A stretch of DNA of 64,000 nucleotides from Sulfitobacter sp. 20_GPM-1509m. GTDB taxonomy: Bacteria; Pseudomonadota; Alphaproteobacteria; Rhodobacterales; Rhodobacteraceae. The stretch covers positions 124,001-188,000 of the forward strand of contig NZ_JIBC01000009.1 in assembly GCF_000620505.1 (NCBI RefSeq), written 5' to 3'. Shown here piece after piece: positions 1 to 64,000 of the stretch (position 1 is its first letter; each line of letters begins with the position of its first letter). Below the pieces are notes generated by a model. The model saw only the letters and a program-made list of their open reading frames with translations. It was not told where the DNA came from and made no database searches. The position numbers were made by a program, and so were the translations under genes.

Positions 1-114
1 AATGCGCTGGCAAATCTGCGAAACTGCCTGCCCAGATATAAAAACCTGTGTTAAATCGTATGCGTCGGCGCATCAAAAGCGATAACGCGCGCCACAATTA
101 ACGAAGGACCAAAC

Positions 115-546
115 ATGCTGAACGAATTCAAAGCTTTCATCGCCAAGGGCAATGTCATGGACATGGCCGTTGGTATTATTGTCGGCGCTGCCTTTACCGC
201 CATCGTCAGCTCGATGGTGGCTGACCTGATCAACCCGATCATCGGCTTGTTCACCGGTGGTGTCGATTTCACCAACAATTATGCAGTTTTGTCCGGCGAC
301 GTGCCTGCAGGTGCCTCGCTCGAAGCTGCGCGTGAAGCTGGGGCTTCGGTCTTTGCCTATGGCTCGTTCCTGATGGCGGTCATCAACTTCCTGATCATCG
401 CATTCGTGGTGTTCATGCTGGTGAAGATGGTCAACCGCATCAAATCCGCCGCTGAAAAACCCAAGGATGTCGCCCCCGAGGTGCCCGCAGGTCCGTCCGA
501 ACTGGATGTGCTGCTGGAAATCCGCGACCAGCTGGCCAAGCGTTAA
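115..546 (+). CDS. mscL: Large-conductance mechanosensitive channel MscL
   Basis: Inner-membrane homopentameric channel that opens under high membrane tension and releases solutes during hypo-osmotic shock. The 143-residue product begins [20 protein letters not shown], the typical MscL amphipathic N-terminal helix. It is followed by a first membrane helix (about residues 15-40, rich in Gly and Ala), a periplasmic loop that includes the GGVDFTNN stretch, a second membrane helix (about 82-105) and a charged C-terminal helix ending in a leucine-rich bundle segment ([11 protein letters not shown]). Length is close to the family norm. It is a single gene followed at once by a strong terminator. 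Confidence 0.96.
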
Positions 547-555
547 ACAGGCAAA

Positions 556-587
556 GGCCCGCGCAGATCGCTCCACGCGGGCCTTTT
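556..587 (+). terminator. Rho-independent terminator of mscL
   Basis: A perfect 8-bp stem (GGCCCGCG at 556-563, CGCGGGCC at 576-583) with a 12-nt loop and a TTTT run at 584-587, ten bases after the mscL stop. Confidence 0.85.
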
Positions 588-589
588 CG

Positions 590-645
590 CTTCATCTTGC
601 CAGATAAACTCCGGGGAAGGCGCGTATGCGCCGAGGGGCAGAGCC
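590..645 (-). repeat. Dispersed intergenic repeat, copy 1
   Basis: Read on the minus strand this is a GC-rich inverted segment (GGGCTCTGCCCC, then a GCGC palindrome, then CCCCGGAGTTTATCT) ending in GCAAGATGAAG. The same end module (GGAGTTTATCT-GCAAGATGAAG or a close variant) recurs at 10975-11027, 33140-33198 and 54301-54338. It lies between convergent mscL and ald. Confidence 0.75.
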
Positions 646-655
646 CTTGTGCCGC

Positions 656-1774
656 TTACAGTTGCAGTGCGTCCCCGGGTGTAATCACATCCAGCCCCAA
701 AGCCTCGCCCACGGCCGCATAGGTCAGCTTGCCCGCATGCACGTTCAGTCCCGCCAGCAGGTGCGGATCGTCGGCACAGGCCTGTTTCCACCCCTTGTCC
801 GCCAGCGCCAGCATGAAGGGCATCGTCGCATTGCCCAAGGCAATGGTGGATGTCCGCGCCACGGCCCCCGGCATGTTGGCCACGCAATAGTGCATGATCC
901 CTTCCACGTCATAGATCGGGTCCTGGTGCGTGGTGGCTTTCGAGGTCTCGAAGCACCCGCCCTGGTCAATCGCCACGTCCACCAGCGCCGCACCCGGCTT
1001 CAGCTCGGACAGTTGCGCGCGGGACAGAAGTTTGGGCGCAGCGGCACCTGGGACCAGCACCGCGCCGATGATCATATCGGCGGATCGCGCCAGCTCGATG
1101 GTGTTGCCCGCGCTGGCATAGCTGGTCTTGAACACACCGGCAAAGGCATCGTCCAGATAGCGCATGCGCGGCAGCGAACGGTCGAGCACGGTCACATCCG
1201 CGCCCATGCCTGCGGCGACACGTGCCGCATGGGTGCCGACCACACCGCCGCCGATCACGACGACACGTGCGGGGCTGACACCGGGCACACCGCCCAGCAG
1301 CACGCCGCGCCCGCCATTGGCCTTTTGCAGCGTCCACGCGCCGACTTGCGGTGCCAGCCGACCTGCGACTTCGGACATCGGGGCCAGCAACGGCAGCCCA
1401 CCCGTGCGGTCTGTGACGGTTTCGTAGGCAATGCAGGTCGCACCCGATGCCAGCAAGTCTTGGGTCTGGTCAGGGTCCGGCGCCAGATGCAGATAGGTGA
1501 ACAGAACCTGCCCCTCGCGCAGCATCTTGCGCTCAACGGCCTGGGGTTCCTTAACCTTGACGATCATGTCAGCGGCGGCAAACACTTCCTTGGCCGAGCC
1601 GACGATCTGCGCGCCCGCAGCCGTGTAATCCGCGTCTTCGAACCCTGCACCAACGCCCGCACCCGCCTGTATCAGGACGGTGTGACCGTGCCCCACGGCC
1701 TCTTGTGCGGCGTTCGGGGTGATCCCGACGCGGAATTCCTGTGGTTTGATCTCAGTTGGACATCCGATTTTCAT
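656..1774 (-). CDS. ald: Alanine dehydrogenase
   Basis: NAD-dependent interconversion of L-alanine with pyruvate and ammonia in the cytoplasm. The 372-residue product matches the usual length of about 370. The N-terminus is MKIGCPTEIKPQEFRVGITP, which carries the substrate-binding arginine region. A Rossmann motif VVIGGGVVGTHAARVAAGMG lies near residue 170, and the family signature DVAIDQGGCFETSKATTH lies further on. I chose the start at 1774 because the family N-terminus begins there; the 18 upstream in-frame codons do not look coding. A divergent Lrp/AsnC gene lies 140 bp away, which suggests alanine-responsive control. Confidence 0.96.
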   Translation of the reverse strand: MKIGCPTEIKPQEFRVGITPNAAQEAVGHGHTVLIQAGAGVGAGFEDADYTAAGAQIVGSAKEVFAAADMIVKVKEPQAVERKMLREGQVLFTYLHLAPDPDQTQDLLASGATCIAYETVTDRTGGLPLLAPMSEVAGRLAPQVGAWTLQKANGGRGVLLGGVPGVSPARVVVIGGGVVGTHAARVAAGMGADVTVLDRSLPRMRYLDDAFAGVFKTSYASAGNTIELARSADMIIGAVLVPGAAAPKLLSRAQLSELKPGAALVDVAIDQGGCFETSKATTHQDPIYDVEGIMHYCVANMPGAVARTSTIALGNATMPFMLALADKGWKQACADDPHLLAGLNVHAGKLTYAAVGEALGLDVITPGDALQL

Positions 1775-1861
1775 CTGCCATTCCCTGTATTGCAGTATGA
1801 CGCACAGTTTATCGGGGTTTCGTCGCAAGAACCCACGAAAGGCCCCTCGCCATTTGCCTCT

Positions 1862-1905
1862 TTCTTCGAATAGTCTGGCGTGGAAACGCTATTATTTCGA
1901 AGGAA
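1862..1905. promoter_or_regulatory. Putative Lrp-type operator in the ald/lrp intergenic region
   Basis: Two A/T-rich arms in inverted orientation, TTCGAATAG at 1865-1873 and CTATTATTTCGAA at 1889-1901, sit just upstream of the Lrp-family gene and in the shared divergent promoter region. A dyad of this kind is typical of Lrp/AsnC binding sites. Binding is inferred from position only. Confidence 0.45.
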
Positions 1906-1914
1906 TGTGCGTAA

Positions 1915-2385
1915 ATGTCAGTAGATGCGACCGATCGGCGTATTCTCGAAGCGCTTCAGCGCAAGGGCCGGATGTCGAATGCAGACCTGTCGGAACAGGT
2001 CAACCTCAGCGCCTCGGCCTGTCACCGGCGGGTGCAGCGGCTGGAGGCCGAGGGATATATCCGAGACTATGTTGCTTTGCTTGATGCACGCAAGATGGGC
2101 GTGTCGACCACGGTTTTCGTCGAAATCACGCTTCAGGGGCAGGCTGACGAGGTACTGGACGCCTTTGAGAAAGCGGTGCGGCGCATACCTGATGTGTTGG
2201 AGTGTCACCTGATGGCAGGCACCGCCGATTACATTCTGAAAGTCGTGGCCGAGAACACCGAGGATTTTGCACGGATTCACCGCCAGCACCTGGCGCGCCT
2301 GCCCGGTGTCGCGCAGATGCAGTCCAGCTTTGCCTTGCGGACGGTGTTCAAGACGACGGCCTTGCCGGTCTGGGGGGAGAAATGA
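1915..2385 (+). CDS. Lrp/AsnC family transcriptional regulator
   Basis: DNA-binding regulator of 156 residues, the normal size. The N-terminal winged helix-turn-helix (about residues 5-60) includes DRRILEALQRKGRMSNADLS and the recognition segment SASACHRRVQRLEAEGYI. A RAM/AsnC ligand-binding domain (about 70-150) follows, with the LECHLMAGTADYILKVVAEN pattern. It is divergent from alanine dehydrogenase, so it is probably the alanine-responsive activator of ald; this is inference. Its stop overlaps the start of the following GMC oxidoreductase (ATGA), so the two are translationally coupled. Confidence 0.93.
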   Translation: MSVDATDRRILEALQRKGRMSNADLSEQVNLSASACHRRVQRLEAEGYIRDYVALLDARKMGVSTTVFVEITLQGQADEVLDAFEKAVRRIPDVLECHLMAGTADYILKVVAENTEDFARIHRQHLARLPGVAQMQSSFALRTVFKTTALPVWGEK

Positions 2386-3971
2386 GCGATTGGGATTATA
2401 TCGTTGTCGGCGCAGGCAGCGCCGGCTGTGTGGTGTCCAAGCGTCTGAGTGATGCAGGCCACCGCGTGCTGCTGCTGGAAGCGGGCGGCAAGGACAATTA
2501 CCATTGGGTGCATATCCCGATGGGATACCTTTATTGCATTGGCAATCCGCGTACCGACTGGATGTATCGCACCGCGCCGGTGGACGGGTTGAACGGCCGG
2601 TCGCTGTTGTATCCGCGCGGCAAGGTCTTGGGTGGCTGTTCATCGATCAACGGCATGTTGTACCTGCGCGGGCAGGCGGCGGACTATGACGGCTGGCGGC
2701 AGATGGGGCTGACCGGCTGGGGCTGGGACGACGTGCTGCCCTATTTCAAGAAATCCGAAGATTACGTTGATGGACCGTCGGACATGCACGGGGCAGGCGG
2801 CGAATGGCGGGTGGAAAACCAGCGTCTGCACTGGGACCTGCTGGACGACTGGATGGAGGCGGCTGCGGCCTGGGGTTTGCCCAAGGTCACCGATTTCAAC
2901 ACCGGCGACAACGAGGGTGTGGGATATTTCCGGGTCAATCAGCGCAACGGATGGCGCATGAACACGGCCAAGGCCTTTCTGCGCACCGCCACCGGCCAGA
3001 CGCTGAAGGTCGAAACACAGGCGCACACCCGCCGTATCCTGATCGAGGACGGGCGCGCCGTGGGCGTGGAATACGACCGCGCCGGCGTGACCCGTCAGGC
3101 GCGGGCCGGGGCCGAGGTGATCCTGTGCGCCGGTGCGGTCAACAGCCCGCAAATCCTGCAACTGTCGGGAATTGGTCCGGGCGATCTGCTGCAAGAGCAT
3201 GGCATCGCCGTTCAGCACGAGGCGCCGCAAGTGGGTGCCAATCTGCAAGACCATCTGCAACTGCGCTGCGCGTGGCGGCTAACACAGGCCAAGACGTTGA
3301 ACACGATGGCCAACAGCCTGTGGGGCAAGGCGTTGATCGGCATGGAATATGCCATGCGCCGCAGCGGCCCGATGTCGATGGCCCCCAGCCAGTTGGGCGC
3401 GTTCAGCAAATCGCGCCCCGATCTGGCAACGGCGGATCTGGAATATCACGTGCAGCCGCTGTCGCTCGAGGCGTTTGGCCAGCCGCTGCACAATTTCCCC
3501 GCCATCACCGCCAGCGTCTGCAACCTGCGCCCCGAAAGCCGTGGCACGGTGCAGATCGCCTCGGCGGATCCGCACGATGCGCCGGTCATCGCACCCAACT
3601 ACCTGTCGACCGAAGGCGACCGTCAGGTGGCGCGCGATGCCATCCGGCAGGTGCGTGCGATCATGTCCCAGGCCCCGATGCAGCGTTATGCGCCGGAAGA
3701 ATTGAAGCCGGGTGCGCAGGCGCAGACCGATGCCGAGCTGACGCAGGCGGCGGGGGATGTGGGCACGACGATCTTTCATCCCACCTGCACCGTGCGCATG
3801 GGGGGCGATGATGCGCCGTTGGATGACCAGATGCGTCTGCGCGGGATCGGCGGGTTGCGCGTGGTTGATGCCAGCGCGATGCCGGCAATTCCCAGCGGCA
3901 ACACCAATGCACCGACGATCATGATGGCGGAAAAGGCCAGCGACATGATCCTGGCCGCCGCACGCGGCTAA
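2382..3971 (+). CDS. GMC family FAD-dependent oxidoreductase (choline dehydrogenase-like)
   Basis: Flavin-dependent alcohol or polyol oxidoreductase of 529 residues. The N-terminal FAD-binding motif is DYIVVGAGSAGCVVSKRLSD (about residues 4-24) followed by the acidic LLLEAGG end. The GMC signature region is GKVLGGCSSINGMLYLRG, and the C-terminus carries HPTCTVRMG and the SGNTNAPTIMMAEKASDMI segment expected of the active-site and FAD-closing region. The start overlaps the Lrp gene by 4 bp; an in-frame upstream extension lies inside the regulator and was rejected. Substrate is unknown. Choline would normally come with betB and betI, which are not here, so a different alcohol is likely. Confidence 0.9.
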   Translation: MSDWDYIVVGAGSAGCVVSKRLSDAGHRVLLLEAGGKDNYHWVHIPMGYLYCIGNPRTDWMYRTAPVDGLNGRSLLYPRGKVLGGCSSINGMLYLRGQAADYDGWRQMGLTGWGWDDVLPYFKKSEDYVDGPSDMHGAGGEWRVENQRLHWDLLDDWMEAAAAWGLPKVTDFNTGDNEGVGYFRVNQRNGWRMNTAKAFLRTATGQTLKVETQAHTRRILIEDGRAVGVEYDRAGVTRQARAGAEVILCAGAVNSPQILQLSGIGPGDLLQEHGIAVQHEAPQVGANLQDHLQLRCAWRLTQAKTLNTMANSLWGKALIGMEYAMRRSGPMSMAPSQLGAFSKSRPDLATADLEYHVQPLSLEAFGQPLHNFPAITASVCNLRPESRGTVQIASADPHDAPVIAPNYLSTEGDRQVARDAIRQVRAIMSQAPMQRYAPEELKPGAQAQTDAELTQAAGDVGTTIFHPTCTVRMGGDDAPLDDQMRLRGIGGLRVVDASAMPAIPSGNTNAPTIMMAEKASDMILAAARG

Positions 3972-3989
3972 GGGCGATTCGCCAGACCC

Positions 3990-4028
3990 TAAAAACAACA
4001 AACCCCCGCAGGCGCAGCCATGCGGGGG
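3990..4028 (-). terminator. Rho-independent terminator of rpsU
   Basis: A perfect 8-bp stem (CCCCCGCA at 4003-4010, TGCGGGGG at 4021-4028). On the minus strand it is followed by a T-rich run that includes TTTGTTGTTTTT. It therefore ends the minus-strand rpsU transcript rather than the convergent GMC gene. Confidence 0.75.
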
Positions 4029-4063
4029 TCCGTAATCTTAAAGCAGCTTACGCCGGGGATGAC

Positions 4064-4270
4064 TTACATCATACCTTCGCGTTGAGCCTTTTTGCGTGCC
4101 AGCTTGCGGGCACGGCGGATCGCTTCGGCTTTCTCGCGTGCTTTTTTCTCGGAGGGTTTCTCGAAATGCTGCTTGAGCTTCATTTCACGGAACACACCTT
4201 CGCGCTGAAGTTTTTTCTTCAGGGCGCGCAGCGCTTGATCGACGTTGTTGTCGCGAACACTAACCTGCAT
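4064..4270 (-). CDS. rpsU: 30S ribosomal protein S21
   Basis: Small-subunit ribosomal protein that helps base-pairing of mRNA with the 16S 3' end. The 68-residue basic product begins [20 protein letters not shown] and contains the family segment [20 protein letters not shown], ending in an Arg/Lys-rich tail. Length and motif order are those of S21. It is a single gene with its own terminator. Confidence 0.96.
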
Positions 4271-4386
4271 GTGGTTTTCACCACCTTTCTAAGTTGAGTT
4301 GCAAGGATTTGCAGGAAGTGGGCATATAGCAACTGTGACCTAGTTTGTCCAGTACCCGGACGCACCCGCCACAAGGAGGTATCGAG

Positions 4387-5079
4387 ATGAACGCGAACTA
4401 TGCCGAAACCAAAGAGGCGCTGTTTCAGGCCGCCCTGAGCCATGTGGCATTCGACGGCTGGACCGATGCGACGTTTCAGGCCGCCATCCGCGACGCGGAC
4501 GTGGCTCCGGCGGTTGCACGCGCTGTGTGCCCGCGTGGTGCGGTCGATCTGGCGCTGGCCTATCACGCGGCGGGCGATCAGGCGATGGTCGCGCGGTTGC
4601 AGTCCGAAGACCTGAGCGCCCTGCGCTTTCGTGACCGTATCGCTGCGGCTGTCCGTTACCGGCTTGAGGCGGTCGGGGACAAGGAAGCCGTGCGCCGTGG
4701 CACCACGCTGTTTGCGCTGCCGAACCATGCCGCTGACGGGGCCAAGGCGATCTGGGGCACCGCTGATGCCATCTGGACCGCGCTGGGTGACACCTCGGAC
4801 GATGTGAACTGGTACACCAAGCGGGCCACGCTGTCGGGTGTCTATGGTTCGACCGTTCTGTATTGGCTGGGGGATGACAGTGTCGACCATCAGGCGACAT
4901 GGGCGTTTCTGGACCGGCGCATCGACAACGTCATGCAGATCGAAAAGGTCAAGGCGCAGGTGCGGGACAATCCTGTTCTGTCCAGGCTGATGGCAGGCCC
5001 GAACAAGTTGATGGAGACGATCAGACGCCCTTCGGACAGGGGCGGATTTCCCGGTCGTTGGAGCAAGCCCCGCAATTGA
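4387..5079 (+). CDS. COQ9 family ubiquinone biosynthesis protein
   Basis: Lipid-binding accessory protein of ubiquinone synthesis, homologous to mitochondrial COQ9. The 230-residue product contains the family C-terminal region: DTSDDVNWYTKRATLSGVYG, then YWLGDDSVDHQATWAFLDRR and IDNVMQIEK. These motifs are diagnostic. The start at 4387 was chosen because a perfect AAGGAGG (4373-4379) precedes it by 7 bases; the upstream in-frame extension overlaps that site. The gene is divergent from rpsU. Confidence 0.92.
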   Translation: MNANYAETKEALFQAALSHVAFDGWTDATFQAAIRDADVAPAVARAVCPRGAVDLALAYHAAGDQAMVARLQSEDLSALRFRDRIAAAVRYRLEAVGDKEAVRRGTTLFALPNHAADGAKAIWGTADAIWTALGDTSDDVNWYTKRATLSGVYGSTVLYWLGDDSVDHQATWAFLDRRIDNVMQIEKVKAQVRDNPVLSRLMAGPNKLMETIRRPSDRGGFPGRWSKPRN

Positions 5080-5172
5080 CGCCACGTGCCGTGTCTGCCG
5101 CGTGATGTGGTGTCGGTTCCGTCCCGGCCTGCGCCCTGCTAGGCATGTGAAAATGACATTCAGGAGTTCCCC

Positions 5173-6162
5173 ATGACACAGACCATGCGCGCGATTGAGA
5201 TCACCAAGCCCGGCGGGCCGGACGTATTGCAACCCACCGAACGCCCCATGCCGCAGGCCGGGCACGGTCAGGTTGTCATCAAGGTGGCCTTTGCCGGTGT
5301 GAACCGCCCCGACGCCCTGCAACGTGCAGGCATGTACGCGCCGCCCAAGACCGCCAGTGATCTGCCGGGGCTGGAAGCGTCGGGCGTGATTGCGGAAGTT
5401 GGCGCAGGCGTGACCGATTGGGCCGTGGGCGACAAGGTATGTGCCCTGCTGCCCGGTGGCGGCTATGCCGAATATGTGGCGACGCCTGCCGCGCATTGCC
5501 TGCCCGTGCCCGAAGGCATGGACATGAAACAGGCGGCCTGCTTGCCCGAAACCTTCTTCACCGTCTGGTCCAACGTGTTCACGCGCGGCGGGCTGAAAGG
5601 CGGCGAGCGGTTCCTGATCCACGGCGGGTCCAGCGGGATCGGCACGACCGCGATCCAGCTGGCCCAGCACTTTGGCGCACGGGTCTTTGTCACCGCAGGG
5701 TCGGCAGAAAAATGTGCGGCCTGCGTCGAGCTGGGCGCAGAGCGGGCGATCAACTACAAGGACGAGGATTTCGTCGAGGTCATGAAAGAGGCCGGCGGTG
5801 CCGATCTGATCCTGGACATGGTGGGCGGCGATTACATCCCGCGCAACCTGTCGGCGCTGGCCGATGACGGACGGCTGGTGCAGATTGCATTCCTGCAAGG
5901 TCCCAAGGTCGACATGAACTTTGTTCAGTTGATGACCCGCCGTCTGACCATGACCGGCAGCACGCTGCGCCCCCAAAGCGATCTGGCCAAGGCGCGCATT
6001 GCGCAGGACCTGCGCGAAGCGGTTTGGCCGCTTCTGGCGGCGGGCAAGATTGCACCGGTGATGGACAGCACCTTTGCCTTCGAGCAGGCTTGTGACGCGC
6101 ACGCGCGCATGGAAACCAGCACTCATATCGGTAAGATCGTTCTTGAAATCGGCGGCGCATAA
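5173..6162 (+). CDS. NAD(P)H-quinone oxidoreductase, zinc-independent MDR family (PIG3-like)
   Basis: Medium-chain dehydrogenase/reductase of 329 residues that likely uses NADPH to reduce quinones. The N-terminal GroES-like part includes GVNRPDALQRAGMY and PGLEASGVIAEVGAGVTDW. The nucleotide-binding motif FLIHGGSSGIGTTAIQLAQH lies near residue 145, and no structural or catalytic zinc cysteines are apparent. The TP53I3/PIG3-type length and motif set fit best. It lies 13 bp before a second quinone oxidoreductase, so the two are probably co-transcribed. Confidence 0.88.
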   Translation: MTQTMRAIEITKPGGPDVLQPTERPMPQAGHGQVVIKVAFAGVNRPDALQRAGMYAPPKTASDLPGLEASGVIAEVGAGVTDWAVGDKVCALLPGGGYAEYVATPAAHCLPVPEGMDMKQAACLPETFFTVWSNVFTRGGLKGGERFLIHGGSSGIGTTAIQLAQHFGARVFVTAGSAEKCAACVELGAERAINYKDEDFVEVMKEAGGADLILDMVGGDYIPRNLSALADDGRLVQIAFLQGPKVDMNFVQLMTRRLTMTGSTLRPQSDLAKARIAQDLREAVWPLLAAGKIAPVMDSTFAFEQACDAHARMETSTHIGKIVLEIGGA

Positions 6163-6175
6163 GGGGACCCCTGAC

Positions 6176-7150
6176 ATGGCACTGACAGCAATCATCAAGG
6201 AAAACGGCGGGCCCGAGAAATTTGTTCTCGAAGATCGCCCCGTTGGAGATCCCGGCCCCGGTGAAGTGCGTATCGCGCACAAGGCGGTGGGGCTGAATTT
6301 TATCGACGTGTACCAGCGCACCGGCCTTTACCCGATGGAACTGCCCCACGCGCTTGGGATGGAAGCCGCCGGGATCATCGAGGCGGTGGGCGAGGGGGTC
6401 ACACACCTCAGGGTCGGTGACCGTGCGGCCTATGCAGCGCAACCGCCCGGTGCCTATTGCGAGGCGCGGGTGATGCCTGCTGCACAGGTCTGTCCGCTGC
6501 CGGACGACATCAGCTTTGAACAGGGTGCGGCGATGATGCTGAAAGGCATGACGGCGGAGTACCTGCTGCACCGCACAACGCCATTGCAAATGAACGACAC
6601 GGTGTTGTTCCACGCAGCCGCCGGTGGTGTGGGGCTGATCGCCTGTCAATGGGCGCGGTCGGAAGGGATCAAGCTGATCGGCACCGCTGGTACGGACGAA
6701 AAATGCGCGCTGGCGCGAGAGCATGGGGCCGCGCATTGCATCAACTATCGCACCGAGGACTGGGTCGCACGGGTGCGTGAACTGACCGACGGCAAGGGCG
6801 TTGACGCGGTGATGGACGCCGTGGGCAAGGACACGTTCGACGGATCGCTGAATTGCCTGAAACCTTTGGGCATGATTATCTCTTTCGGGAATGCTTCGGG
6901 GCCGGTGCCGCCGTTCGATCTGGGTATTCTTGGGCCCAAGGGGTCGTTGAAAATCACCCGACCGTCGATCTTTACCCATATCGCCGACCACAAAACCTGT
7001 CAGCAAATGGCGCAACACCTGTTCGACAAGGTGCTGTCTGGTGATGTGGAGATTCGCATTGACCAACGGTTCGCGCTGAAAGATGTGGCCGAAGCGCACC
7101 GCGCGCTGGAAGCCCGCAAGACGACGGGCAGCACCATTCTGACGCTGTAG
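6176..7150 (+). CDS. Quinone oxidoreductase, QOR family
   Basis: NADPH:quinone reductase-like MDR protein of 324 residues. Diagnostic segments are VGLNFIDVYQRTGLYPMELP near residue 40, GMEAAGIIEAVGEGVTHLRV, and the cofactor motif VLFHAAAGGVGLIACQWARS. The start at 6176 was chosen over an upstream in-frame ATG because the family N-terminus begins MALTAIIKENGGPE and the longer form runs into the preceding gene. It is second in a two-gene set and is followed by a strong terminator. Confidence 0.9.
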   Translation: MALTAIIKENGGPEKFVLEDRPVGDPGPGEVRIAHKAVGLNFIDVYQRTGLYPMELPHALGMEAAGIIEAVGEGVTHLRVGDRAAYAAQPPGAYCEARVMPAAQVCPLPDDISFEQGAAMMLKGMTAEYLLHRTTPLQMNDTVLFHAAAGGVGLIACQWARSEGIKLIGTAGTDEKCALAREHGAAHCINYRTEDWVARVRELTDGKGVDAVMDAVGKDTFDGSLNCLKPLGMIISFGNASGPVPPFDLGILGPKGSLKITRPSIFTHIADHKTCQQMAQHLFDKVLSGDVEIRIDQRFALKDVAEAHRALEARKTTGSTILTL

Positions 7151-7203
7151 CGACTGCCGCCACCGCGGAAGCGTCCGGCGGGGCTTTTTGAGCCAGAGAA
7201 GAT

Positions 7204-7234
7204 GGGGCGGACACTGTGGTGATCCGCCCCTTTT
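7204..7234 (+). terminator. Rho-independent terminator after the quinone oxidoreductase pair
   Basis: Perfect 8-bp stem GGGGCGGA (7204-7211) and TCCGCCCC (7223-7230) followed by TTTT. A weaker GC hairpin with a TTTTT run lies just upstream near 7155-7189. Confidence 0.8.
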
Positions 7235-7300
7235 CCGTCCGTCCGGGCGGGTGGTTCTTTTGGCCCCAGATACCTTCGTCGCAGGCTTCTGCCTTCTCGG

Positions 7301-7930
7301 CTAGCGCACCGGATCGAAAACGGCGTCTTTCATCCGGCAATCGCGCACCACGTCTTGCCCGCAGGGCACCGGTTTCAGGTCACGCGAGAGGCAGATGCGG
7401 GCTTCTTGTATCATGCCGTCCTGACAGGTGATGGTGATGCCATCACGCTCGAATCCGGGGTTGGCCTGCAGGAATGCCTCTTCGACGACGGAGGCAGGCA
7501 GCTTCATCCGCTTGGTGATCTGGCGAAAGACGGGGGGCCGCACGACCGAGGCATAGGCCTCGCGCGACAGGGCATAATAGTCGGTGGCGCTCAGGCCGGT
7601 GCAGGTGCCATGTTTCTTCCATTGGTGCCACGCCAGGCCGGATGTGCCCATGATATCCGCCATTTGCGCGGTCATACCGCGCGATGGCGGGCGTTGGGAC
7701 GTGTTGCAATAGGAGGGATAGCCGCGATGGTATTGCGGCCAGAGACCGTGCAATATCCAGCCGTGATCCTGGCTGGCGTCACATTGCGGCGAGCGGCGCG
7801 CGTCGCCTTCGCGCGCGCACCAGTTGGGCGACCATGACAGCGACATCACGTAATAGTCGAACACCCCCGCACGGTCGTTTTCCGCCCAAACGGGCAAGGC
7901 CATACAAAGCCAGATCAGTGCTGCGCGCAT
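7301..7930 (-). CDS. Ribonuclease T2 family endoribonuclease (secreted)
   Basis: Periplasmic or secreted RNase of 209 residues. An N-terminal signal peptide (MRAALIWLCMALPVWA) is followed by both catalytic signatures: CAS I as HGLWPQ at residues 61-66 and CAS II as WHQWKKHGTC at residues 101-110, giving catalytic His61, His102 and His107. Six or more cysteines suggest disulfides in the periplasm. The gene stands alone on the minus strand between two plus-strand units. Bacterial T2 enzymes are usually scavenging RNases. Confidence 0.92.
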   Translation of the reverse strand: MRAALIWLCMALPVWAENDRAGVFDYYVMSLSWSPNWCAREGDARRSPQCDASQDHGWILHGLWPQYHRGYPSYCNTSQRPPSRGMTAQMADIMGTSGLAWHQWKKHGTCTGLSATDYYALSREAYASVVRPPVFRQITKRMKLPASVVEEAFLQANPGFERDGITITCQDGMIQEARICLSRDLKPVPCGQDVVRDCRMKDAVFDPVR

Positions 7931-8056
7931 TCGCCTCTTTCCTTATGCCCCTTGGAACAGTATATAGCCGCCAAGTTCCCCGACAATGGAAACCGTTCTG
8001 CCCCGCAGGACAGCCCTTTCAGGCGACGGGAAAGTTATGCTTAAAGGAGCGAGACA

Positions 8057-8818
8057 ATGGCAAAACCGATCATGGCCAAGGCGACAGCCGTCTGGCTGGT
8101 GGACAACACGACAATCAGCTTCAAGCAGATTGCCGACTTCGTCGAAATGCATGAACTCGAAGTGCAGGGCATCGCCGACGGTGACGTGGCAACAGGCGTC
8201 AAAGGATTTGACCCCGTTGCCAACAACCAGTTGACGCAGGACGAAATCGACGCGGCGGAAAAGAACCCCGCGCACAAGCTGAAGCTGAAGTTCAACGCGG
8301 CTGCCCAAGGCGAGGAAAAACGCCGTGGTCCGCGCTATACGCCGTTGTCGAAGCGTCAAGACCGGCCCGCCGCGATCTATTGGCTGGTCAAGTTCCACCC
8401 CGAGCTGGCAGACAGCCAGATCTCGAAGCTGGTGGGCACGACCAAGCCGACCATTCAGGCGATTCGCGAGCGCACGCATTGGAACATTGCCAATATCCAG
8501 CCTGTTGATCCCGTCGCTCTGGGGTTGACCAAACAGTCCGAACTGGACGCCGCCGTCCAGAAGGCCGCCGCCAAGAAAGCGGCCGAAGGTGCCGTGATGA
8601 CCGACGACGAGCGTCGCAAGCTGGTCAGCACCGAGCAAAGCCTTGGCATGGACGCCGAGCCCAAGATCCCCACGGCGATCGAAGGTCTGGAGACATTCAG
8701 CCTGTCGGGCCGTGATGAGGATGAAGACGAACACAAGAAAAGCGCGCATCTGGACGCGGGCAACCTGTTCAATCTGCCCGAGGGCGGTGACGACGACGAC
8801 GAAGACGACGACATCTGA
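8057..8818 (+). CDS. DUF1013 cell-cycle transcriptional regulator (TrcR-like)
   Basis: The 253-residue product belongs to the alphaproteobacterial DUF1013 family, whose Caulobacter member TrcR is a transcription-associated cell-cycle regulator. The conserved block YTPLSKRQDRPAAIYWLVKF (near residue 95) is followed by a helix-turn-helix-like HPELADSQISKLVGTTKPTI and IRERTHWNIANIQPVDPV. The C-terminus ends in an acidic run of Asp and Glu. A strong ribosome site (AAAGGAG, 8042-8048) precedes the start. It is monocistronic with its own terminator. Confidence 0.9.
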   Translation: MAKPIMAKATAVWLVDNTTISFKQIADFVEMHELEVQGIADGDVATGVKGFDPVANNQLTQDEIDAAEKNPAHKLKLKFNAAAQGEEKRRGPRYTPLSKRQDRPAAIYWLVKFHPELADSQISKLVGTTKPTIQAIRERTHWNIANIQPVDPVALGLTKQSELDAAVQKAAAKKAAEGAVMTDDERRKLVSTEQSLGMDAEPKIPTAIEGLETFSLSGRDEDEDEHKKSAHLDAGNLFNLPEGGDDDDEDDDI

Positions 8819-8841
8819 TTGCAGGCAAGGCAAACCTTGGA

Positions 8842-8873
8842 AAGGGCGGTGGGGACAACCTCGCCGCCCTTTT
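8842..8873 (+). terminator. Rho-independent terminator after the DUF1013 gene
   Basis: Stem AAGGGCGG (8842-8849) and CCGCCCTT (8864-8871) with a 14-nt loop and trailing T residues. Confidence 0.85.
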
Positions 8874-9102
8874 GCACGGGCTGAGCATATGACGCGCAAA
8901 TGTTTGAATTTCGAGAAAATGGGTCCGGCTGCATTTTGCATCTTGTACGAATCCACAATGCATATAAATGCGGATTTACAGACGCCAACGCACGCGCCTC
9001 TGGCCGGTCAGCTTCACTGACTGACCCGCGTTTATGTAGCGACGGTAACGTCTCTGATACTCAACCCCGCCCTTCGATGGGTGGTTGTCATTGGAGATGA
9101 CC
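8874..9102 (+). promoter_or_regulatory. Structured 5' leader of the ornithine decarboxylase gene (speF-leader candidate)
   Basis: 229 bases without a gene before the decarboxylase start. Two clear hairpins are visible: GGTCAG (9006-9011) with CTGACC (9021-9026), and AACC..GCCC (9063-9072) with GGGTGGTT (9079-9086) closed by a UUCGAU-type loop. The second ends six bases before the GGAG ribosome site (9092-9095), so it could occlude or release it. A conserved RNA motif upstream of speF-type decarboxylases is known in Alphaproteobacteria. I cannot match its consensus by eye, so identity with that motif is inferred from position. Confidence 0.4.
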
Positions 9103-10275
9103 ATGAACGTTACAACACGCGGCATTGCCCGCGCCGCTGATGCTGTTTCACATGACCGTGCGGCTGCTTATATCGCCAGCCGCCAATTTGAACGCCCCAC
9201 ACTGGTGCTGGACCCCATGCGTGTGGCCGCGCAGTACGATGCGCTGGCCGAGGGTCTGTCCGGTGCCCGCATCCACTATGCCGTGAAGGCAAACCCGCAA
9301 CCCGAAATTATCGGCACCCTCGTGGCCCGTGGATCGCGCTTTGATGCGGCAAGCCGGGCGGAAATCGAATTGTGCCTGAGCCAGGGCGCCGAAGCCTGTG
9401 ACATTTCGTTCGGCAACACCATCAAGAAAGTGTCGGACATCGCCTTTGCCTATGGCGTGGGGATCGACCTTTACGCCGCTGACGCGGAAGAAGAGCTGTT
9501 GAAGCTGGCCAAGTACGCCCCCGGCGCGCGTGTCTATATCCGTGTGATCGTCGAGCATTCGCAAGCCGACTGGCCGCTGAGCCGCAAATTCGGCTGCTCT
9601 GCGTCGAAAGTTGTGCCGCTGATGGACATGGCTGTTGAACTGGGTCTGCGTCCCGTGGGCATTTCGTTCCACGTTGGCAGCCAGACCCGCCGCGCCGCCT
9701 TCTGGAACCCTGTTCTGGATGAAATGGCCAAAGTCTGGACCACGGCGAAAGAGGCCGGTCACGACCTGAATGTTCTGAACCTGGGCGGCGGTTTCCCCGC
9801 CTTCTATGGCGAAACCATCGACGCGCCGCGCAGCTATGCCTCGGACGTGATGCATGCCGTACGCGCCCGTTTCGGTGCTGTGGACTACGTCATGGCAGAG
9901 CCGGGCCGTGGTCTGGTGGCCGAAGCAGGTCACATTGCAGCCGAAGTTCTGCTGGTGTCGCGCAAGTCGGATGACGACATGCACCGTTGGGTTTACCTGG
10001 ACATCGGCAAGTTCTCGGGCCTGGCCGAAACCATGGACGAAGCGATCCGTTATCAGTTCACCACAGCGCGTGATGACGAGGAAATGGGCCCCTGCGTTCT
10101 GGCTGGTCCGTCGTGCGACAGTGCAGATGTACTTTACGAAAAGCGCCCAATGTTGTTGCCTGTGGGTCTGAGTGCCGGAGACAAGGTGATGATTCGCAAC
10201 TGTGGGGCCTATACCACCACATATGCGAGCATCGGGTTCAACGGATTTCCGCCGCTGGATGTGATCGTTCTCTGA
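9103..10275 (+). CDS. Ornithine/lysine decarboxylase, fold type III PLP enzyme
   Basis: Makes putrescine (or cadaverine) from ornithine (or lysine), the entry step of polyamine synthesis. The 390-residue product has the PLP lysine in HYAVKANPQPEI (Lys62), the phosphate-binding LNLGGGFPAFYGE, and the C-terminal GPSCDSADVLYEK with the catalytic cysteine contributed across the dimer. The ATG at 9103 was chosen because GGAG lies 7 bases upstream; the in-frame ATG at 9097 is too close to it. A structured leader precedes it and a strong terminator follows. Confidence 0.93.
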   Translation: MNVTTRGIARAADAVSHDRAAAYIASRQFERPTLVLDPMRVAAQYDALAEGLSGARIHYAVKANPQPEIIGTLVARGSRFDAASRAEIELCLSQGAEACDISFGNTIKKVSDIAFAYGVGIDLYAADAEEELLKLAKYAPGARVYIRVIVEHSQADWPLSRKFGCSASKVVPLMDMAVELGLRPVGISFHVGSQTRRAAFWNPVLDEMAKVWTTAKEAGHDLNVLNLGGGFPAFYGETIDAPRSYASDVMHAVRARFGAVDYVMAEPGRGLVAEAGHIAAEVLLVSRKSDDDMHRWVYLDIGKFSGLAETMDEAIRYQFTTARDDEEMGPCVLAGPSCDSADVLYEKRPMLLPVGLSAGDKVMIRNCGAYTTTYASIGFNGFPPLDVIVL

Positions 10276-10296
10276 ACGATAGATCGCGCGGAATAG

Positions 10297-10332
10297 GGTC
10301 GTCTGCTTTGGGAGGAGCAGGCGACCTTTTTT
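10297..10332 (+). terminator. Rho-independent terminator of the decarboxylase gene
   Basis: An 11-bp stem, GGTCGTCTGCT (10297-10307) with AGCAGGCGACC (10316-10326), holding one G-T pair, followed by TTTTTT (10327-10332). Confidence 0.92.
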
Positions 10333-10349
10333 ATTGTTTTACAACGGGT

Positions 10350-10943
10350 TCAGACCGGTTTGCGGGCGCGTAGGGCGGCCGTGATCGTGCCATCATCAAG
10401 GTAATCCAGCTCTCCGCCGACGGGCACGCCCTGGGCCAATGTGGTCATCGTTACACGGCCTTCAAGCTGGTCCGCGATATAGTGGGCGGTGGTCTGGCCG
10501 TCGATGGTGGCGTTCAGCGCCAGGATGACTTCGCGCACGTCTTCGGCCTCGATCCGGTCGATCAGGCGCGGAATGCGCAGTTCTTCGGGGCCCACGGCAT
10601 CCAGCGCCGACAGAGTGCCGCCCAGCACGTGATAGCGCCCCTTGAACATGCCCGAGCGTTCCATGGCCCACAGGTCGGCCACGTCCTCGACCACGCAAAG
10701 TTCACCGTTCTGGCGCTTGTTCGACGTGCAGATATCGCAGACATCCGTGGTGCCGACATTGCCGCAGTTCAGACATTCGCGCGCGGTGGCGGCAACGGTC
10801 TGCATCACGTCGGCCAACGGCGTCAGCAGCAGGGCGCGCTTGCGGATCAGGTGCAATACCGCGCGCCGCGCCGACCGGGGGCCAAGGCCCGGCAACTTTG
10901 CCATCATCTCGATCAGGGCGTCGATGTCGTCGGTCGAACTCAC
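10350..10943 (-). CDS. recR: Recombination protein RecR
   Basis: RecFOR-pathway DNA repair protein that helps load RecA at gaps. The 197-residue product has the N-terminal helix-hairpin-helix ([20 protein letters not shown]), a C4 zinc finger ([16 protein letters not shown]) near residues 57-72, and a TOPRIM domain with [15 protein letters not shown] and [17 protein letters not shown]. Full length. It is the last gene of the minus-strand dnaX-ybaB-recR order, which is conserved in many bacteria. Confidence 0.97.
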
Positions 10944-10974
10944 GCGGGGTCCTTGGATTGCATTCCTGCCCGGT

Positions 10975-11027
10975 GGGGGCCTTTGGCAGGCCGACCCTCC
11001 GGGGGGAGTTTAAGGGGCAAGATGAAG
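10975..11027 (+). repeat. Dispersed intergenic repeat, copy 4
   Basis: Contains GGCCTTTGGCAGGCC, then CCCTCCGGGGGGAGTTT, then GGCAAGATGAAG. The end module matches the copies at 590, 33140 and 54301. It lies between ybaB and recR, both on the minus strand. Confidence 0.7.
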
Positions 11028-11032
11028 CCCGT

Positions 11033-11377
11033 TCAGAATGGCAGTTTCATGCCTGCGGGCAGGCCCAGACCTTCGGTCATCTTGGACAGTTCTTCCTGCG
11101 ACTTCGCGGCGGCCTTGGCTTGGGCGTCCTTGATGGCGGCCAGGATCAGATCCTCAACCACTTCCTTGTCGTCGCTGTTGAAAATGCTGGGGTCGATGTC
11201 CAGTGCGGTCAGGTCGCCCTTGGCGGTGGCGGTTGCCTTGACCAGACCGGCGCCGGATTCGCCGGTGACCATGACGTTTTGCAGATCGTCCTGCATCTGC
11301 GCCATCTTGTCCTGCATTTCCTTGGCTTTTTTCATCATGCCGGCCATGTCGCCCAGCCCGCCCAGTCCTTTAAGCAT
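11033..11377 (-). CDS. YbaB/EbfC family nucleoid-associated protein
   Basis: Small DNA-binding protein of 114 residues. It begins MLKGLGGLGDMAGMMKKAKE and has a Met/Gln-rich first helix (MQDKMAQMQDDLQ), then the conserved VTGESGAGLVKATATAKGDL and the DPSIFNSDDKEVVEDLILAA segment of the dimer fold. It sits between dnaX and recR, its standard position across bacteria. Confidence 0.95.
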   Translation of the reverse strand: MLKGLGGLGDMAGMMKKAKEMQDKMAQMQDDLQNVMVTGESGAGLVKATATAKGDLTALDIDPSIFNSDDKEVVEDLILAAIKDAQAKAAAKSQEELSKMTEGLGLPAGMKLPF

Positions 11378-11440
11378 CGTCGTCTCCTTGGGTGTGTCTT
11401 TGATCTGATATGTGATGTCGCGTGCCCGTCAGGGCAAGGG

Positions 11441-13189
11441 TCAGTCTTCTTCGAAGGGGTCCCATTCGTCCTCGACCTCGGGCAGGGCTTCGACCTGGGC
11501 CGATGCTGCGATCTCTTCGGGCGTGCGGATGCCGGTGATCCGTGCCTTGGGGAATTGGGCCATGACGGCCATGACCAGCGGGTGCGCTTCGGCCTCGGCG
11601 CGTTGTTCCAGCTCGGCAGCATCGCGGACCTCGGCGATGGTCTTGCCGCCGCCGTCGTTGACGATTGTCACCGCCCAGCGGTTGCCGGTCCATGTTTGCA
11701 GGCGCGCGCCCAGACGCTGTGCCAGATCGTGCGGGGCGCCGTCGGCGGGCACGAACTCGATGCGCCCCGGTTGGTAGGCGGCCAGTTTCAGCGTTGTTTC
11801 CACATCGATCAGCAGTTTTCCGTCGCGATTGGTTCGGATCAGTTCGACGACATGCTCGAAGGTGGGAAAGCGGGCCAGCGCGCTGTCAGCGTTGACCGCC
11901 AGTGCCGCCGTGGGGCCACCACCGCTGTGGGCTGCGGGACGCGCGGCCTGGGCGTAGGCTTGCGTGGCGCCACCCGATGCAGCGCCACCGACCGTGCCGC
12001 CATTGCCGCCGGGGGCAGGGGGTGGTGTGCTGTTGAGTTTGCGCACCAGTTCCTCGGGGGTCGGCAGGTCAGCCACATGGGTCAGCCGGATGATCGCCAT
12101 TTCGGCGGCCATCATCGCATTGGGGGCGGCTGCGACCTCGTCCAAGGCTTTCAGCAGCATCTGCCACAGGCGCGTCAGCACCCGCATCGGCAGGTTCTCG
12201 GCCATGGTCTGCCCGCGCTGCCGCTCGTCTGGTGATACGGTGGGGTCTTCCGACGCTTCGGGCGTGATCTTGACCACGCTGACCCAATGGGTGATCTCTG
12301 CCAGATCGCGCAGCACCGCCATCGGGTCGGCCCCGTCGGCATATTGCGCACCCAGTTCGGTCAGCGCCGCCGCTGCATCGCCGCGCAGGATCATGTCCAG
12401 CAGGTCCAGCACGCGGCCCCGGTCGGCCAGCCCCAGCATGGCGCGGACCTGTTCGGCGGTGGTTTCACCCGCACCGTGTGAAATCGCCTGATCCAGCAAG
12501 GACGTCGCATCGCGGGCCGACCCTTCGGCAGCGCGGGTGATCAGGGCCAGCGCGTCGTCGGCAATTTGGGCGTTTTCGGCGCTGGCAATCTTGCGCATCA
12601 GCGTGATCATCACCTCGGGTTCGATCCGGCGCAGGTCGAACCGCTGGCAACGCGACAGTACCGTCACAGGCACCTTGCGAATCTCGGTGGTGGCAAAGAT
12701 GAATTTGACGTGGGCTGGCGGTTCTTCCAGCGTTTTCAGCAGCGCGTTGAATGCGCTGGTCGACAGCATGTGCACTTCGTCGATGATGTAGATCTTGTAG
12801 CGGGCGGATGCGGCGCGGTAGTGGACGGAATCAATGATTTCCCGGATGTCGCCCACGCCGGTGCGTGATGCGGCGTCCATTTCCATCACGTCCACGTGGC
12901 GGCCTTCCATGATCGCCACGCAATGCTCGCATTTGCCACAGGGTTCGGTCGTCGGCTTGCCGTTGCCGTCCGGGCCGATGCAGTTCATCCCCTTGGCGAT
13001 GATCCGCGCGGTGGTGGTTTTGCCGGTGCCGCGAATGCCCGTCATGATGAACGCCTGTGCAATGCGGTCGGCATCGAACGCGTTTTTCAACGTGCGCACC
13101 ATCGCATCCTGACCGACGAGATCGGCAAAGGTTTCGGGCCGGTATTTGCGGGCCAGTACCTGATATTGGGCGGGGACTGTGTCGGTCAT
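11441..13189 (-). CDS. dnaX: DNA polymerase III subunits gamma and tau
   Basis: Clamp-loader ATPase of the replicative polymerase. The 582-residue product has a Walker A motif GIRGTGKTT at residues 51-59, a zinc-binding cysteine cluster (C..CGKCEHC) near 68-83, Walker B in YIIDEVHMLSTSAFNALLK, the SRC box (VLSRCQRFDLRR), and a tau-type C-terminal extension. A Gly/Ala/Pro-rich linker near residues 395-425 separates the AAA part from the C-terminal domain. The gene heads the dnaX-ybaB-recR set; 63 bases separate it from ybaB. Confidence 0.96.
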   Translation of the reverse strand: MTDTVPAQYQVLARKYRPETFADLVGQDAMVRTLKNAFDADRIAQAFIMTGIRGTGKTTTARIIAKGMNCIGPDGNGKPTTEPCGKCEHCVAIMEGRHVDVMEMDAASRTGVGDIREIIDSVHYRAASARYKIYIIDEVHMLSTSAFNALLKTLEEPPAHVKFIFATTEIRKVPVTVLSRCQRFDLRRIEPEVMITLMRKIASAENAQIADDALALITRAAEGSARDATSLLDQAISHGAGETTAEQVRAMLGLADRGRVLDLLDMILRGDAAAALTELGAQYADGADPMAVLRDLAEITHWVSVVKITPEASEDPTVSPDERQRGQTMAENLPMRVLTRLWQMLLKALDEVAAAPNAMMAAEMAIIRLTHVADLPTPEELVRKLNSTPPPAPGGNGGTVGGAASGGATQAYAQAARPAAHSGGGPTAALAVNADSALARFPTFEHVVELIRTNRDGKLLIDVETTLKLAAYQPGRIEFVPADGAPHDLAQRLGARLQTWTGNRWAVTIVNDGGGKTIAEVRDAAELEQRAEAEAHPLVMAVMAQFPKARITGIRTPEEIAASAQVEALPEVEDEWDPFEED

Positions 13190-13259
13190 GGCAACCTTGC
13201 TGGATTCGAGTGACCGGCCAAACCTATGTGCTGCCGACGGCGGCGTCTACCGCCCAAGC

Positions 13260-13622
13260 CTATAATGACCAAAGGATGACGCCGGTGCCAAGCGCACCAA
13301 GCGCCATGACCGAGGCCACGATGATGAAATAGCGCGGCGTTTTGATCGAGGCGTCGCGCTGGCTGAGCCGCCCGTGAGTGCGGGAGGCTTGTCGCTGGGC
13401 TGACCAGAACATGAACAGGGCGGCGCCCAGAAAGACGGACGCGACGGCTTTGGCCATCCACGTGGGTTCAAACGCGCCGAACACGGCTTTCAGGCCGATC
13501 GCCACCCCGATGGCACCCATACCTGTGCGCATCCAGCCCGCAAAGGTGCGTTCGTTGGCAAGACTGGTGCGATCTTCTGCCCAGTGGGTTCGGTCTTCGG
13601 CCAATTCATTTCTGTCTGACAT
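13260..13622 (-). CDS. DUF202 (YidH-like) membrane protein
   Basis: Small membrane protein of 120 residues. It contains the DUF202 signature ANERTFAGWMRTGMGAIGVA near residues 20-42 and three hydrophobic helices (about 33-52, 60-80, 98-118). I chose the start at 13622 (MSDRNELAEDRTHWAEDRTS); the long upstream in-frame extension is Pro/Arg-rich and overlaps the divergent promoter. Function is unknown. It is divergent from the zinc metallopeptidase gene, 64 bp apart. Confidence 0.85.
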   Translation of the reverse strand: MSDRNELAEDRTHWAEDRTSLANERTFAGWMRTGMGAIGVAIGLKAVFGAFEPTWMAKAVASVFLGAALFMFWSAQRQASRTHGRLSQRDASIKTPRYFIIVASVMALGALGTGVILWSL

Positions 13623-13686
13623 TGAACTAATCTGGTGCGAAGGTGTTGGCTGACAAGCGGCGTTGTTGCCAAAGGGGAGAAAGATC

Positions 13687-14523
13687 ATGCGTTTGCGGGG
13701 AATCAAGGGCAGCCGGAATGTCGAAGTGCGCGGACGGGGGCGTGCCGGAGCCGCGGGCGGCATCGGTGTTGTCGGTTTGCTGGTTGTCTTGGCTGTCGGC
13801 TATTTCACCGGCATCGACGTAACGCCGCTGTTGCAGGGCGCGGATCAGCAGCAGACGCAACAGGGCGCGCCCGTGCAGCCTGCGGACCCCGAAGGCACGC
13901 AGTTCGCATCACAGGTTCTGGCCACGACCGAACAGGTCTGGACGCAAATCTTTGCCGAGCAGGTGGGGCGCGAATATACGCCGCCGGTTCTGGTGGTCTT
14001 TGACGGCGTCACGCAAAGCCCCTGCGGCGGCGCATCCGGCGCGACGGGGCCGTTCTATTGCCCGGTGGATCAAAAGGCATATCTGGACACGGCATTCTTT
14101 GACATGCTGTCACAGCGTCTGGGCGCGGATGGTGATTTTGCCGCCGCCTATGTCATCGCACATGAGGTTGCCCATCACGTACAGAACCAATTGGGTATTC
14201 TGGAACAGGTAAACGCAGCCCGCCAACGGGGCAGCGTCACCGAAGCGAATGCGCTGACCGTGCGGCTTGAGCTGATGGCGGATTGTTTTTCGGGTGTCTG
14301 GGCGCAGTCAGTGCGCGGCCTGATGGAGCGGGGCGACCTGGAAGAGGCGTTGAATGCGGCGCGCAAGATCGGGGATGATTATCTGCAACGGCAGGCGGGG
14401 CAGGTGCCACAGCCGCACACGTTCACGCATGGCACATCCGAACAGCGGTCCAGCTGGTTCCAGCGCGGCTATGACAGCGGGCAGATTGATCAATGCGATA
14501 CGTTTGCCGCGCAAAAGCTGTAA
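13687..14523 (+). CDS. Neutral zinc metallopeptidase, YpfJ family
   Basis: Membrane-anchored putative metalloprotease of 278 residues. A short basic N-terminus (MRLRGIKGSRNVEVRG) precedes one membrane helix (about residues 22-40). The catalytic domain carries the gluzincin-type motif HEVAHH at residues 159-164, with a downstream ELMADCFSGVWA segment holding the third metal ligand. The start at 13687 fits the family N-terminus. Length fits YpfJ proteins, whose substrates are not known. Confidence 0.92.
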   Translation: MRLRGIKGSRNVEVRGRGRAGAAGGIGVVGLLVVLAVGYFTGIDVTPLLQGADQQQTQQGAPVQPADPEGTQFASQVLATTEQVWTQIFAEQVGREYTPPVLVVFDGVTQSPCGGASGATGPFYCPVDQKAYLDTAFFDMLSQRLGADGDFAAAYVIAHEVAHHVQNQLGILEQVNAARQRGSVTEANALTVRLELMADCFSGVWAQSVRGLMERGDLEEALNAARKIGDDYLQRQAGQVPQPHTFTHGTSEQRSSWFQRGYDSGQIDQCDTFAAQKL

Positions 14524-14559
14524 GGGAGAAACGGCCGCTTTGACGGGCAAAGCGCCAAG

Positions 14560-14658
14560 GTGAGAGATTGGACAACGACCCAAGCGGGACTCGTTACGGC
14601 TGCTTCCTTCCGGATCTGACCGGGTTGGCGAGGCGCTCGCCCGCGCCAACCTCTCGAT
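14560..14658 (-). ncRNA. ffs: Signal recognition particle 4.5S RNA
   Basis: On the minus strand the apical domain reads GGTCAGATCCGGAAGGAAGC, the near-invariant SRP RNA hairpin with the GGAA tetraloop and asymmetric loop that bind Ffh. The ends close in a perfect 10-bp helix (with one G-U) between 14646-14655 and 14562-14571. Together these give a compact bacterial SRP RNA of about 100 nt. The exact ends are uncertain by a few bases. Confidence 0.95.
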
Positions 14659-14875
14659 GCCCCATATAGGGGGCGTGGGGCGGCATGGCAACCGTTTGCC
14701 TGCACCGATTTTTCGGGTTTGCGGTGCGTGTCGCGGGGCGCTCGGGCAATCTCCAGACGAAAATTCTGCGCGGTGCCTTGCCTTTAGTTTGCGCAAGCGC
14801 CTGACGGGCAGGGGTTTCGTGGGATTGAACCATTTTCGCCCCCGTGGCACAGGTTACTCCGGTGCGAGGGAGACT

Positions 14876-15850
14876 ATGCAGATGCGACACGCGGAAACGG
14901 TGACATTCGGAGGTTCGGCGCTGGACCGCGCAGGCGAGATACGCGCAAACCCGCAGGCAATAGCCGAGGCGCGTGCGCATCCTGATGCCCGTGCAATCGC
15001 GCTGTGGCGCGGCAAGCCGTTGATCGTGCGCATCCGCCCCACAATCCTGATGCGGTTGCCGATGGACCATCCGATCCTGCAGGAGGCAGTGGAAGAGCCG
15101 GTTTTTCTGGGCCGCGAGGATGGCGCGCCGCGCTTTGCCTATGACCTGTCGAAATGGGAGCCGGACCAGACCGACATGGCCGCCCTTGGCGGATTTCTGG
15201 ACCCCAGCGAACAGCATCACCCGACATTGGACGATCTCGAAGTTTTCGCCGAATTGCGCCGGATCATGACATGGCTCAGCCCGCGAGACGCGGAACTGGC
15301 GGCGACGGCCAAGGCGATCATCGGCTGGCACGACAGTCACGGATTCTGTGCCAAATGCGGCGCGGCCAGCGAAATCGCAGATGCCGGATGGCGGCGGGCT
15401 TGTCCGGCCTGCCACACCAGCCACTTTCCGCGTACCGATCCCGTGGTTATCATGCTGATCACACATGGAAATTCCGTTCTGATGGGGCGCTCGCCCGGCT
15501 GGCCAGATGGCATGTATTCGTTGCTGGCCGGCTTTGTCGAACCCGGCGAGACGCTGGAGGCTGCCGTGCGCCGCGAGGTGTTCGAGGAAAGCGGTGTGCG
15601 CGTCGGACAGGTCGATTATCTGGCCAGCCAACCCTGGCCATTCCCGGCGTCGTTGATGTTCGGGTGTCACGGCGTGGCGACCACGGACGAGATCCACATT
15701 GACCCGGTCGAGATCGAGGATGCCATGTGGGTCAGCCGCGAGGAAATGGTTCAGGCCTTTGCCGGAGAACACCCGCGCCTGTTGCCTGCACGCAAGGGGG
15801 CAATCGCGCACTTCTTGCTGGAGAACTGGCTTGCGGATACTTTGGATTAA
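14876..15850 (+). CDS. nudC: NADH pyrophosphatase (NAD+ diphosphatase) NudC
   Basis: Nudix hydrolase that splits NADH to NMNH and AMP and can decap NAD-capped RNA. The 324-residue product has the three-domain NudC layout: an N-terminal domain, a zinc ribbon (CAKCGAASEI with CPACHTSHFP) near residues 158-183, the Nudix box GFVEPGETLEAAVRREVFEE, and the family tag SQPWPFPASLMFG. The start at 14876 was chosen because upstream in-frame codons run into the SRP RNA gene region. Confidence 0.95.
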   Translation: MQMRHAETVTFGGSALDRAGEIRANPQAIAEARAHPDARAIALWRGKPLIVRIRPTILMRLPMDHPILQEAVEEPVFLGREDGAPRFAYDLSKWEPDQTDMAALGGFLDPSEQHHPTLDDLEVFAELRRIMTWLSPRDAELAATAKAIIGWHDSHGFCAKCGAASEIADAGWRRACPACHTSHFPRTDPVVIMLITHGNSVLMGRSPGWPDGMYSLLAGFVEPGETLEAAVRREVFEESGVRVGQVDYLASQPWPFPASLMFGCHGVATTDEIHIDPVEIEDAMWVSREEMVQAFAGEHPRLLPARKGAIAHFLLENWLADTLD

Positions 15851-15892
15851 GAACAAGCTGATAGAAAATCTCAAAAGAGAGCGGGCAGTGCC

Positions 15893-16360
15893 ATGAAGTT
15901 TTCAACCCGAGAGGATATCGAAGCCCCTATTGAGGGCGTGTTTGACATGCTCTGCGATTTCGAGGGTTTTGAACGCTCTGCCATGCGTCGTGGTGCCGAA
16001 GTGCAGCGCGTTGACCGGCTGCCCAAGCCCGGTGTCGGGATGATGTGGGACGTCGTGTTTTCAATGCGTGGCAAGATGCGCAAGCTGCAGCTGGAGATGA
16101 CCCGGTTTGAGCGGCCACAGGAGATGCTGCTGGCCTACCGCTCGGCCGGGCTTGAAGGCACGTTCCAGATCGAACTGATGGCGCTGTCGCGCACCCGCAC
16201 ACGGGTGGCGATCTCGCTGGACATCGTGCCGCTGAACCTGTCGGCACGCCTGTTGGTACAATCGTTGAAGCTGGCCAAGACGTCGTTGACCAAACGGTTC
16301 AAGCTGCGCGTGGCCGAATATGCCAAAACGATGGAAGAGCGCTATAAACGCTCGGCTTAA
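15893..16360 (+). CDS. SRPBCC-fold protein (polyketide cyclase/START-like)
   Basis: A 155-residue protein with the START-like N-terminus MKFSTREDIEAPIEGVFDML, in which the first beta strand is followed by the DF/F region. The central part (PGVGMMWDVVFSMRGKMRKL) and a long C-terminal helix rich in Lys/Arg (VQSLKLAKTSLTKRFKLRVA) complete the SRPBCC fold. It follows nudC after 42 bases. Function unknown; such proteins bind hydrophobic ligands. Its 3' end overlaps the convergent histidine kinase by 4 bp. Confidence 0.8.
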   Translation: MKFSTREDIEAPIEGVFDMLCDFEGFERSAMRRGAEVQRVDRLPKPGVGMMWDVVFSMRGKMRKLQLEMTRFERPQEMLLAYRSAGLEGTFQIELMALSRTRTRVAISLDIVPLNLSARLLVQSLKLAKTSLTKRFKLRVAEYAKTMEERYKRSA

Positions 16361-17406
16361 GCGCTGCGGGGCATCGTGAATGTAAACCGCGTTCCGGCCT
16401 CGTCCGAGGTCAGATGCATCGCGCCGCCGTGCGCACGCGCGATCTGGTCGGCAATGTACAGGCCCAACCCCAGCCCTTTTTGATCTTCGTCCGGTTCGAA
16501 CCCCGAGAACGGTTCGAAAATACCGATTTGACGCTCGGCAGGGATCGGAGTCCCGCTGTTGTGGACGCACAGGACAAAATGATCGCGTTTGTCCGTGACG
16601 CGCAACCGCACGGGTTCGGCATTGTCGCCATGTGTCGCGGCATTTGACAGCAGGTTCGACACCAGCTGTGTGATCCTCATGCTGTCGACCCGCACCGGAT
16701 CGGCAAAGTCGAATTCGGCTTCGAACCGGGTCTGCGGGTGGGCCAGCCGGATTTCCTCGAGAGTTTGGTTCAGGACCTTGTGCAACGCGCAGTCTGTCGG
16801 GGTCGCAAGGTTGATACCATTGCCCAGCCGTGCGCGGGCAAAATCCATCATATCGTTGATCAGGGCAGACATCCGGGCGACCGAATCCTGGATGCCGACC
16901 ATCAGTTGCTGCTTGGTGGGGTCTTCTTCCTTGCGCTGCAACATCCGGGTCGCGGCGTTGATTGCGGCCAGCGGGTTGCGCAGGTCGTGGCCCAGGATCG
17001 CGATGAACTGCTCACGAAAACGGGCCTCTTCCTCGCGGTTCTTCAGGTTTGCGCGGTTCAGCTTGTCTTCGGTGACGTCGCGGGCAGAACAATAGAACCT
17101 GTCGCCTTCGGGAACACAGTTCCATGACAGCCAGCGATAGCTGCCGTCCTGATGGCGATAGCGGTTTTCAAAGCCCATGATCGGCTTGCCGCGCTGGATG
17201 ATCTGAAAGCCAGTTTCGGTTCTGGCGATGTCATCGGGGTGAACAAATTGGAAAAATTCCTGTGACTCGACTTCGTGGGCACGCCAGCCCAAAACCCTGT
17301 ACCAGGCAGGGTTGGTGTTTTCGAATTTGCCGCTGGCACTGAGCACACCCAATATGTCCGGTGTGATGTGCCAGGTCAGACTGTATTTTTCGAAAGAATC
17401 TGGCAT
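16357..17406 (-). CDS. PAS-domain sensor histidine kinase
   Basis: Soluble sensor kinase of 349 residues with no membrane helix. A PAS domain (about residues 10-115, with WYRVLGWRAHEVESQEFFQF and RHQDGSYRWLSWNCVPEGD) is followed by a HisKA domain with phospho-acceptor His140 in ILGHDLRNPLAAINAATRM. The HATPase domain has an N box (QLVSNLLSNAATHGDN) and G boxes (GLGLGLYIADQIARAHGG). No response regulator is adjacent, so it is an orphan kinase. The PAS lacks visible heme or flavin signature residues. Confidence 0.9.
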   Translation of the reverse strand: MPDSFEKYSLTWHITPDILGVLSASGKFENTNPAWYRVLGWRAHEVESQEFFQFVHPDDIARTETGFQIIQRGKPIMGFENRYRHQDGSYRWLSWNCVPEGDRFYCSARDVTEDKLNRANLKNREEEARFREQFIAILGHDLRNPLAAINAATRMLQRKEEDPTKQQLMVGIQDSVARMSALINDMMDFARARLGNGINLATPTDCALHKVLNQTLEEIRLAHPQTRFEAEFDFADPVRVDSMRITQLVSNLLSNAATHGDNAEPVRLRVTDKRDHFVLCVHNSGTPIPAERQIGIFEPFSGFEPDEDQKGLGLGLYIADQIARAHGGAMHLTSDEAGTRFTFTMPRSA

Positions 17407-17550
17407 CTGGCAGGCTCATTTCAGAAGTGAGTTTACAGCGGATCGGCAATTGAAAGCCCTTGATATAACAATGCAAATCAAGGGTTGCCAAAGGTCATAC
17501 GATGCGCCGAGATTCGACGCAAATGGTTAATCGCTTAGGTTGAGTTCGCT

Positions 17551-18381
17551 TCAGTCGCGCCCGGGTGCGGCGGGATAGACCCCCAGAATGTCGATCATGT
17601 TGGTGAAATAATCCAACTCTTCCAAAGCCCGCGCCACGCCGGGGTCTTCGGGGTGACCCTCGATGTCTGCGTAAAACTGGGTCGCTGTGAACGCGCCGCC
17701 CACCATATAGCTTTCCAGCTTGGTCATGTTGATCCCGTTGGTCGCAAAGCCACCCATCGCCTTGTAAAGGGCTGCGGGAATGTTGCGCACCTCAAAGACA
17801 AAGGTGGTGATCATGCGATCGGCACGGCGGCTGTAGTCGGCCTGCGGCGCCATCAGCAGGAATCGCGTCGTGTTGTGGCCTTGGTCCTCGATGTCGTTGG
17901 CCAGAACGGTCAGCCCGTGAATCTCTGCCGCGACCTTCGAGGCCAACGCGCCCACGCCCATTTCGCCAGAGGCCGCGATATCGGCCGCGGCACCGGCGCT
18001 GTCGGCTGCGGCTTCGGCTGTGATTCCATGGGCATTCAAAAAGGCACGCGCCTGCGGAATCAGTACCATATGCGCACGCACATGCTTGATGTCGTCCAGT
18101 GTCTGGCCGGGGTTCGCCATCACGGCAATGCGCACGCGGACAAAGGCTTCGCCGACGATACGCAGCCCCGATTGCGGCAACAGCCGGTGAATGTCGGCCA
18201 CCCGGCCATAGGTGGTGTTCTCAACCGGCAACATGGCCAGATCGGCGGCACCGCTGTTCACGGCATCAATCACGTCGTCAAAGGTGGTGCAGGGCACGGG
18301 AATCGCCCCGGGCCGTGCATTCAGGCAGGCTTCGTGACTGTAGGCGCCCAGATCTCCCTGAAAGGCGATACGTTCCGGCAT
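17551..18381 (-). CDS. pheA: Prephenate dehydratase
   Basis: Converts prephenate to phenylpyruvate in phenylalanine synthesis. The 276-residue monofunctional enzyme begins MPERIAFQGDLGAYSHEAC. It carries the substrate segment LAMLPVENTTYGRVADIHRL and the catalytic TTRFLLM motif (near residue 173), then a C-terminal ACT domain with ALYKAMGGFATNGINMTKLE for feedback by phenylalanine. No chorismate mutase domain is attached. The start at 18381 was chosen from the family N-terminus; the open frame extends far upstream without coding character. Confidence 0.95.
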   Translation of the reverse strand: MPERIAFQGDLGAYSHEACLNARPGAIPVPCTTFDDVIDAVNSGAADLAMLPVENTTYGRVADIHRLLPQSGLRIVGEAFVRVRIAVMANPGQTLDDIKHVRAHMVLIPQARAFLNAHGITAEAAADSAGAAADIAASGEMGVGALASKVAAEIHGLTVLANDIEDQGHNTTRFLLMAPQADYSRRADRMITTFVFEVRNIPAALYKAMGGFATNGINMTKLESYMVGGAFTATQFYADIEGHPEDPGVARALEELDYFTNMIDILGVYPAAPGRD

Positions 18382-18513
18382 GATTGGTCCTTTGTCGTAG
18401 GCCCCGCGATGATTTGCGGGGGCAGGGCGATTGGTCGCGGTAACTACACCTTGCCACAGCCAAGGGGAAGCCGTAGAAACCGCGCCAAACCCATAGACGT
18501 GGATGCGAGACAA

Positions 18514-19017
18514 ATGTTCGACACTATGACGACGACAAAGGTGGCCGGGGCGCTGTGTGGCGCGCTTCTTATTTTCCTGCTGGGCAAGTGGGCAGCCGAA
18601 GGGCTGTATGACCCTGCAAGCCATGGCGAGGCGGCCTATGTCATCGAAGTGGCTGACGCCGGTGGCGATGCCGCCCCTGCCGAAGAGGTGAACTTTGACG
18701 AGCTGATGGCCAATGCCGACGTCGAAAGCGGCGCCAAGGTTTTCCGCAAATGTTCGGCGTGCCACAAGCTTGACGACACGAATGGCACGGGTCCGCACCT
18801 TGACGGTCTTGTCGGTCGTGACGTCGGTTCGGTTCCGGGCTTCAGCTACTCGGCAGCGATGGCAGGCCACGGCGGTGTGTGGACACCCGAGGAAATCAGC
18901 CACTTCATCGAAAACCCGCGTGGTTATATCTCGGGCACGGCGATGGGCTTTGCCGGTCTGAAAAAGCCGCAGGATCGTGCGGACGTGATCGCCTATATTC
19001 AAAGCGTTTCGAACTGA
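18514..19017 (+). CDS. Membrane-anchored cytochrome c552 (CycM type)
   Basis: Electron carrier between the bc1 complex and cytochrome oxidase, tethered to the inner membrane. The 167-residue product has an uncleaved N-terminal anchor (VAGALCGALLIFLLGKWAA, about residues 10-28). A flexible acidic linker follows, then a class I heme domain with CSACH at residues 80-84 and an axial Met near 144 in SGTAMGFAGLKKP. The gene is divergent from pheA and ends in a strong terminator. ATG 18514 is preferred; ATG 18526 would remove four residues. Confidence 0.93.
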   Translation: MFDTMTTTKVAGALCGALLIFLLGKWAAEGLYDPASHGEAAYVIEVADAGGDAAPAEEVNFDELMANADVESGAKVFRKCSACHKLDDTNGTGPHLDGLVGRDVGSVPGFSYSAAMAGHGGVWTPEEISHFIENPRGYISGTAMGFAGLKKPQDRADVIAYIQSVSN

Positions 19018-19041
19018 TCGAACCGTTATTTGTAGAGTGTC

Positions 19042-19074
19042 AAAGGCCGCTTGCATCCCGCAGGCGGCCTTTTT
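19042..19074 (+). terminator. Rho-independent terminator of the cytochrome c552 gene
   Basis: Stem AAAGGCCGC (19042-19050) with GCGGCCTTT (19064-19072) and a trailing T run, 25 bases after the stop. Confidence 0.88.
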
Positions 19075-19219
19075 CGTGCGCTCTGGTTTTTAATTGACGT
19101 TTCACCGCCGTTCACGGAAACGCAACTTGTATCCGGTGCGGCTGGCCCTTTAGCGTAGATGTGCCATATTGCGTTGAAACCAACGCCAAAAACGACCCCC
19201 ACCAAGGAGGACAGGTATC

Positions 19220-21202
19220 ATGATGTTACGCCACCGCAGCTCCAAGGCCCGCGCTATCGCCAGGGCCTGTCGCACCACGACGGACAAAAGTGTTTGGGCC
19301 GCAGGTTTGGCATTGATGTTGGCGTTGCTGCTGGCCTTGCCTGTCTGGGCCGACGATGCGGCGGCCACGGATGCCAATGCCGCGACGGACGAAAAGATCA
19401 TCGATACCTATGGTTACTCTTTCTACGGCGACTTGAGCTATCCCGAGGATTACAAACATTTTTCCTATGTGAACCCGGATGCGCCCAAGGGTGGTGAAAT
19501 CTCGCTGGGCGTGGTGGGCACCTTTGATTCGATGAACCCCTACACCCGCAAGGGACGCGCCGGGGCGCTTTCGTCGATGATGTACGAAAGCTTGCTGGGC
19601 GAGGGGCCAACCGGCGCTGCGGTGCCTGCGGATGTCTATGCCGAATCCTACGGGTTGCTGGCGGAAAGCCTGGAATACGACGAAGGCAAGAACTGGGTGA
19701 TTTTCCACATGCGCCCCGAGGCAAAGTTCTCGGATGGCACGCCGGTCACTGCCTATGACATCGAGTTTTCGCACAACCTGCTCTTGGACGAGGGGCTGAA
19801 ATCCTATGCCGATGGGGTCCGCAAGCGTATCCCCAAGGTCGAGGTGATCGACGATCACACCATCAAGTTCTATTTCGCCCCCGGCATTTCGCGACGCACA
19901 TTGATTGATCAGGTCGGTGCGGTGCCCGCATGGTCAAAGGCGTGGTACGAAAAGACCGGCGCGGGCCTGAACGAGGGCCGCATGGATGTTTCCCCCGGTT
20001 CTGGTCCCTATGTCATAGACAGCGTCGATGTGAACCGCCGTATCGTCTACAAACGTAACCCGGACTATTGGGGCAATGACCTGCCGTTCAACGTGGGCCG
20101 GAACAACTTTGATCAGATCCGCATCGAATACTTCGGTGACGACACAGCGTCCTTCGAGGCCTTCAAGGCTGGCGTTTATACCTTCCGTCGCGAGAGTGAT
20201 TCCAAGAAATGGGCGACCGGCTATGATTTCCCCAAGGTGGAAAGCGGCGCGATCAAGGTCGAGGACCTGCCAGACGGCTCGCCTCCGACACCCACGGGTA
20301 TCGTGTTCAACCTCGGGTCAGAACCGCTGAAGGACCGTCGCGTGCGTCAGGCACTGGCCCTGGCCTTCAACTTTGAATGGACCAACGAAAGCCTGCAATA
20401 TGGCCTGTTCGAACAGCGTGCCTCATACACTCAGGACACTGACGTGATGGCAAACGGCGTGCCCGAAGGGGCCGAGCTGGAACTGTTGAAAAGCCTTGGC
20501 GATCTGGTCCCGCCCGAGATGTTGACCGAGCCTGCGCTTGTCCCCCACACCTCCAGCCCCGAGCGTTTGCTGGACCGGCGCAACACCCGCGCCGCGATGA
20601 AGCTGCTGGACGACGCAGGATGGGCCGTGGGGAGCGATGGTATTCGCCGCAATGCCAACGGCGAGGCTTTGAAGCTCAACTTCCTGTTCAACTCGTCGGC
20701 GTCTGGCACGCTGTCGGGGGTGATGGAAAACTATGTCTCGAACGTGAAAAAGCTGGGCGTCGACATCACCTTGGAAAAAGTTGATCCGTCGCAATACACC
20801 AACCGCGAGCGGGACCGTGATTATGATCTGGTCTATGACCAGTACCTGACATTCCTGATTGCCCACACCGGGCTGCAACAGGCCTATGGTTCGGAAACTT
20901 CGGCCTTCTCGCTGTTCAACCCCGCCGGTCTGTCCAGCCCGTTGGTCGATGCGATCATTGATGCGGGTCTGAACGCGCAAGACAGCGCCAACGAAAAGAC
21001 CGCCTTGATGGCGTTGGACCGCGCGCTGCGCTACGAATTCTTCATGATCCCGGTCTGGTATAATCCCAGCCACTGGGTTGCCTATTACGACCAGTACGAA
21101 CACCCCGATGTCATCCCGCCCTTTGAATTGGGGTACATGGATTTCTGGTGGTACAATCAGGACAAAGCCGACGCCCTGCGCGCGTCGGGCGCGCTGAGGT
21201 AG
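19220..21202 (+). CDS. yejA: Peptide ABC transporter substrate-binding protein YejA
   Basis: Periplasmic solute receptor (SBP family 5, 660 residues) for peptides, including microcin C-type compounds in enterics. An N-terminal signal with hydrophobic core (AAGLALMLALLLALPVWA, about residues 31-48) ends at an AxA-like site near AWADDA. The mature part begins TYGYSFYGDLSYPEDYKHFS, typical of YejA, and contains GSGPYVIDSVDVNRRIVYKR. AAGGAGG (19204-19210) precedes the start. It heads a four-gene operon complete with both permeases and the ATPase. Confidence 0.93.
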   Translation: MMLRHRSSKARAIARACRTTTDKSVWAAGLALMLALLLALPVWADDAAATDANAATDEKIIDTYGYSFYGDLSYPEDYKHFSYVNPDAPKGGEISLGVVGTFDSMNPYTRKGRAGALSSMMYESLLGEGPTGAAVPADVYAESYGLLAESLEYDEGKNWVIFHMRPEAKFSDGTPVTAYDIEFSHNLLLDEGLKSYADGVRKRIPKVEVIDDHTIKFYFAPGISRRTLIDQVGAVPAWSKAWYEKTGAGLNEGRMDVSPGSGPYVIDSVDVNRRIVYKRNPDYWGNDLPFNVGRNNFDQIRIEYFGDDTASFEAFKAGVYTFRRESDSKKWATGYDFPKVESGAIKVEDLPDGSPPTPTGIVFNLGSEPLKDRRVRQALALAFNFEWTNESLQYGLFEQRASYTQDTDVMANGVPEGAELELLKSLGDLVPPEMLTEPALVPHTSSPERLLDRRNTRAAMKLLDDAGWAVGSDGIRRNANGEALKLNFLFNSSASGTLSGVMENYVSNVKKLGVDITLEKVDPSQYTNRERDRDYDLVYDQYLTFLIAHTGLQQAYGSETSAFSLFNPAGLSSPLVDAIIDAGLNAQDSANEKTALMALDRALRYEFFMIPVWYNPSHWVAYYDQYEHPDVIPPFELGYMDFWWYNQDKADALRASGALR

Positions 21203-21205
21203 CAG

Positions 21206-22300
21206 ATGGGTGCCTATATTCTAAGACGGCTGGCGTTGGTCATACCGACGCTGCTGGGTATCCTTTTGGTCAACTTCGTGCTGACGCAATTTGTGCCCGG
21301 CGGTCCGGTCGAACAGGCCATCGCCCGCGCCCAGGGCGGCGGTGACGTCTTTGAAGGGTTTGCCGGTGGCAACAACGACGCCGGTGGCATGGACGCGCTG
21401 AACACGGCGTCGGACAGCAAATACATCGGCGCCCGAGGACTGCCGCCCGAGTTCATCAAGGAGCTTGAGAAAGAGTTCGGCTTTGACAAGCCGCCTGCAG
21501 AGCGGTTCCTGCGGATGATCTGGAACTATATGCGCTTTGATTTCGGCGAGAGCTATTTCAGATCGGTCAGCGTGGTCGATCTGATCATCGAAAAGCTGCC
21601 CGTGTCGATCACGCTGGGGCTTTGGTCGACGCTGATCGCCTATATGATCTCGATTCCGCTCGGCATCCGAAAGGCGGTCAAGGACGGGACGAAATTCGAC
21701 ACGTGGACGTCGGGCGCCATCATTGCCGCCTATGCCATCCCCGGCTTCCTGTTCGCGATCCTGCTGCTGGTGCTGTTTGCCGGTGGGTCCTATTGGCAGA
21801 TATTCCCGCTGCGCGGCCTGACGTCAGACGATTTTCACACGCTCAGCGCATGGGGCAAGGTCAAGGACTACGCCTGGCACATCACCCTGCCGGTTCTGGC
21901 CAGCACCATCGGTGCCTTTGCAACGCTGACCCTGCTGACCAAGAACAGCTTTCTTGATGAGATCAAGAAACACTATGTCATGACCGCCCGCGCCAAGGGG
22001 CTGTCGGAACGCCGCGTGCTTTATGGCCACGTGTTCCGCAACGCCATGCTGATCGTGATCGCCGGGTTTCCGGCGGTGTTTATCGGCGTGTTCTTTGGCG
22101 GCTCGATCATTATCGAAACCATCTTTTCGCTGGATGGTTTGGGGCGTCTGGGCTTTGAGGCTGCGGTGGCGCGCGACTATCCGATCGTATTCGGCACGCT
22201 GTTCATCTTTGGCCTGATCGGTCTGGTGGTCGGCATCCTGTCGGACCTGATGTATGTGCTGGTCGATCCGCGCATTGATTTCGAGCGGAGGGAAGGTTGA
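21206..22300 (+). CDS. yejB: Peptide ABC transporter permease YejB
   Basis: Inner-membrane permease of 364 residues with the DppB/OppB architecture. The N-terminal helix is [20 protein letters not shown]; further helices lie near residues 135-160, 170-195, 235-255 and the end. The cytoplasmic EAA loop is [20 protein letters not shown]. The start is 4 bases after the yejA stop, and the stop overlaps yejE by one base (TGATG), so the operon is translationally coupled. Confidence 0.94.
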
Positions 22301-23466
22301 TGGTGCACGAAACCGATCCTGCCATCGCGCAACCGGTTCTGGCCCCGCGCCGCCGGACTTTTGGCCTGTCCCCGCTGAACAAGCGCCGCTGGAACAATTT
22401 CAAGAAAAACCGCCGCGCCTTCTGGTCGCTGTGTATTTTCGCGGTGCTGTTCGGGCTGAGCCTGTTCGCCGAGTTTCTGGCCAACGACAAACCGATTCTC
22501 ATCCGGTATCAGGGCGAGTTTTACACGCCGATCTGGCACTTTTACCCGGAAACCGACTTTGGCGGCGATTTCCAGACCGAGGCCGTTTACCGCGACCCCG
22601 AGGTGAAATGCCTGATCGCCACGGGCGGCATGGATGCCTGTTTCGACGATCCCGACGCGCTGATACGCGATGCAGCAGACGGCGAGATTGACGGACAGAA
22701 GATTGACCGCGGCTGGGCCATCTGGCCGCTGATCCCCTATTCGTTCAACACCGCCGTAGACCGTCCCGGCGCGGCACCTTTGCCACCAAACCGTCAGAAC
22801 CTGCTCGGCACCGACGCGACCAAGCGTGACGTGCTGGCGCGGGTCATCCACGGGTTCCGGCTGTCAATTCTGTTCACGCTGATCGTCACCGGCGTGGCCA
22901 GCATCATCGGGATCATCGCGGGCGCGGTGCAGGGATTTTTCGGTGGCTGGGTCGACCTGATCTTTCAACGGATCATCGAGATCTGGTCTTCGACGCCAAG
23001 CCTGTATGTCATCATCATCATGTTTGCGATATTGGGGCGCAGTTTCTGGCTGCTTGTGTTCCTGCTTGTGCTGTTCAGTTGGACGGGCCTGGTCGGCGTG
23101 GTGCGCGCCGAATTCCTGCGTGCGCGCAACCTGGAATATGTGCGTGCGGCGCGGGCGCTGGGCGTGGGGAACGTGACGATCATGTTCCGTCACATGCTGC
23201 CCAACGCGATGGTGGCGACGCTGACCATGCTGCCGTTCATCATCACCGGCACGATTTCATCCTTGGCGGTGCTCGATTTCCTCGGCTTTGGCCTGCCCTC
23301 ATCGGCGCCTTCGCTGGGCGAGCTGACCTTGCAGGCCAAGCAGAACCTGCAGGCGCCGTGGCTGGCCTTTACCGCCTTCACCGTGTTCGCGGTGATGCTG
23401 TCGCTGTTGATCTTTATCTTTGAGGGCATCCGCGATGCCTTTGATCCGCGAAAGACGTTTTCATGA
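22300..23466 (+). CDS. yejE: Peptide ABC transporter permease YejE
   Basis: Second inner-membrane permease, 388 residues, of the OppC/DppC type. The YejE family has an N-terminal cytoplasmic SPLNKRRWNNFKKNRRAFWS, a first helix, a large periplasmic insert (about residues 75-165) and then the DppC core. The EAA loop is RARNLEYVRAARALGVGNVT. The ATG at 22300 was chosen over an in-frame TTG at 22297. Its 3' end overlaps yejF by 4 bp. Confidence 0.94.
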   Translation: MVHETDPAIAQPVLAPRRRTFGLSPLNKRRWNNFKKNRRAFWSLCIFAVLFGLSLFAEFLANDKPILIRYQGEFYTPIWHFYPETDFGGDFQTEAVYRDPEVKCLIATGGMDACFDDPDALIRDAADGEIDGQKIDRGWAIWPLIPYSFNTAVDRPGAAPLPPNRQNLLGTDATKRDVLARVIHGFRLSILFTLIVTGVASIIGIIAGAVQGFFGGWVDLIFQRIIEIWSSTPSLYVIIIMFAILGRSFWLLVFLLVLFSWTGLVGVVRAEFLRARNLEYVRAARALGVGNVTIMFRHMLPNAMVATLTMLPFIITGTISSLAVLDFLGFGLPSSAPSLGELTLQAKQNLQAPWLAFTAFTVFAVMLSLLIFIFEGIRDAFDPRKTFS

Positions 23467-25046
23467 CTGATCCCATCCTCAAGGTGGAAAACCTGCGCGT
23501 GTCCTTCCGGCAGGACGGCGCGCTGACCGATGCGGTCAAGGGCGTGTCGTTCAGCGTCGCACGTGGTGAAACCGTGGCTCTGGTGGGCGAAAGCGGCTCG
23601 GGCAAGTCTGTCTCGGCGCTGTCCACCGTGTCCCTGTTGGGCGACAGCGCGCAGGTGTCCGGGTCTGTCACATACGACGGGCAGGAAATGATCGGCGCCA
23701 GTGATGCGCTGCTGCGCAAGGTGCGGGGCAACGACATTTCCTTCATCTTTCAGGAACCGATGACCTCGCTCAATCCGCTGCACACCATTGAAAAGCAGTT
23801 GACCGAAAGCCTGGCCCTGCATCAGGGGCTGACAGGCAAGGCCGCGCGTGCGCGTATTCTGGAACTGATGGACAAGGTCGGCATCCGCGACGCCGAAAGC
23901 CGGCTGGGTGCCTATCCGCACCAACTGTCCGGCGGCCAACGGCAGCGGGTGATGATCGCCATGGCATTGGCCAACCAGCCCGACGTTCTGATCGCGGACG
24001 AACCTACCACGGCGCTGGATGTGACCATTCAGGCGCAGATCCTGGACCTGCTGGCTGACCTCAAGCAGACCGAGAACATGGGGATGCTGTTCATCACCCA
24101 CGATCTGGGCATCGTGCGCCGCATCGCCGACCGTGTGTTCGTGATGCGCCACGGCGAAGTGGTCGAAAGTGGTCCTACATCAGAAATTTTCGCCAATCCG
24201 CAGCACGATTATACCAAGATGCTGCTGAACGCCGAACCCTCGGGTGCACCCGAACCCGTGGCTGCCGATGCACCAGTTGTGGCCGAGATTGAACACCTGA
24301 AGGTCTGGTTCCCGATCCAGACCGGCCTGATGCGCCGCACCACCGGTCATGTAAAGGCGGTGAACGACGCCAGCCTGACCGTGCGCGCCGGTGAAACCGT
24401 GGGGATCGTCGGCGAAAGCGGCTCGGGCAAGACGACGCTGGCGCTGGCCATCATGCGGCTGATCTCGTCCGAGGGGCGGATCGTCTACATGGGGCAGGAC
24501 GTGCGCAAATGGTCCACGCGCGAATTGCGCCGTCTTCGGTCGGAAATGCAAATCGTGTTTCAGGACCCCTTCGGATCGCTCAGCCCGCGTATGACCTGTG
24601 CCCAGATCATCGCCGAAGGGCTGACAGTCCACAAGGTTGACGCCCACCGCGACCGCCGCGAGCTGGTCAGCGAGGTCATGGTCGAGGTGGGGCTGAACCC
24701 CGCCACGATGGACCGCTATCCGCATGAATTTTCGGGCGGTCAGCGCCAGCGTATCGCCATCGCCCGTGCCATGGTGCTGCGCCCCAAGCTGGTTGTGCTG
24801 GACGAACCCACAAGCGCGCTGGATATGACAGTGCAGGTGCAGATCGTCGAGCTGCTGCGCAATCTGCAGAAAAAATACGGGCTGGCCTATCTGTTCATCA
24901 GCCACGACCTGAAAGTCGTGCGGGCGATGTCACATCAGGTGATGGTGATGAAACAGGGCGATGTGGTGGAACACGGCACCGCGGCCGAGATGTTCGACAA
25001 TCCGCAAACGGAATACACCCAGACGCTGCTGCAAGCGACGCATTAG
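23463..25046 (+). CDS. yejF: Peptide ABC transporter ATP-binding protein YejF (tandem ABC domains)
   Basis: Cytoplasmic ATPase of 527 residues with two fused ABC domains. Each has a Walker A (GESGSGKS near residue 42, GESGSGKTT near 318), a signature motif (LSGGQRQRV and FSGGQRQRI), and Walker B ([12 protein letters not shown] and [12 protein letters not shown]). It powers the YejBE pore. The start overlaps yejE in an ATGA. No accessory peptidase or efflux gene follows, and the operon ends here. Confidence 0.95.
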
Positions 25047-25057
25047 GGCGTCGGGGT

Positions 25058-25207
25058 TTATTGTACTGACGTCAAGATAGAGGTCTGGACCGCAGGCACC
25101 TGCAGGGCCGCCAGCCACGTTTCGGGTTGTTCTTTCGGCAGATTGACCGCCACCACGCCCAAAGTCAGCGCAACTGTCAGGCCGATAGCCATGATGAACG
25201 TTTTCAT
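25058..25207 (-). CDS. Small single-span membrane or secreted protein, 49 residues
   Basis: The product begins MKTFIMAIGLTVALTLGVVA, one hydrophobic segment (about residues 3-22), then a short polar tail NLPKEQPETWLAALQVPAVQ. An AAAAAGGAG ribosome site stands 8 bases before ATG 25207, which argues that it is a real gene. A longer in-frame extension upstream has no ribosome site and was rejected. I do not recognise a family. Confidence 0.55.
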   Translation of the reverse strand: MKTFIMAIGLTVALTLGVVAVNLPKEQPETWLAALQVPAVQTSILTSVQ

Positions 25208-25380
25208 GCGGTGCACTCCTTTTTGCGTTGGTCGAAAGTATAACGCACCAGAGCAGCTATTCCGTCGCGGGTCAGGCAATGTTTTTCGCAATAGGCCAGA
25301 ATCTGCGCAAGGCGTGCCGGTTCGCGGCGCCATGTGAGACGCCGCAGGGATCCGCGCGTTCAGGTCCGCCATCCATCCAC

Positions 25381-25536
25381 TCACAGCTTGGTTGGATCTG
25401 TGTCACGTGGCGGTTGTACGAACCAGTGTCCCTTGGGAAGCCACCGCTTGCGCGGGGCTTTGTCCGGGGCGTCATAAACCCGCATCTTTTCGGTCCGGGT
25501 TGCGGTTCTGAAAGTATCTGCAAGAATTGTAAGCAT
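25381..25536 (-). CDS. Small basic hypothetical protein, 51 residues
   Basis: Reads MLTILADTFRTATRTEKMRV then a Pro/Arg/Lys-rich C-terminal half with KRWLPKGHWFVQPPRD, ending at TGA. It is too short for many gene callers. Support comes from a possible TAGGAA ribosome site 6-7 bases before ATG 25536, its divergent position beside the LysR gene with a shared dyad upstream, and its protein-like composition. The motif does not match DUF1127. No function assigned. Confidence 0.45.
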   Translation of the reverse strand: MLTILADTFRTATRTEKMRVYDAPDKAPRKRWLPKGHWFVQPPRDTDPTKL

Positions 25537-25552
25537 GATGTTTTCCTACGGT

Positions 25553-25583
25553 GTTGAGCTTGTGTGCTTGAAACATGGGCTCA
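25553..25583. promoter_or_regulatory. Inverted repeat in the LysR/small-ORF intergenic region
   Basis: Perfect 7-bp arms GTTGAGC (25553-25559) and GCTCAAC (25577-25583) around a 17-base spacer, 55 bases upstream of the LysR start. Dyads of this kind are typical LysR-family binding sites; the binding is inferred. Confidence 0.45.
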
Positions 25584-25637
25584 ACACGCGGATCATGCGA
25601 CTCAATTGGATTTTCATTATGTAAGCTGAGGTTTAAT

Positions 25638-26513
25638 ATGGATTGGCGACACATGCCGCCGCTCGCCGCGCTGCGGGCTTTTGCGGCCTTTGCCGAAAAG
25701 GGCACATTGGTGGGGGCAGGCGACACGCTGGGCGTCAGCCATGCCGCCGTCAGCCAGCAAATCCGCAGCCTTGAGGACCATCTGGGCGTGCCGCTTGTGG
25801 ACCGGACAGGCCGCAAGCTGGAACTGACAGAGGCAGGTGCCGCGCTGGCGCAGGCGTGCAGTGAGGGGTTCGGCAATATCGCCCGCACAGTCGAAGACAT
25901 CACCGGCGTCAGCGATGCGCGCGCGGTGCATGTGTCGACCACGCCGACCTTTGCGGCCTCCTGGCTGATGCCGCGATTGCCCGCGTTTCAGGCGGATTAT
26001 CCGGGGATCAAGCTGTTGATCGACCCGACGCCCAAGCTGGCCGATCTCAGCCCCGGCGGAATTGATCTGGCTATCCGCTACGGGGTCGGGCCGTGGGGGA
26101 ACTATACCTGCCAGATGCTGGTGGAATCGCCCATCGTCGTGGTCGCGGCCCCCACGCTGATCGCAGGGCGACCCGTGAATAGCCCCGCCGATCTGGCCTG
26201 TTTGCCGTGGCTGGAGGAACTGGGCACGACAGAAAGCACCACGTGGCTTCACAATCATGGTGTCGAACAGGGCGCGGTGGGGGCTTACATGCAGATGCCG
26301 GGCAATCTGGTGCTGGATGCGGCGCGGGGCGGGCAAGGGATCGCCGTGACCGTGCGTGCCTTTGTCGAGGCGGATATCGCAGAAGGGCGTCTGGTGCAGT
26401 TGTTTGAAGAGCCGCGGGCAGGAGCGGGCTATCATCTGGTGACGCGGCCCGGTGTCATGCGGCCGGGGTTGCGCACCTTTGTGCGCTGGCTGGCCCGTCA
26501 GGTGCCAGCGTAG
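25638..26513 (+). CDS. LysR family transcriptional regulator (GcvA-like)
   Basis: DNA-binding regulator of 291 residues. The N-terminal winged HTH is PPLAALRAFAAFAEKGTLVG with AVSQQIRSLEDHLGVPLVDR. The LysR substrate-binding domain (about residues 90-290) has the GcvA-type feature FAASWLMPRLPAFQADYPGI. The start at 25638 was chosen because it begins MDWRHMPPLAALRAF, the standard GcvA-type start. It is divergent from a 51-residue ORF, separated by a dyad. Target is not evident. Confidence 0.92.
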   Translation: MDWRHMPPLAALRAFAAFAEKGTLVGAGDTLGVSHAAVSQQIRSLEDHLGVPLVDRTGRKLELTEAGAALAQACSEGFGNIARTVEDITGVSDARAVHVSTTPTFAASWLMPRLPAFQADYPGIKLLIDPTPKLADLSPGGIDLAIRYGVGPWGNYTCQMLVESPIVVVAAPTLIAGRPVNSPADLACLPWLEELGTTESTTWLHNHGVEQGAVGAYMQMPGNLVLDAARGGQGIAVTVRAFVEADIAEGRLVQLFEEPRAGAGYHLVTRPGVMRPGLRTFVRWLARQVPA

Positions 26514-26516
26514 GGA

Positions 26517-28007
26517 TCAGGACGCAGGCCCGACCATAAAGCAGGTGACGTTGCGGGCTTGCAGCCTGCGGCAGGCCAGATCGGCGGTGTCTCGGGTCAT
26601 GCCAACGAAATGCGCCTCGTAACCTTGGGGGCGACGCACGACCTTGCGCAGCGCGCCGTCCAGCGTGGCCATTTCCGACAGGGCGGTTTTCAGCAATACT
26701 TTTTCGGCCGCATAGTGGCTGGGATAGCGGCCCACGTTCACACCCCAATGGTGCCCGCCCGAGGTGGACAGGCGGGTGACGACTTCGGGCTCTGTCTCGG
26801 TCGCGATGGCCGTTGTGGCGGCGGCTGAGGTGTCGACGCTGGCCAGAACCACGTCTTCGGGGCGCGCTTCGGGCCGCACCGAAGTTGTCTTGGGCGCGAC
26901 CTTGGCCACGGTGACAGGTTTGGCGTCGGCAATCGCTGCGGCCTGTGCCTCGACCAAAGCGGCCGCGATGTCGGTAGGCGACACAACAGGTGGCGGGGGT
27001 GCCTGGGCCACCAGGACCGGCTGCGGCGTCTCGCCGGGACGCAGAGAGGGGCGCAGGCTGCGGGTGACGGCACCTGTGACGCGAATGGTCTTGCCCGCGC
27101 CTTGTGGAGCCTCGCCATTGCTGGCGACCACGACGGATTCAGCGGAATATGCAGGCGTGTCAGGTTTGCGCACCGGCGCGTTGCTGGGCGCGCGGCGGAA
27201 GCCCAGATCCATCAGTTCGGCAACCTTGGCATTGCGCGATGCTGTGGATTTGCCGCCAAACACGGTTGCGATGATGCGTTCGTTTCCACGTTGCGCCGAG
27301 GCCGTCAGGTTGAACCCCGCGGCGCGGGTATAGCCGGTCTTGATCCCATCGGCGCCCTTGTAGGATGCCAGAAAGCGGCGGTTGGTGTGATAGACGGTCT
27401 TGCCGCCCGCATCCGCCGAGGTGCGCGAGAACAGGTTGTAGTATTGGGGAAAGTCATACAGCAGGTGACGGCCCAGAATGGTCATGTCGTGGGCCGTGCT
27501 CAGGTGGCCCTCTTCGGTCAGACCGTTGGCGTTCTTGAAAGTGGTGCGGGTCATCCCCATCGCTTTGGCTGTGCGGTTCATACGGCGCGCAAAAGCGGCC
27601 TCTGATCCGCTGATGCCCTCGCCGATCGCTGTGGCGGCATCGTTTGCGGACTTTACCGCAGCGGCGCGCACCAGGTAGCGCAGCTTGATCTTTTGCCCTG
27701 GGCGCAGACCCAGTTTGGACGGCTCTTCCGAGGCGGCTTTCTTCGAGACGGTCACCATCGTGTCCATCGAAATCTCGCCCTTCTGGACAGCTTCGAAGGC
27801 GATATAGAGGGTCATCATCTTGGTTAGCGACGCAGGATGCAGGCGCGCGTTGGCGTTCTGCTCGTGCAGGACCTCACCCGTGCGGGCGTCGATCACATAA
27901 GCGGCATAGGGTGCAGCAATGGCGCTGAGCGGAAGAACCACCAGCATCCAGAATGCGACGAATAGAAATAGCCCGAAACGGGCCGGCTGTGCGCGCCGAA
28001 CCTTCAC
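26517..28007 (-). CDS. D-alanyl-D-alanine carboxypeptidase with C-terminal SPOR domain
   Basis: Periplasmic penicillin-binding protein that trims peptidoglycan pentapeptides. The 496-residue product has an N-terminal hydrophobic segment (about 11-32) and the peptidase S11 motifs: SLTK with nucleophile Ser60, SAN at 120-122 and KTG at 223-225. A long Ala/Pro/Val-rich linker (about 300-410) leads to a C-terminal SPOR domain (HHWGVNVGRYPSHYAAEKVL, near 415-495). SPOR domains bind denuded septal glycan, so septal localisation is likely. Its stop is 3 bases from the convergent LysR gene. Confidence 0.94.
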   Translation of the reverse strand: MKVRRAQPARFGLFLFVAFWMLVVLPLSAIAAPYAAYVIDARTGEVLHEQNANARLHPASLTKMMTLYIAFEAVQKGEISMDTMVTVSKKAASEEPSKLGLRPGQKIKLRYLVRAAAVKSANDAATAIGEGISGSEAAFARRMNRTAKAMGMTRTTFKNANGLTEEGHLSTAHDMTILGRHLLYDFPQYYNLFSRTSADAGGKTVYHTNRRFLASYKGADGIKTGYTRAAGFNLTASAQRGNERIIATVFGGKSTASRNAKVAELMDLGFRRAPSNAPVRKPDTPAYSAESVVVASNGEAPQGAGKTIRVTGAVTRSLRPSLRPGETPQPVLVAQAPPPPVVSPTDIAAALVEAQAAAIADAKPVTVAKVAPKTTSVRPEARPEDVVLASVDTSAAATTAIATETEPEVVTRLSTSGGHHWGVNVGRYPSHYAAEKVLLKTALSEMATLDGALRKVVRRPQGYEAHFVGMTRDTADLACRRLQARNVTCFMVGPAS

Positions 28008-28224
28008 TGGAAACCTGCCTTTTTGTCTGCCTCGTGACCCCCGATTTTTCGGGTGGCCGATTTTATTGGCTTCAGGCTAGCATAGGTTGAATTTGTAATA
28101 AACCCTTATAACAAAGGGAAATCTTGAATTCCGCCGATGGAACTTGGCCATATCTTGGGGTTGACCGGTCAACGGTGTCCACACCAAGTAATGTGTTCGG
28201 AATGTGGCGCGCCGACGGCGGAAA

Positions 28225-28923
28225 TCAGCCCAGACGGGACAGCAGATCAGGCAGCGCACCAAGGTCCAGAATCTCGTGGAATCGTGGGTGGTCTTCGGGG
28301 CGTTCGGCGTGTTCCAGATCCCACAGCAGGTCGTGGGGCACATGCACCGCCCAGCCGCCCGCATCCAGCATCGGGCGCACGTCTGACGCCATCGAATTCC
28401 CGATCATCATGCCCCGCGCCGCGCCGTCGTAGGCGTCGAAAATGCGGGTGTAGGTGGCGGGCGTCTTGGCCGACACGATCTGCACAGCGTCGAACATCTC
28501 GCCCAGACCGGACTGGGCAACCTTGCGTTCTTGATCCAGCAGGTCGCCCTTGGTGACCAGCAGCACGGGGCCGATGGCCTGCGCCGCGCGCAACGCGTCA
28601 TCGGCATGGGGCAACAAATCAACCGGATGCTGCAACATATCCTGCCCTGCGGCGATCAGCTCGGCGATGACGGCCCCGGGCACGGCGTTGTCGGTGACCT
28701 CAAGCGCGGTTTCGATCATCGACAGGACGAATCCCTTGATGCCAAAGCCATAGTGCCGGATGTTACGCCGCTCGGCCTCCAGCAGCCGCGACATCAGCGC
28801 ATCGCCATCGGTGTGCGGGGCCAGCAGCTCCGCGAACCGCTCTTGCGTCAGCTTGAAGAAACGCTCGTTGTGCCACAGCGTATCATCCGCATCGAAGGCA
28901 ATAGTTGTTAAGGTTTGAGCCAT
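28225..28923 (-). CDS. HAD family hydrolase
   Basis: Haloacid dehalogenase-like phosphatase of 232 residues. Motif I is FDADDTLWHNERFF with nucleophile Asp11 and Asp13. A helical cap follows (about 20-95). Motif II (LLVTKGD) and motif IV (GMMIGNSMASDVRPMLDAGG) complete the core. The N-terminal form DADDTLW is typical of YjjG/YfnB-like phosphatases. Substrate unknown. It is divergent from clpS. Confidence 0.88.
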   Translation of the reverse strand: MAQTLTTIAFDADDTLWHNERFFKLTQERFAELLAPHTDGDALMSRLLEAERRNIRHYGFGIKGFVLSMIETALEVTDNAVPGAVIAELIAAGQDMLQHPVDLLPHADDALRAAQAIGPVLLVTKGDLLDQERKVAQSGLGEMFDAVQIVSAKTPATYTRIFDAYDGAARGMMIGNSMASDVRPMLDAGGWAVHVPHDLLWDLEHAERPEDHPRFHEILDLGALPDLLSRLG

Positions 28924-29025
28924 AGCCGGGACTGCCTCTTTTCATGGGCGGTATGGACGTTATATAGAGGCAACAGACACTGACAACGGATTTGGGTGAA
29001 GGTCTTGAAACTCGGACAGGCGCAT

Positions 29026-29349
29026 ATGATGGCGGGCAAGGGCGATGACGAGGGCGACAGCTCGGTCATCACTGAAACCAAGCCGAAAACAAAGCGGCCA
29101 CCGTTATACAAAGTGATGCTGCTGAATGACGATTATACGCCGATGGAATTCGTCGTGCTGGTGCTGGAACGCTTCTTTGGTCTGAACCATGCCCAGGCTT
29201 TCGAAATCATGCTGACCGTTCACAAAAAGGGGCTGGCAGTTGTCGGCGTCTTTAGCCACGAGATTGCCGAGACGAAAGTGGCGCAGGTGATGGATTTTGC
29301 ACGGCGTCACCAGCATCCATTGCAATGCACCATGGAAAAAGAAGACTGA
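29026..29349 (+). CDS. clpS: ATP-dependent Clp protease adaptor ClpS
   Basis: N-end rule adaptor that delivers proteins with destabilising N-termini to ClpA(P). The core begins [20 protein letters not shown], with the residues of the N-degron pocket in [10 protein letters not shown], and ends with [12 protein letters not shown] placed the start at ATG 29026 (107 residues). A GTG at 28996 in the same frame would add ten residues, and neither has a strong ribosome site. No clpA lies in the window. Confidence 0.93.
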
Positions 29350-29434
29350 TCGCGATGTGTTCGCTTGGTCATGGATGCGTTTCCCTGACGGGGAAGCGTG
29401 ATGAGGGTTTGATGACATTCCAACAGGTTGCACC

Positions 29435-30403
29435 ATGATCGGTGCGCGTTTGCCCTTGGCGGTCGAGGCAGGCTTTGACGTCGCAGGGCGCGTTGCGGTC
29501 TTTGCTCCTGCGGTTGGTGCTGACCTAAGCGCGCTGTCGGGCTGCGAGGTCATCTCGCCCCTGCGCCCGGTCCATGATTATTTCACAGGCATGGGCCTGA
29601 CCTGCCGCACCGCGCCCGAGGGGCGCTATGATGCCGCCGTGGTCTGCGTGCCCCGCGCCAAGGCCGAGGCGCATGTGTTGATTGCGCAAGCCTGCGCTGT
29701 AACGGATGGCCCGGTCGTGATCGACGGTCAGAAAACGGACGGCATCGACAGCATCCGCAAGGAACTGCGCAAGCGCGCCGACGTGACCGAGGCGATCAAC
29801 AAGGCGCATGGCAAACTGTTCTGGATGACATCCAGCGATAAATTTGCCGATTGGGCCCAAGGCCCCGCACTGACCGATGGCGGCTTCTGGACCGCGCCGG
29901 GCGTATTTTCCGCTGATGGCATTGATCCCGCGTCCGAAATGCTGGCCGCGGCCCTGCCTGACAAGCTGGGCAAACAGGTCGCCGATCTGGGGGCCGGCTG
30001 GGGGTATCTTTCGGCGCATATCCTGACGCGCGACGAAGTGCAGGCCGTGCACCTGGTCGAGGCGCACCATCTGGCACTGGAATGTGCCAAACGCAACGTG
30101 ACCGACCCGCGCGCACAGTATCATTGGGCCGACGCCACCCGCTGGGCCCCGTCGGGGCGCATCGACACGGTGGTGATGAACCCGCCCTTCCACACCACGC
30201 GCAACGCCGACCCGTCGCTGGGACAGGCTTTTGTCGCGGCGGCGGCACGGGTGTTGACCCCGCAAGGCAGCCTGTGGATGGTTGCGAACCGCCATCTGCC
30301 TTACGAGACGGCGCTGGAACAACAGTTCGCCCGCGTCGAAGACATGGGCGGCGACGGACGGTTCAAATTGACGCGGGCGACCAAGCCCAGACGCAGGACA
30401 TAA
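29435..30403 (+). CDS. Class I SAM-dependent methyltransferase, RsmC-like (16S rRNA guanine-N2)
   Basis: 322-residue protein with two tandem Rossmann domains, the layout of RsmC and RlmG. The N-terminal half is degenerate. The C-terminal half carries the SAM motif QVADLGAGWGYLSAHILTRD (near residue 183), an acidic loop VHLVEAHHLALECAKRN and the catalytic VVMNPPFHTT (near 247), whose NPPF is typical of N-methylation of a base. It starts 85 bases after clpS and lies 10 bases before an SDR gene. Confidence 0.82.
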   Translation: MIGARLPLAVEAGFDVAGRVAVFAPAVGADLSALSGCEVISPLRPVHDYFTGMGLTCRTAPEGRYDAAVVCVPRAKAEAHVLIAQACAVTDGPVVIDGQKTDGIDSIRKELRKRADVTEAINKAHGKLFWMTSSDKFADWAQGPALTDGGFWTAPGVFSADGIDPASEMLAAALPDKLGKQVADLGAGWGYLSAHILTRDEVQAVHLVEAHHLALECAKRNVTDPRAQYHWADATRWAPSGRIDTVVMNPPFHTTRNADPSLGQAFVAAAARVLTPQGSLWMVANRHLPYETALEQQFARVEDMGGDGRFKLTRATKPRRRT

Positions 30404-30413
30404 GGATCAGGCG

Positions 30414-31214
30414 ATGTCATTTTCGATTTCAGGCAAGACGGCGATTGTGACGGGGGCGGCCAACGGCATTGGTCTGGCCATCGCGCGACAGTTTGCCGAC
30501 AAGGGCGCCAACGTGATGTGCGCCGACATGGATGAAAAGGCGCTGACCCAGCAATGGGGCGACACCTCGGAAGACGGCAAGATCCGCTATTTCGCCGGCG
30601 ACCTGCGCCAGCGTCTGACCATCGCAAATCTGGTCTCGGCCACGATTGACGCCTTTGACGGGGTCGACATTCTGGTCAACGCCTCGCGGCAGGTGATGGC
30701 AACCGACGCGCTGGACGTGGATGACACCAGCGTTGAAACGCTGCTGGAACAAAACCTTATGACCTCTTTGCGTCTGACGCAGCAGGTTGCGCGGCGCATG
30801 ATCAAACAGGCCGAAGGGCAGACCGAGGGGCAGGTGGGTTCGATCATAAACCTGTCGTCCATCGCCGCCCGCCACACCCGCCCCGAGCTGTTGGGTTATT
30901 CCATCGCCTCGGCAGCACTGGAACAGATGACACGGTCGATGGCGCTGGCGCTGGCCCACGACCGCATCCGCGTGAACGCCGTGGCGTTCGGCTCGGTCAT
31001 GTCCGCCTCGCTCAAGTCGTCGATCATGGATCACCGTGAGTGGCGCGAGGACATCGAAAACCACACCCCGCTGGAACGGATCGCCAGCCCCGGCGAATTG
31101 GTCGACGCGGTGCAGTTCCTGGCATCCGAAGGCGCGGGGTTCATCACCGGCGAGACGATCACCGTGGACGGCGGGCGCAGCCTGTTGGACCCGGTCCGCG
31201 CACCGGCACACTAA
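30414..31214 (+). CDS. SDR family protein with altered catalytic motif
   Basis: Short-chain dehydrogenase-like protein of 266 residues. The cofactor motif is VTGAANGIGLAIARQFADKG (about residues 12-31) and the catalytic serine region is IINLSSIAARHTRPELLGYS. The canonical YxxxK is Tyr162-Ser-Ile-Ala-Ser166: the lysine is replaced by serine, and the usual NAG motif reads NAS. Oxidoreductase activity is therefore doubtful. It lies 10 bases after the RsmC-like gene and 9 bases before hemF, so all three are likely co-transcribed. Confidence 0.88.
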   Translation: MSFSISGKTAIVTGAANGIGLAIARQFADKGANVMCADMDEKALTQQWGDTSEDGKIRYFAGDLRQRLTIANLVSATIDAFDGVDILVNASRQVMATDALDVDDTSVETLLEQNLMTSLRLTQQVARRMIKQAEGQTEGQVGSIINLSSIAARHTRPELLGYSIASAALEQMTRSMALALAHDRIRVNAVAFGSVMSASLKSSIMDHREWREDIENHTPLERIASPGELVDAVQFLASEGAGFITGETITVDGGRSLLDPVRAPAH

Positions 31215-31223
31215 GGTATCCTC

Positions 31224-32117
31224 ATGACGGAAGAGTTCACCGCCCAAAAGGCACAGGCCAGCGCGTGGTTCCGCAGCCTGCGCGACGAGATCGTGGCCGC
31301 ATTCGAGGGGCTCGAGCAAAGCCATGACACCGGCCCGCTGTCCGACGCGGCTCCCGGTGCCTTCGAGGTGACCGAGACAAAGCGCGCCTCGGACGACGGT
31401 TCGGACGCGGGTGGCGGGCTGATGAGCGTGATGCGCGGGGGGCGCGTGTTCGAAAAGGTCGGCGTGAATGTCTCGACCGTTTACGGCACGCTGGGCGAGC
31501 GCGCGCAACATGCCATGGCGGCACGCAAGGGCATTCCCGGGATGAAAGACGATCCGCGCTTTTGGGCATCGGGCATCAGTCTGGTCGCCCATATGCAGAA
31601 CCCCCACGCACCTGCCGTGCATATGAACACCCGCATGTTCTGGACCCCGCACGCCTGGTGGTTCGGTGGCGGCTCCGACCTGAACCCCTGCATCGAATAC
31701 GCCGAGGACACGGCGCATTTTCATGCGACCCAGCAGGCGCATCTGGACCCGCACGGCGCTGATCTGTACCCGCGTCTCAAGGCCTGGGCGGATGAATATT
31801 TCTACATCCCCCACCGCAAGCGCGCGCGGGGTGTGGGCGGCATCTTTATGGACGATCACTGCACGGGCGACTGGGGGGCTGATTTCGCCTTGACCCAGGA
31901 CATCGGGCGCGCCTTCCTGCCGGCCTTTGTGCCGCTGGTGGCCACGCGGCGGGTGATGCCGTGGGACGAGGCCGACAAGGACGCGCAGCTGGTGCACCGT
32001 GGCCTCTATGCCGAATACAATCTGGTCTATGACCGTGGCACCAAGTTCGGTCTGGAAACCGGCCATGACGCCAACGCGGTACTGATGAGCCTGCCACCCT
32101 TGGCCAAATGGATCTGA
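31224..32117 (+). CDS. hemF: Oxygen-dependent coproporphyrinogen III oxidase
   Basis: Converts coproporphyrinogen III to protoporphyrinogen IX using O2 in heme and chlorophyll synthesis. The 297-residue enzyme carries family blocks MRGGRVFEKVGVNVSTVYGT, HMNTRMFWTPHAWWFGGGSD and the C-terminal LVHRGLYAEYNLVYDRGTKF. Length is normal. It follows the SDR gene and converges on the desaturase gene with a gap of only 7 bases. Confidence 0.96.
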   Translation: MTEEFTAQKAQASAWFRSLRDEIVAAFEGLEQSHDTGPLSDAAPGAFEVTETKRASDDGSDAGGGLMSVMRGGRVFEKVGVNVSTVYGTLGERAQHAMAARKGIPGMKDDPRFWASGISLVAHMQNPHAPAVHMNTRMFWTPHAWWFGGGSDLNPCIEYAEDTAHFHATQQAHLDPHGADLYPRLKAWADEYFYIPHRKRARGVGGIFMDDHCTGDWGADFALTQDIGRAFLPAFVPLVATRRVMPWDEADKDAQLVHRGLYAEYNLVYDRGTKFGLETGHDANAVLMSLPPLAKWI

Positions 32118-32124
32118 AACGGCC

Positions 32125-33084
32125 TTAAACTGACTTCGGCGGCGCACTGCGCCAGCCCGCTTCCATCATCGCGGCGCGGTAGCTGGGGGCGGTGCGCATC
32201 CTGTCGCCCAGCCCCTTGTCTATCAGCAGCGCGTGCATCTTGGGCAATTGCCAGCAGGGCACATGCATCACCATGTGATGCTCCAGATGGTAGTTGACGT
32301 AATAGGGCGCCACCAGCGCGCGGGCGACGGGCCCTGCATGGGTCGTGCGCACGTTTTGCAGCGGATTTTCCGACCGCTCGACCGCGCCATGTTCGGCAAT
32401 GTTGCGCACGCGCAGGACGAACTGGAACCACGTCAGATAGGGCAGCAGCCAGAACGTCAGCCCCCACCACCAGTCTCCGATCAGGCCGATGGCAACGGCA
32501 ATGCCGATGAACACCGGAAAGGCGCGGCCCAGCATGTTGGATTTGAACGCCTGCGCCGATTTCGATTTGGCCGCATCAATGGCGTCGTCGTCGCCCGCAA
32601 GCCGGATGAACATCATGATTTGCCCGAGCAGTTGCTTGACCCCCGTCTGTCCGGTCAGATCGCGCAGAAACTTGCGCCGCATCGACGCATGGCTGGTCGG
32701 GAACTTCTCGCTGAGGACCAGGTCGGGGTCCTTGTCGGTCTGGGTAAAACGATGATGCGTCAGGTGATAGTGCCGGTAGGCGTGCAGGTCTGCCATGATC
32801 GGCCACCCGCATAGCCATTCGCCGACCCAGTCGTTCAGCTTGCGGGATTTGAACAGGGCGTTGTGCGCGGCCTCGTGCATCAGGATCGCCAGACCCAGTT
32901 GCCGCGAGCCGATCAGGATCACCGCCAGCAGGAACGTGACCGGATTGGGCCACAGCGCGAACAGGCTGATCGCCAGCATAATCGTGCCCCAGCAATGCGC
33001 CACCAGCCAAGCGCCCATCAGGTTCGAGCGTTGGGCAAGGGGGCGAATCTCGTCGCTGGTCAGATAGGCTTTGCCGGGTGTCAT
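32125..33084 (-). CDS. Membrane fatty acid desaturase family protein
   Basis: Integral membrane di-iron desaturase/hydroxylase of about 319 residues. Three histidine clusters are visible: HEAAHNA near residue 93, HYHLTHHRF near 130, and a late EHHMVMHVP near 270. Hydrophobic pairs lie between them. The start at 33084 (MTPGKAYLTSDEIRPLAQRS) was chosen because the upstream extension is Cys/His-rich and unlike the family. Substrate cannot be told from sequence: an acyl lipid or a carotenoid are both possible. It lies next to hemF and hemC but need not share their role. Confidence 0.85.
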   Translation of the reverse strand: MTPGKAYLTSDEIRPLAQRSNLMGAWLVAHCWGTIMLAISLFALWPNPVTFLLAVILIGSRQLGLAILMHEAAHNALFKSRKLNDWVGEWLCGWPIMADLHAYRHYHLTHHRFTQTDKDPDLVLSEKFPTSHASMRRKFLRDLTGQTGVKQLLGQIMMFIRLAGDDDAIDAAKSKSAQAFKSNMLGRAFPVFIGIAVAIGLIGDWWWGLTFWLLPYLTWFQFVLRVRNIAEHGAVERSENPLQNVRTTHAGPVARALVAPYYVNYHLEHHMVMHVPCWQLPKMHALLIDKGLGDRMRTAPSYRAAMMEAGWRSAPPKSV

Positions 33085-33139
33085 GGGGCAAGCGTGGGGT
33101 GTGCAGGCCCTTTGCGTCAAGCAGGACGCGACGTTGCCT

Positions 33140-33198
33140 TTGGGGCTCTGCCCCCGGCGCTGGCGCGCCGTCCCCGGAGTTTATCTTGCAAGATGAAG
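33140..33198 (+). repeat. Dispersed intergenic repeat, copy 2
   Basis: GGGGCTCTGCCCCC palindrome, a GGCGCTGGCGCGCC palindrome, then CCCCGGAGTTTATCT and GCAAGATGAAG. It is nearly identical in layout to copy 1 at 590-645 in the opposite orientation. It lies between hemC and the desaturase gene. Confidence 0.75.
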
Positions 33199-33201
33199 GG
33201 G

Positions 33202-34140
33202 TTAGTGCCAGTCGAAGAAGTCGGGGCCAGCCTTGGCCAAAAGCTCCTGTGCCAGATCACGTCCCATGGCGGCGCCATCCGAGATGGGACCCGTGCGCGT
33301 GCCCTTGATCGCCTCGGACCCGTCGGGGCGCAGCACTTCGCCGCGCAGAGACAGGGTATCGCCGTCCAAGAGGGCAAGGCCCGCGATGGGCGTTTCGCAC
33401 GACCCGTCCAGCGTGGCGAGAAAGGCGCGTTCCGCCGCCAGACGCTGGCCTGTGGGGGTGTCGTGGATGGCGTCCAGTAGCTGTGCCGTCACTGCATCAT
33501 CTGCGCGCCGTTCAATGCCGATGGCCCCTTGGGCGATGGCGGGCAGCATGTCGGCGGGGTCGATGGGGGTGGCGGGCACCTCTGTCATGTTCAGGCGGTT
33601 CAGCCCCGCAGTTGCCAGAAACGTCGCCACGGCCACGCCGTCGTCCAGCTTGCGCAGGCGGGTTTGCACGTTGCCACGAAATTCGACCACGTTCAGGTCG
33701 GGACGCCGGTGCAGCAGTTGCGCGCGACGGCGCAGCGACGAGGTGCCGACTGTGGCCCCCTGCGGCAGGTCCGCAATGGCGCTGTAGGCGGGCGAGACAA
33801 AGGCGTCGCGCACATCCTCGCGCGGCAGGTAGGTGTCCAGCAGCAGGCCGGGGGGCTGTTCGGTGGGCATGTCCTTCATCGAATGGACGGCGATGTCGAT
33901 CTTGGCCGCCGACAGGTCCTGTTCGATCTCGCGGGTGAACAGCCCCTTGCCGCCGATCTCTTTCAGCGCGCGGTCCTGTATCAGGTCGCCGGTCACCTTG
34001 ATCACCACGATTTCAAACGCGGCTTGCGGCAGATCAAAGGCAGCCGCCAGCCGGTCGCGCGTCTCATAGGCCTGCGCCAGCGCCAGCGGCGATCCGCGGG
34101 TGCCGATTTTCAGGGGGCGGTCGGGGGAGGGCAGGGTCAC
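33202..34140 (-). CDS. hemC: Porphobilinogen deaminase (hydroxymethylbilane synthase)
   Basis: Joins four porphobilinogens into hydroxymethylbilane. The 312-residue enzyme begins MTLPSPDRPLKIGTRGSPLA from a GTG start at 34140. It has LKEIGGKGLFTREIEQDL and VHSMKDMPTEQPPGL for catalysis, and the dipyrromethane cofactor cysteine in LDGSCETPIAGLALL. It is divergent from hemE, 116 bp apart, an arrangement that suggests joint control of two consecutive tetrapyrrole steps. Confidence 0.96.
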   Translation of the reverse strand: MTLPSPDRPLKIGTRGSPLALAQAYETRDRLAAAFDLPQAAFEIVVIKVTGDLIQDRALKEIGGKGLFTREIEQDLSAAKIDIAVHSMKDMPTEQPPGLLLDTYLPREDVRDAFVSPAYSAIADLPQGATVGTSSLRRRAQLLHRRPDLNVVEFRGNVQTRLRKLDDGVAVATFLATAGLNRLNMTEVPATPIDPADMLPAIAQGAIGIERRADDAVTAQLLDAIHDTPTGQRLAAERAFLATLDGSCETPIAGLALLDGDTLSLRGEVLRPDGSEAIKGTRTGPISDGAAMGRDLAQELLAKAGPDFFDWH

Positions 34141-34256
34141 GTCACGCGGGCCTTCGGCTGGGAAACAGGTGTGTCACGGTGTCCTGCCATCGCAGGCCCG
34201 ACTTGACAAGTGCCCCGCGCCAATAGACCTCACCCCTGACAACAAGGGGACAGCGG

Positions 34257-35291
34257 ATGACCGGGAACAAAACGATTTTGCGCGCACTTGCAGGCGAGAC
34301 GCTGGACGTGCCGCCGATCTGGATGATGCGGCAGGCGGGGCGCTATCTGCCCGAGTACAAGGCGACGCGCGCACAGGCGGGGGATTTCCTGTCGTTGTGC
34401 TACAATCCCGAACTGGCCTGCGAGGTGACCTTGCAGCCAATCCGCCGCTACGGGTTCGACGCCGCGATCCTGTTTGCCGACATCCTGCTGGTGCCGCAGG
34501 CGCTGGGCGCGGACCTGTGGTTTGTCACCGGCGAAGGCCCGCGGCTGAGCACGGTGACCACGCAGGCCGATTTCGACAAGCTGGGGCCGGTGTCGGACAT
34601 TCACGAAACCCTGTCGCCGATCTATCAGACCGTGCGTCTGCTGACCGAAGCATTGCCGCGTGAAACCACGTTGATCGGATTTGCCGGCGCGCCGTGGACC
34701 GTGGCCACCTATATGATTGCCGGAAAGGGCACCCCGGATCAGGGACCGGCCCACGCGCTGAAGGCCGAGAACGTGGCACTGTTCGAGGCGCTGCTGGAGC
34801 GGATCACACTCGCGACCATCGAATACCTGTCGGCGCAGATCGACGCCGGTGCCGAGGTGGTCAAGATTTTCGACAGTTGGGCCGGATCGTTGAAAGGCGC
34901 CGATTTCGAACGCTATAGCCTTGAACCGGCCCGCCAGATCACGGCAGCCCTCAAGGCACGCCATCCCGGCATTCCGATCATCGGCTTCCCGCGTGAGGCG
35001 GGCGAGAAATACGTGGGCTTTGCCAAGGCAACCGGCGTGGACTGTGTGGCCTTGGACAATTCGGTCGCGCCCGAATGGGCGGCTGCCAATGTGCAGGTTG
35101 ATGGTTGTGTTCAGGGCAATCTGGCCTCGCATCACATGGTGACGGGCGGTCAGGCGCTGGTGGACGAGACGCGGGCAATTGTGAAGGCGTTTTCCAAGGG
35201 GCCGCATATCTTCAATCTGGGCCACGGAATCACGCCAGATGCCGACCCGGACAACGTGCAATTGATGATAGATACAGTTCGCGAAGGATAA
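34257..35291 (+). CDS. hemE: Uroporphyrinogen decarboxylase
   Basis: Decarboxylates uroporphyrinogen III to coproporphyrinogen III. The 344-residue enzyme has the N-terminal signature [20 protein letters not shown] with the essential arginine pair, the second signature [20 protein letters not shown], and the active-site Asp region FAQ-like [17 protein letters not shown]. Full length. It is divergent from hemC and followed by a tRNA gene. Confidence 0.97.
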
Positions 35292-35305
35292 CGTCCGTTT
35301 CAGGG

Positions 35306-35332
35306 TTGACCTGACCGCGTGCCTGTCATACT
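35306..35332 (+). promoter_or_regulatory. Putative sigma-70 promoter of the tRNA gene
   Basis: TTGACC at 35306-35311 and CATACT at 35327-35332 with a 15-base spacer, ending 12 bases before the mature tRNA 5' end. The spacer is slightly short. Confidence 0.45.
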
Positions 35333-35344
35333 TCGCACGCCGAT

Positions 35345-35421
35345 GGCGCGGTAGCTCAGTTGGTTAGAGCGATCGACTCATAATCGATAGGTCGGGAGTT
35401 CAAGTCTCCCCCACGCCACCA
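35345..35421 (+). tRNA. tRNA with CAU anticodon (elongator Met; tRNA-Ile2 not excluded)
   Basis: 77-nt cloverleaf with encoded CCA. The D arm starts TAGCTCAGTTGGTTAGAGC, the anticodon loop is CTCATAA giving CAT, and the T arm is GGGAG-TTCAAGT-CTCCC. It is not an initiator, since it lacks the three G-C pairs and has G1-C72. A CAU tRNA can be Met or lysidine-modified Ile2, and I cannot separate them with certainty. The acceptor stem has a C-A mismatch at pair 5-68. Confidence 0.93.
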
Positions 35422-35511
35422 CCTTTCACCAACATTTCGGGATTTGACGGACTGCTATGCGGCAGGCGACTGACGCCCGCCGCTTGCACGCCTCGTGTCC
35501 CGGCAGATGCC

Positions 35512-36609
35512 TTATGACGGGCCTGTCTGTTCGGTGCTGCGCAACCTTGGCAGTGCCCAGCCTGCAATGCTGACGGCCAGCACGATGCGGAACAGGTGGT
35601 GGACGGTCACGGCCACCGGGCTGATCCCCAGGCTGAGTGCGACAAGGCCCATTTCGGTCACACCGCCGGGCGCCAGGCTGATGATCAGTGCAATAAGCGG
35701 CAGGCTGGACCAGGGCGCCAGAATCGCGGCAAAGCCCACGGCCACCGTCAGCATCACCGCCACGCTGATACAGCCAAAGCCGAACGCCCGCGCGAGGCTG
35801 CGCAAGGACGATCCGGCGAACAGCACGCCCAATCCAGCGCCGATTACAAGTTGAGCGGCAGAGAGCAGCCAGCGCGGGCTTGCCACATCCAGCACGCCGC
35901 TGCCGTGGGCGATGGCGCTCAGCAGCATAGGGCCGATCATATAGGATGCGGGCAGGCGCAGCACACGGCCCAGCCAGATCCCGATGCCGCAGAGTACGGC
36001 GATTTCCCCCAGATCCAGCAGCCCCGCTGGCGTGGCGTCAAATGCTTGTCCCGCCGCGCTTCCGACCACGATTCCGGTGGCCAGATAATAGGCGGTGGGG
36101 ATGGCGATAATCACCAATACGACGCGGGCAAAATGCTGGGTGCTCAGCACGCGCGGGTCGGCGCCTGCGGCTTCGCCCAGGGTCACCGCTTCGATCAGCC
36201 CGCCGGGCATCGCGGCGAAAAAGGCCGTCACGGCGTCAAAACCTGCCAGCCTGCGATAGATCAGAAAGCTGGCGGCATGGGTGCAGACCACGAAAGGAAT
36301 CACCGCCAGCACTGACAGCCACAGTTGCGGCAACTGTTCGAGAAGTGTCGGCGAAAACGTGGCCCCGATCATGACGCCAATCAGCGAAATACTGGCCTTG
36401 CGCATGGTTTGCAAAACCGGCCGCGCTGCGGTGTCGGGTTGTCCTGCGCTGCGCCAGATGGACCACGCACCAACCAGAATCAATGCGCCCAGAAGAAAGG
36501 GCAGCGGCGCGCCCAGCCAGTTCGCAACCGCAGCGCCAATCGCCCCGATCAGCAGGATCAGCCCTGTGGGGCGCAGTTCGGCGCGACCGTCGGCGAGGGT
36601 AAAGGGCAT
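35512..36609 (-). CDS. AbrB family membrane protein (ammonia monooxygenase-like permease)
   Basis: Polytopic inner-membrane protein of 365 residues made of two AbrB duplication repeats, each with several hydrophobic helices. The family motif region GAPLPFLLGALILVGAWSIW lies near residue 30, and PASYMIGPMLLSAIAHGSGV is the corresponding piece in the second half. AbrB proteins are thought to be transporters, despite the old ammonia-monooxygenase label. The start at 36609 (MPFTLADGRAELRPTG) was chosen over a longer polar extension. It is divergent from the TRAP gene set. Confidence 0.85.
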   Translation of the reverse strand: MPFTLADGRAELRPTGLILLIGAIGAAVANWLGAPLPFLLGALILVGAWSIWRSAGQPDTAARPVLQTMRKASISLIGVMIGATFSPTLLEQLPQLWLSVLAVIPFVVCTHAASFLIYRRLAGFDAVTAFFAAMPGGLIEAVTLGEAAGADPRVLSTQHFARVVLVIIAIPTAYYLATGIVVGSAAGQAFDATPAGLLDLGEIAVLCGIGIWLGRVLRLPASYMIGPMLLSAIAHGSGVLDVASPRWLLSAAQLVIGAGLGVLFAGSSLRSLARAFGFGCISVAVMLTVAVGFAAILAPWSSLPLIALIISLAPGGVTEMGLVALSLGISPVAVTVHHLFRIVLAVSIAGWALPRLRSTEQTGPS

Positions 36610-37012
36610 AAAAGCGTTCCGTTCCGTGTGTTGCGTGCATTTGCGCAGAGACGCATGCGGACTTCCAGACGACATAGCCAGATGCGCCACCATTGCGACG
36701 CCCCGGGAGAGGGAATTTTGTGCTGTATGTGGCCTGATATGGCACTATTTTGCAGAAACCTTGGGCGCGGCCACGGGATATTCACCATGAAAACAAAGAT
36801 GTTCCGGGTGTCCTGCGTCGGGCCGTCTGAAATTGTGATCACCGTTTAACTGGAATCTGTTCTATCGTGCACAATTACAGATCGGTGACTTTGGTTTAGG
36901 AGGGGGCAAAGGTTACAAAATCGGGTGACAGCCCAACGACCTTGCCCTACCAATTTGCCGCAACGACACAAGTCAGACCCGCCGCAAGAGCGAGTCATTA
37001 GGGAGGAAGACC
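36610..37012. other. Intergenic region between the AbrB permease and TRAP genes
   Basis: 403 bases with no convincing gene. A cluster of TGCG/TGCA elements lies at 36631-36661 near the permease start, and a GTGCAC palindrome at 36867-36872 lies upstream of dctP. Both resemble the TGCA-type elements before the ligase and boxC genes. A 20-codon ORF at 36787-36849 has no ribosome site. A GGGAGGAAG ribosome site precedes dctP. Confidence 0.5.
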
Positions 37013-38053
37013 ATGACCATCACTCGTAAATCATTTCTGTCGCTGGCAGGCGCTGCTGTGCTGGCGCTGGGGCTGGGAACAGCGCCCGCGTCGGCTCAGG
37101 AAGTCACGCTGAGCCTGCACCAGTTCCTGCCGGCGCAGGCAAACGTGCCTCGTCTGGTGCTGGATGTCTGGGCCGACAATGTGGAGAAGGACAGCGGCGG
37201 GCGTATCAAAGTCGACCGTTATCCGTCGATGCAACTGGGCGGCACCCCGCCCGAGCTGATGGACCAGGCGATTGATGGCGTGGCGGACATCGTCTGGACC
37301 GTTGTGGGCTATACCCCCGGTCGCTACCCGTCGACCGAAGTGTTCGAACTGCCCTTCATGATGACCAATGCCCGCGCCGCAAGCCGCGCCTATTGGGAAA
37401 TGTTCGAAGAGCACATGAAAGACACCGAGTTCAAAGATGTACATATTCTGGGCACTTGGGTACATGGTCCGGGCATGATCCACGCCAACCGCGAGATCAA
37501 GGTGCCCGGCGACATGGCCGGTCTGAAAATCCGCGGCGGTTCGCGTCTGATCAATGACTATCTGTCGGTTCTGGGCGCCACACCCGTCGGTATGCCCGTC
37601 CCCGCCGTGTCCGAAGGCCTGTCCAAGGGCGTGATCGACGGCACCACAATTCCGTGGGAAGTCACCAGCGCGCTGAAAGTGCCGGAACTGGTGCACAACC
37701 ACACCGAGTTCGAAGGCAAGGCGCTGTACGTCCTGACCTTTGTTCTGGCGATGAACAAGGACCGCTACGACTCGCTGCCCGATGACCTGAAAAAGGTGAT
37801 CGACGACAACTCGGGTCTGGAATTCTCGGTCTTTGCCGGTGGCACACAAGCCGATGCCGATGGCCCTGCGCGCGAAGCGGCGGTTGCCTTGGGCAACAAC
37901 ATCGTGACCGTGTCCCAAGAGGACGCCAAAGCGTGGCGTGACGCGGCCCAGCCCGTCTATGACGCCTGGATCGCTGACATGGACAGCAAAGGTATCGACG
38001 GTCAGGAGCTGATCGACGAAGCCACCATGCTGATGGAAAAATACAGCCAGTAA
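37013..38053 (+). CDS. TRAP transporter substrate-binding protein, DctP family
   Basis: Periplasmic receptor of 346 residues. The signal peptide (MTITRKSFLSLAGAAVLALG, cleavage after ASA near residue 28) precedes a DctP domain with the conserved AGLKIRGGSRLINDYLSVLG and VSEGLSKGVIDGTTIPWEV regions; the arginine in KIRGG normally binds the substrate carboxylate. It heads dctP-dctQ-dctM. Because the next genes activate and degrade benzoate, an aromatic carboxylate is the likely substrate. That is inference from context. Confidence 0.93.
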   Translation: MTITRKSFLSLAGAAVLALGLGTAPASAQEVTLSLHQFLPAQANVPRLVLDVWADNVEKDSGGRIKVDRYPSMQLGGTPPELMDQAIDGVADIVWTVVGYTPGRYPSTEVFELPFMMTNARAASRAYWEMFEEHMKDTEFKDVHILGTWVHGPGMIHANREIKVPGDMAGLKIRGGSRLINDYLSVLGATPVGMPVPAVSEGLSKGVIDGTTIPWEVTSALKVPELVHNHTEFEGKALYVLTFVLAMNKDRYDSLPDDLKKVIDDNSGLEFSVFAGGTQADADGPAREAAVALGNNIVTVSQEDAKAWRDAAQPVYDAWIADMDSKGIDGQELIDEATMLMEKYSQ

Positions 38054-38065
38054 CCGGACCTGTGC

Positions 38066-38099
38066 GCAGCGGCATGTGGAGGCACATGCCGCTGCTTTT
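38066..38099 (+). terminator. Strong terminator-like hairpin between dctP and dctQ
   Basis: A perfect 13-bp stem, GCAGCGGCATGTG (38066-38078) with CACATGCCGCTGC (38083-38095), a 4-nt loop and TTTT. It sits inside the operon, so it likely lowers expression of the permeases relative to the binding protein. Confidence 0.9.
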
Positions 38100-38132
38100 C
38101 CTCGTATTCCCCACCCATAACCCGGAGTCCAC

Positions 38133-38714
38133 ATGACACGCCTGGTCACCTGGCTTGCCCGCGCCACTGCCGTTCTTGGCGGTCTGGTTCTGTGCGCCCT
38201 GATTGTGCTGACAACCCTGTCAATCATCGGGCGCAGCCTGAACAAGCTGTTTCACACCGGCATCGCGCAATCCGCTTTTGGGGGGCTGTCAAACTGGGCA
38301 ATCAATGCGGGCGTGGGTGAGATCAACGGCTCGTACGAGCTGCTTGAGGCAGGCGTGGCCTTTTCCATTTTTGCGTTCTTTCCGGTCTGCCAGCTTTATT
38401 CCGGTCACGCGACGGTGGATGTGTTCACCTCTGCTCTGCCGCCGCGTGCACTGGCGGCGTTGCGGGCGTTCTGGGAGATCGTGCTGGCCGCCACCATCGT
38501 GTTCCTGACCTTCAGGCTGGCCGATGGGATGATGCGCTATGTGAACAACGGTGAAACCACGTTGTTTCTGCAGTTTCCCGTCTGGTGGAGCTATGCCGCC
38601 AGCGTCGTTGCGGCCACGGTCGCATCCATCACGGCCGTGTACTGCGCCTGTGCCCGCGTCGCCGAGGTGGCTTTGGGCCGTGCGGTCATGCCCAACGACC
38701 ACATAGGGGAATAA
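38133..38714 (+). CDS. TRAP transporter small permease, DctQ family
   Basis: Small membrane subunit of 193 residues with four predicted helices: ATAVLGGLVLCALIVLTTLS near residue 11, a second near 70-88, a third near 108-128 and a fourth near 150-170. The sequence has the DctQ-type cytoplasmic loop YSGHATVDVFTSALPPRALA. It follows the intra-operon hairpin and precedes dctM by 6 bases. Confidence 0.9.
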   Translation: MTRLVTWLARATAVLGGLVLCALIVLTTLSIIGRSLNKLFHTGIAQSAFGGLSNWAINAGVGEINGSYELLEAGVAFSIFAFFPVCQLYSGHATVDVFTSALPPRALAALRAFWEIVLAATIVFLTFRLADGMMRYVNNGETTLFLQFPVWWSYAASVVAATVASITAVYCACARVAEVALGRAVMPNDHIGE

Positions 38715-38720
38715 ACCGCG

Positions 38721-40073
38721 ATGCAATGGTTCCTTGACCTTTTGCCCTTGTCCGACCTCAGCCGTATCGAGCTTGGGTTCTGGTCGTTCCCGATCCTGCT
38801 GGGGCTGATCTTTTTGCGCGCGCCCATCGGATTGGCGATGCTGCTGTGCGGTTTTGGCGGCTGGTATTTTGCCATGAACGGCAACCCCACACCGCTGCTG
38901 GCCAAGCTGAAATCCGAGACCTATTCGACCTTTTCCAGCTATTCGCTGACGATCATCCCGATGTTCCTGCTGATGGGCCAGTTCGCCACGCTGTCGGGCA
39001 TGTCCACCGCGCTGTTCAAGGCCGCCGAAAGCTTTCTGGGCCACCGACGCGGCGGGGTGGCTATGGCCGCCGTCGGCGCCTGCGCAGGGTTCGGCGCGAT
39101 CTGCGGGTCGTCGCTGGCCACCGCGGCCACCATGAGCCGTGTGGCCCTGCCGGAACTGCGCCGCTACGGCTATTCAGGCGGGTTTTCCACCGCGACGCTG
39201 GCAGCGGGTGGCACGCTGGGCATCCTGATCCCGCCTTCGGTCATTCTGGTGATCTACGCGATCATCACCGAACAGAACATCGCCAAGCTGTTCCTGGCTG
39301 CTTTCATCCCCGGCATTCTGGCGGCGGTGGGCTATGTCCTGACCATTTCGATCTATGTGCGCCTGTACCCCGATTCCGCAGGCACCCGCCAACCGCAACC
39401 GATGTCCGAGCGCTGGAAGGCGCTGGCCGAGACCTGGCCGGTTCTGCTGATCTTTGGCCTGGTGGTCGGTGGCATTTACGCGGGTTGGTTCACACCCACC
39501 GAAGGCTCTGCCGTCGGGGCCGCGGGCACCGGGCTGGTGGCGCTGGTGTCGGGCAACCTGAACTGGGCGGTGTTCCGCGATTCGCTGATTGGCACGGCCA
39601 AGACCACGGCGATGATCTTTTTCATCGTGCTGGGGGCGGGGTTCTACAACGGCTTTCTGGCGCTGTCCGGCGTGCCGCAGTTCATGGCCGATTACGTGCT
39701 GGGTCAGGGCCTTAGCCCGTGGGTCGTGCTGATCATCATCCTGTTCTTCTATCTGGTCTTTGGCTGCGTGATGGACAGCCTGTCGATGATCCTGCTGACG
39801 GTGCCGATCTTTTTCCCTGTCATTTCGGCGATGGATTTCGGCATGTCGCCCGAACACGTGGCGATCTGGTTCGGCATCCTTGTGCTGATCGTGGTCGAGG
39901 TCGGGCTGATCACGCCGCCGGTGGGGATGAACCTGTTCATCATCAACGCGATGGACCGCACGACCCCGATCACCGAGACCTACAAGGCGGTGATGTTCTT
40001 TGTCGGCAGCGACATCGTCAGGGTGGCGATCCTTGTGGCCTTTCCGGCCATCACGCTGTTTCTGATTCCCTAG
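38721..40073 (+). CDS. TRAP transporter large permease, DctM family
   Basis: Main transport subunit of 450 residues, with about 12 hydrophobic segments. The DctM-type features are the repeated helical hairpins ICGSSLATAATMSRVALPEL and, in the second half, VFGCVMDSLSMILLTVPIFF, ending with ITPPVGMNLFIINAMDRTT. It couples Na+ (usually) to uptake of the substrate held by DctP. It precedes the acyl-CoA ligase gene by 10 bases. Confidence 0.94.
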   Translation: MQWFLDLLPLSDLSRIELGFWSFPILLGLIFLRAPIGLAMLLCGFGGWYFAMNGNPTPLLAKLKSETYSTFSSYSLTIIPMFLLMGQFATLSGMSTALFKAAESFLGHRRGGVAMAAVGACAGFGAICGSSLATAATMSRVALPELRRYGYSGGFSTATLAAGGTLGILIPPSVILVIYAIITEQNIAKLFLAAFIPGILAAVGYVLTISIYVRLYPDSAGTRQPQPMSERWKALAETWPVLLIFGLVVGGIYAGWFTPTEGSAVGAAGTGLVALVSGNLNWAVFRDSLIGTAKTTAMIFFIVLGAGFYNGFLALSGVPQFMADYVLGQGLSPWVVLIIILFFYLVFGCVMDSLSMILLTVPIFFPVISAMDFGMSPEHVAIWFGILVLIVVEVGLITPPVGMNLFIINAMDRTTPITETYKAVMFFVGSDIVRVAILVAFPAITLFLIP

Positions 40074-40083
40074 AGGTTCCCAG

Positions 40084-41886
40084 ATGTCCCATACGCCGAT
40101 CCTTGCCCCACATTCCGTGACGCGCGAGGATCGTGCGGACGGGTCCATTCTGCTGCGGGCTGATGCGCCTTTGGGCGACGTGGCGCGCAACAGCGGCGTC
40201 TGGCTGGACCATTGGGCGCAGACCACGCCGGATGCGGTGTTTCTGGCGGAACGGTCGGGCGCAGGCTGGCGGCGCGAAAGCTACGCCAGCGTCCGGCAAA
40301 AGGCGCGGGCGATTGCGGGGTGGTTTCTGGGGCAGGGCATGGGGCCGGATACGCCGGTTCTGATCCTGTCGGGCAACAGCATCGACCACGCGCTGCTGAC
40401 GCTGGGGGCGCATTACGTCGGCGTGCCGACAGTGCCGGTGGCCGAGCAGTACACGCTGATCCCCGCAGCCCACGGACGGCTGGATTACGTGGTGAACCTG
40501 ATCAAACCCGCCCGCGTTTTTGCCGCCGATGGCGCGGCCTATGCGGCGGGGCTGGCGCGGGCGAACTGCCCTGCGATTGCGTCAGATCCGGGTGATACCG
40601 GCGCCACGCCGCTTGCCGACCTGCTGGCCCATTCCGATGCCGGGGTCGATGCGGCCTTTGCCACGGTCGGGCCGGATACGGTGGCCAAGATCCTGCTTAC
40701 ATCAGGCTCTACCTCGGACCCCAAGGGGGTTTTGACCACCCAGCGGATGATGACCACCAACCAGACCCAGCTTGCCCAGGGCCTGCCGTTTCTGCGCCAG
40801 CGTCCGCCGGTGATCGTGGACTGGCTGCCGTGGAACCATGTCTTTGGCGGGTCGCATAATTTCAACATGGTGCTGTCGGGTGGCGGCAGCCTGTACATCG
40901 ACGATGGCAAACCGCTGCCGGCCCTGTTCGGGCGCACGCTGGAGAACCTGTCGATGGTGCCCGGCACTGTCAGTTTTAACGTGCCTGTGGGCTTTGCCCA
41001 GCTTCTGACCGCGCTTCAGAATGATGCGGCCCTGCGCGAGACGTATTTCCGCGACCTCGACATGATCTTTTACGCCGGTGCGTCCCTGCCCCAAGAGACC
41101 TGGGCCGGGCTGGAGACGCTGGCCACCCAGACCGGACGCCGCGTGCCGCTGATCACCTCGTCCTGGGGGCTGACCGAAACCGCGCCGGGGGCTTTGCTGC
41201 AACAGGTGCCTGCGCGCGGTGCGGGTATCGTCGGCGTGCCTCTGCCGGGTGTGACGGTCAAGCTGGTGCCCGACGCCAACATGCGCTGTGACGTGCGGGT
41301 CAGCGGGCCGTCGATCATGCGGGCCTATCTGGACAACCCGACCAAGACCGCCGAGGCCTTCGACGACGAGGGTTATTTTATCACTGGCGACGCGATGCGG
41401 TTTGTCGATGAGGCCGACCCCAACCTTGGCCTGCGGTTCGACGGGCGCATGTCCGAAGACTTTAAACTGATGACCGGCACATGGGTGCAGGCGGCGAACC
41501 TGCGGCTCGAGATGCTGGCGCTGCTGGCCCCCTATGCCGCCGACATCGTGGTGACGGGGCAGGGGCGTGACCAGATCGGGCTGTTGATCCTTCCGAACCG
41601 CGCGGCCATCGCCAAAGCCGGGATGACGCTGGATACGGAAAACGGGGCTGGTATCTGCCCCGACCTGGCAGACATCCTGCGCAGCCGTTTGCGCGAAAGG
41701 GCGGCGGATGCCACCGGCTCGGCCACCCGCGTCACCCGCGCGCTGATTCTGTCAGACCCGCCCGACATGGGCGAAGGCGAGGCGACGGCCAAGGGCAACA
41801 TCAACTTTGCCAGGCTGCTGGCCCGCCGCGCCCGGCTGGTGGACCGTCTGTATGACGACGCAGACCCGGCGACGATCACGATCTGA
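40084..41886 (+). CDS. Acyl-CoA ligase, feruloyl-CoA synthase-like
   Basis: AMP-forming CoA ligase of 600 residues. The adenylate motif is LLTSGSTSDPKGVLTTQRM (near residue 203). The second motif is SSWGLTETAPGALLQQVPAR, and the TGD-type motif is YFITGDAMRFVDE. The sequence matches feruloyl-CoA synthase relatives (N-terminal RADAPLGDVARNSGVWLDHW) more than benzoate-CoA ligase. Directly after the TRAP genes, it probably activates the imported aromatic or phenylpropanoid acid. No enoyl-CoA hydratase/aldolase for ferulate lies nearby, so the substrate stays open. Confidence 0.85.
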   Translation: MSHTPILAPHSVTREDRADGSILLRADAPLGDVARNSGVWLDHWAQTTPDAVFLAERSGAGWRRESYASVRQKARAIAGWFLGQGMGPDTPVLILSGNSIDHALLTLGAHYVGVPTVPVAEQYTLIPAAHGRLDYVVNLIKPARVFAADGAAYAAGLARANCPAIASDPGDTGATPLADLLAHSDAGVDAAFATVGPDTVAKILLTSGSTSDPKGVLTTQRMMTTNQTQLAQGLPFLRQRPPVIVDWLPWNHVFGGSHNFNMVLSGGGSLYIDDGKPLPALFGRTLENLSMVPGTVSFNVPVGFAQLLTALQNDAALRETYFRDLDMIFYAGASLPQETWAGLETLATQTGRRVPLITSSWGLTETAPGALLQQVPARGAGIVGVPLPGVTVKLVPDANMRCDVRVSGPSIMRAYLDNPTKTAEAFDDEGYFITGDAMRFVDEADPNLGLRFDGRMSEDFKLMTGTWVQAANLRLEMLALLAPYAADIVVTGQGRDQIGLLILPNRAAIAKAGMTLDTENGAGICPDLADILRSRLRERAADATGSATRVTRALILSDPPDMGEGEATAKGNINFARLLARRARLVDRLYDDADPATITI

Positions 41887-41895
41887 CGTCAAATC

Positions 41896-41965
41896 TTGCA
41901 CTAAGTTGCGCAAAGTGCGCGGTCCTGTTGCGATATCCTGAGATTGGCGCACGATAGCGCACAAA
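41896..41965. promoter_or_regulatory. Repeat-rich promoter region of the benzoate-CoA ligase gene
   Basis: Contains a TTGCGCAA palindrome (41906-41913) flanked by GCACT (41898-41902) and AGTGC (41914-41918), and two GCGCAC copies 10 bases apart (41947 and 41957). Regulators of the BzdR/BoxR type recognise TGCA-containing repeats, so this is a plausible BoxR operator. Inferred. Confidence 0.45.
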
Positions 41966-41991
41966 TCGAGATGTCTTTGGGAGGAGCGTCT

Positions 41992-43539
41992 ATGTCCAGC
42001 GTAGCCAGCGCGAATGCAGCCAGCTATTTCGTCGATCGTCATGTGGAAGAGGGGCGCGGCGGCAAGGTTGCCTTTCGGGAATACGGCAGCGGGCGCAGCC
42101 TGACCTATGGCGATCTTGCGGACACCTCGGGGCGCGTCGCCACCGCCCTTGCGCAGCATGGCATCGTGCCGGAACAGCGGGTTGCGATGTTGGTGCTGGA
42201 CACCATCGAATTTCCGCAAATCTTCTGGGGTGCGCTCAAGGCGGGGGTCATTCCGGTCCCGCTGAACACGCTGTTGGCCACGTCGGTCTATGACGCGATC
42301 CTGCGCGACAGCCGTGCCACGACGCTGTTCGTGTCGGATGTGCTGTATGACACGGTCGCACCGGCACTGGCGGACAATCCGTTCGTGAAAACCGTTGTCG
42401 TGATCGGGGGCGCAGCACCTGACGGTACCACGTCCTACCAGAGCTTTCTGGACACCGCCGACGCCCCCACCCTGGCCTTTGACGCGAATGCGGACGAGGT
42501 GGCGTTCTGGCTGTATTCCTCAGGCTCGACCGGCCAGCCCAAGGGCGTGCATCACATCCACTCCAGCCTGAAAGCCACCGCCGACACCTATGGCGCGCAG
42601 GTGCTGGGCCTGCGCGAGGATGATGTTGTGTTCTCGGCGGCCAAGTTCTTTTTCGCCTACGGGCTTGGCAATGCAATGACCTTTCCGATGGCGGTGGGGG
42701 CCACGACCGTGTTGTTTGCAGGCCGCCCCACACCGGACAGTGTCGTGGACATTCTGAACGCCGAACAGCCCACGGTGTTCTGCGGCGTGCCCACGCTTTA
42801 TGCTGCCTTGTCGGCCTTTATGGATAAGAACGGCCCGGCCAAAGCGCCCTTGCGCCGCTGTATCTCGGCGGGCGAGGCGCTGCCCGAGGATGTAGGCAAG
42901 CGTTGGGAAAAACACACAGGCGTCGAAATTCTCGACGGTGTGGGGTCGACCGAGATGCTGCACATCTTCCTCAGCAACCGCCCCGGCGATGTCGTCTATG
43001 GCACTTCGGGCGTGGCGGTGCCGGGCTATGCGGTGCGGCTGGTGGACGAGGCAGGGCAGGACGTGGCCACCGGCGAGGTGGGCGAACTGCTGGTGCAAGG
43101 CGACAGCGCCGCCAGTTGCTATTGGAACCAGCGCGCCAAGACGCGCACCACGTTCGAGGGCACCTGGACCCGCACCGGCGACAAATACGAACGCCGCGAT
43201 GACGGACGGTTCGTCTACTGCGGGCGCACCGATGATATGTTCAAGGTGTCCGGCATCTGGGTCAGCCCGTTCGAGGTGGAAAGCGCCATCATCAGCCACG
43301 CCGATGTGCTCGAGGCCGCAGTGGTCGCCGCGCGCGACGACGACGGGCTGGAAAAGCCCAAGGCGTTTGTGGTGCTGAACGCTGGCATGTCGCCCGACGG
43401 CATCGAGGCCATGCTGAAAGAGCATGTGAAAACGAAAATCGGCAAATGGAAATATCCGCGCTGGATCACCTGTGTCGATGAATTGCCCAAGACGGCAACC
43501 GGCAAGATCCAGCGTTTCAAACTGCGAGAGGATGCATGA
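41992..43539 (+). CDS. Benzoate-CoA ligase
   Basis: Activates benzoate (or a substituted benzoate) to its CoA thioester with ATP, the first step of the box pathway. The 515-residue enzyme carries WLYSSGSTGQPKGVHHIHSS (near residue 178), the substrate region FAYGLGNAMTFPMAVGATT and GVGSTEMLHIFLSNRPGD. These are characteristic of the benzoate-CoA ligase family. A GGGAGGAG site precedes ATG 41992. Its stop overlaps the following hydrolase start (ATGA). Confidence 0.93.
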   Translation: MSSVASANAASYFVDRHVEEGRGGKVAFREYGSGRSLTYGDLADTSGRVATALAQHGIVPEQRVAMLVLDTIEFPQIFWGALKAGVIPVPLNTLLATSVYDAILRDSRATTLFVSDVLYDTVAPALADNPFVKTVVVIGGAAPDGTTSYQSFLDTADAPTLAFDANADEVAFWLYSSGSTGQPKGVHHIHSSLKATADTYGAQVLGLREDDVVFSAAKFFFAYGLGNAMTFPMAVGATTVLFAGRPTPDSVVDILNAEQPTVFCGVPTLYAALSAFMDKNGPAKAPLRRCISAGEALPEDVGKRWEKHTGVEILDGVGSTEMLHIFLSNRPGDVVYGTSGVAVPGYAVRLVDEAGQDVATGEVGELLVQGDSAASCYWNQRAKTRTTFEGTWTRTGDKYERRDDGRFVYCGRTDDMFKVSGIWVSPFEVESAIISHADVLEAAVVAARDDDGLEKPKAFVVLNAGMSPDGIEAMLKEHVKTKIGKWKYPRWITCVDELPKTATGKIQRFKLREDA

Positions 43540-44348
43540 TGGACTGGACCAACGGATTTATCGACATAGACGGGGCATCGCTGGAATACGCCTGCTTTGG
43601 CGCGGCACCCGGTGACGCACCCACGCTGGTGATGCTGCATGAGGGGCTGGGCAGCGTGGCGCAATGGCACGACCTGCCGCAGAGGCTGGCCGATCAGACG
43701 GGCTTTGGCGTTCTGGCCTATTCGCGGGCGGGCTACGGCCAGTCGAGTGCGGTCGATCTTCCACGCCCGCTGGATTACCAGACGCGCGAGGCGGTGGATG
43801 TGCTGGGGCCGCTGCTGGATGCGGCCGGTGTGCAGGACTGTGTGCTGCTGGGCCATTCGGATGGTGCGACGATTGCCGCGATTTATGCGGGCAGTGTCAG
43901 CGACATGCGGGTGCGCGGGTTGATCCTGATCGCGCCGCATTTCTTTACCGAACCGGGTGGGCTGGCTGCGATTGCCGCGACCAAGGACGCATATGAAAAC
44001 GGTGACCTGAAGCAGAAGCTGGCGAAATACCACGCCCATCCCGACAGCGCCTATTACGGCTGGCATGACAGCTGGACGCATCCCGACTATGCCGCGTGGA
44101 ACGTGGCAGACAGCATCGACCATTGGCGCATTCCGGTGCTGGCGGTGCAGGGCATGGACGATCCTTACGGCACGATGGCCCAGATCGACGAGATCGACAG
44201 CCGCATCTATTCACCGTTGGAAACGCTGGTTCTGGAAGGTGTCGGCCACGCGCCCCACCGCGAGGCGACAGACCGGACAATCGCGGCCATCACTGATTTC
44301 TGCGCACGGCTCAAGCGTATGGAAGACGCCGAGGTGGAACTTGCCTGA
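43536..44348 (+). CDS. Alpha/beta hydrolase
   Basis: Hydrolase of 270 residues. The nucleophile elbow is LGHSDGATIAAIYA, with Ser in GHSDG (near residue 108); the acid is likely Asp in VQGMDDPYGT and the histidine is in EGVGHAPHRE. It overlaps the benzoate-CoA ligase gene by 4 bp and precedes DUF309. In aromatic pathways such enzymes hydrolyse ring-opened CoA thioesters or lactones; here the substrate is inferred only. Confidence 0.88.
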   Translation: MMDWTNGFIDIDGASLEYACFGAAPGDAPTLVMLHEGLGSVAQWHDLPQRLADQTGFGVLAYSRAGYGQSSAVDLPRPLDYQTREAVDVLGPLLDAAGVQDCVLLGHSDGATIAAIYAGSVSDMRVRGLILIAPHFFTEPGGLAAIAATKDAYENGDLKQKLAKYHAHPDSAYYGWHDSWTHPDYAAWNVADSIDHWRIPVLAVQGMDDPYGTMAQIDEIDSRIYSPLETLVLEGVGHAPHREATDRTIAAITDFCARLKRMEDAEVELA

Positions 44349-44787
44349 GTTGCCCGGCGGCACTCCTGCGCCGGCGCACGCCTATGTGCCCGGCCAGACG
44401 GCCCGCCACCCCGAGGGCTGGTTCGATCCGCTGAAAACGGTCAACGCCGACCCTTTCGACAGCCCCGCAATGCGGGCCGGTCTGGATTATCTGCACGCCG
44501 GATATTTCTGGGAATGCCACGAGGTTCTGGAAGCCGTCTGGCTGGCGCTGCCCGATCCGTCAGCGGAGCGGCACATGGTGCAGGCGGTGATCCAGCTGGC
44601 CAACGCACGGCTGAAGCTGGCGATGGGGCGGCCAAAGGCCACGCTGCGTCTGTGCGCCATGGTGCAGGAACATCTGGTCGCAGGCCGCGCCAGCCGTCCG
44701 ATTCCCGGCGCGACACCTACCGACCTGCTGGAATGGGCAGCGAATGCTGCGGAACTGGCCGCTCAAGCGGCTGATAGTGAACTATAA
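44341..44787 (+). CDS. DUF309 domain-containing protein
   Basis: 148-residue protein with the DUF309 signature YLHAGYFWECHEVLEAVWLA (about residues 47-66): a conserved His, Tyr, Trp-like, Glu and second His-Glu pattern that resembles a metal site. The start is a TTG at 44341 that overlaps the hydrolase stop; another TTG at 44350 is possible. The family is of unknown function and is widespread. It closes the ligase-hydrolase unit. Confidence 0.8.
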   Translation: MPELPGGTPAPAHAYVPGQTARHPEGWFDPLKTVNADPFDSPAMRAGLDYLHAGYFWECHEVLEAVWLALPDPSAERHMVQAVIQLANARLKLAMGRPKATLRLCAMVQEHLVAGRASRPIPGATPTDLLEWAANAAELAAQAADSEL

Positions 44788-44864
44788 TGCTATATGTGCG
44801 CAGTATAACGCCTAATTCTTGGTTCGGAACGTTTAACTTTGTAACTATACTACACAAGAAGCCA

Positions 44865-44903
44865 GTGCAGCCCGTTCTGCACCCCGCCAAAAGGACACTT
44901 GCA
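44865..44903. promoter_or_regulatory. Putative BoxR operator upstream of boxC
   Basis: A perfect inverted repeat GTGCAG (44865-44870) and CTGCAC (44877-44882), each with a TGCA core, spaced by 6 bases. A further TTGCAC lies at 44899-44904 just before the boxC GTG start. The TTGCAC element also occurs before the ligase gene. Position and TGCA content fit a BoxR site. Confidence 0.5.
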
Positions 44904-44905
44904 CC

Positions 44906-46567
44906 GTGACCAAGATCATTGATTTCCGCACCGACCCCAGCAAATACCGCCACTGGCGTGTCGAATATGACGGCCCCGTGGCCAACCTGTTCATGGATGT
45001 GGACGAAGACGCGGGCCTGTTCGACGGCTACCAGTTGAAGCTGAACAGCTATGATCTGGGCGTGGACATCGAGCTGGCCGATGTGGTCCAGCGGATGCGG
45101 TTCGAACACCCCGAGGTCAAGGTCGTGGTGATGCAGTCCGGCAAGGACAAGGTGTTCTGCGCGGGGGCCAACATCCGCATGCTGGGCGGCGCCGCCCATA
45201 GCCACAAGGTGAACTTTTGCAAATTCACCAACGAAACGCGCAACACCTTCGAAGCCGCCGAGGCCGACAGCGGGCAGAAATACATCGCTGCGGTCAAAGG
45301 GGCGTGCGCGGGCGGCGGCTATGAGCTGGCGCTGGCGTGCAACCATATCATGCTGACCGACGACAGCACGTCGTCCGTGTCCTTGCCCGAGGTGCCCTTG
45401 CTGGCGGTTCTGCCCGGCACCGGCGGGCTGACCCGCGTCACCGACAAACGCAAGGTGCGCCGCGACCGCGCCGATATCTTCTGCTCGACCGAGGAAGGCG
45501 TGCGCGGCAAGCGGGCGCAGGACTGGCGGCTGGTGGACGAGGTGATCGCCAACTCGAAATTCGACGAAACCGTGCAGGAACGTGCCCGCGAATTTGCGGC
45601 AGGTTCGTCCAAGGCGGATGTGGCACAGGGCATCACGCTGACGCCCATCGACCGCACGATCGCGGATGACGGCAGTGTGTCCTATGAACTGGTCGAGGTG
45701 GCGCTGGACCGTGCCGCCCGCCGCGCCACGATCACGATCAAAGGCCCCGAAGAGGACGCGCCCGCCGATATGGACGCCTTCACCGCGCAGGGGGATGCGG
45801 CCTATATGCTGCGTCTGGCGCGGCAGTTGGACGATGCCATCCTGCACCTGCGCCTGAACGAGATGGAGGCGGGCCTGCTGGTATTCCGCACCCAGGGCGA
45901 CCCCGAACGCTTTGCCGCGCACGAGGCGCTGTTGATGGACAGTGCCGATCACTGGCTTGCCAACGAGGTGCTGAAATACTGGAAGCGCATCCTGAAACGC
46001 ATCGACGTGACCTCGCGCAGCATGGCGGCGCTGGTGGAGCACGGGTCGTGCTTTACCGGTATCCTTGCCGAAATCCTGTTTTCGGTCGACCGCACCTATA
46101 TGATGGAAGACGAATTTGACGGCGACAACCGCCCCTTGGCGACGATCAGCCTGACGGCTGCGAACTTTGGCCCGATGCCGATGTCCAACGACCTGACCCG
46201 TCTGCAAACCCGCTTCCTGGGCGAACCCGAGGCGGTGGACAAGGCAAAGGCCGCGATAGGCGAACAGCTTGAGGCGGAAGAGGCCGAAGAACTGGGCCTT
46301 GTCACCATGATTCTCGACGACATCGACTGGGAGGACGAGATCCGCATCTTCATGGAAGAGCGCGCCAGCTTCTCGCCCGACGCGATGACGGGGATGGAGG
46401 CGAACCTGCGTTTTGCCGGACCCGAAACGATGGAGACCCGCATTTTTGGCCGGCTGACCGCATGGCAGAACTGGATATTCAACCGCCCCAACGCGGTTGG
46501 TGCAGATGGCGCGCTGCAACGCTACGGCACCGGCAAACGCGGCGATTACAACATGGAACGTGTGTAA
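44906..46567 (+). CDS. boxC: 2,3-epoxybenzoyl-CoA dihydrolase (benzoyl-CoA-dihydrodiol lyase)
   Basis: Opens the ring of 2,3-epoxybenzoyl-CoA to 3,4-dehydroadipyl-CoA semialdehyde and formate. The 553-residue enzyme is crotonase-related. The N-terminal half has the oxyanion-hole segments KVFCAGANIRMLGGAAHSHK and AVKGACAGGGYELALACNHI, and PEVPLLAVLPGTGGLTRVTD follows. The C-terminal half has LVEHGSCFTGILAEILFSVD. Length matches BoxC. It uses a GTG start at 44906. It is the first gene of the box unit. Confidence 0.96.
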   Translation: MTKIIDFRTDPSKYRHWRVEYDGPVANLFMDVDEDAGLFDGYQLKLNSYDLGVDIELADVVQRMRFEHPEVKVVVMQSGKDKVFCAGANIRMLGGAAHSHKVNFCKFTNETRNTFEAAEADSGQKYIAAVKGACAGGGYELALACNHIMLTDDSTSSVSLPEVPLLAVLPGTGGLTRVTDKRKVRRDRADIFCSTEEGVRGKRAQDWRLVDEVIANSKFDETVQERAREFAAGSSKADVAQGITLTPIDRTIADDGSVSYELVEVALDRAARRATITIKGPEEDAPADMDAFTAQGDAAYMLRLARQLDDAILHLRLNEMEAGLLVFRTQGDPERFAAHEALLMDSADHWLANEVLKYWKRILKRIDVTSRSMAALVEHGSCFTGILAEILFSVDRTYMMEDEFDGDNRPLATISLTAANFGPMPMSNDLTRLQTRFLGEPEAVDKAKAAIGEQLEAEEAEELGLVTMILDDIDWEDEIRIFMEERASFSPDAMTGMEANLRFAGPETMETRIFGRLTAWQNWIFNRPNAVGADGALQRYGTGKRGDYNMERV

Positions 46568-46627
46568 CTGAACCTGCGCAGCCGTCCGCGACACGGACAG
46601 CGCGCCGCACCAGATTGGAGAACGAAG

Positions 46628-48079
46628 ATGATGGACCTGATCAACGTAAGCTACGACACCCAGATCCCCAACAACGTGGGGCTGAGCCAGGACAAGAAGG
46701 TGCTGAAAGCACTGGAGAAATGGCACCCCGGTTACATCAACTGGTGGAACGACCTGATCCCGCAGAACTTTCAGGAATCGATGGTCTACCTGCGCACCGC
46801 CGTCAGCGTCGACCCCAAGGGCTGGGCCAAGTTCGATTATGTGAAAATGCCGGAATACCGCTGGGGCGTCCTGCTGGCCCCCGAGGTCGAGGGCCGCACG
46901 ATTCCGATGGGCGAACATTACGGCGAACCCGCATGGCAAGAAGTGCCGGGCGAATACCGCAACATGCTGAAACGGCTGATCGTCATTCAGGGCGACACCG
47001 AACCGGGGTCGGTCGAACAGCAACGGTTCCTTGGGCTGACCGCGCCGTCGCTTTATGACATGCGCAACCTGTTTCAGGTGAACGTGGAAGAGGGCCGCCA
47101 CCTGTGGGCCATGGTCTATCTGCTGCAAAAATACTTTGGCCGCGATGGCCGGGAAGAGGCCGACGACCTGCTGGTCCGCTCGTCCGGCTCGGACGAAGCG
47201 CCGCGGATGCTGGGCGCGTTCAACGAGGAAACGCCTGACTGGCTGTCGTTCTTCATGTTCACCTATTTCACCGACCGCGACGGCAAGATGCAGCTTGAAT
47301 CGCTGGCGCAGTCGGGCTTCGACCCGCTGTCGCGCACCTGCCGGTTCATGCTGACCGAAGAAGCGCACCATATGTTCGTCGGTGAAACCGGCGTGGGCCG
47401 CACCATTCAGGCGACGCTTGAGGCGATGGCGAAACACGGCATCACCGATCCCTATGACATCAACAAGATCCGCGATCTGGGGGTTATCGACCTGCCGACG
47501 ATGCAGAAAAAGCTGAACCTGCATTACACGCTGTCGCTGGACCTGTTCGGACAAGAGGTGTCGACCAACGCCGCCAATGCCTTCAACTATGGCATCAAGG
47601 GCCGGTACATGGAGCAGCGGATCGACGACGATCACAAGTTGTCCGATGCCACCTATCCCGTCACCTCGATCAAGGACGGCAAGATCGTGACCGAAGACGT
47701 CCCCGCCCTGACCGCCATCAACATGCGCCTGCGCGACGACTATGTCCGCGACGCCGCCGGTGGCGTGGGCCGCTGGAACAAACAGATCGCCAAGGCGGGC
47801 ATCGATTTCGAACTGAAGCTGCCGCACGAAGGGTTCCACCGCCAGATCGGCGTGTTCTCGGCCGTGGCCGTGGACCCCGATGGCAACATCATCTCGTCCG
47901 ACGAATGGGCCAAGCGTCAGAACGAATGGCTGCCGACCAAGGCAGATGGCGACTATATCCAGTCGCTGATGAAGCCCTGCTATGAACCCGGCCAATATGC
48001 CTCGTGGATCGCGCCGCCCAAGGTTGGCATCGACAACAAGCCGGGTGATTTCGAATACGTCAAACTGCACATGGCCTGA
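46628..48079 (+). CDS. boxB: Benzoyl-CoA 2,3-epoxidase oxygenase component
   Basis: Di-iron oxygenase that epoxidises benzoyl-CoA with O2. The 483-residue product has iron-ligand helices FQVNVEEGRHLWAMVYLLQK (ExxH type) and CRFMLTEEAHHMFVGETG. The N-terminus is MMDLINVSYDTQIPNNVGLS. Length and motifs fit BoxB. A GGAG site precedes the start at 46628. It lies 60 bases after boxC; BoxA, encoded after a small gene, supplies its electrons. Confidence 0.97.
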   Translation: MMDLINVSYDTQIPNNVGLSQDKKVLKALEKWHPGYINWWNDLIPQNFQESMVYLRTAVSVDPKGWAKFDYVKMPEYRWGVLLAPEVEGRTIPMGEHYGEPAWQEVPGEYRNMLKRLIVIQGDTEPGSVEQQRFLGLTAPSLYDMRNLFQVNVEEGRHLWAMVYLLQKYFGRDGREEADDLLVRSSGSDEAPRMLGAFNEETPDWLSFFMFTYFTDRDGKMQLESLAQSGFDPLSRTCRFMLTEEAHHMFVGETGVGRTIQATLEAMAKHGITDPYDINKIRDLGVIDLPTMQKKLNLHYTLSLDLFGQEVSTNAANAFNYGIKGRYMEQRIDDDHKLSDATYPVTSIKDGKIVTEDVPALTAINMRLRDDYVRDAAGGVGRWNKQIAKAGIDFELKLPHEGFHRQIGVFSAVAVDPDGNIISSDEWAKRQNEWLPTKADGDYIQSLMKPCYEPGQYASWIAPPKVGIDNKPGDFEYVKLHMA

Positions 48080-48149
48080 TGGCTTTGGCCCGGGGCGGGG
48101 TGTAACCTTGGCCCGGGCGCACGTTTTTCCGTCGCTCAGGAGACGACCC

Positions 48150-48320
48150 ATGCAAACCAAACGCACCGTGGCCTATGCGCCGCAAACCCATGCTCTGGCC
48201 GCCGATCTGGCCGCCCTGCAAGGCCCCTGTGTCGGCTGCAAAGGCTGCGAAGGGCTGTGTCAGGCGTTGATCGACGCCATGCTGATCCCCGATATGATCC
48301 TGAACGGGCGCACCTCATGA
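48150..48320 (+). CDS. 56-residue protein with a ferredoxin-type cysteine motif, coupled to boxA
   Basis: A short ORF whose product begins MQTKRTVAYAPQTHALAADL. It contains CVGCKGCEGLC at residues 27-37, a CX2CX2CX3C spacing (Cys27, 30, 33, 37) as used for one [4Fe-4S] cluster, followed by a short helix QALIDAMLIPDMIL. An AGGAG site stands 8 bases before ATG 48150, and its stop overlaps the boxA start (ATGA). It therefore looks like a real, translationally coupled gene. Only one motif is present and the usual proline after the fourth cysteine is absent. A role as a mini-ferredoxin or assembly factor for BoxA/BoxB is inference. Confidence 0.75.
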   Translation: MQTKRTVAYAPQTHALAADLAALQGPCVGCKGCEGLCQALIDAMLIPDMILNGRTS

Positions 48321-49492
48321 ATCAGCCGCTGAAACAGCACCTGATCGACCCCGAGATTTGCATCCGCTGCTATACCTGCGAGATGACCTGCCCTGTGGGC
48401 GCGATTGAACATGACGACAACAACGTCGTGGTGGATGCGGACAAGTGCAATTTCTGCATGGACTGCATTCCGGTCTGTCCCACGGGGTCGATCGACGAAT
48501 GGCGCGTGGTCGATGTGCCTTATACGCTGGATCAGCAATACGCGTTTGAGGAACTGCCCGACCAGCAAGAGATCGAAACCGCCGCCCCCTCCGAAGCGGA
48601 CGACGCGGTGGCCGACCCCATCGCGGCCCTTCTGGCCGAGGCGCATCAGGGGGCAGGCGGCAAGGCCCGTGCGCCTGTCAGCGCGGCCAAGGCGGCGGTG
48701 AATATGTACAACCTTGGCAAGCCGGCCAAGATGACGGTGCAAGGCAACTATCGCCTGACCGACGACCCCGATCACGACGTGCGCCACATCATTCTGGACC
48801 CCGGCGCGCTGCCGTTTCCGGTGCTTGAGGGGCAGTCGGTGGGGATCATTCCGCCGGGCACCGATGCCGACGGCAAGGCGCATCTGCCGCGTCTGTATTC
48901 CATCTCCAGCCCCCGCGACGGTGAACGCGCGGGCTATCACAACATTTCGCTGACGGTAAAGCGCGAGGCGCAGGGGCTGGCGTCGAACTATCTGTGCGAT
49001 CTGGCGCAGGGCGACAGCGTGAACGTCACCGGCCCCTTTGGCGCGACATTCCTGATGCCCAACGACACCAAGGCGCGCCTGCTGATGATCTGCACCGGCA
49101 CCGGATCGGCACCCATGCGTGCCTTTACCATGCAGCGCCAGCGCAGCGGCGCCACCGCCCAGATGACCATGTTCTTTGGCGCGCGCACGCCGGATTCGCT
49201 GCCCTATTTCGGCCCGCTGAAAAAAGTGCCCGAAGCGCAGATGAAGCAGCATCTGGTGTTTTCACGTACTGGCGACAAGGAATATGTGCAGGACCGGATG
49301 ATCGCCGAGGAAGAGGCGGTTGCCGATTTGCTGGCGGATGAAAATACGTATATCTACATCTGTGGCCTGAAAGGCATGGAGGAAGGCGTGGAACGCGCCA
49401 TGACCTCGATTGCCGAAAGTATCGGGCAGCAATGGACCGCTTTGCGCGATGTGATGCGCGAAGAGGGCCGATATCATGTGGAAACCTACTGA
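48317..49492 (+). CDS. boxA: Benzoyl-CoA 2,3-epoxidase reductase component
   Basis: Iron-sulfur flavoprotein of 391 residues that carries electrons from NADPH to BoxB. The N-terminus has two [4Fe-4S] motifs: CIRCYTCEMTCPVGAIE (Cys15, 18, 21, 25) and CNFCMDCIPVCPTGSID (Cys44, 47, 50, 54). A linker rich in Ala and acidic residues (about 75-125) leads to an FNR-like FAD domain (LPRLYSISSPRDGERAG) and an NADP domain (LLMICTGTGSAPMRAFTMQR). It overlaps the small cysteine ORF by 4 bp. Confidence 0.97.
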   Translation: MNQPLKQHLIDPEICIRCYTCEMTCPVGAIEHDDNNVVVDADKCNFCMDCIPVCPTGSIDEWRVVDVPYTLDQQYAFEELPDQQEIETAAPSEADDAVADPIAALLAEAHQGAGGKARAPVSAAKAAVNMYNLGKPAKMTVQGNYRLTDDPDHDVRHIILDPGALPFPVLEGQSVGIIPPGTDADGKAHLPRLYSISSPRDGERAGYHNISLTVKREAQGLASNYLCDLAQGDSVNVTGPFGATFLMPNDTKARLLMICTGTGSAPMRAFTMQRQRSGATAQMTMFFGARTPDSLPYFGPLKKVPEAQMKQHLVFSRTGDKEYVQDRMIAEEEAVADLLADENTYIYICGLKGMEEGVERAMTSIAESIGQQWTALRDVMREEGRYHVETY

Positions 49493-49922
49493 CGTGCCAA
49501 ATTTACCTTCGCCTTTTGTTCATGAAATTCGAGTGACATGGGGCGATTGCGATCCGGCGCGTATTGCCTACACGGGCCGTTTGCCGGTGTTCGCGCTGGA
49601 TGCAATCAATGCCTGGTGGGAGGCGCATCTGGACGGGGACGGCTGGTTCCAGCTGGAACTGGACCGCAACGTCGGCACGCCGTTTGTCAATCTGGCGATG
49701 GATTTCCGCAGCCCCGTCACTCCGCGCCACCGGCTGATGTGCCACGTGTGGCCGCAGCGGCTGGGCGAGAAGTCGATCACCTTCCGCGTGGATGGCTATC
49801 AGAACGATGTGCTGTGTTTCGAGGGTACGTTTACTTGCGTCTTTACCGTGGCTGACGTGTTCAAAAGCCAACCGGCCCCGCCGGATATCCGTGCGGTGGT
49901 CGAGCCGCTGATCCGGCCCTGA
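49476..49922 (+). CDS. Hotdog-fold acyl-CoA thioesterase (4-hydroxybenzoyl-CoA thioesterase-like)
   Basis: 148-residue thioesterase. The active-site segment EIRVTWGDCDPARIAYTGRL has the Asp of the 4-hydroxybenzoyl-CoA thioesterase family, followed by the long helix FALDAINAWWEAHL. The ATG at 49476 overlaps boxA by 17 bases; a GTG at 49494 would start just after it. In a box cluster it likely frees CoA from benzoyl-CoA or a stuck intermediate. That use is inferred. Confidence 0.88.
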   Translation: MWKPTDVPNLPSPFVHEIRVTWGDCDPARIAYTGRLPVFALDAINAWWEAHLDGDGWFQLELDRNVGTPFVNLAMDFRSPVTPRHRLMCHVWPQRLGEKSITFRVDGYQNDVLCFEGTFTCVFTVADVFKSQPAPPDIRAVVEPLIRP

Positions 49923-49926
49923 CGCC

Positions 49927-50814
49927 ATGACAGACCAGTCCAACACACCCTCAGACAACCCGCTGATTCAGCGATTGGCCCAGCGGGTGCGCGAGGCGCG
50001 CAAGGCTCAGAAATTGCCGCGGCGCACGCTGTCGGACCGGTCAGGCGTATCGCCGCGCTATCTGGCGCAACTGGAAACGGGGCAGGGCAATATTTCCATC
50101 CTGTTGCTGGCCCGTGTTGCCGATGCGCTGGGCGTGTCGGTGTCGGCCTTGCTGGCGGATGACGCACCGCTCAGCGATGATACCTTGCGCGTGGCGCATT
50201 TGTTCCAGGCCGCAGGGCCAGACGTGCAGGGCCGCGTGCGCGCAATGCTGGCGCCGCACGCGCCCGGCGGCGCGCGGGCCCAGCGGATCTGTCTGGTCGG
50301 CCTGCGCGGTGCGGGGAAATCGACGCTGGGCAAGGCCGCGGCGGCTGCGCTTGGCATTCCGTTTCTGGAGCTGAACAAGCTGATCGAGGAACACGCAGGT
50401 ATGCCCGTGTCCGAGGTTATGGGGCTGTATGGGCAAGACGGTTACCGCGATCTGGAACAAGAGGTGCTGGACGAGGTGATCCAAAGCGAAAACCGCATGA
50501 TCCTGGCGGTGGGCGGCGGTATCGTCGCCGAGCCGCAGACCTATACCACCCTGTTGGACCGGTTCCACACGGTCTGGGTCCGCACCAGCCCCGCCGAGCA
50601 TATGGCGCGGGTGCGTGCCCAGGGCGACCTGCGCCCGATGAAGGACAATCCGGCGGCGATGGAACAGCTCAAGGCGCTGCTGAGCGTCCGTACACCCCAA
50701 TACGAGCGTGCGCAGGCACAGGTGGACACCGCCAACCGTCCGGTTCAATCCTCGGTGAACGACCTGCTGGCGGTGATCGCCAAACACCGCTTTGTCGAGA
50801 GCATTTCCGTTTGA
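49927..50814 (+). CDS. boxR: BoxR/BzdR-type regulator with HTH and shikimate-kinase-like domain
   Basis: Regulator of the box genes that senses benzoyl-CoA in relatives. The 295-residue protein joins an N-terminal XRE helix-turn-helix (about residues 15-70, including TLSDRSGVSPRYLAQLETGQ) to a C-terminal shikimate-kinase-like domain. Its P-loop is VGLRGAGKSTLGKAAAAALG (residues 124-143). The segment FLELNKLIEEHAG stands where shikimate kinases carry the substrate-binding Asp, so it probably lacks kinase activity and instead binds the CoA ligand. It is 4 bases after the thioesterase, so it is part of the operon it controls. Confidence 0.93.
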   Translation: MTDQSNTPSDNPLIQRLAQRVREARKAQKLPRRTLSDRSGVSPRYLAQLETGQGNISILLLARVADALGVSVSALLADDAPLSDDTLRVAHLFQAAGPDVQGRVRAMLAPHAPGGARAQRICLVGLRGAGKSTLGKAAAAALGIPFLELNKLIEEHAGMPVSEVMGLYGQDGYRDLEQEVLDEVIQSENRMILAVGGGIVAEPQTYTTLLDRFHTVWVRTSPAEHMARVRAQGDLRPMKDNPAAMEQLKALLSVRTPQYERAQAQVDTANRPVQSSVNDLLAVIAKHRFVESISV

Positions 50815-51290
50815 CCGAAGCCGAGGTCGCGACAGCCTTGCAAGACAGCTTCTGGCTGGCCGCGGATCAATTGCTGATGTTCCACACGAACCCCTGGGAG
50901 TTGGACGAGGCGCTGGAGGCGGCGGGGTACCTGATGGGGCCATGTGCTGCGATGGACCTGCTGGGGCTGGACGTGGTGCTGGACCGCAGGCAGGGGGCGG
51001 CGTCGCCCATCCTGCCGCGCATGGTGGCCGAGGGGCGCATGGGCAAGAAGGGCGGCGTGGGGCACTACCGCTATCCCGGTGGCGGTGGTGCCGTGATCGA
51101 CCCGCTGATCGAAGACCTGATCCTGGAAGAAGCCTGGTTCGCCAAGGTCACGCGGCACGACCTGCCCGACACCGAACTGGTCGCGCGGATGCAGGCGGCG
51201 CAGGCGGCGGCTGTGGGGCAACTGCTGGGTCAGGGCGCGCAGCCCGAAGCGGTCAGGCGGGCCTGCCGGACGGGACTGCACGCGCCATAG
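50811..51290 (+). CDS. Stand-alone 3-hydroxyacyl-CoA dehydrogenase C-terminal domain
   Basis: 159 residues that match the C-terminal substrate/dimer domain of 3-hydroxyacyl-CoA dehydrogenase: WELDEALEAAGYLMGPCAAM, DLLGLDVVLDRRQ and GRMGKKGGVGHYRYPG. The NAD-binding Rossmann half is entirely absent. It starts at a TTG overlapping the boxR stop (TTGA). Either a relic, or a CoA-binding helper for the pathway; which is not clear. It is the last gene of the box unit. Confidence 0.78.
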   Translation: MTEAEVATALQDSFWLAADQLLMFHTNPWELDEALEAAGYLMGPCAAMDLLGLDVVLDRRQGAASPILPRMVAEGRMGKKGGVGHYRYPGGGGAVIDPLIEDLILEEAWFAKVTRHDLPDTELVARMQAAQAAAVGQLLGQGAQPEAVRRACRTGLHAP

Positions 51291-51303
51291 ACCTGCGCGT
51301 TGA

Positions 51304-51501
51304 CTACACCGACGACGCGGGGCTGCGGGCCTCCTGCAGCAACGCGGCGATGCGGTCGGGGTCGGCCACTTCGTTGATCAACATCAGCACAAGGCGGGCG
51401 TTCAAGGCATGGCTTTCGGCCTCGGACAGACCTGCGTGGGCTTGCATCAGCGCGTTGTAGATGCTGTCGCCGTTCGGTCCGAGGTTGTCTTGAAGGATCA
51501 T
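51304..51501 (-). CDS. DUF2783 family protein
   Basis: Small soluble protein of 65 residues: MILQDNLGPNGDSIYNALMQ then AHAGLSEAESHALNARLVLM, LINEVADP and a short tail. It matches the DUF2783 family, which is commonly found next to flavin monooxygenase genes. Its start overlaps the upstream monooxygenase stop by 4 bp, so the two are coupled. Function unknown. Confidence 0.8.
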   Translation of the reverse strand: MILQDNLGPNGDSIYNALMQAHAGLSEAESHALNARLVLMLINEVADPDRIAALLQEARSPASSV

Positions 51502-53051
51502 CGTGATTGTCCTTTGGCGCGGGCCAGTGCGGCGGTGATTTGATCCCTGTCTGCGCTGCCGAAACAGGCGCAGATATGTCCGTCGGGGCGGATCAGATAA
51601 TGTCCGGCGCCATAGCGGCGGGACAGTTCGGGCGATGGGGCCGCGATGTGCAGAGGGCGGATGCCCTCGACATCAGGCGCGGCATCATCACCGATGCTCA
51701 GCAGTGTAAACGCACCCTGCGCCTGTTCGACCAGCCAGCCATTGCCCACGGGCGCGTCGATCAACGACTGGCCCACCAAGGGGTGATCCCCGCTTTGAAG
51801 GGTTTTCCCGTGCAGCGAACAGGGTTGCGACAAGCGGCCCGAGTTGATCAGCTTGCGCGCAAAGGGGTGGGTTTCGGCAAGGTCCAGAACGGCGTTGCGA
51901 AACAGCGCCTCGATTGGGGTCTTGGGCGTCATGAAATTGGTGGCGCGGGACGAGTTCAGTATGTTTTCAGCCGACCCATGGCAGCGTTCTTCGCTGTAGC
52001 TGTCCAGCAAGGCGGCAGGGGCATCACCAGACAGGACCGCGGCCAGTTTCCAGCCCAGATTGTCCACGTCCTGAATGCCACCATTGCCACCGCGCGCGCC
52101 AAAGGGCGACACCACATGAGCGCTGTCTCCGACGAACAGCACGCGGTTGTGGACGAAATTGTCCAGCTTGGCACAGCGGAATTTATAGACGCTCATCCAG
52201 TCCAGCCGGAACGGCGTATCCCCGACAATGGCCTTGATCCGCGGGATCACCTTTTCCTCGGTCGCCTCGGCCTTGGGGTCTGTGTCAGGCCCCAGTTGCA
52301 GGTCGATGCGATAGATGTTGTCGGGCTGCTTGTGCAACAGCGCCGACTGGCCGTGGTGAAAGGGCGGCGCGAACCAGAACCAGCGTTCTGGGCTGTCTGT
52401 CTCGAACGGGCTTTGCTGCATTTCCACGTCGACGATCAGGAAATGCTCTTCGAAGGTCTGGCCTTCGAAGGGCAGGTTCATCCGCTTGCGCGTGGGAGAT
52501 GCAGCGCCTTCGGCAGCGACGTAATAGTCGGCTTCCAACTGGTAGGTGCCATCGGGGGTTTCCACGTCGATCACCACATGGTCGCCCTTGTCGGTGTGCC
52601 CCGTGACCTTGTTCAAGAACCGCAGGTCGATCAGGTCCGGCAGTTCTTGTGCCCGCTCGACCAGATATTGTTCGACGTAATATTGCTGAAGGTTGATGAA
52701 GGCGGGGTATTTGTGACCCTCTTCGGGCAACAGGTCAAAGCTGTAGACCGGTTTGTCGCCATGGAACAGACGGCCCACTTTCCACGTCACGCCCTTGGCC
52801 AGCATCCGGTCGCCGACGCCGAGGCGGTCAAAGACTTCAAGCGTGCGCTTGGCCCAGCAGATCGCCCGGCTGCCGACCGAAACCACGTTGTTGTCGTCCA
52901 GCACCACCGAACGCACGCCCTGTTGCGCAAGGTCGATGGCCATGGCCAGCCCGATGGGGCCTGCGCCCACGATCACAACCGGATGGCGCGTCTCTGGTTC
53001 TGTCAGGCCGGGCGGGGCGACATAAGGAAATGGGGTGTAATCATATGCCAT
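51498..53051 (-). CDS. FAD-dependent aromatic monooxygenase (MhpA/PheA family)
   Basis: Flavoprotein hydroxylase of 517 residues. The FAD motif is VVIVGAGPIGLAMAIDLAQQ (about residues 25-44). A DG-type loop follows in ADYYVAAEGAASPTRKRMNL, and the second FAD motif is NRVLFVGDSAHVVSPFGARG. The start at ATG 53051 is preceded by GAAGGA; a TTG five codons upstream was rejected. Adjacent hmgA and fahA suggest it makes homogentisate, for example from 3-hydroxyphenylacetate. Substrate not proven. Confidence 0.85.
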   Translation of the reverse strand: MAYDYTPFPYVAPPGLTEPETRHPVVIVGAGPIGLAMAIDLAQQGVRSVVLDDNNVVSVGSRAICWAKRTLEVFDRLGVGDRMLAKGVTWKVGRLFHGDKPVYSFDLLPEEGHKYPAFINLQQYYVEQYLVERAQELPDLIDLRFLNKVTGHTDKGDHVVIDVETPDGTYQLEADYYVAAEGAASPTRKRMNLPFEGQTFEEHFLIVDVEMQQSPFETDSPERWFWFAPPFHHGQSALLHKQPDNIYRIDLQLGPDTDPKAEATEEKVIPRIKAIVGDTPFRLDWMSVYKFRCAKLDNFVHNRVLFVGDSAHVVSPFGARGGNGGIQDVDNLGWKLAAVLSGDAPAALLDSYSEERCHGSAENILNSSRATNFMTPKTPIEALFRNAVLDLAETHPFARKLINSGRLSQPCSLHGKTLQSGDHPLVGQSLIDAPVGNGWLVEQAQGAFTLLSIGDDAAPDVEGIRPLHIAAPSPELSRRYGAGHYLIRPDGHICACFGSADRDQITAALARAKGQSR

Positions 53052-53062
53052 GTCGGCGTCCT

Positions 53063-53329
53063 TCAAGGGTGGAGCGTGGCACGCAAGGGGCCAAGTGCGA
53101 TGAACAGGAAAAGCACAGCGGTGGTAACAAGCAGCTGATTGCGTTCACGCGGATGGCTGCGCGCCCAGTCACGCAAGGCAGCAAGTGCAGCGAAAGGGCC
53201 GGGCCACATCTTGCCGCTGTTGGCGACGGCGATGCGGCGGGCCTGAAACAGGGCGCGGAACATCTGGAACGCCCAGAGGGCAAAGACCGCCCCCTGTACC
53301 ACCAGAAAAACCGCGCCCCAGGTCGTCAT
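53063..53329 (-). CDS. Small membrane protein of the homogentisate cluster
   Basis: 88 residues with two hydrophobic helices: WGAVFLVVQGAVFALWAFQM near the start and LLVTTAVLFLFIALGPL near the end, joined by a basic polar loop. The start at 53329 overlaps the stop of the upstream MBL gene (ATGA); an in-frame upstream codon gives six more residues. No family recognised. Translational coupling suggests it belongs to the operon. Confidence 0.65.
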   Translation of the reverse strand: MTTWGAVFLVVQGAVFALWAFQMFRALFQARRIAVANSGKMWPGPFAALAALRDWARSHPRERNQLLVTTAVLFLFIALGPLRATLHP

Positions 53330-54276
53330 GACTGCAGGTCTTCCCACATTTCCACGTCGCGTTTGTCGGTCCAGATGCGCGGATGCGCGATGCCGCGGGC
53401 TTCGTCATAGGCGCGGGCGACGTTGAAGGGCAGGCAGTGTTCGTAGATCGCGTAATCTGCAAACTTGGGGTCGCAGGCGGCGCGCACGGCATCCCATGCG
53501 TCCTTGAGCGATCCGCCACGGGCGGCCACACGCGCTGCGGCGGCATAGGTGCTGTCGACAAAATCGCGGGTGTTTTCGATGGCGGCGTTCACCATCTCCT
53601 GTCCCACCAGCGCGTCACCGCGCCCCGGTGCGATGGCGTCGACGCCATAGGCCTTGATGTTGTCCAGCGTGGTGCCCCAGTCGCCGAAATAGCCATCGCC
53701 GCAATAGCAGGCCGAGTGATATTCGACGATGTCGCCGGTAAACATGACGTTCTGGTCGGGCACATGGGCCACGATGTCACCCGCGGTATGGGCGCGACCC
53801 AGGTGCATCAGGTCCACGCGGCGGTTGCCCAGATAGACGGTCATCTTGTCCTTGAACGTGGTGGTGGGCCAGGTCAGGCCGGGGATGCTCTCGTGACCTT
53901 CGAACAGGCGCGGGAAGCGTTGGAATTCGCTATCCCAGTCCTCTTGCCCGCGTTCGGCGACCATGCCGCGCGCGGTTTCGGACATGATGATCTGGCCCGC
54001 GTCAAAGGCCGACGCGCCCAACACGCGGACCGCGTGATAGTGGGTCAGCACGACGTGGCTGATCGGTTTGTCTGTGACGCTGCGCACACAGTCGATGACC
54101 TTGTTGGCCAGACGCGGGGTGGCCTGCGCCTCGACAATCATCACGCTGTCGTCGCCGATGATAACGCCCGAGTTGGGGTCGCCTTCGGCGGTAAAGGCAT
54201 AGAGGCCCTCACCGACTTCGGTGAACGAGATTTTCTTTTCGGTCATGTCCCCTTGGGACGCGAATGCCTTGGCCAT
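53326..54276 (-). CDS. MBL-fold protein with degenerate metal motif
   Basis: 316-residue metallo-beta-lactamase-fold protein. The expected HxHxDH reads HYHAVR at residues 79-84 (His79, His81, then Val83 and Arg84 in place of Asp and His). The later HTAGD and MFTGD motifs are present. A full two-metal site is therefore unlikely; it may bind one metal or work differently. An AAAGGA site precedes the start. It lies between fahA and the small membrane protein in the homogentisate unit. Hydrolysis of a CoA or lactone intermediate would be a guess. Confidence 0.85.
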   Translation of the reverse strand: MAKAFASQGDMTEKKISFTEVGEGLYAFTAEGDPNSGVIIGDDSVMIVEAQATPRLANKVIDCVRSVTDKPISHVVLTHYHAVRVLGASAFDAGQIIMSETARGMVAERGQEDWDSEFQRFPRLFEGHESIPGLTWPTTTFKDKMTVYLGNRRVDLMHLGRAHTAGDIVAHVPDQNVMFTGDIVEYHSACYCGDGYFGDWGTTLDNIKAYGVDAIAPGRGDALVGQEMVNAAIENTRDFVDSTYAAAARVAARGGSLKDAWDAVRAACDPKFADYAIYEHCLPFNVARAYDEARGIAHPRIWTDKRDVEMWEDLQS

Positions 54277-54300
54277 GAGTGTGGTCCTTTTTGGTCGCTG

Positions 54301-54338
54301 CCGGAGCCTCCGGCGGGAGTTTATCTAGCAAGATGAAG
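54301..54338 (+). repeat. Dispersed intergenic repeat, copy 3
   Basis: The shortest copy: CCGGAGCCTCCGG palindrome, then CGGGAGTTTATCT and GCAAGATGAAG. It lies between fahA and the MBL gene, both on the minus strand. Confidence 0.75.
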
Positions 54339-54343
54339 CGGGA

Positions 54344-55600
54344 TTACCGCTTGTAGGGATCGTCCAGCGCGGGCAGCACGGTTCCGGTGCAGGGGCCAAA
54401 GCCGATGCGGTAGCCATCGCCTGCGGCGTGACCGTGCAGACCCAGCGTGTCGCCGTCCTCGATAAAGCTTCGGGTGTCGCCGGTGTCGAGCGTGAAGGGT
54501 TCCTTGCCGCCCCAGCTGAGTTCCAGCAGGCTGCCGCGTTCGGATTTTTCTGCGCCCGAGATGGTGCCCGACCCCAGCAGGTCACCCGGTGTCATCGGGC
54601 TGCCGGCGGTGGTGTGGTGTGCCAGTTGCTGCGCAGACGAGTAATACATCTCGTTGTAGTTGGTGCGTGCGATCACCGTGGCGTCCTTGCCCGCAGGCGC
54701 AAGGGTGACGGACAGGTCGATGTTGTACAGCATCGGGCCGGTGTCCTTGAGGTGGTCCAGCAGTTCGAATTCCCGCGCGGGCGTGTCGGTGCGGAAGGGT
54801 TCAAGCGCCGCCTTGGTCACGATCCACGGGCTGATGGTGGTGGCGGTTGCCTTGGCCTGGAAGGGCCCAAGCGGTTGGTATTCCCACGCCTGAATATCAC
54901 GCGCCGACCAGTCGTTCAGCAACACGTAGCCAAAGATCGCCGCGTCGGCCTCGTCCACGGTCAGCGGGCCGTCGGACGGGGTGCCGACGATCGCGCCCAT
55001 TTCCAGTTCGATGTCGAAACGCGCGCAGGGGGCAAAGCGGGGCTTGTCGTCGTTCGGTCCCTTCAACTGGCCCCAGGGGCGGCGGATGTCGGTGCCGGAC
55101 ACCACGACCGACGACGCGCGGCCGTTGTAGCCGATGGGAATGTGCAGCCAGTTCGGCGGCAGCGCGTTTTCCGCGCCCCGGAACATGGTGCCGACGTTGG
55201 TGGCGTGGTGGCGACCGGCGTAAAAGTCGGTGTATTCCGCCACGACCATCGGCAGGTGCATCGTGGCATCGGCCATCGGCACCAGCAGCGGTGCGACCTT
55301 GTCCTGATCGTCGCTGCCCTCGGACAGCAGTTGCATCAGGCGATCGCGCAAGGCGGCCCAGACGGCGGGGCCTTCTTCCATGACCTCGTTCCAGAACGGC
55401 ACGTCGAACAGCGGATATTCGGTGAGCGTGACCAGACCGGCATCTTCGGCGGCGGCCAGATCCAGGATCATGTCGCCAATCGCCACGCCGCAGCGCGGAT
55501 CGTCGTCCCCGACGGAGAACACGCCATAGGGCAGGTTGTTCAACGGAAAGTCGGTGTCGGCGGAATTGGCGCTGGTGATCCAGCTTTTCATCAGGGGCAT
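54344..55600 (-). CDS. fahA: Fumarylacetoacetase
   Basis: Splits fumarylacetoacetate into fumarate and acetoacetate, the last step of tyrosine/homogentisate breakdown. The 418-residue enzyme has the N-terminal FAH domain (FPLNNLPYGVFSVGDDDPRC) and catalytic-domain blocks DFYAGRHHATNVGTMFRGAE, FDIELEMGAIVG and TPGDLLGSGTISGAEKSERG with the metal-binding acidic residues. Length is typical. Ribosome site AGGA precedes ATG 55600. Confidence 0.96.
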   Translation of the reverse strand: MPLMKSWITSANSADTDFPLNNLPYGVFSVGDDDPRCGVAIGDMILDLAAAEDAGLVTLTEYPLFDVPFWNEVMEEGPAVWAALRDRLMQLLSEGSDDQDKVAPLLVPMADATMHLPMVVAEYTDFYAGRHHATNVGTMFRGAENALPPNWLHIPIGYNGRASSVVVSGTDIRRPWGQLKGPNDDKPRFAPCARFDIELEMGAIVGTPSDGPLTVDEADAAIFGYVLLNDWSARDIQAWEYQPLGPFQAKATATTISPWIVTKAALEPFRTDTPAREFELLDHLKDTGPMLYNIDLSVTLAPAGKDATVIARTNYNEMYYSSAQQLAHHTTAGSPMTPGDLLGSGTISGAEKSERGSLLELSWGGKEPFTLDTGDTRSFIEDGDTLGLHGHAAGDGYRIGFGPCTGTVLPALDDPYKR

Positions 55601-55668
55601 ATGTGGTTCCTATGGATTGTGGGCGGCCACGCGCGGGCCACCCGGTATTTCAGATCGGCGCAGGGGCG

Positions 55669-57030
55669 TTATTTCTTGCCCGGTGTGCCGTCGAATTTCT
55701 TTTCGATGTCGGTCCAGCAGTCGATGTAGTTGTCCTGCAACGGCGCCTCTTTTGCAGCGAATTCGGTCAGGTGCTGCGGGAAACGGGTTTCGAACATGAA
55801 CGACATGGTGTTGTCCAGCTTCTCGGCCTTGAGATCGGCATTTGACGCGCCCTCGAACGCATTCTTGTCCGGCCCGTGCGGCAGCATCATGTTGTGCAGC
55901 GACATGCCGCCGGGGACAAAGCCCTGTGGCTTGGCGTCATACTGGCCGTAAATATTGCCCATCATCTCGGACATGATGTTCTTGTGATACCATGGCGGGC
56001 GGAAGGTGTCTTCGGCCACCATCCAGCGTTCGCGGAACAGGACAAAGTCGATGTTGGCCGTGCCTTCGACGCCGCTGGGGGCGGTCAGCACGGTAAAGAT
56101 CGACGGGTCGGGGTGGTCGAACAGGATCGCGCCGACGGGGCAATAGGTGCTGAGGTCGTATTTCACCGGTGCGTAGTTGCCGTGCCATGCGACCACGTCC
56201 AGCGGGCTGTGACCGATGCGGGTCTCGTGAAACTGGCCGCACCATTTGATTGTCACGGTGCTGGGCGTTTCGCGGTCTTCGTATGCGGCCACCGGCGTTT
56301 TGAAATCGCGGCGGTTGGCCATACAGTTCGCACCGATGGGGCCACGGCCCGGCAGGTCGAATTTCTGCCCGTAGTTTTCGCAGACAAAGCCGCGCGCGGG
56401 GCCATCCAGCACTTCGACACGGTAGACCAGACCGCGCGGGATGATGGCGATTTCCTGCGGGGCAAGGTCGATGACACCCAATTCGGTGCAGAACCGCAGG
56501 CGGCCCTCTTGCGGGACGATCAGCAGTTCGCTGTCGGCGGAATAAAAGTAGCTGTCGACCATGCTGTCGGTGACCAGATAGATGTGGCTGGCCATGCCAA
56601 CCTGGGTGTTCACGTCACCGGCAGTGGTCATCGTGCGCATTCCGGTCAGCCATGTGTAGGACTGGCCGGAATGGGGCACCGGATCCCAGCGGTACTGGCC
56701 CAGGCTGGTCACATCCTGCGGGATGTGCGGTGCGGACTTCCAATAGGGCAGGTCGATGCGCTCGTACCGGTGCGAATGCTTCACCGATGGGCGGATGCGA
56801 TAGCACCATGTGCGTTCGTTCTGGTGGCTGGGCGCGGTAAAGGCGGTGCCGCTCAGCTGTTCGCCGTACAGGCCATAGTTGACTTTTTGCGGGCTGTTCA
56901 TGCCTTGGGGCAGCGCGCCGGGCAGGGCCTCGGTTTCGAAATCATTGCCGAAACCGGGCATATAGCCGGGCGTGGTCCCGCCGGTGTCGGGTGCCTGAAC
57001 CATGGTGCTGGGCGTGGTGTGCGTGTTCAT
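55669..57030 (-). CDS. hmgA: Homogentisate 1,2-dioxygenase
   Basis: Iron dioxygenase that opens homogentisate to maleylacetoacetate. The 453-residue enzyme has [20 protein letters not shown] near the start, [20 protein letters not shown], and the metal-site region [20 protein letters not shown]. The C-terminal part has [20 protein letters not shown] with the last ligands. The start at 57030 is supported by GGGAGG 7 bases upstream. It is divergent from a MarR gene. Confidence 0.97.
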
Positions 57031-57089
57031 TGCGATGCCTCCCGTGCGGTGCCTGATGCGGCAGTCTTGCAGATTCGTTGCATGTGTAA

Positions 57090-57107
57090 TAGTTGGATTT
57101 GTAACTA
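57090..57107. promoter_or_regulatory. Putative MarR-family operator between hmgA and the regulator
   Basis: TAGTT at 57090-57094 and AACTA at 57103-57107 form inverted arms of an 18-bp element within the A/T-rich divergent promoter region. The position fits repression of both genes by the adjacent MarR protein. Inferred. Confidence 0.45.
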
Positions 57108-57127
57108 ACAACAGCATCGGGTGGAAA

Positions 57128-57568
57128 ATGGCCGATCCAGACACATTCGATCTGCAGAGCTTTCTGCCCTATCTGCTCAATCAGGCGGCCGAGGCGGCGT
57201 CACTGGATTTTCAAAGCGTCTACAAAGGCCGGTACGGCATGTTGCGCAATGAATGGCGGGTCTTGTTCCATCTGGGGATGTACGGCCGGTTGACCGCATC
57301 GGACATCCGCGACCGGTCCGGGCTGCACAAGACCAAGATCAGCCGCGCGGTGCAGCGGTTGGCCGAGCGGCGGTTCCTGACCCGCGTGCGCGATGAGCAA
57401 GACCGGCGGGCCGAGCATCTGGAGTTGACGGCGCAGGGTCAGGCCGCCTATCGCGACTTGCGCAAGATCGCCAAGGACTATGATGACGCGCTGGCCGAAA
57501 TGCTGGGCGACGAGGACGTGGCCGCGCTGCGCCGCATGCTGTTGCGGCTGGCGCAGCGGGTGTCTTAA
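57128..57568 (+). CDS. MarR family transcriptional regulator, likely repressor of homogentisate genes
   Basis: 146-residue regulator. The winged helix includes [40 protein letters not shown] and the wing [19 protein letters not shown]. The start at 57128 gives [20 protein letters not shown]; a longer reading runs through the hmgA promoter. It is divergent from hmgA, so it is probably the homogentisate-responsive repressor (HmgR-like). Its 3' end overlaps mipZ by 4 bp, convergent. Confidence 0.88.
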
Positions 57569-58374
57569 AAGTCGACCGTCACACCCGGCAGGTTCAGCGC
57601 CTTGATCAGGTCGCGCAGCTCTTGCCGGGCGGCCACGTTCGAGATGTTCAGCTGTTTGACGCCGATGTCCTTGAGGTCCAGCAGGGTCAGCCCGCGCGGG
57701 AACAGTTCGCGAAAGACCACGCGTTCGGAAAACCCGGGGGCGATGCGAAAGCCGATGCGTTTGGCCAGCATCTTGATGGCGCGCTCCATCTTTTCCTTGT
57801 TGACCATGCGTTGTGCGCCCATGCGGTTGCGCACCACGATCCAGTCGATGGGCTGCAGGCCCGCTTGCGCCCGCAACTGCCGCGCGTTCCAGACCATTTC
57901 GGAATAGACCGACGGCCCCAGGATCTTGTCACCGGTCGCATCAATCCGCGCCAGCAGGTCGAAATCGACAAAGCTGTCGTTCAGCGGGGTGATCAGCGTG
58001 TCGGCCAGCGAATGCGCCACCTGGCTTAGGCGGGTGTGGCTGCCGGGGCAGTCGATCAGGATAAAATCGTTGTCCGGCTCCAGCGAGGCGACGGCGGCGC
58101 TGAGGCGGTGGTCATAGATGTTCTCGCCGGGTTTCAGCGTACCGGGATCGATCTCGGGCAGGTCGTGCACTTCGGGGCTGGGCAGGGTCAGCTCGGCGCT
58201 TTTCAGGAACCCTTGGCGGTTCTCGACATAGCGCCCGAAGGTGCGCTGCCGCAGGTCCAGATCCAGCGCGCTGACCTTGTGGCCCATGCGCGCCAAAGCG
58301 GTTGCCACATGCATCGACACGGTGGATTTCCCCGCGCCGCCCTTTTCGTTTCCGACGACGATAATATGCGCCAT
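57565..58374 (-). CDS. mipZ: Division-plane positioning ATPase MipZ
   Basis: ParA/MinD-like ATPase that forms a polar gradient and inhibits FtsZ assembly in Alphaproteobacteria. The 269-residue product begins MAHIIVVGNEKGGAGKSTVS with the deviant Walker A KGGAGKST (residues 11-18). It contains ALDLDLRQRTFGRYVENRQG and NDFILIDCPGSHTRLSQVAH, typical of MipZ. Length is normal. The gene has its own promoter region and no ParB nearby. Confidence 0.95.
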   Translation of the reverse strand: MAHIIVVGNEKGGAGKSTVSMHVATALARMGHKVSALDLDLRQRTFGRYVENRQGFLKSAELTLPSPEVHDLPEIDPGTLKPGENIYDHRLSAAVASLEPDNDFILIDCPGSHTRLSQVAHSLADTLITPLNDSFVDFDLLARIDATGDKILGPSVYSEMVWNARQLRAQAGLQPIDWIVVRNRMGAQRMVNKEKMERAIKMLAKRIGFRIAPGFSERVVFRELFPRGLTLLDLKDIGVKQLNISNVAARQELRDLIKALNLPGVTVDF

Positions 58375-59098
58375 GCCTGTCCCCTTGCACCCGCTGTTTC
58401 TGTGCGGTTTGCCTTCTTTGGCACACTATATGTTGTGGATCGACCTGTGAAAAGCGCGGACAGGGGCAAAGCTGGCAAAAATGACAGTGTGCGGGGTGGT
58501 TGTGGGGTCTTAGCTCGAAGCCTCCCGGCTATCCCCCGCGCGGAATCAAGGCCGCAGGCCGCCGCGCATCATGCCTCAGGCATGTCTGCGACATGACGGG
58601 CCGCCCCACGGCACGGCGATTTGGTTGCTGTTGCGCGTGACGGATAGGTGAGATGTGTTTGGCTGCCATAAAGTGGCAGTCACTAAGGTCGGATCGCCGC
58701 ACCACGGCCCGTCGATGCGCGGCTTCGCACTCCGTTTCAAACGGTAGCTTCGTCCGCTCAACGGACCTTGCCCCACACCGCACCCAAGGGCAGGTGTGGG
58801 TTACATACATTCATGCGGAATGTCTGCGCCCGAAACCTTCGGGGCAGTTGTTTCATTTCATCTGATGTGGATCGTGGAAAGCCCGTAAAAAAGGCGGCGC
58901 CGCCAGATCGGAGTGTGAGACAGGATTTTATCCCTGCATGTCTGAACCGTTCAGATATGACGCGGCACGCGCGCCTCTGGTCCTGTAGGCTGCCTGCGGG
59001 GTTGATGGCCCTGCCGGCGGGGTGTTGCAACGCGGCCAAGGATGCCGCCCACGGGTTAAGGTCGCGTGAGCAGGGCGCGCGGTGCATTCCCCCAGAAC
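58375..59098. other. Long intergenic region between mipZ and rpmE
   Basis: 724 bases with no credible gene: reading frames are short and Arg/Pro-rich with no ribosome sites. It holds many small hairpins, for example CATGTC-TGC-GACATG (58581-58595), ATGCC-TCA-GGCAT (58570-58582) and TGCC-ATAAAGT-GGCA (58665-58679). The mipZ promoter must lie at the left end. The rest may be decayed sequence or an unrecognised RNA. Confidence 0.5.
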
Positions 59099-59132
59099 GA
59101 AAAAGGGCGCGGCCATCGCTGGCCACGCCCTT
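59099..59132 (-). terminator. Rho-independent terminator of rplS-rpmE
   Basis: On the minus strand, stem GGGCGTGGCC with GGCCGCGCCC (one G-T), 6-nt loop and a TTTTT run, 20 bases after the rpmE stop. Confidence 0.88.
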
Positions 59133-59152
59133 CGTCATGATTGCGGTCAGGC

Positions 59153-59374
59153 TTAGAAGCCCAGACCGGCGTATTTGTTCTTGAACTTCGACACGCGGCC
59201 GCCGGTGTCCATCAGACGGCTGGAGCCGCCGGTCCACGCGGGGTGCACAGAGGGGTCGATGTCCAGCGACAGTTGGTCGCCTTCTTTGCCCCATGTCGAT
59301 TTCATTTTCACCACGGTGCCGTCCGTCATTTTGACGTCGATCATGTGATAGTCGGGGTGTGTATCGGCTTTCAT
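59153..59374 (-). CDS. rpmE: 50S ribosomal protein L31
   Basis: 73-residue large-subunit protein starting [20 protein letters not shown], with [20 protein letters not shown] and the C-terminal [14 protein letters not shown]. There are no cysteines, so it is the zinc-independent (C-minus) form. It lies 11 bases after rplS and is followed by a terminator. Confidence 0.96.
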
Positions 59375-59385
59375 GATCCGGATCC

Positions 59386-59769
59386 TTACGCGCTGGCGCC
59401 CGACTTGGGCTTGTAGTTGGTGACTTCTGCGATACGCGCGGATTTACCACGACGTTCCCGCAGGTAATACAGTTTGGCGCGACGGACACGGCCACGACGC
59501 ACGACGGTGATGTCTTCGATGTTTGTCGAGAACAGGGGGAACACACGTTCCACGCCCTCACCAAAGGAAATCTTGCGCACGGTGAACGAACCGGCGATGC
59601 CGTTGCCGTTGTTGCGCGCGATGCAGACGCCTTCGTAGTTCTGCACGCGGGTGCGTGTGCCTTCGGTCACTTTGTAACCGACGCGGATGGTGTCACCCGC
59701 TTTGAAATCGGGGATTTCTTTCCCCAGCGCAGCAATCTGCTCCGCTTCGATCTGTGCGATCAGGTTCAT
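59386..59769 (-). CDS. rplS: 50S ribosomal protein L19
   Basis: 127-residue protein at the 30S-50S interface. It begins [20 protein letters not shown] and has the family blocks [20 protein letters not shown] and [20 protein letters not shown], plus [26 protein letters not shown] precedes the start. The normal neighbour trmD lies about 3 kb upstream, separated by three plus-strand genes. Confidence 0.97.
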
Positions 59770-60092
59770 CTGACCTTCTCCTTATGTGCTCGTGGTTGCT
59801 CCACGAAGGTTTGCGCGCCTCAGAGCTTCCTGTCTTCACCGGGTCCGGCAGTGCCGCCCGCAGGGAGTGTTCAAGCATCGTTCCTTGTTATGCGTTCCGC
59901 GCCGTGCTGGTTCATCGAAGAGATGCCACAGGCCAAACGGTCCGGGCGGCATGGGCCGATTCCGAACTTGCGCGGTATAGGGTGGATGGACGGGCCCGGT
60001 CAAGGGGGCAGACCTGCGCAATTGCTCATGCGCAGAATGACGCAGGCGGGTTTTGCGCTGGCGCAACGTCGCGACTTTGCTAAACACGGTGC
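59770..60092. other. Leader and promoter region of rplS
   Basis: 323 bases without a protein gene. It holds the rplS promoter at 59975-60003 and a transcribed leader of about 200 bases. The leader includes a CGTGG-AGCAA-CCACG hairpin near 59788-59802, just before the ribosome site. That could be a ribosomal-protein autoregulatory element, but no known L19 leader consensus is recognised. Confidence 0.45.
59975..60003 (-). promoter_or_regulatory. Sigma-70 promoter of rplS-rpmE
   Basis: On the minus strand, -35 TTGACC (59998-60003), a 17-base spacer and -10 CTATAC (59975-59980). The transcript would start near 59968, giving a leader of about 200 nt. Confidence 0.65.
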
Positions 60093-60473
60093 ATGGTTTC
60101 GTTTATGCCACGTCTGCACATTCATGCAACCGCGCTGATCCGCGCGGCGCATGTGCTGTTGTTCGTGGCGTTTTCCTGTCTGACGCCGGGCACCATGCCG
60201 ACAGCGCAGGCCGGGAGCATCACGCTGGTGCTGTGCACCGGCGACGGCACCACAACCGTGACGCTGGACGCCGACGGAAACCCGGTCGAGGCACAGCACG
60301 ACCGCTGCGACTGGTCTGCGGGCATCGCCCATGCCGTGCTGCAAAGCCCGCTGATGGTGCCCGCCGCGCTGCAAATCCGCGCCTATGTGCCCGTCACCCA
60401 GACAGCGGCGCTTGTCACGGGACAACCGCAGCGCACCCAGAACCATACGCGCGGTCCTCCGAACCTTCTCTGA
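60093..60473 (+). CDS. Small secreted protein upstream of PepSY gene (DUF2946-like)
   Basis: 126 residues with an N-terminal hydrophobic signal (AAHVLLFVAFSCLTPGTMPT, about residues 19-38), then ITLVLCTGDGTTTVTLDADG with paired cysteines (Cys in LVLCTGDG and HDRCDWS). The layout resembles DUF2946-type exported proteins that accompany metal and TonB genes. ATG 60105 is an alternative start. It lies 43 bases before the PepSY gene, so the two are likely one operon. Possible role in metal uptake is inferred. Confidence 0.65.
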   Translation: MVSFMPRLHIHATALIRAAHVLLFVAFSCLTPGTMPTAQAGSITLVLCTGDGTTTVTLDADGNPVEAQHDRCDWSAGIAHAVLQSPLMVPAALQIRAYVPVTQTAALVTGQPQRTQNHTRGPPNLL

Positions 60474-60516
60474 CGCGAACCCTTTTCAACTTATTCCTGT
60501 CAGAGGACACATTTCC

Positions 60517-61908
60517 ATGGTCTCGATCGACCCCACTGCCGCGCCTGCGCGGTCATCCGACACGTCTGCCTTTTATCGCGCCGCGTGGCGCTGGCATTTC
60601 TACGCGGGGCTTTATGTCATCCCGTTTTTCGCAATCCTTGCCCTGACCGGCATGACCATGCTGTGGATCGCCTTTTTGGGCGGTCGTGACGGCGAACGCA
60701 TCCCCGTTGTGCCGCAAGAGGCACCGCTGGCCGTCAGCATACAGGCCGATGCCGCCCTTGCCGCCATTCACGACAGCGTGCTGGTGCAATACGTCGCACC
60801 GCGCGCCGCAGACCGCGCTGCGGTGTTCCGCGTCGACGTGGACGGGCGTGCCACGATGGTCGCGGTCGATCCCTACACTGCTGACGTGATCCAGACATGG
60901 CCGCGCCGGTCGGGCTGGTACGATCTGGCCGACAACATCCATTCCGAGCTGTTGCTAGGCGTGACCGGCGACCGGATGCTGGAAATCGCCGCCTCGCTTG
61001 GCATGGTCCTGATCGCCACCGGCCTGTACATGTGGTGGCCGCGTGACGGCGGCTGGCGTCGGGCGCTGGTGCCGTCGTTCAAGGGGGGGCGCAGCGCGTG
61101 GAAGTCGCTGCACGGGTCCATCGGCCTGTGGATTTCCGTGGTGCTGGTGTTTTTCCTGCTGTCCGGTCTGTCATGGTCGGGCGTCTGGGGCGAAAAGATG
61201 GTGCAGGCCTGGAGCCAGTTCCCGGCCGAGAAATGGGACAACGTGCCCCTGTCGGACAAAACCCACGGCAGCATGAACGACGGGCCGAAAGACGTGCCCT
61301 GGGCGTTGGAGCAAACGCCGATGCCTGCCTCTGGCAGTGCTGCGGGCACCCCGGCGGCGGCCCCGTCACCGGACATCGACAGCATCGACGCGCTGGCCCG
61401 TCAGATCGGGTTTGACGGGCGCTACCAGATGAACCTGCCCAGCGGGGCGAACGGTGTCTGGACGCTGGCCCGCGATTCCATGAACAACGACAGCGTCAGC
61501 CCGACAGCCGACCGCACCACCCACATTGACCGCTTTACCGGCAATATTCTGGCCGATGTGCGCTATGACGACTATTCACTGGCGGGCAAGGCGATGGCGG
61601 TGGGCATTGCGCTGCACATGGGCACGCTGGGCATCTGGAGCGTTCTGGCGAACACGGCGTTCTGCCTGTGTGTGCTGACCCTGTGCCTGACCAGTGTTGT
61701 TATGTGGTGGAAACGGCGCAGCGGCAACGGCCTGCGGCTGGCCGCACCTCCGCTGCCGCGTGACATGCCGCTGTGGAAGGGTGCCGTAGTTGTCGGACTG
61801 GCGGTGTCGCTGGCCTTTCCGATGGCCGGGCTGACCTTGTTGGCTGTGCTGGCGCTGGATGCATTGGTGATCCGGCGCATCACGCCGCTGAAACGGCTTT
61901 TGTCCTAA
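60517..61908 (+). CDS. PepSY domain-containing membrane protein (iron-regulated type)
   Basis: 463-residue inner-membrane protein of the PepSY_TM (PiuB-like) family. The first helix YAGLYVIPFFAILALTGMTM lies near residue 32, others lie near 150-170, 200-220, 375-395 and the C-terminus. The periplasmic region holds a PepSY domain. Motifs HFYAGLYVIPFF and GSIGLWISVVLVFFLLSGLS are typical of the family, which acts in ferric siderophore reduction or uptake. The start at 60517 was chosen because the extension overlaps the upstream gene. Confidence 0.88.
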   Translation: MVSIDPTAAPARSSDTSAFYRAAWRWHFYAGLYVIPFFAILALTGMTMLWIAFLGGRDGERIPVVPQEAPLAVSIQADAALAAIHDSVLVQYVAPRAADRAAVFRVDVDGRATMVAVDPYTADVIQTWPRRSGWYDLADNIHSELLLGVTGDRMLEIAASLGMVLIATGLYMWWPRDGGWRRALVPSFKGGRSAWKSLHGSIGLWISVVLVFFLLSGLSWSGVWGEKMVQAWSQFPAEKWDNVPLSDKTHGSMNDGPKDVPWALEQTPMPASGSAAGTPAAAPSPDIDSIDALARQIGFDGRYQMNLPSGANGVWTLARDSMNNDSVSPTADRTTHIDRFTGNILADVRYDDYSLAGKAMAVGIALHMGTLGIWSVLANTAFCLCVLTLCLTSVVMWWKRRSGNGLRLAAPPLPRDMPLWKGAVVVGLAVSLAFPMAGLTLLAVLALDALVIRRITPLKRLLS

Positions 61909-61969
61909 AAGGTGAATACCGGCGCATGCGTGCTATGTTCTTTGAAGCAGATCAATAAGGACAGCACGC

Positions 61970-62749
61970 ATGCCCAACATGGCCCTGATCACCGGCGCTT
62001 CCTCTGGCATCGGTATGGAATTCGCCCGCTATCACGCCTCGAAAGGCGGTGACGTCATCCTGACCGCGCGGCGCAAGGATGCGCTGGACGCATTGGCAAG
62101 CGAAGTGCAGACCGCGCACAACGTCACCGCCCATGTCTTTGCGCTGGATCTGGGGGCCGAAGGCGGCGCGCAGGCGCTGTATGATCAGGTGAAGGCCGCA
62201 CGGCTGAGCATCGACATCCTGATCAACAACGCGGGCTTTGGCGGGCAGGGGCGGTTTCTGGACCGCGATCTGGCCCGCGACCTTGCGATGATCGACCTGA
62301 ACGTCAAAGCACTGGTGACACTGACGCATCTGTTTGCGAACGACATGGTGGCGAATGGCGGGGGTAAAATCCTGAACGTCGCCTCGACTGCCGGGTTCAT
62401 GCCCGGCCCCTTGCAGGCGACCTATTTCGCCACCAAGGCTTTCGTGAAATCGTTCAGCCAGGCGATTGATCAGGAAAACCGCAAGCGCGGGCTGACCTGT
62501 ACGGCGCTGTGCCCCGGCTATGTCAAAACCGAATTTGCCGATGTCAGCGACCTGAACGGCACCGATCTGGTGAACAACGGTGGGGCCACGCCCGACACCG
62601 TGGCGCGGCACGGGTACGACGCGATGATGCGCGGCGATCTGGTGACGGTGAACGATGCCAAGCTGGGCTTTGCGGTGAACTGGATCATCCCGCTGTTGCC
62701 GCGCCGCATGGTGTTGAAAATGGTCCAGCGGATGCAAACCAAGAAATAG
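61970..62749 (+). CDS. Short-chain dehydrogenase/reductase
   Basis: NAD(P)-dependent oxidoreductase of 259 residues. Cofactor motif LITGASSGIGMEFARYHASK (residues 6-25), LINNAGFGGQGRF (NNAG), catalytic serine in NVASTAGFMPG and an intact YFATK (catalytic Tyr and Lys). The class resembles DltE/YqjQ-type classical SDRs. Substrate unknown. It converges on trmD with only 3 bases between. Confidence 0.9.
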   Translation: MPNMALITGASSGIGMEFARYHASKGGDVILTARRKDALDALASEVQTAHNVTAHVFALDLGAEGGAQALYDQVKAARLSIDILINNAGFGGQGRFLDRDLARDLAMIDLNVKALVTLTHLFANDMVANGGGKILNVASTAGFMPGPLQATYFATKAFVKSFSQAIDQENRKRGLTCTALCPGYVKTEFADVSDLNGTDLVNNGGATPDTVARHGYDAMMRGDLVTVNDAKLGFAVNWIIPLLPRRMVLKMVQRMQTKK

Positions 62750-62752
62750 GGT

Positions 62753-63541
62753 CTACTTGTCCCCTTTCCCGTCCTTGTGCTGCGCCCACAGGTCGGGTCG
62801 CCGCTCGGCGGTGATCTTTTCCGACATTTCGCGCCGCCATTCAGCGATCTTGGCGTGATTGCCCGACATCAACACCTCGGGGATCGCGCGGCCCTGCCAG
62901 TCGGCGGGCTTGGTGTATTGCGGGTGTTCCAGCAGGCCGGCGGAATGGCTTTCGTCCACCGCACTTTCCGCGTTGCCCAGAACGCCGGGCAACAGGCGCA
63001 CGGTGGCGTCGATCATCGCCTGCGCGGCCAGTTCGCCGCCGGTCATCACGAAATCGCCCAAGGACACTTCGGTGATCCCGAATGCCTCAAGCACCCGTTC
63101 GTCCACACCCTCGAACCGTCCGCACAGCATGGTCACCCCGTCGCACCGCGCCAGATCGCGGGCCATCGCCTGATCGAACCGTCGGCCGCGTGGTGACATA
63201 TACAGGATCGGCCAGCGTCCGCGCGCATGGCTTTGCGCCTCGGCGATGGCGGGGCCGACCACATCGGCGCGCAGCACCATGCCGGCGCCACCGCCCGCAG
63301 GGGTGTCATCGACATTGCGGTGCTTGGTCAGCCCGTGTTCGCGCAAATCATGGGTGTGCAACTGCCACAACCCGTCCTGCATCGCGCGTCCCGTCAGGCT
63401 TTCGCCCAGCACGCCGGGAAAGGCACCGGGAAACAGCGTCACGATCCGCGCCTGCCAGACGCCCGCCAGTTCGGGCGTTTCGTCCATCAGCGACGAAGGC
63501 TTAAGCGTCGCGCGAATGCTTTTGCGGCCATGTGATTTCAT
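62753..63541 (-). CDS. trmD: tRNA (guanine-37-N1)-methyltransferase
   Basis: Methylates G37 of tRNAs reading CNN codons, preventing frameshifting. The 262-residue enzyme has the SPOUT trefoil-knot blocks: HTHDLREHGLTKHRNVDDTP, GGGAGMVLRADVVGPAI, CGRFEGVDERVLEAFGITEV and SLGDFVMTGGELAAQAMIDA. About 18 residues precede the usual start, and a downstream in-frame start may be used. It overlaps the upstream partial gene by 4 bp. Confidence 0.96.
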   Translation of the reverse strand: MKSHGRKSIRATLKPSSLMDETPELAGVWQARIVTLFPGAFPGVLGESLTGRAMQDGLWQLHTHDLREHGLTKHRNVDDTPAGGGAGMVLRADVVGPAIAEAQSHARGRWPILYMSPRGRRFDQAMARDLARCDGVTMLCGRFEGVDERVLEAFGITEVSLGDFVMTGGELAAQAMIDATVRLLPGVLGNAESAVDESHSAGLLEHPQYTKPADWQGRAIPEVLMSGNHAKIAEWRREMSEKITAERRPDLWAQHKDGKGDK

Positions 63542-64000
63542 CGGTCTTTTCCTTGGGCGGCGGCCAGAATGGCATGTTTGGCCGCCTTGCGTGCATCACG
63601 GTCGGTATAGGTGCGGTTGGCGTCCAGCAAGGCCTGTAGCACAGATTGATCCAGCGCGGCATTGGCCACGGGCGGCGGCATGATCCGCGCCAGCGTCTCG
63701 GGCGGCACGTTGCACAGATCCAGCAAGGGCTGCGCGGGGCCCAGCCGCAAGGTCTGCGCCGCCTCAAGCCGCGCGCGGAACACGCGGCAGGGGACCGCTG
63801 CGGCGATGTCATCCACCACCCCGTCCAGATCAGCGGCGTGGCCATAGCGGGCCACGAAATCGGTGAAATCCAGCGTCATGGACGAGGATTTCACGTGCTC
63901 CCAATAGGCACTGCGCAGCCAGTTTTCAGGATCGCGGGTCGAGGCATAGATCACCACCTCGCAGTCCGGGAAATACCGCTGCACCCACTCCACATAGATG
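63538..64000 (-). CDS. Partial gene, sulfotransferase-like
   Basis: The reading frame runs off the right edge; 154 C-terminal residues are visible. The stretch CEVVIYASTRDPENWLRSAY resembles the 3'-phosphate-binding region of PAPS-dependent sulfotransferases (RxPxxxLxSxY), but the 5' PAPS loop is outside the window. The C-terminus is helical. It overlaps trmD by 4 bp, so the two are co-transcribed. The in-frame GTG near the edge is internal, not the start. Confidence 0.5.
   Translation of the reverse strand, partial: IYVEWVQRYFPDCEVVIYASTRDPENWLRSAYWEHVKSSSMTLDFTDFVARYGHAADLDGVVDDIAAAVPCRVFRARLEAAQTLRLGPAQPLLDLCNVPPETLARIMPPPVANAALDQSVLQALLDANRTYTDRDARKAAKHAILAAAQGKDR

Follow-up and report, generated by a model that had tools for sequence, protein, structure and literature searches.

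The 56-residue open reading frame between boxB and boxA of Sulfitobacter sp. 20_GPM-1509m was confirmed in this study to be a genuine, selected and previously undescribed protein gene, which is found in many Rhodobacteraceae. We tentatively propose, with somewhat less than even confidence, that its product is an accessory half-ferredoxin-like Fe-S protein that may relay or buffer electrons to BoxB. Descriptions of the benzoyl-CoA epoxidase recognize two parts, BoxA and BoxB. The existence of a third component that is under selection and probably carries an Fe-S motif, together with a flavodoxin gene found in the place of boxA in some genomes, suggests that the electron supply of this epoxidase is more varied than described.

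The small gene and its box cluster

The window, that is, the whole stretch of 64,000 nucleotides that was analyzed, carries the following features of the box cluster.

44906 to 46567, plus strand: boxC, 2,3-epoxybenzoyl-CoA dihydrolase of the same cluster, located upstream (TIGR03222, 969.3 bits)
46628 to 48079, plus strand: boxB, di-iron benzoyl-CoA 2,3-epoxidase (TIGR03225, 902.7 bits, cut-off 499.1)
48138 to 48142, plus strand: Shine-Dalgarno sequence AGGAG of the small open reading frame, 7-nt spacer to the ATG (sequence; upstream regions of relatives)
48150 to 48320, plus strand, including the stop codon: gene of the Cys4 protein, 56 aa, CX2CX2CX3C with Cys27/30/33/37 (open reading frame, homologues, conservation, dN/dS)
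48228 to 48260, plus strand: codons of C27 to C37, CVGCKGCEGLC (no variation of the four Cys and of Gly35 among 40 homologues)
48317 to 48320, plus strand: ATGA, stop of the small open reading frame overlapping the boxA start (sequence; 28 of 39 loci share this overlap of 4 nt)
48317 to 49492, plus strand: boxA, reductase with 2 x CX2CX2CX3CP and an FNR-type domain (TIGR03224, 507.5 bits, cut-off 459.2)
49476 to 49922, plus strand: acyl-CoA thioesterase-like gene after boxA, overlapping the boxA end (TIGR00051, 19.7 bits, a weak match below the cut-off)
49927 to 50814, plus strand: BoxR-type regulator with HTH and shikimate-kinase-like domains (NF006015, 367.5 bits)

A preliminary description of this DNA had reported the 56-aa frame, its strong ribosome site, its ATGA overlap with boxA and two [4Fe-4S] motifs in BoxA, all of which we found in the sequence. 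The translation of the frame at 48150 to 48320 is MQTKRTVAYAPQTHALAADLAALQGPCVGCKGCEGLCQALIDAMLIPDMILNGRTS, with the cysteines spaced C27-X2-C30-X2-C33-X3-C37. Its TGA (48318 to 48320) overlaps the boxA ATG (48317 to 48319), an arrangement that is predicted to couple the translation of the small gene to that of boxA, and a GGAG- or AGGAG-type ribosome site lies ahead of the small genes of most relatives. The two BoxA motifs are on the N-terminal side of that protein, at Cys15/18/21/25 and Cys44/47/50/54 in the alignment.

The same description had taken the four cysteines of the small protein for a complete ferredoxin-type set. The CX2CX2CX3C motif is indeed present, as the single motif of a protein of fewer than 60 aa, which is the pattern of semidoxins or half-ferredoxins. 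Each such motif of a classical 2[4Fe-4S] ferredoxin gives three Cys to one cluster and the fourth to the other; one motif is therefore half a ferredoxin and not plainly a complete one-cluster set. The fourth Cys of ferredoxins is usually followed by Pro, which is the case in 2 of the 40 aligned small proteins and not in the window protein.

The thioesterase-like gene is a conserved neighbor in the box loci of relatives. A DUF309-family gene, for which we know of no role in benzoate degradation, lies at 44370 to 44790 between an alpha/beta hydrolase gene and boxC; it occurs in most Rhodobacteraceae box clusters and is retained at some loci without box genes too. Directly upstream (38721 to 43539) are genes for a TRAP transporter DctM, an AMP-ligase-like protein and a benzoate-CoA-ligase-like protein, which, together with the box genes, apparently make up a single cluster for the uptake and activation of aromatic acids. 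The named relatives nearest to the window cluster are Pseudosulfitobacter pseudonitzschiae, whose small protein is 94% identical, and P. koreensis (89%).

Conservation of the small protein

The preliminary description had proposed to search for the small frame in other Rhodobacteraceae and to examine its codon conservation, and both analyses argue for a real gene. Homologues (E ≤ 2.3e-9) were found in 48 of 298 Rhodobacteraceae genomes, a sample of one genome per genus taken from a larger group. Aligned homologues are about 21 to 88% identical to the window protein. Seven positions (M1, C27, C30, C33, G35, C37 and P47) never vary in 40 of them, and G29 and L51 hardly do; the conserved core consists of C-x-G-C-x2-C-x-G-x-C, a helix and LP[DE]xx[LV], and the N-terminal half is variable and at times shortened. 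Within the genus of the window, the dN/dS of the small gene is 0.06 to 0.30 (Nei-Gojobori; 50-odd codons), far below 1. The preliminary description had named unconserved cysteines and a dN/dS near 1 as evidence against its reading, and neither was observed. No copies were found on plasmids. Two copies are broken by frameshifts (L048:8011-8173 and L049:8136-8248); an assembly error is suggested for L049, because the neighboring boxC and bclA are also broken there.

No family in Pfam or NCBIfam matched the small protein above its cut-off, and the window protein had no Pfam match at E ≤ 1. Many of its relatives gave sub-threshold Fer4 matches (best E 0.0019), which did not reach the curated cut-off of the Fer4 clan. 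Similarity to structures in the PDB was confined to the motif, in PsaC and ferredoxins (best E 2e-5). An AF2 model, which was poor (pLDDT 53, pTM 0.25; four input sequences), had a helix-loop-helix and no beta-alpha-beta arrangement. Weak matches that were examined as possible paralogues in the same genome or homologues outside the family (L002, L060 and L123) turned out to be chance frames inside or against other genes, and another match (L059) has a stop codon inside.

Linkage to boxB and to the adjoining donor gene

The distribution of the small gene follows that of boxB, which is present in 63 of the 298 genomes: the canonical small gene occurs in 42 of the 63 genomes with boxB and in 6 of the 235 without it (Fisher p ~7e-29). 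Divergent copies in three genomes (G017, with the motif CARCGGCEKGC, G140 and G241) were missed by the profile and were found by reading the gaps between boxB and boxA; when they are counted, 45 of the 63 boxB genomes have the small gene and about 18 are without any. In genomes with both genes, the small gene adjoins boxB on its downstream side wherever neighbors were read, and the order boxB, small gene, boxA holds at nearly all box-positive loci. Where the three genes stand together, the distance from the boxB end to the small-gene start is 22 to 200 nt (median 91), and that from the small gene to boxA has a median of −4 and is exactly −4 in 28 of 39 loci.

It had also been proposed that the small protein helps to load BoxA. 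As a sole role this is weakened, because the small gene stays beside boxB when boxA is elsewhere in the genome (G214 and G081) or undetected (G140 and G241). Five boxB genomes altogether gave no detectable boxA (G056, G103, G140, G221 and G241), of which G221 is 75% complete and G103 has a boxB that stops at a contig edge. The other three carry at the position of boxA the gene of a flavodoxin (about 153 aa; matches to PF00258 with E 2e-22 to 2e-24), as follows.

L065:8729-9190 (G056): flavodoxin gene in the place of boxA, directly after boxB with no small gene between
L074:11252-11710 (G140): flavodoxin gene in the place of boxA, overlapped by the same ATGA by a divergent Cys4 protein gene that lies between boxB and the flavodoxin
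L079:10985-11446 (G241): flavodoxin gene in the place of boxA, with a divergent Cys4 protein gene between it and boxB

The Cys4 variants of L074 and L079 have the spacing CX3CX2CX3C. From its gene position, the flavodoxin may feed BoxB and is a possible replacement of the epoxidase reductase BoxA. Our search of the literature found no paper on the small open reading frame or on a flavodoxin donor for BoxB. The place of the small gene behind boxB and its coupling to the donor gene next in line, BoxA or not, point to electron supply, and the coupling to boxA or to the flavodoxin in its place lends indirect support to the earlier idea that the small protein relays electrons to BoxB.

Gain, loss and retention of the small gene

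The small gene was not found in any of the 79 Alphaproteobacteria with boxB outside Rhodobacteraceae in a sample of the class. On a quickly built BoxB tree of 78 sequences, with many weakly supported branches, the pattern of its presence and absence implies no fewer than 11 changes, and the family members that branch off first are without it (L062, L076 and L122), as are L069 and L080. This pattern fits a gain within Rhodobacteraceae followed by repeated losses. Because the gene is missing from all boxB genomes sampled outside the family and was lost repeatedly inside it, the small protein is dispensable and no general requirement of BoxAB. The view of the small protein as a necessary part of the epoxidase is thus contradicted: none of the 79 boxB genomes from outside Rhodobacteraceae carries the gene, and about 18 of the 63 Rhodobacteraceae genomes with boxB are without it too.

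Conversely, some genomes keep the small gene without the epoxidase. In genome-wide searches, six genomes with the small gene had neither boxB nor boxA, and no boxC above the cut-off (G107, G144, G194, G218, G240 and G269). Three relatives from their genera (G685, G687 and G688) have no boxB beside the small gene, boxB having been sought around the small gene only; G685 has the layout TRAP-small gene, and boxC was absent from it in a genome-wide search, whereas G688 has the layout small gene-thioesterase and G687 has benzoate-CoA ligase-DUF309-small gene-degenerate boxA. The small frame is intact in eight of these nine genomes, the copy of G144 being frameshifted. A role restricted strictly to BoxAB is weakened by these nine genomes.

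In G107, G685 and G194, the small gene is directly behind a TRAP transporter operon, and in their relative G686 the whole box cluster lies between the TRAP operon and the position of the small gene. At four loci (L038, L039, L090 and L044), a TRAP operon like that of the window is followed by the Cys4 gene, and boxABC are absent, which gives the impression that flanking genes were deleted and the small gene was left in place. A shared deletion in the TRAP-small gene genomes was considered and not adopted, as the junctions gave no clear alignment. The G687 locus is a box cluster caught in decay: a degenerate remnant of the boxA N-terminus (L112:1251-1526) lies just 3' of the intact Cys4 gene, and boxB and boxC are missing there.

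Between copy pairs from these two genera, mostly of box-less genomes, dN/dS is 0.08 to 0.27; purifying selection after the loss of the box genes is not proven by these values, and the losses may be recent and independent. Among 239 genomes tested for boxA, boxA without boxB occurred once (a partial match, from a genome that is 78% complete) and the small gene without boxB four times. That the small gene outlasts boxB more often than boxA does is only suggestive, because it was the small gene that led to the box-less genomes.

Proposed role and alternatives

BoxA, which binds two [4Fe-4S] clusters, is present at far lower levels than BoxB, is not recovered with BoxB on purification, and suffices in minor amounts (PMC4498308); a helper of electron delivery is plausible for this reason. 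We suggest that the small protein would be translated together with the electron donor, BoxA or, in some lineages, a flavodoxin, and would dock beside BoxB, where it could pass or buffer single electrons to the di-iron site and so raise the efficiency of a scarce, transiently binding donor. The CxGCxxCxGxC motif is typical of [4Fe-4S] loops and favors such a cluster. Since a single motif supplies three ligands plus one, the four Cys might hold one cluster per chain, or the two chains of a homodimer might share two clusters, as half-ferredoxins do. In box-less genomes, the protein might serve another acceptor or linger as a remnant. The kind of metal, a redox function, docking to BoxB and the advantage conferred by the protein are inferred parts of this proposal. 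Counting against a relay are the 79 boxB genomes outside the family without the small gene, the losses within it and the nine genomes without adjacent boxB; the mostly missing Pro after the fourth Cys, the CX3CX2CX3C spacing in L074 and L079, the poor helix-loop-helix model and the flavodoxin of G056 without a small gene may also speak against it. It is a bolder and unlikely extension of the relay that half-ferredoxin-type mini-proteins of aerobes could be donor-independent adaptors for the di-iron epoxidase, fed by BoxA or by a replacing flavodoxin and recruited to other partners after the loss of the epoxidase.

A role in maturation or repair, which we consider rather unlikely, would have the Cys4 protein bring iron or a cluster to the metal centers of BoxB and its donor, or protect them, so that its contribution would be felt in living cells stressed by oxygen or iron and not in catalysis. 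The need for PaaD of the related phenylacetyl-CoA epoxidase in vivo and not in vitro (PMC4498308) offers an analogy. The small gene also keeps its place at boxB in genomes whose boxA is missing or located elsewhere, its scattered losses agree with a factor that helps only under certain conditions, and its survival in box-less genomes could mean that it has further clients. However, searches of Pfam and NCBIfam did not link the protein to PaaD/DUF59, SufT or any other assembly factor, and a functional partner would explain the close coupling to the donor gene at least equally well. It is improbable that the protein is a redox or metal sensor or regulator of the aromatic-acid locus, whose metal-site state tunes uptake or expression: it is a very small Cys4 protein kept without box genes beside the TRAP operon (G107, G685 and G194) or with DUF309 (G269), but it has no DNA-binding domain, a BoxR-type regulator is already at the locus, and a position inside the boxB-donor pair with coupling to the donor is not regulator-like. 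Four clustered Cys can bind Zn as well, and the conserved C-terminal helix with LP[DE]xx[LV] suggests a protein interface, as would be expected of an adaptor or coupling peptide with a purely structural role, linking BoxB to the donor without redox chemistry. Such a Zn protein is quite improbable, as the motif fits [4Fe-4S] loops and not the usual CxxC...CxxC zinc ribbons, and the similarity found is to PsaC and Fer4.

Two further explanations give the peptide itself little or no present function. If the frame were a leader whose ATGA overlap mainly sets a low translation of boxA, the −4 overlap in 28 of 39 loci and the small amounts of BoxA needed (PMC4498308) would be accounted for; the Cys are nevertheless invariant at about 21 to 88% identity, dN/dS is well below 1, and the small gene is retained in genomes that have no boxA and even in some that have no box gene at all, which makes a leader highly improbable. 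The repeated losses on the BoxB tree and the frameshifted L048 and L049 copies might indicate a remnant of a past function that is now drifting. This is hardly credible: the dN/dS of 0.06 to 0.30 largely refutes it in the genus of the window, and the break in L049, where the assembly is suspected, is probably no true decay.

Comparison with known systems

PsaC and bacterial ferredoxins resemble the small protein at the level of the motif; they mostly have two motifs, and nothing in them is similar to it beyond about 20 residues. The N-terminal 2[4Fe-4S] domain of BoxA has the same CX2CX2CX3C spacing and is encoded by the adjacent, translationally coupled gene, but it has two motifs, each with CP. 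The small protein was examined as a possible copy of this domain, and the profile-profile comparison aligned only 15 columns with 2.6% probability, covering the motif only, so that no such origin is recognizable. PaaD, too, is encoded by a small accessory gene, next to those for a di-iron epoxidase acting on a CoA ester and for the corresponding reductase. It differs in being about 170 aa with DUF59 and no detected sequence similarity to the small protein, and it is indispensable in vivo for the phenylacetyl-CoA epoxidase (PMC4498308), whereas the small gene is often lost.

In designed and natural half-ferredoxins, two chains can share two clusters, and PD1, the natural half-ferredoxin of Thermoanaerobacter, binds [4Fe-4S] as a monomer and as a dimer at −438 mV; natural semidoxins have so far come only from thermophilic anaerobes, and their functions are untested (PMC12648291). 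The small protein shares with PD1 its very small size and single CX2CX2CX3C. It is, however, 56 aa long against about 30 aa, mostly lacks the Pro after the fourth Cys, has a conserved C-terminal helix with LP[DE]xx[LV], and does not show the beta-alpha-beta fold in its (poor) model. If it binds a cluster, it would be a half-ferredoxin-like protein encoded in an aerobic oxygenase operon and not in a thermophilic anaerobe.
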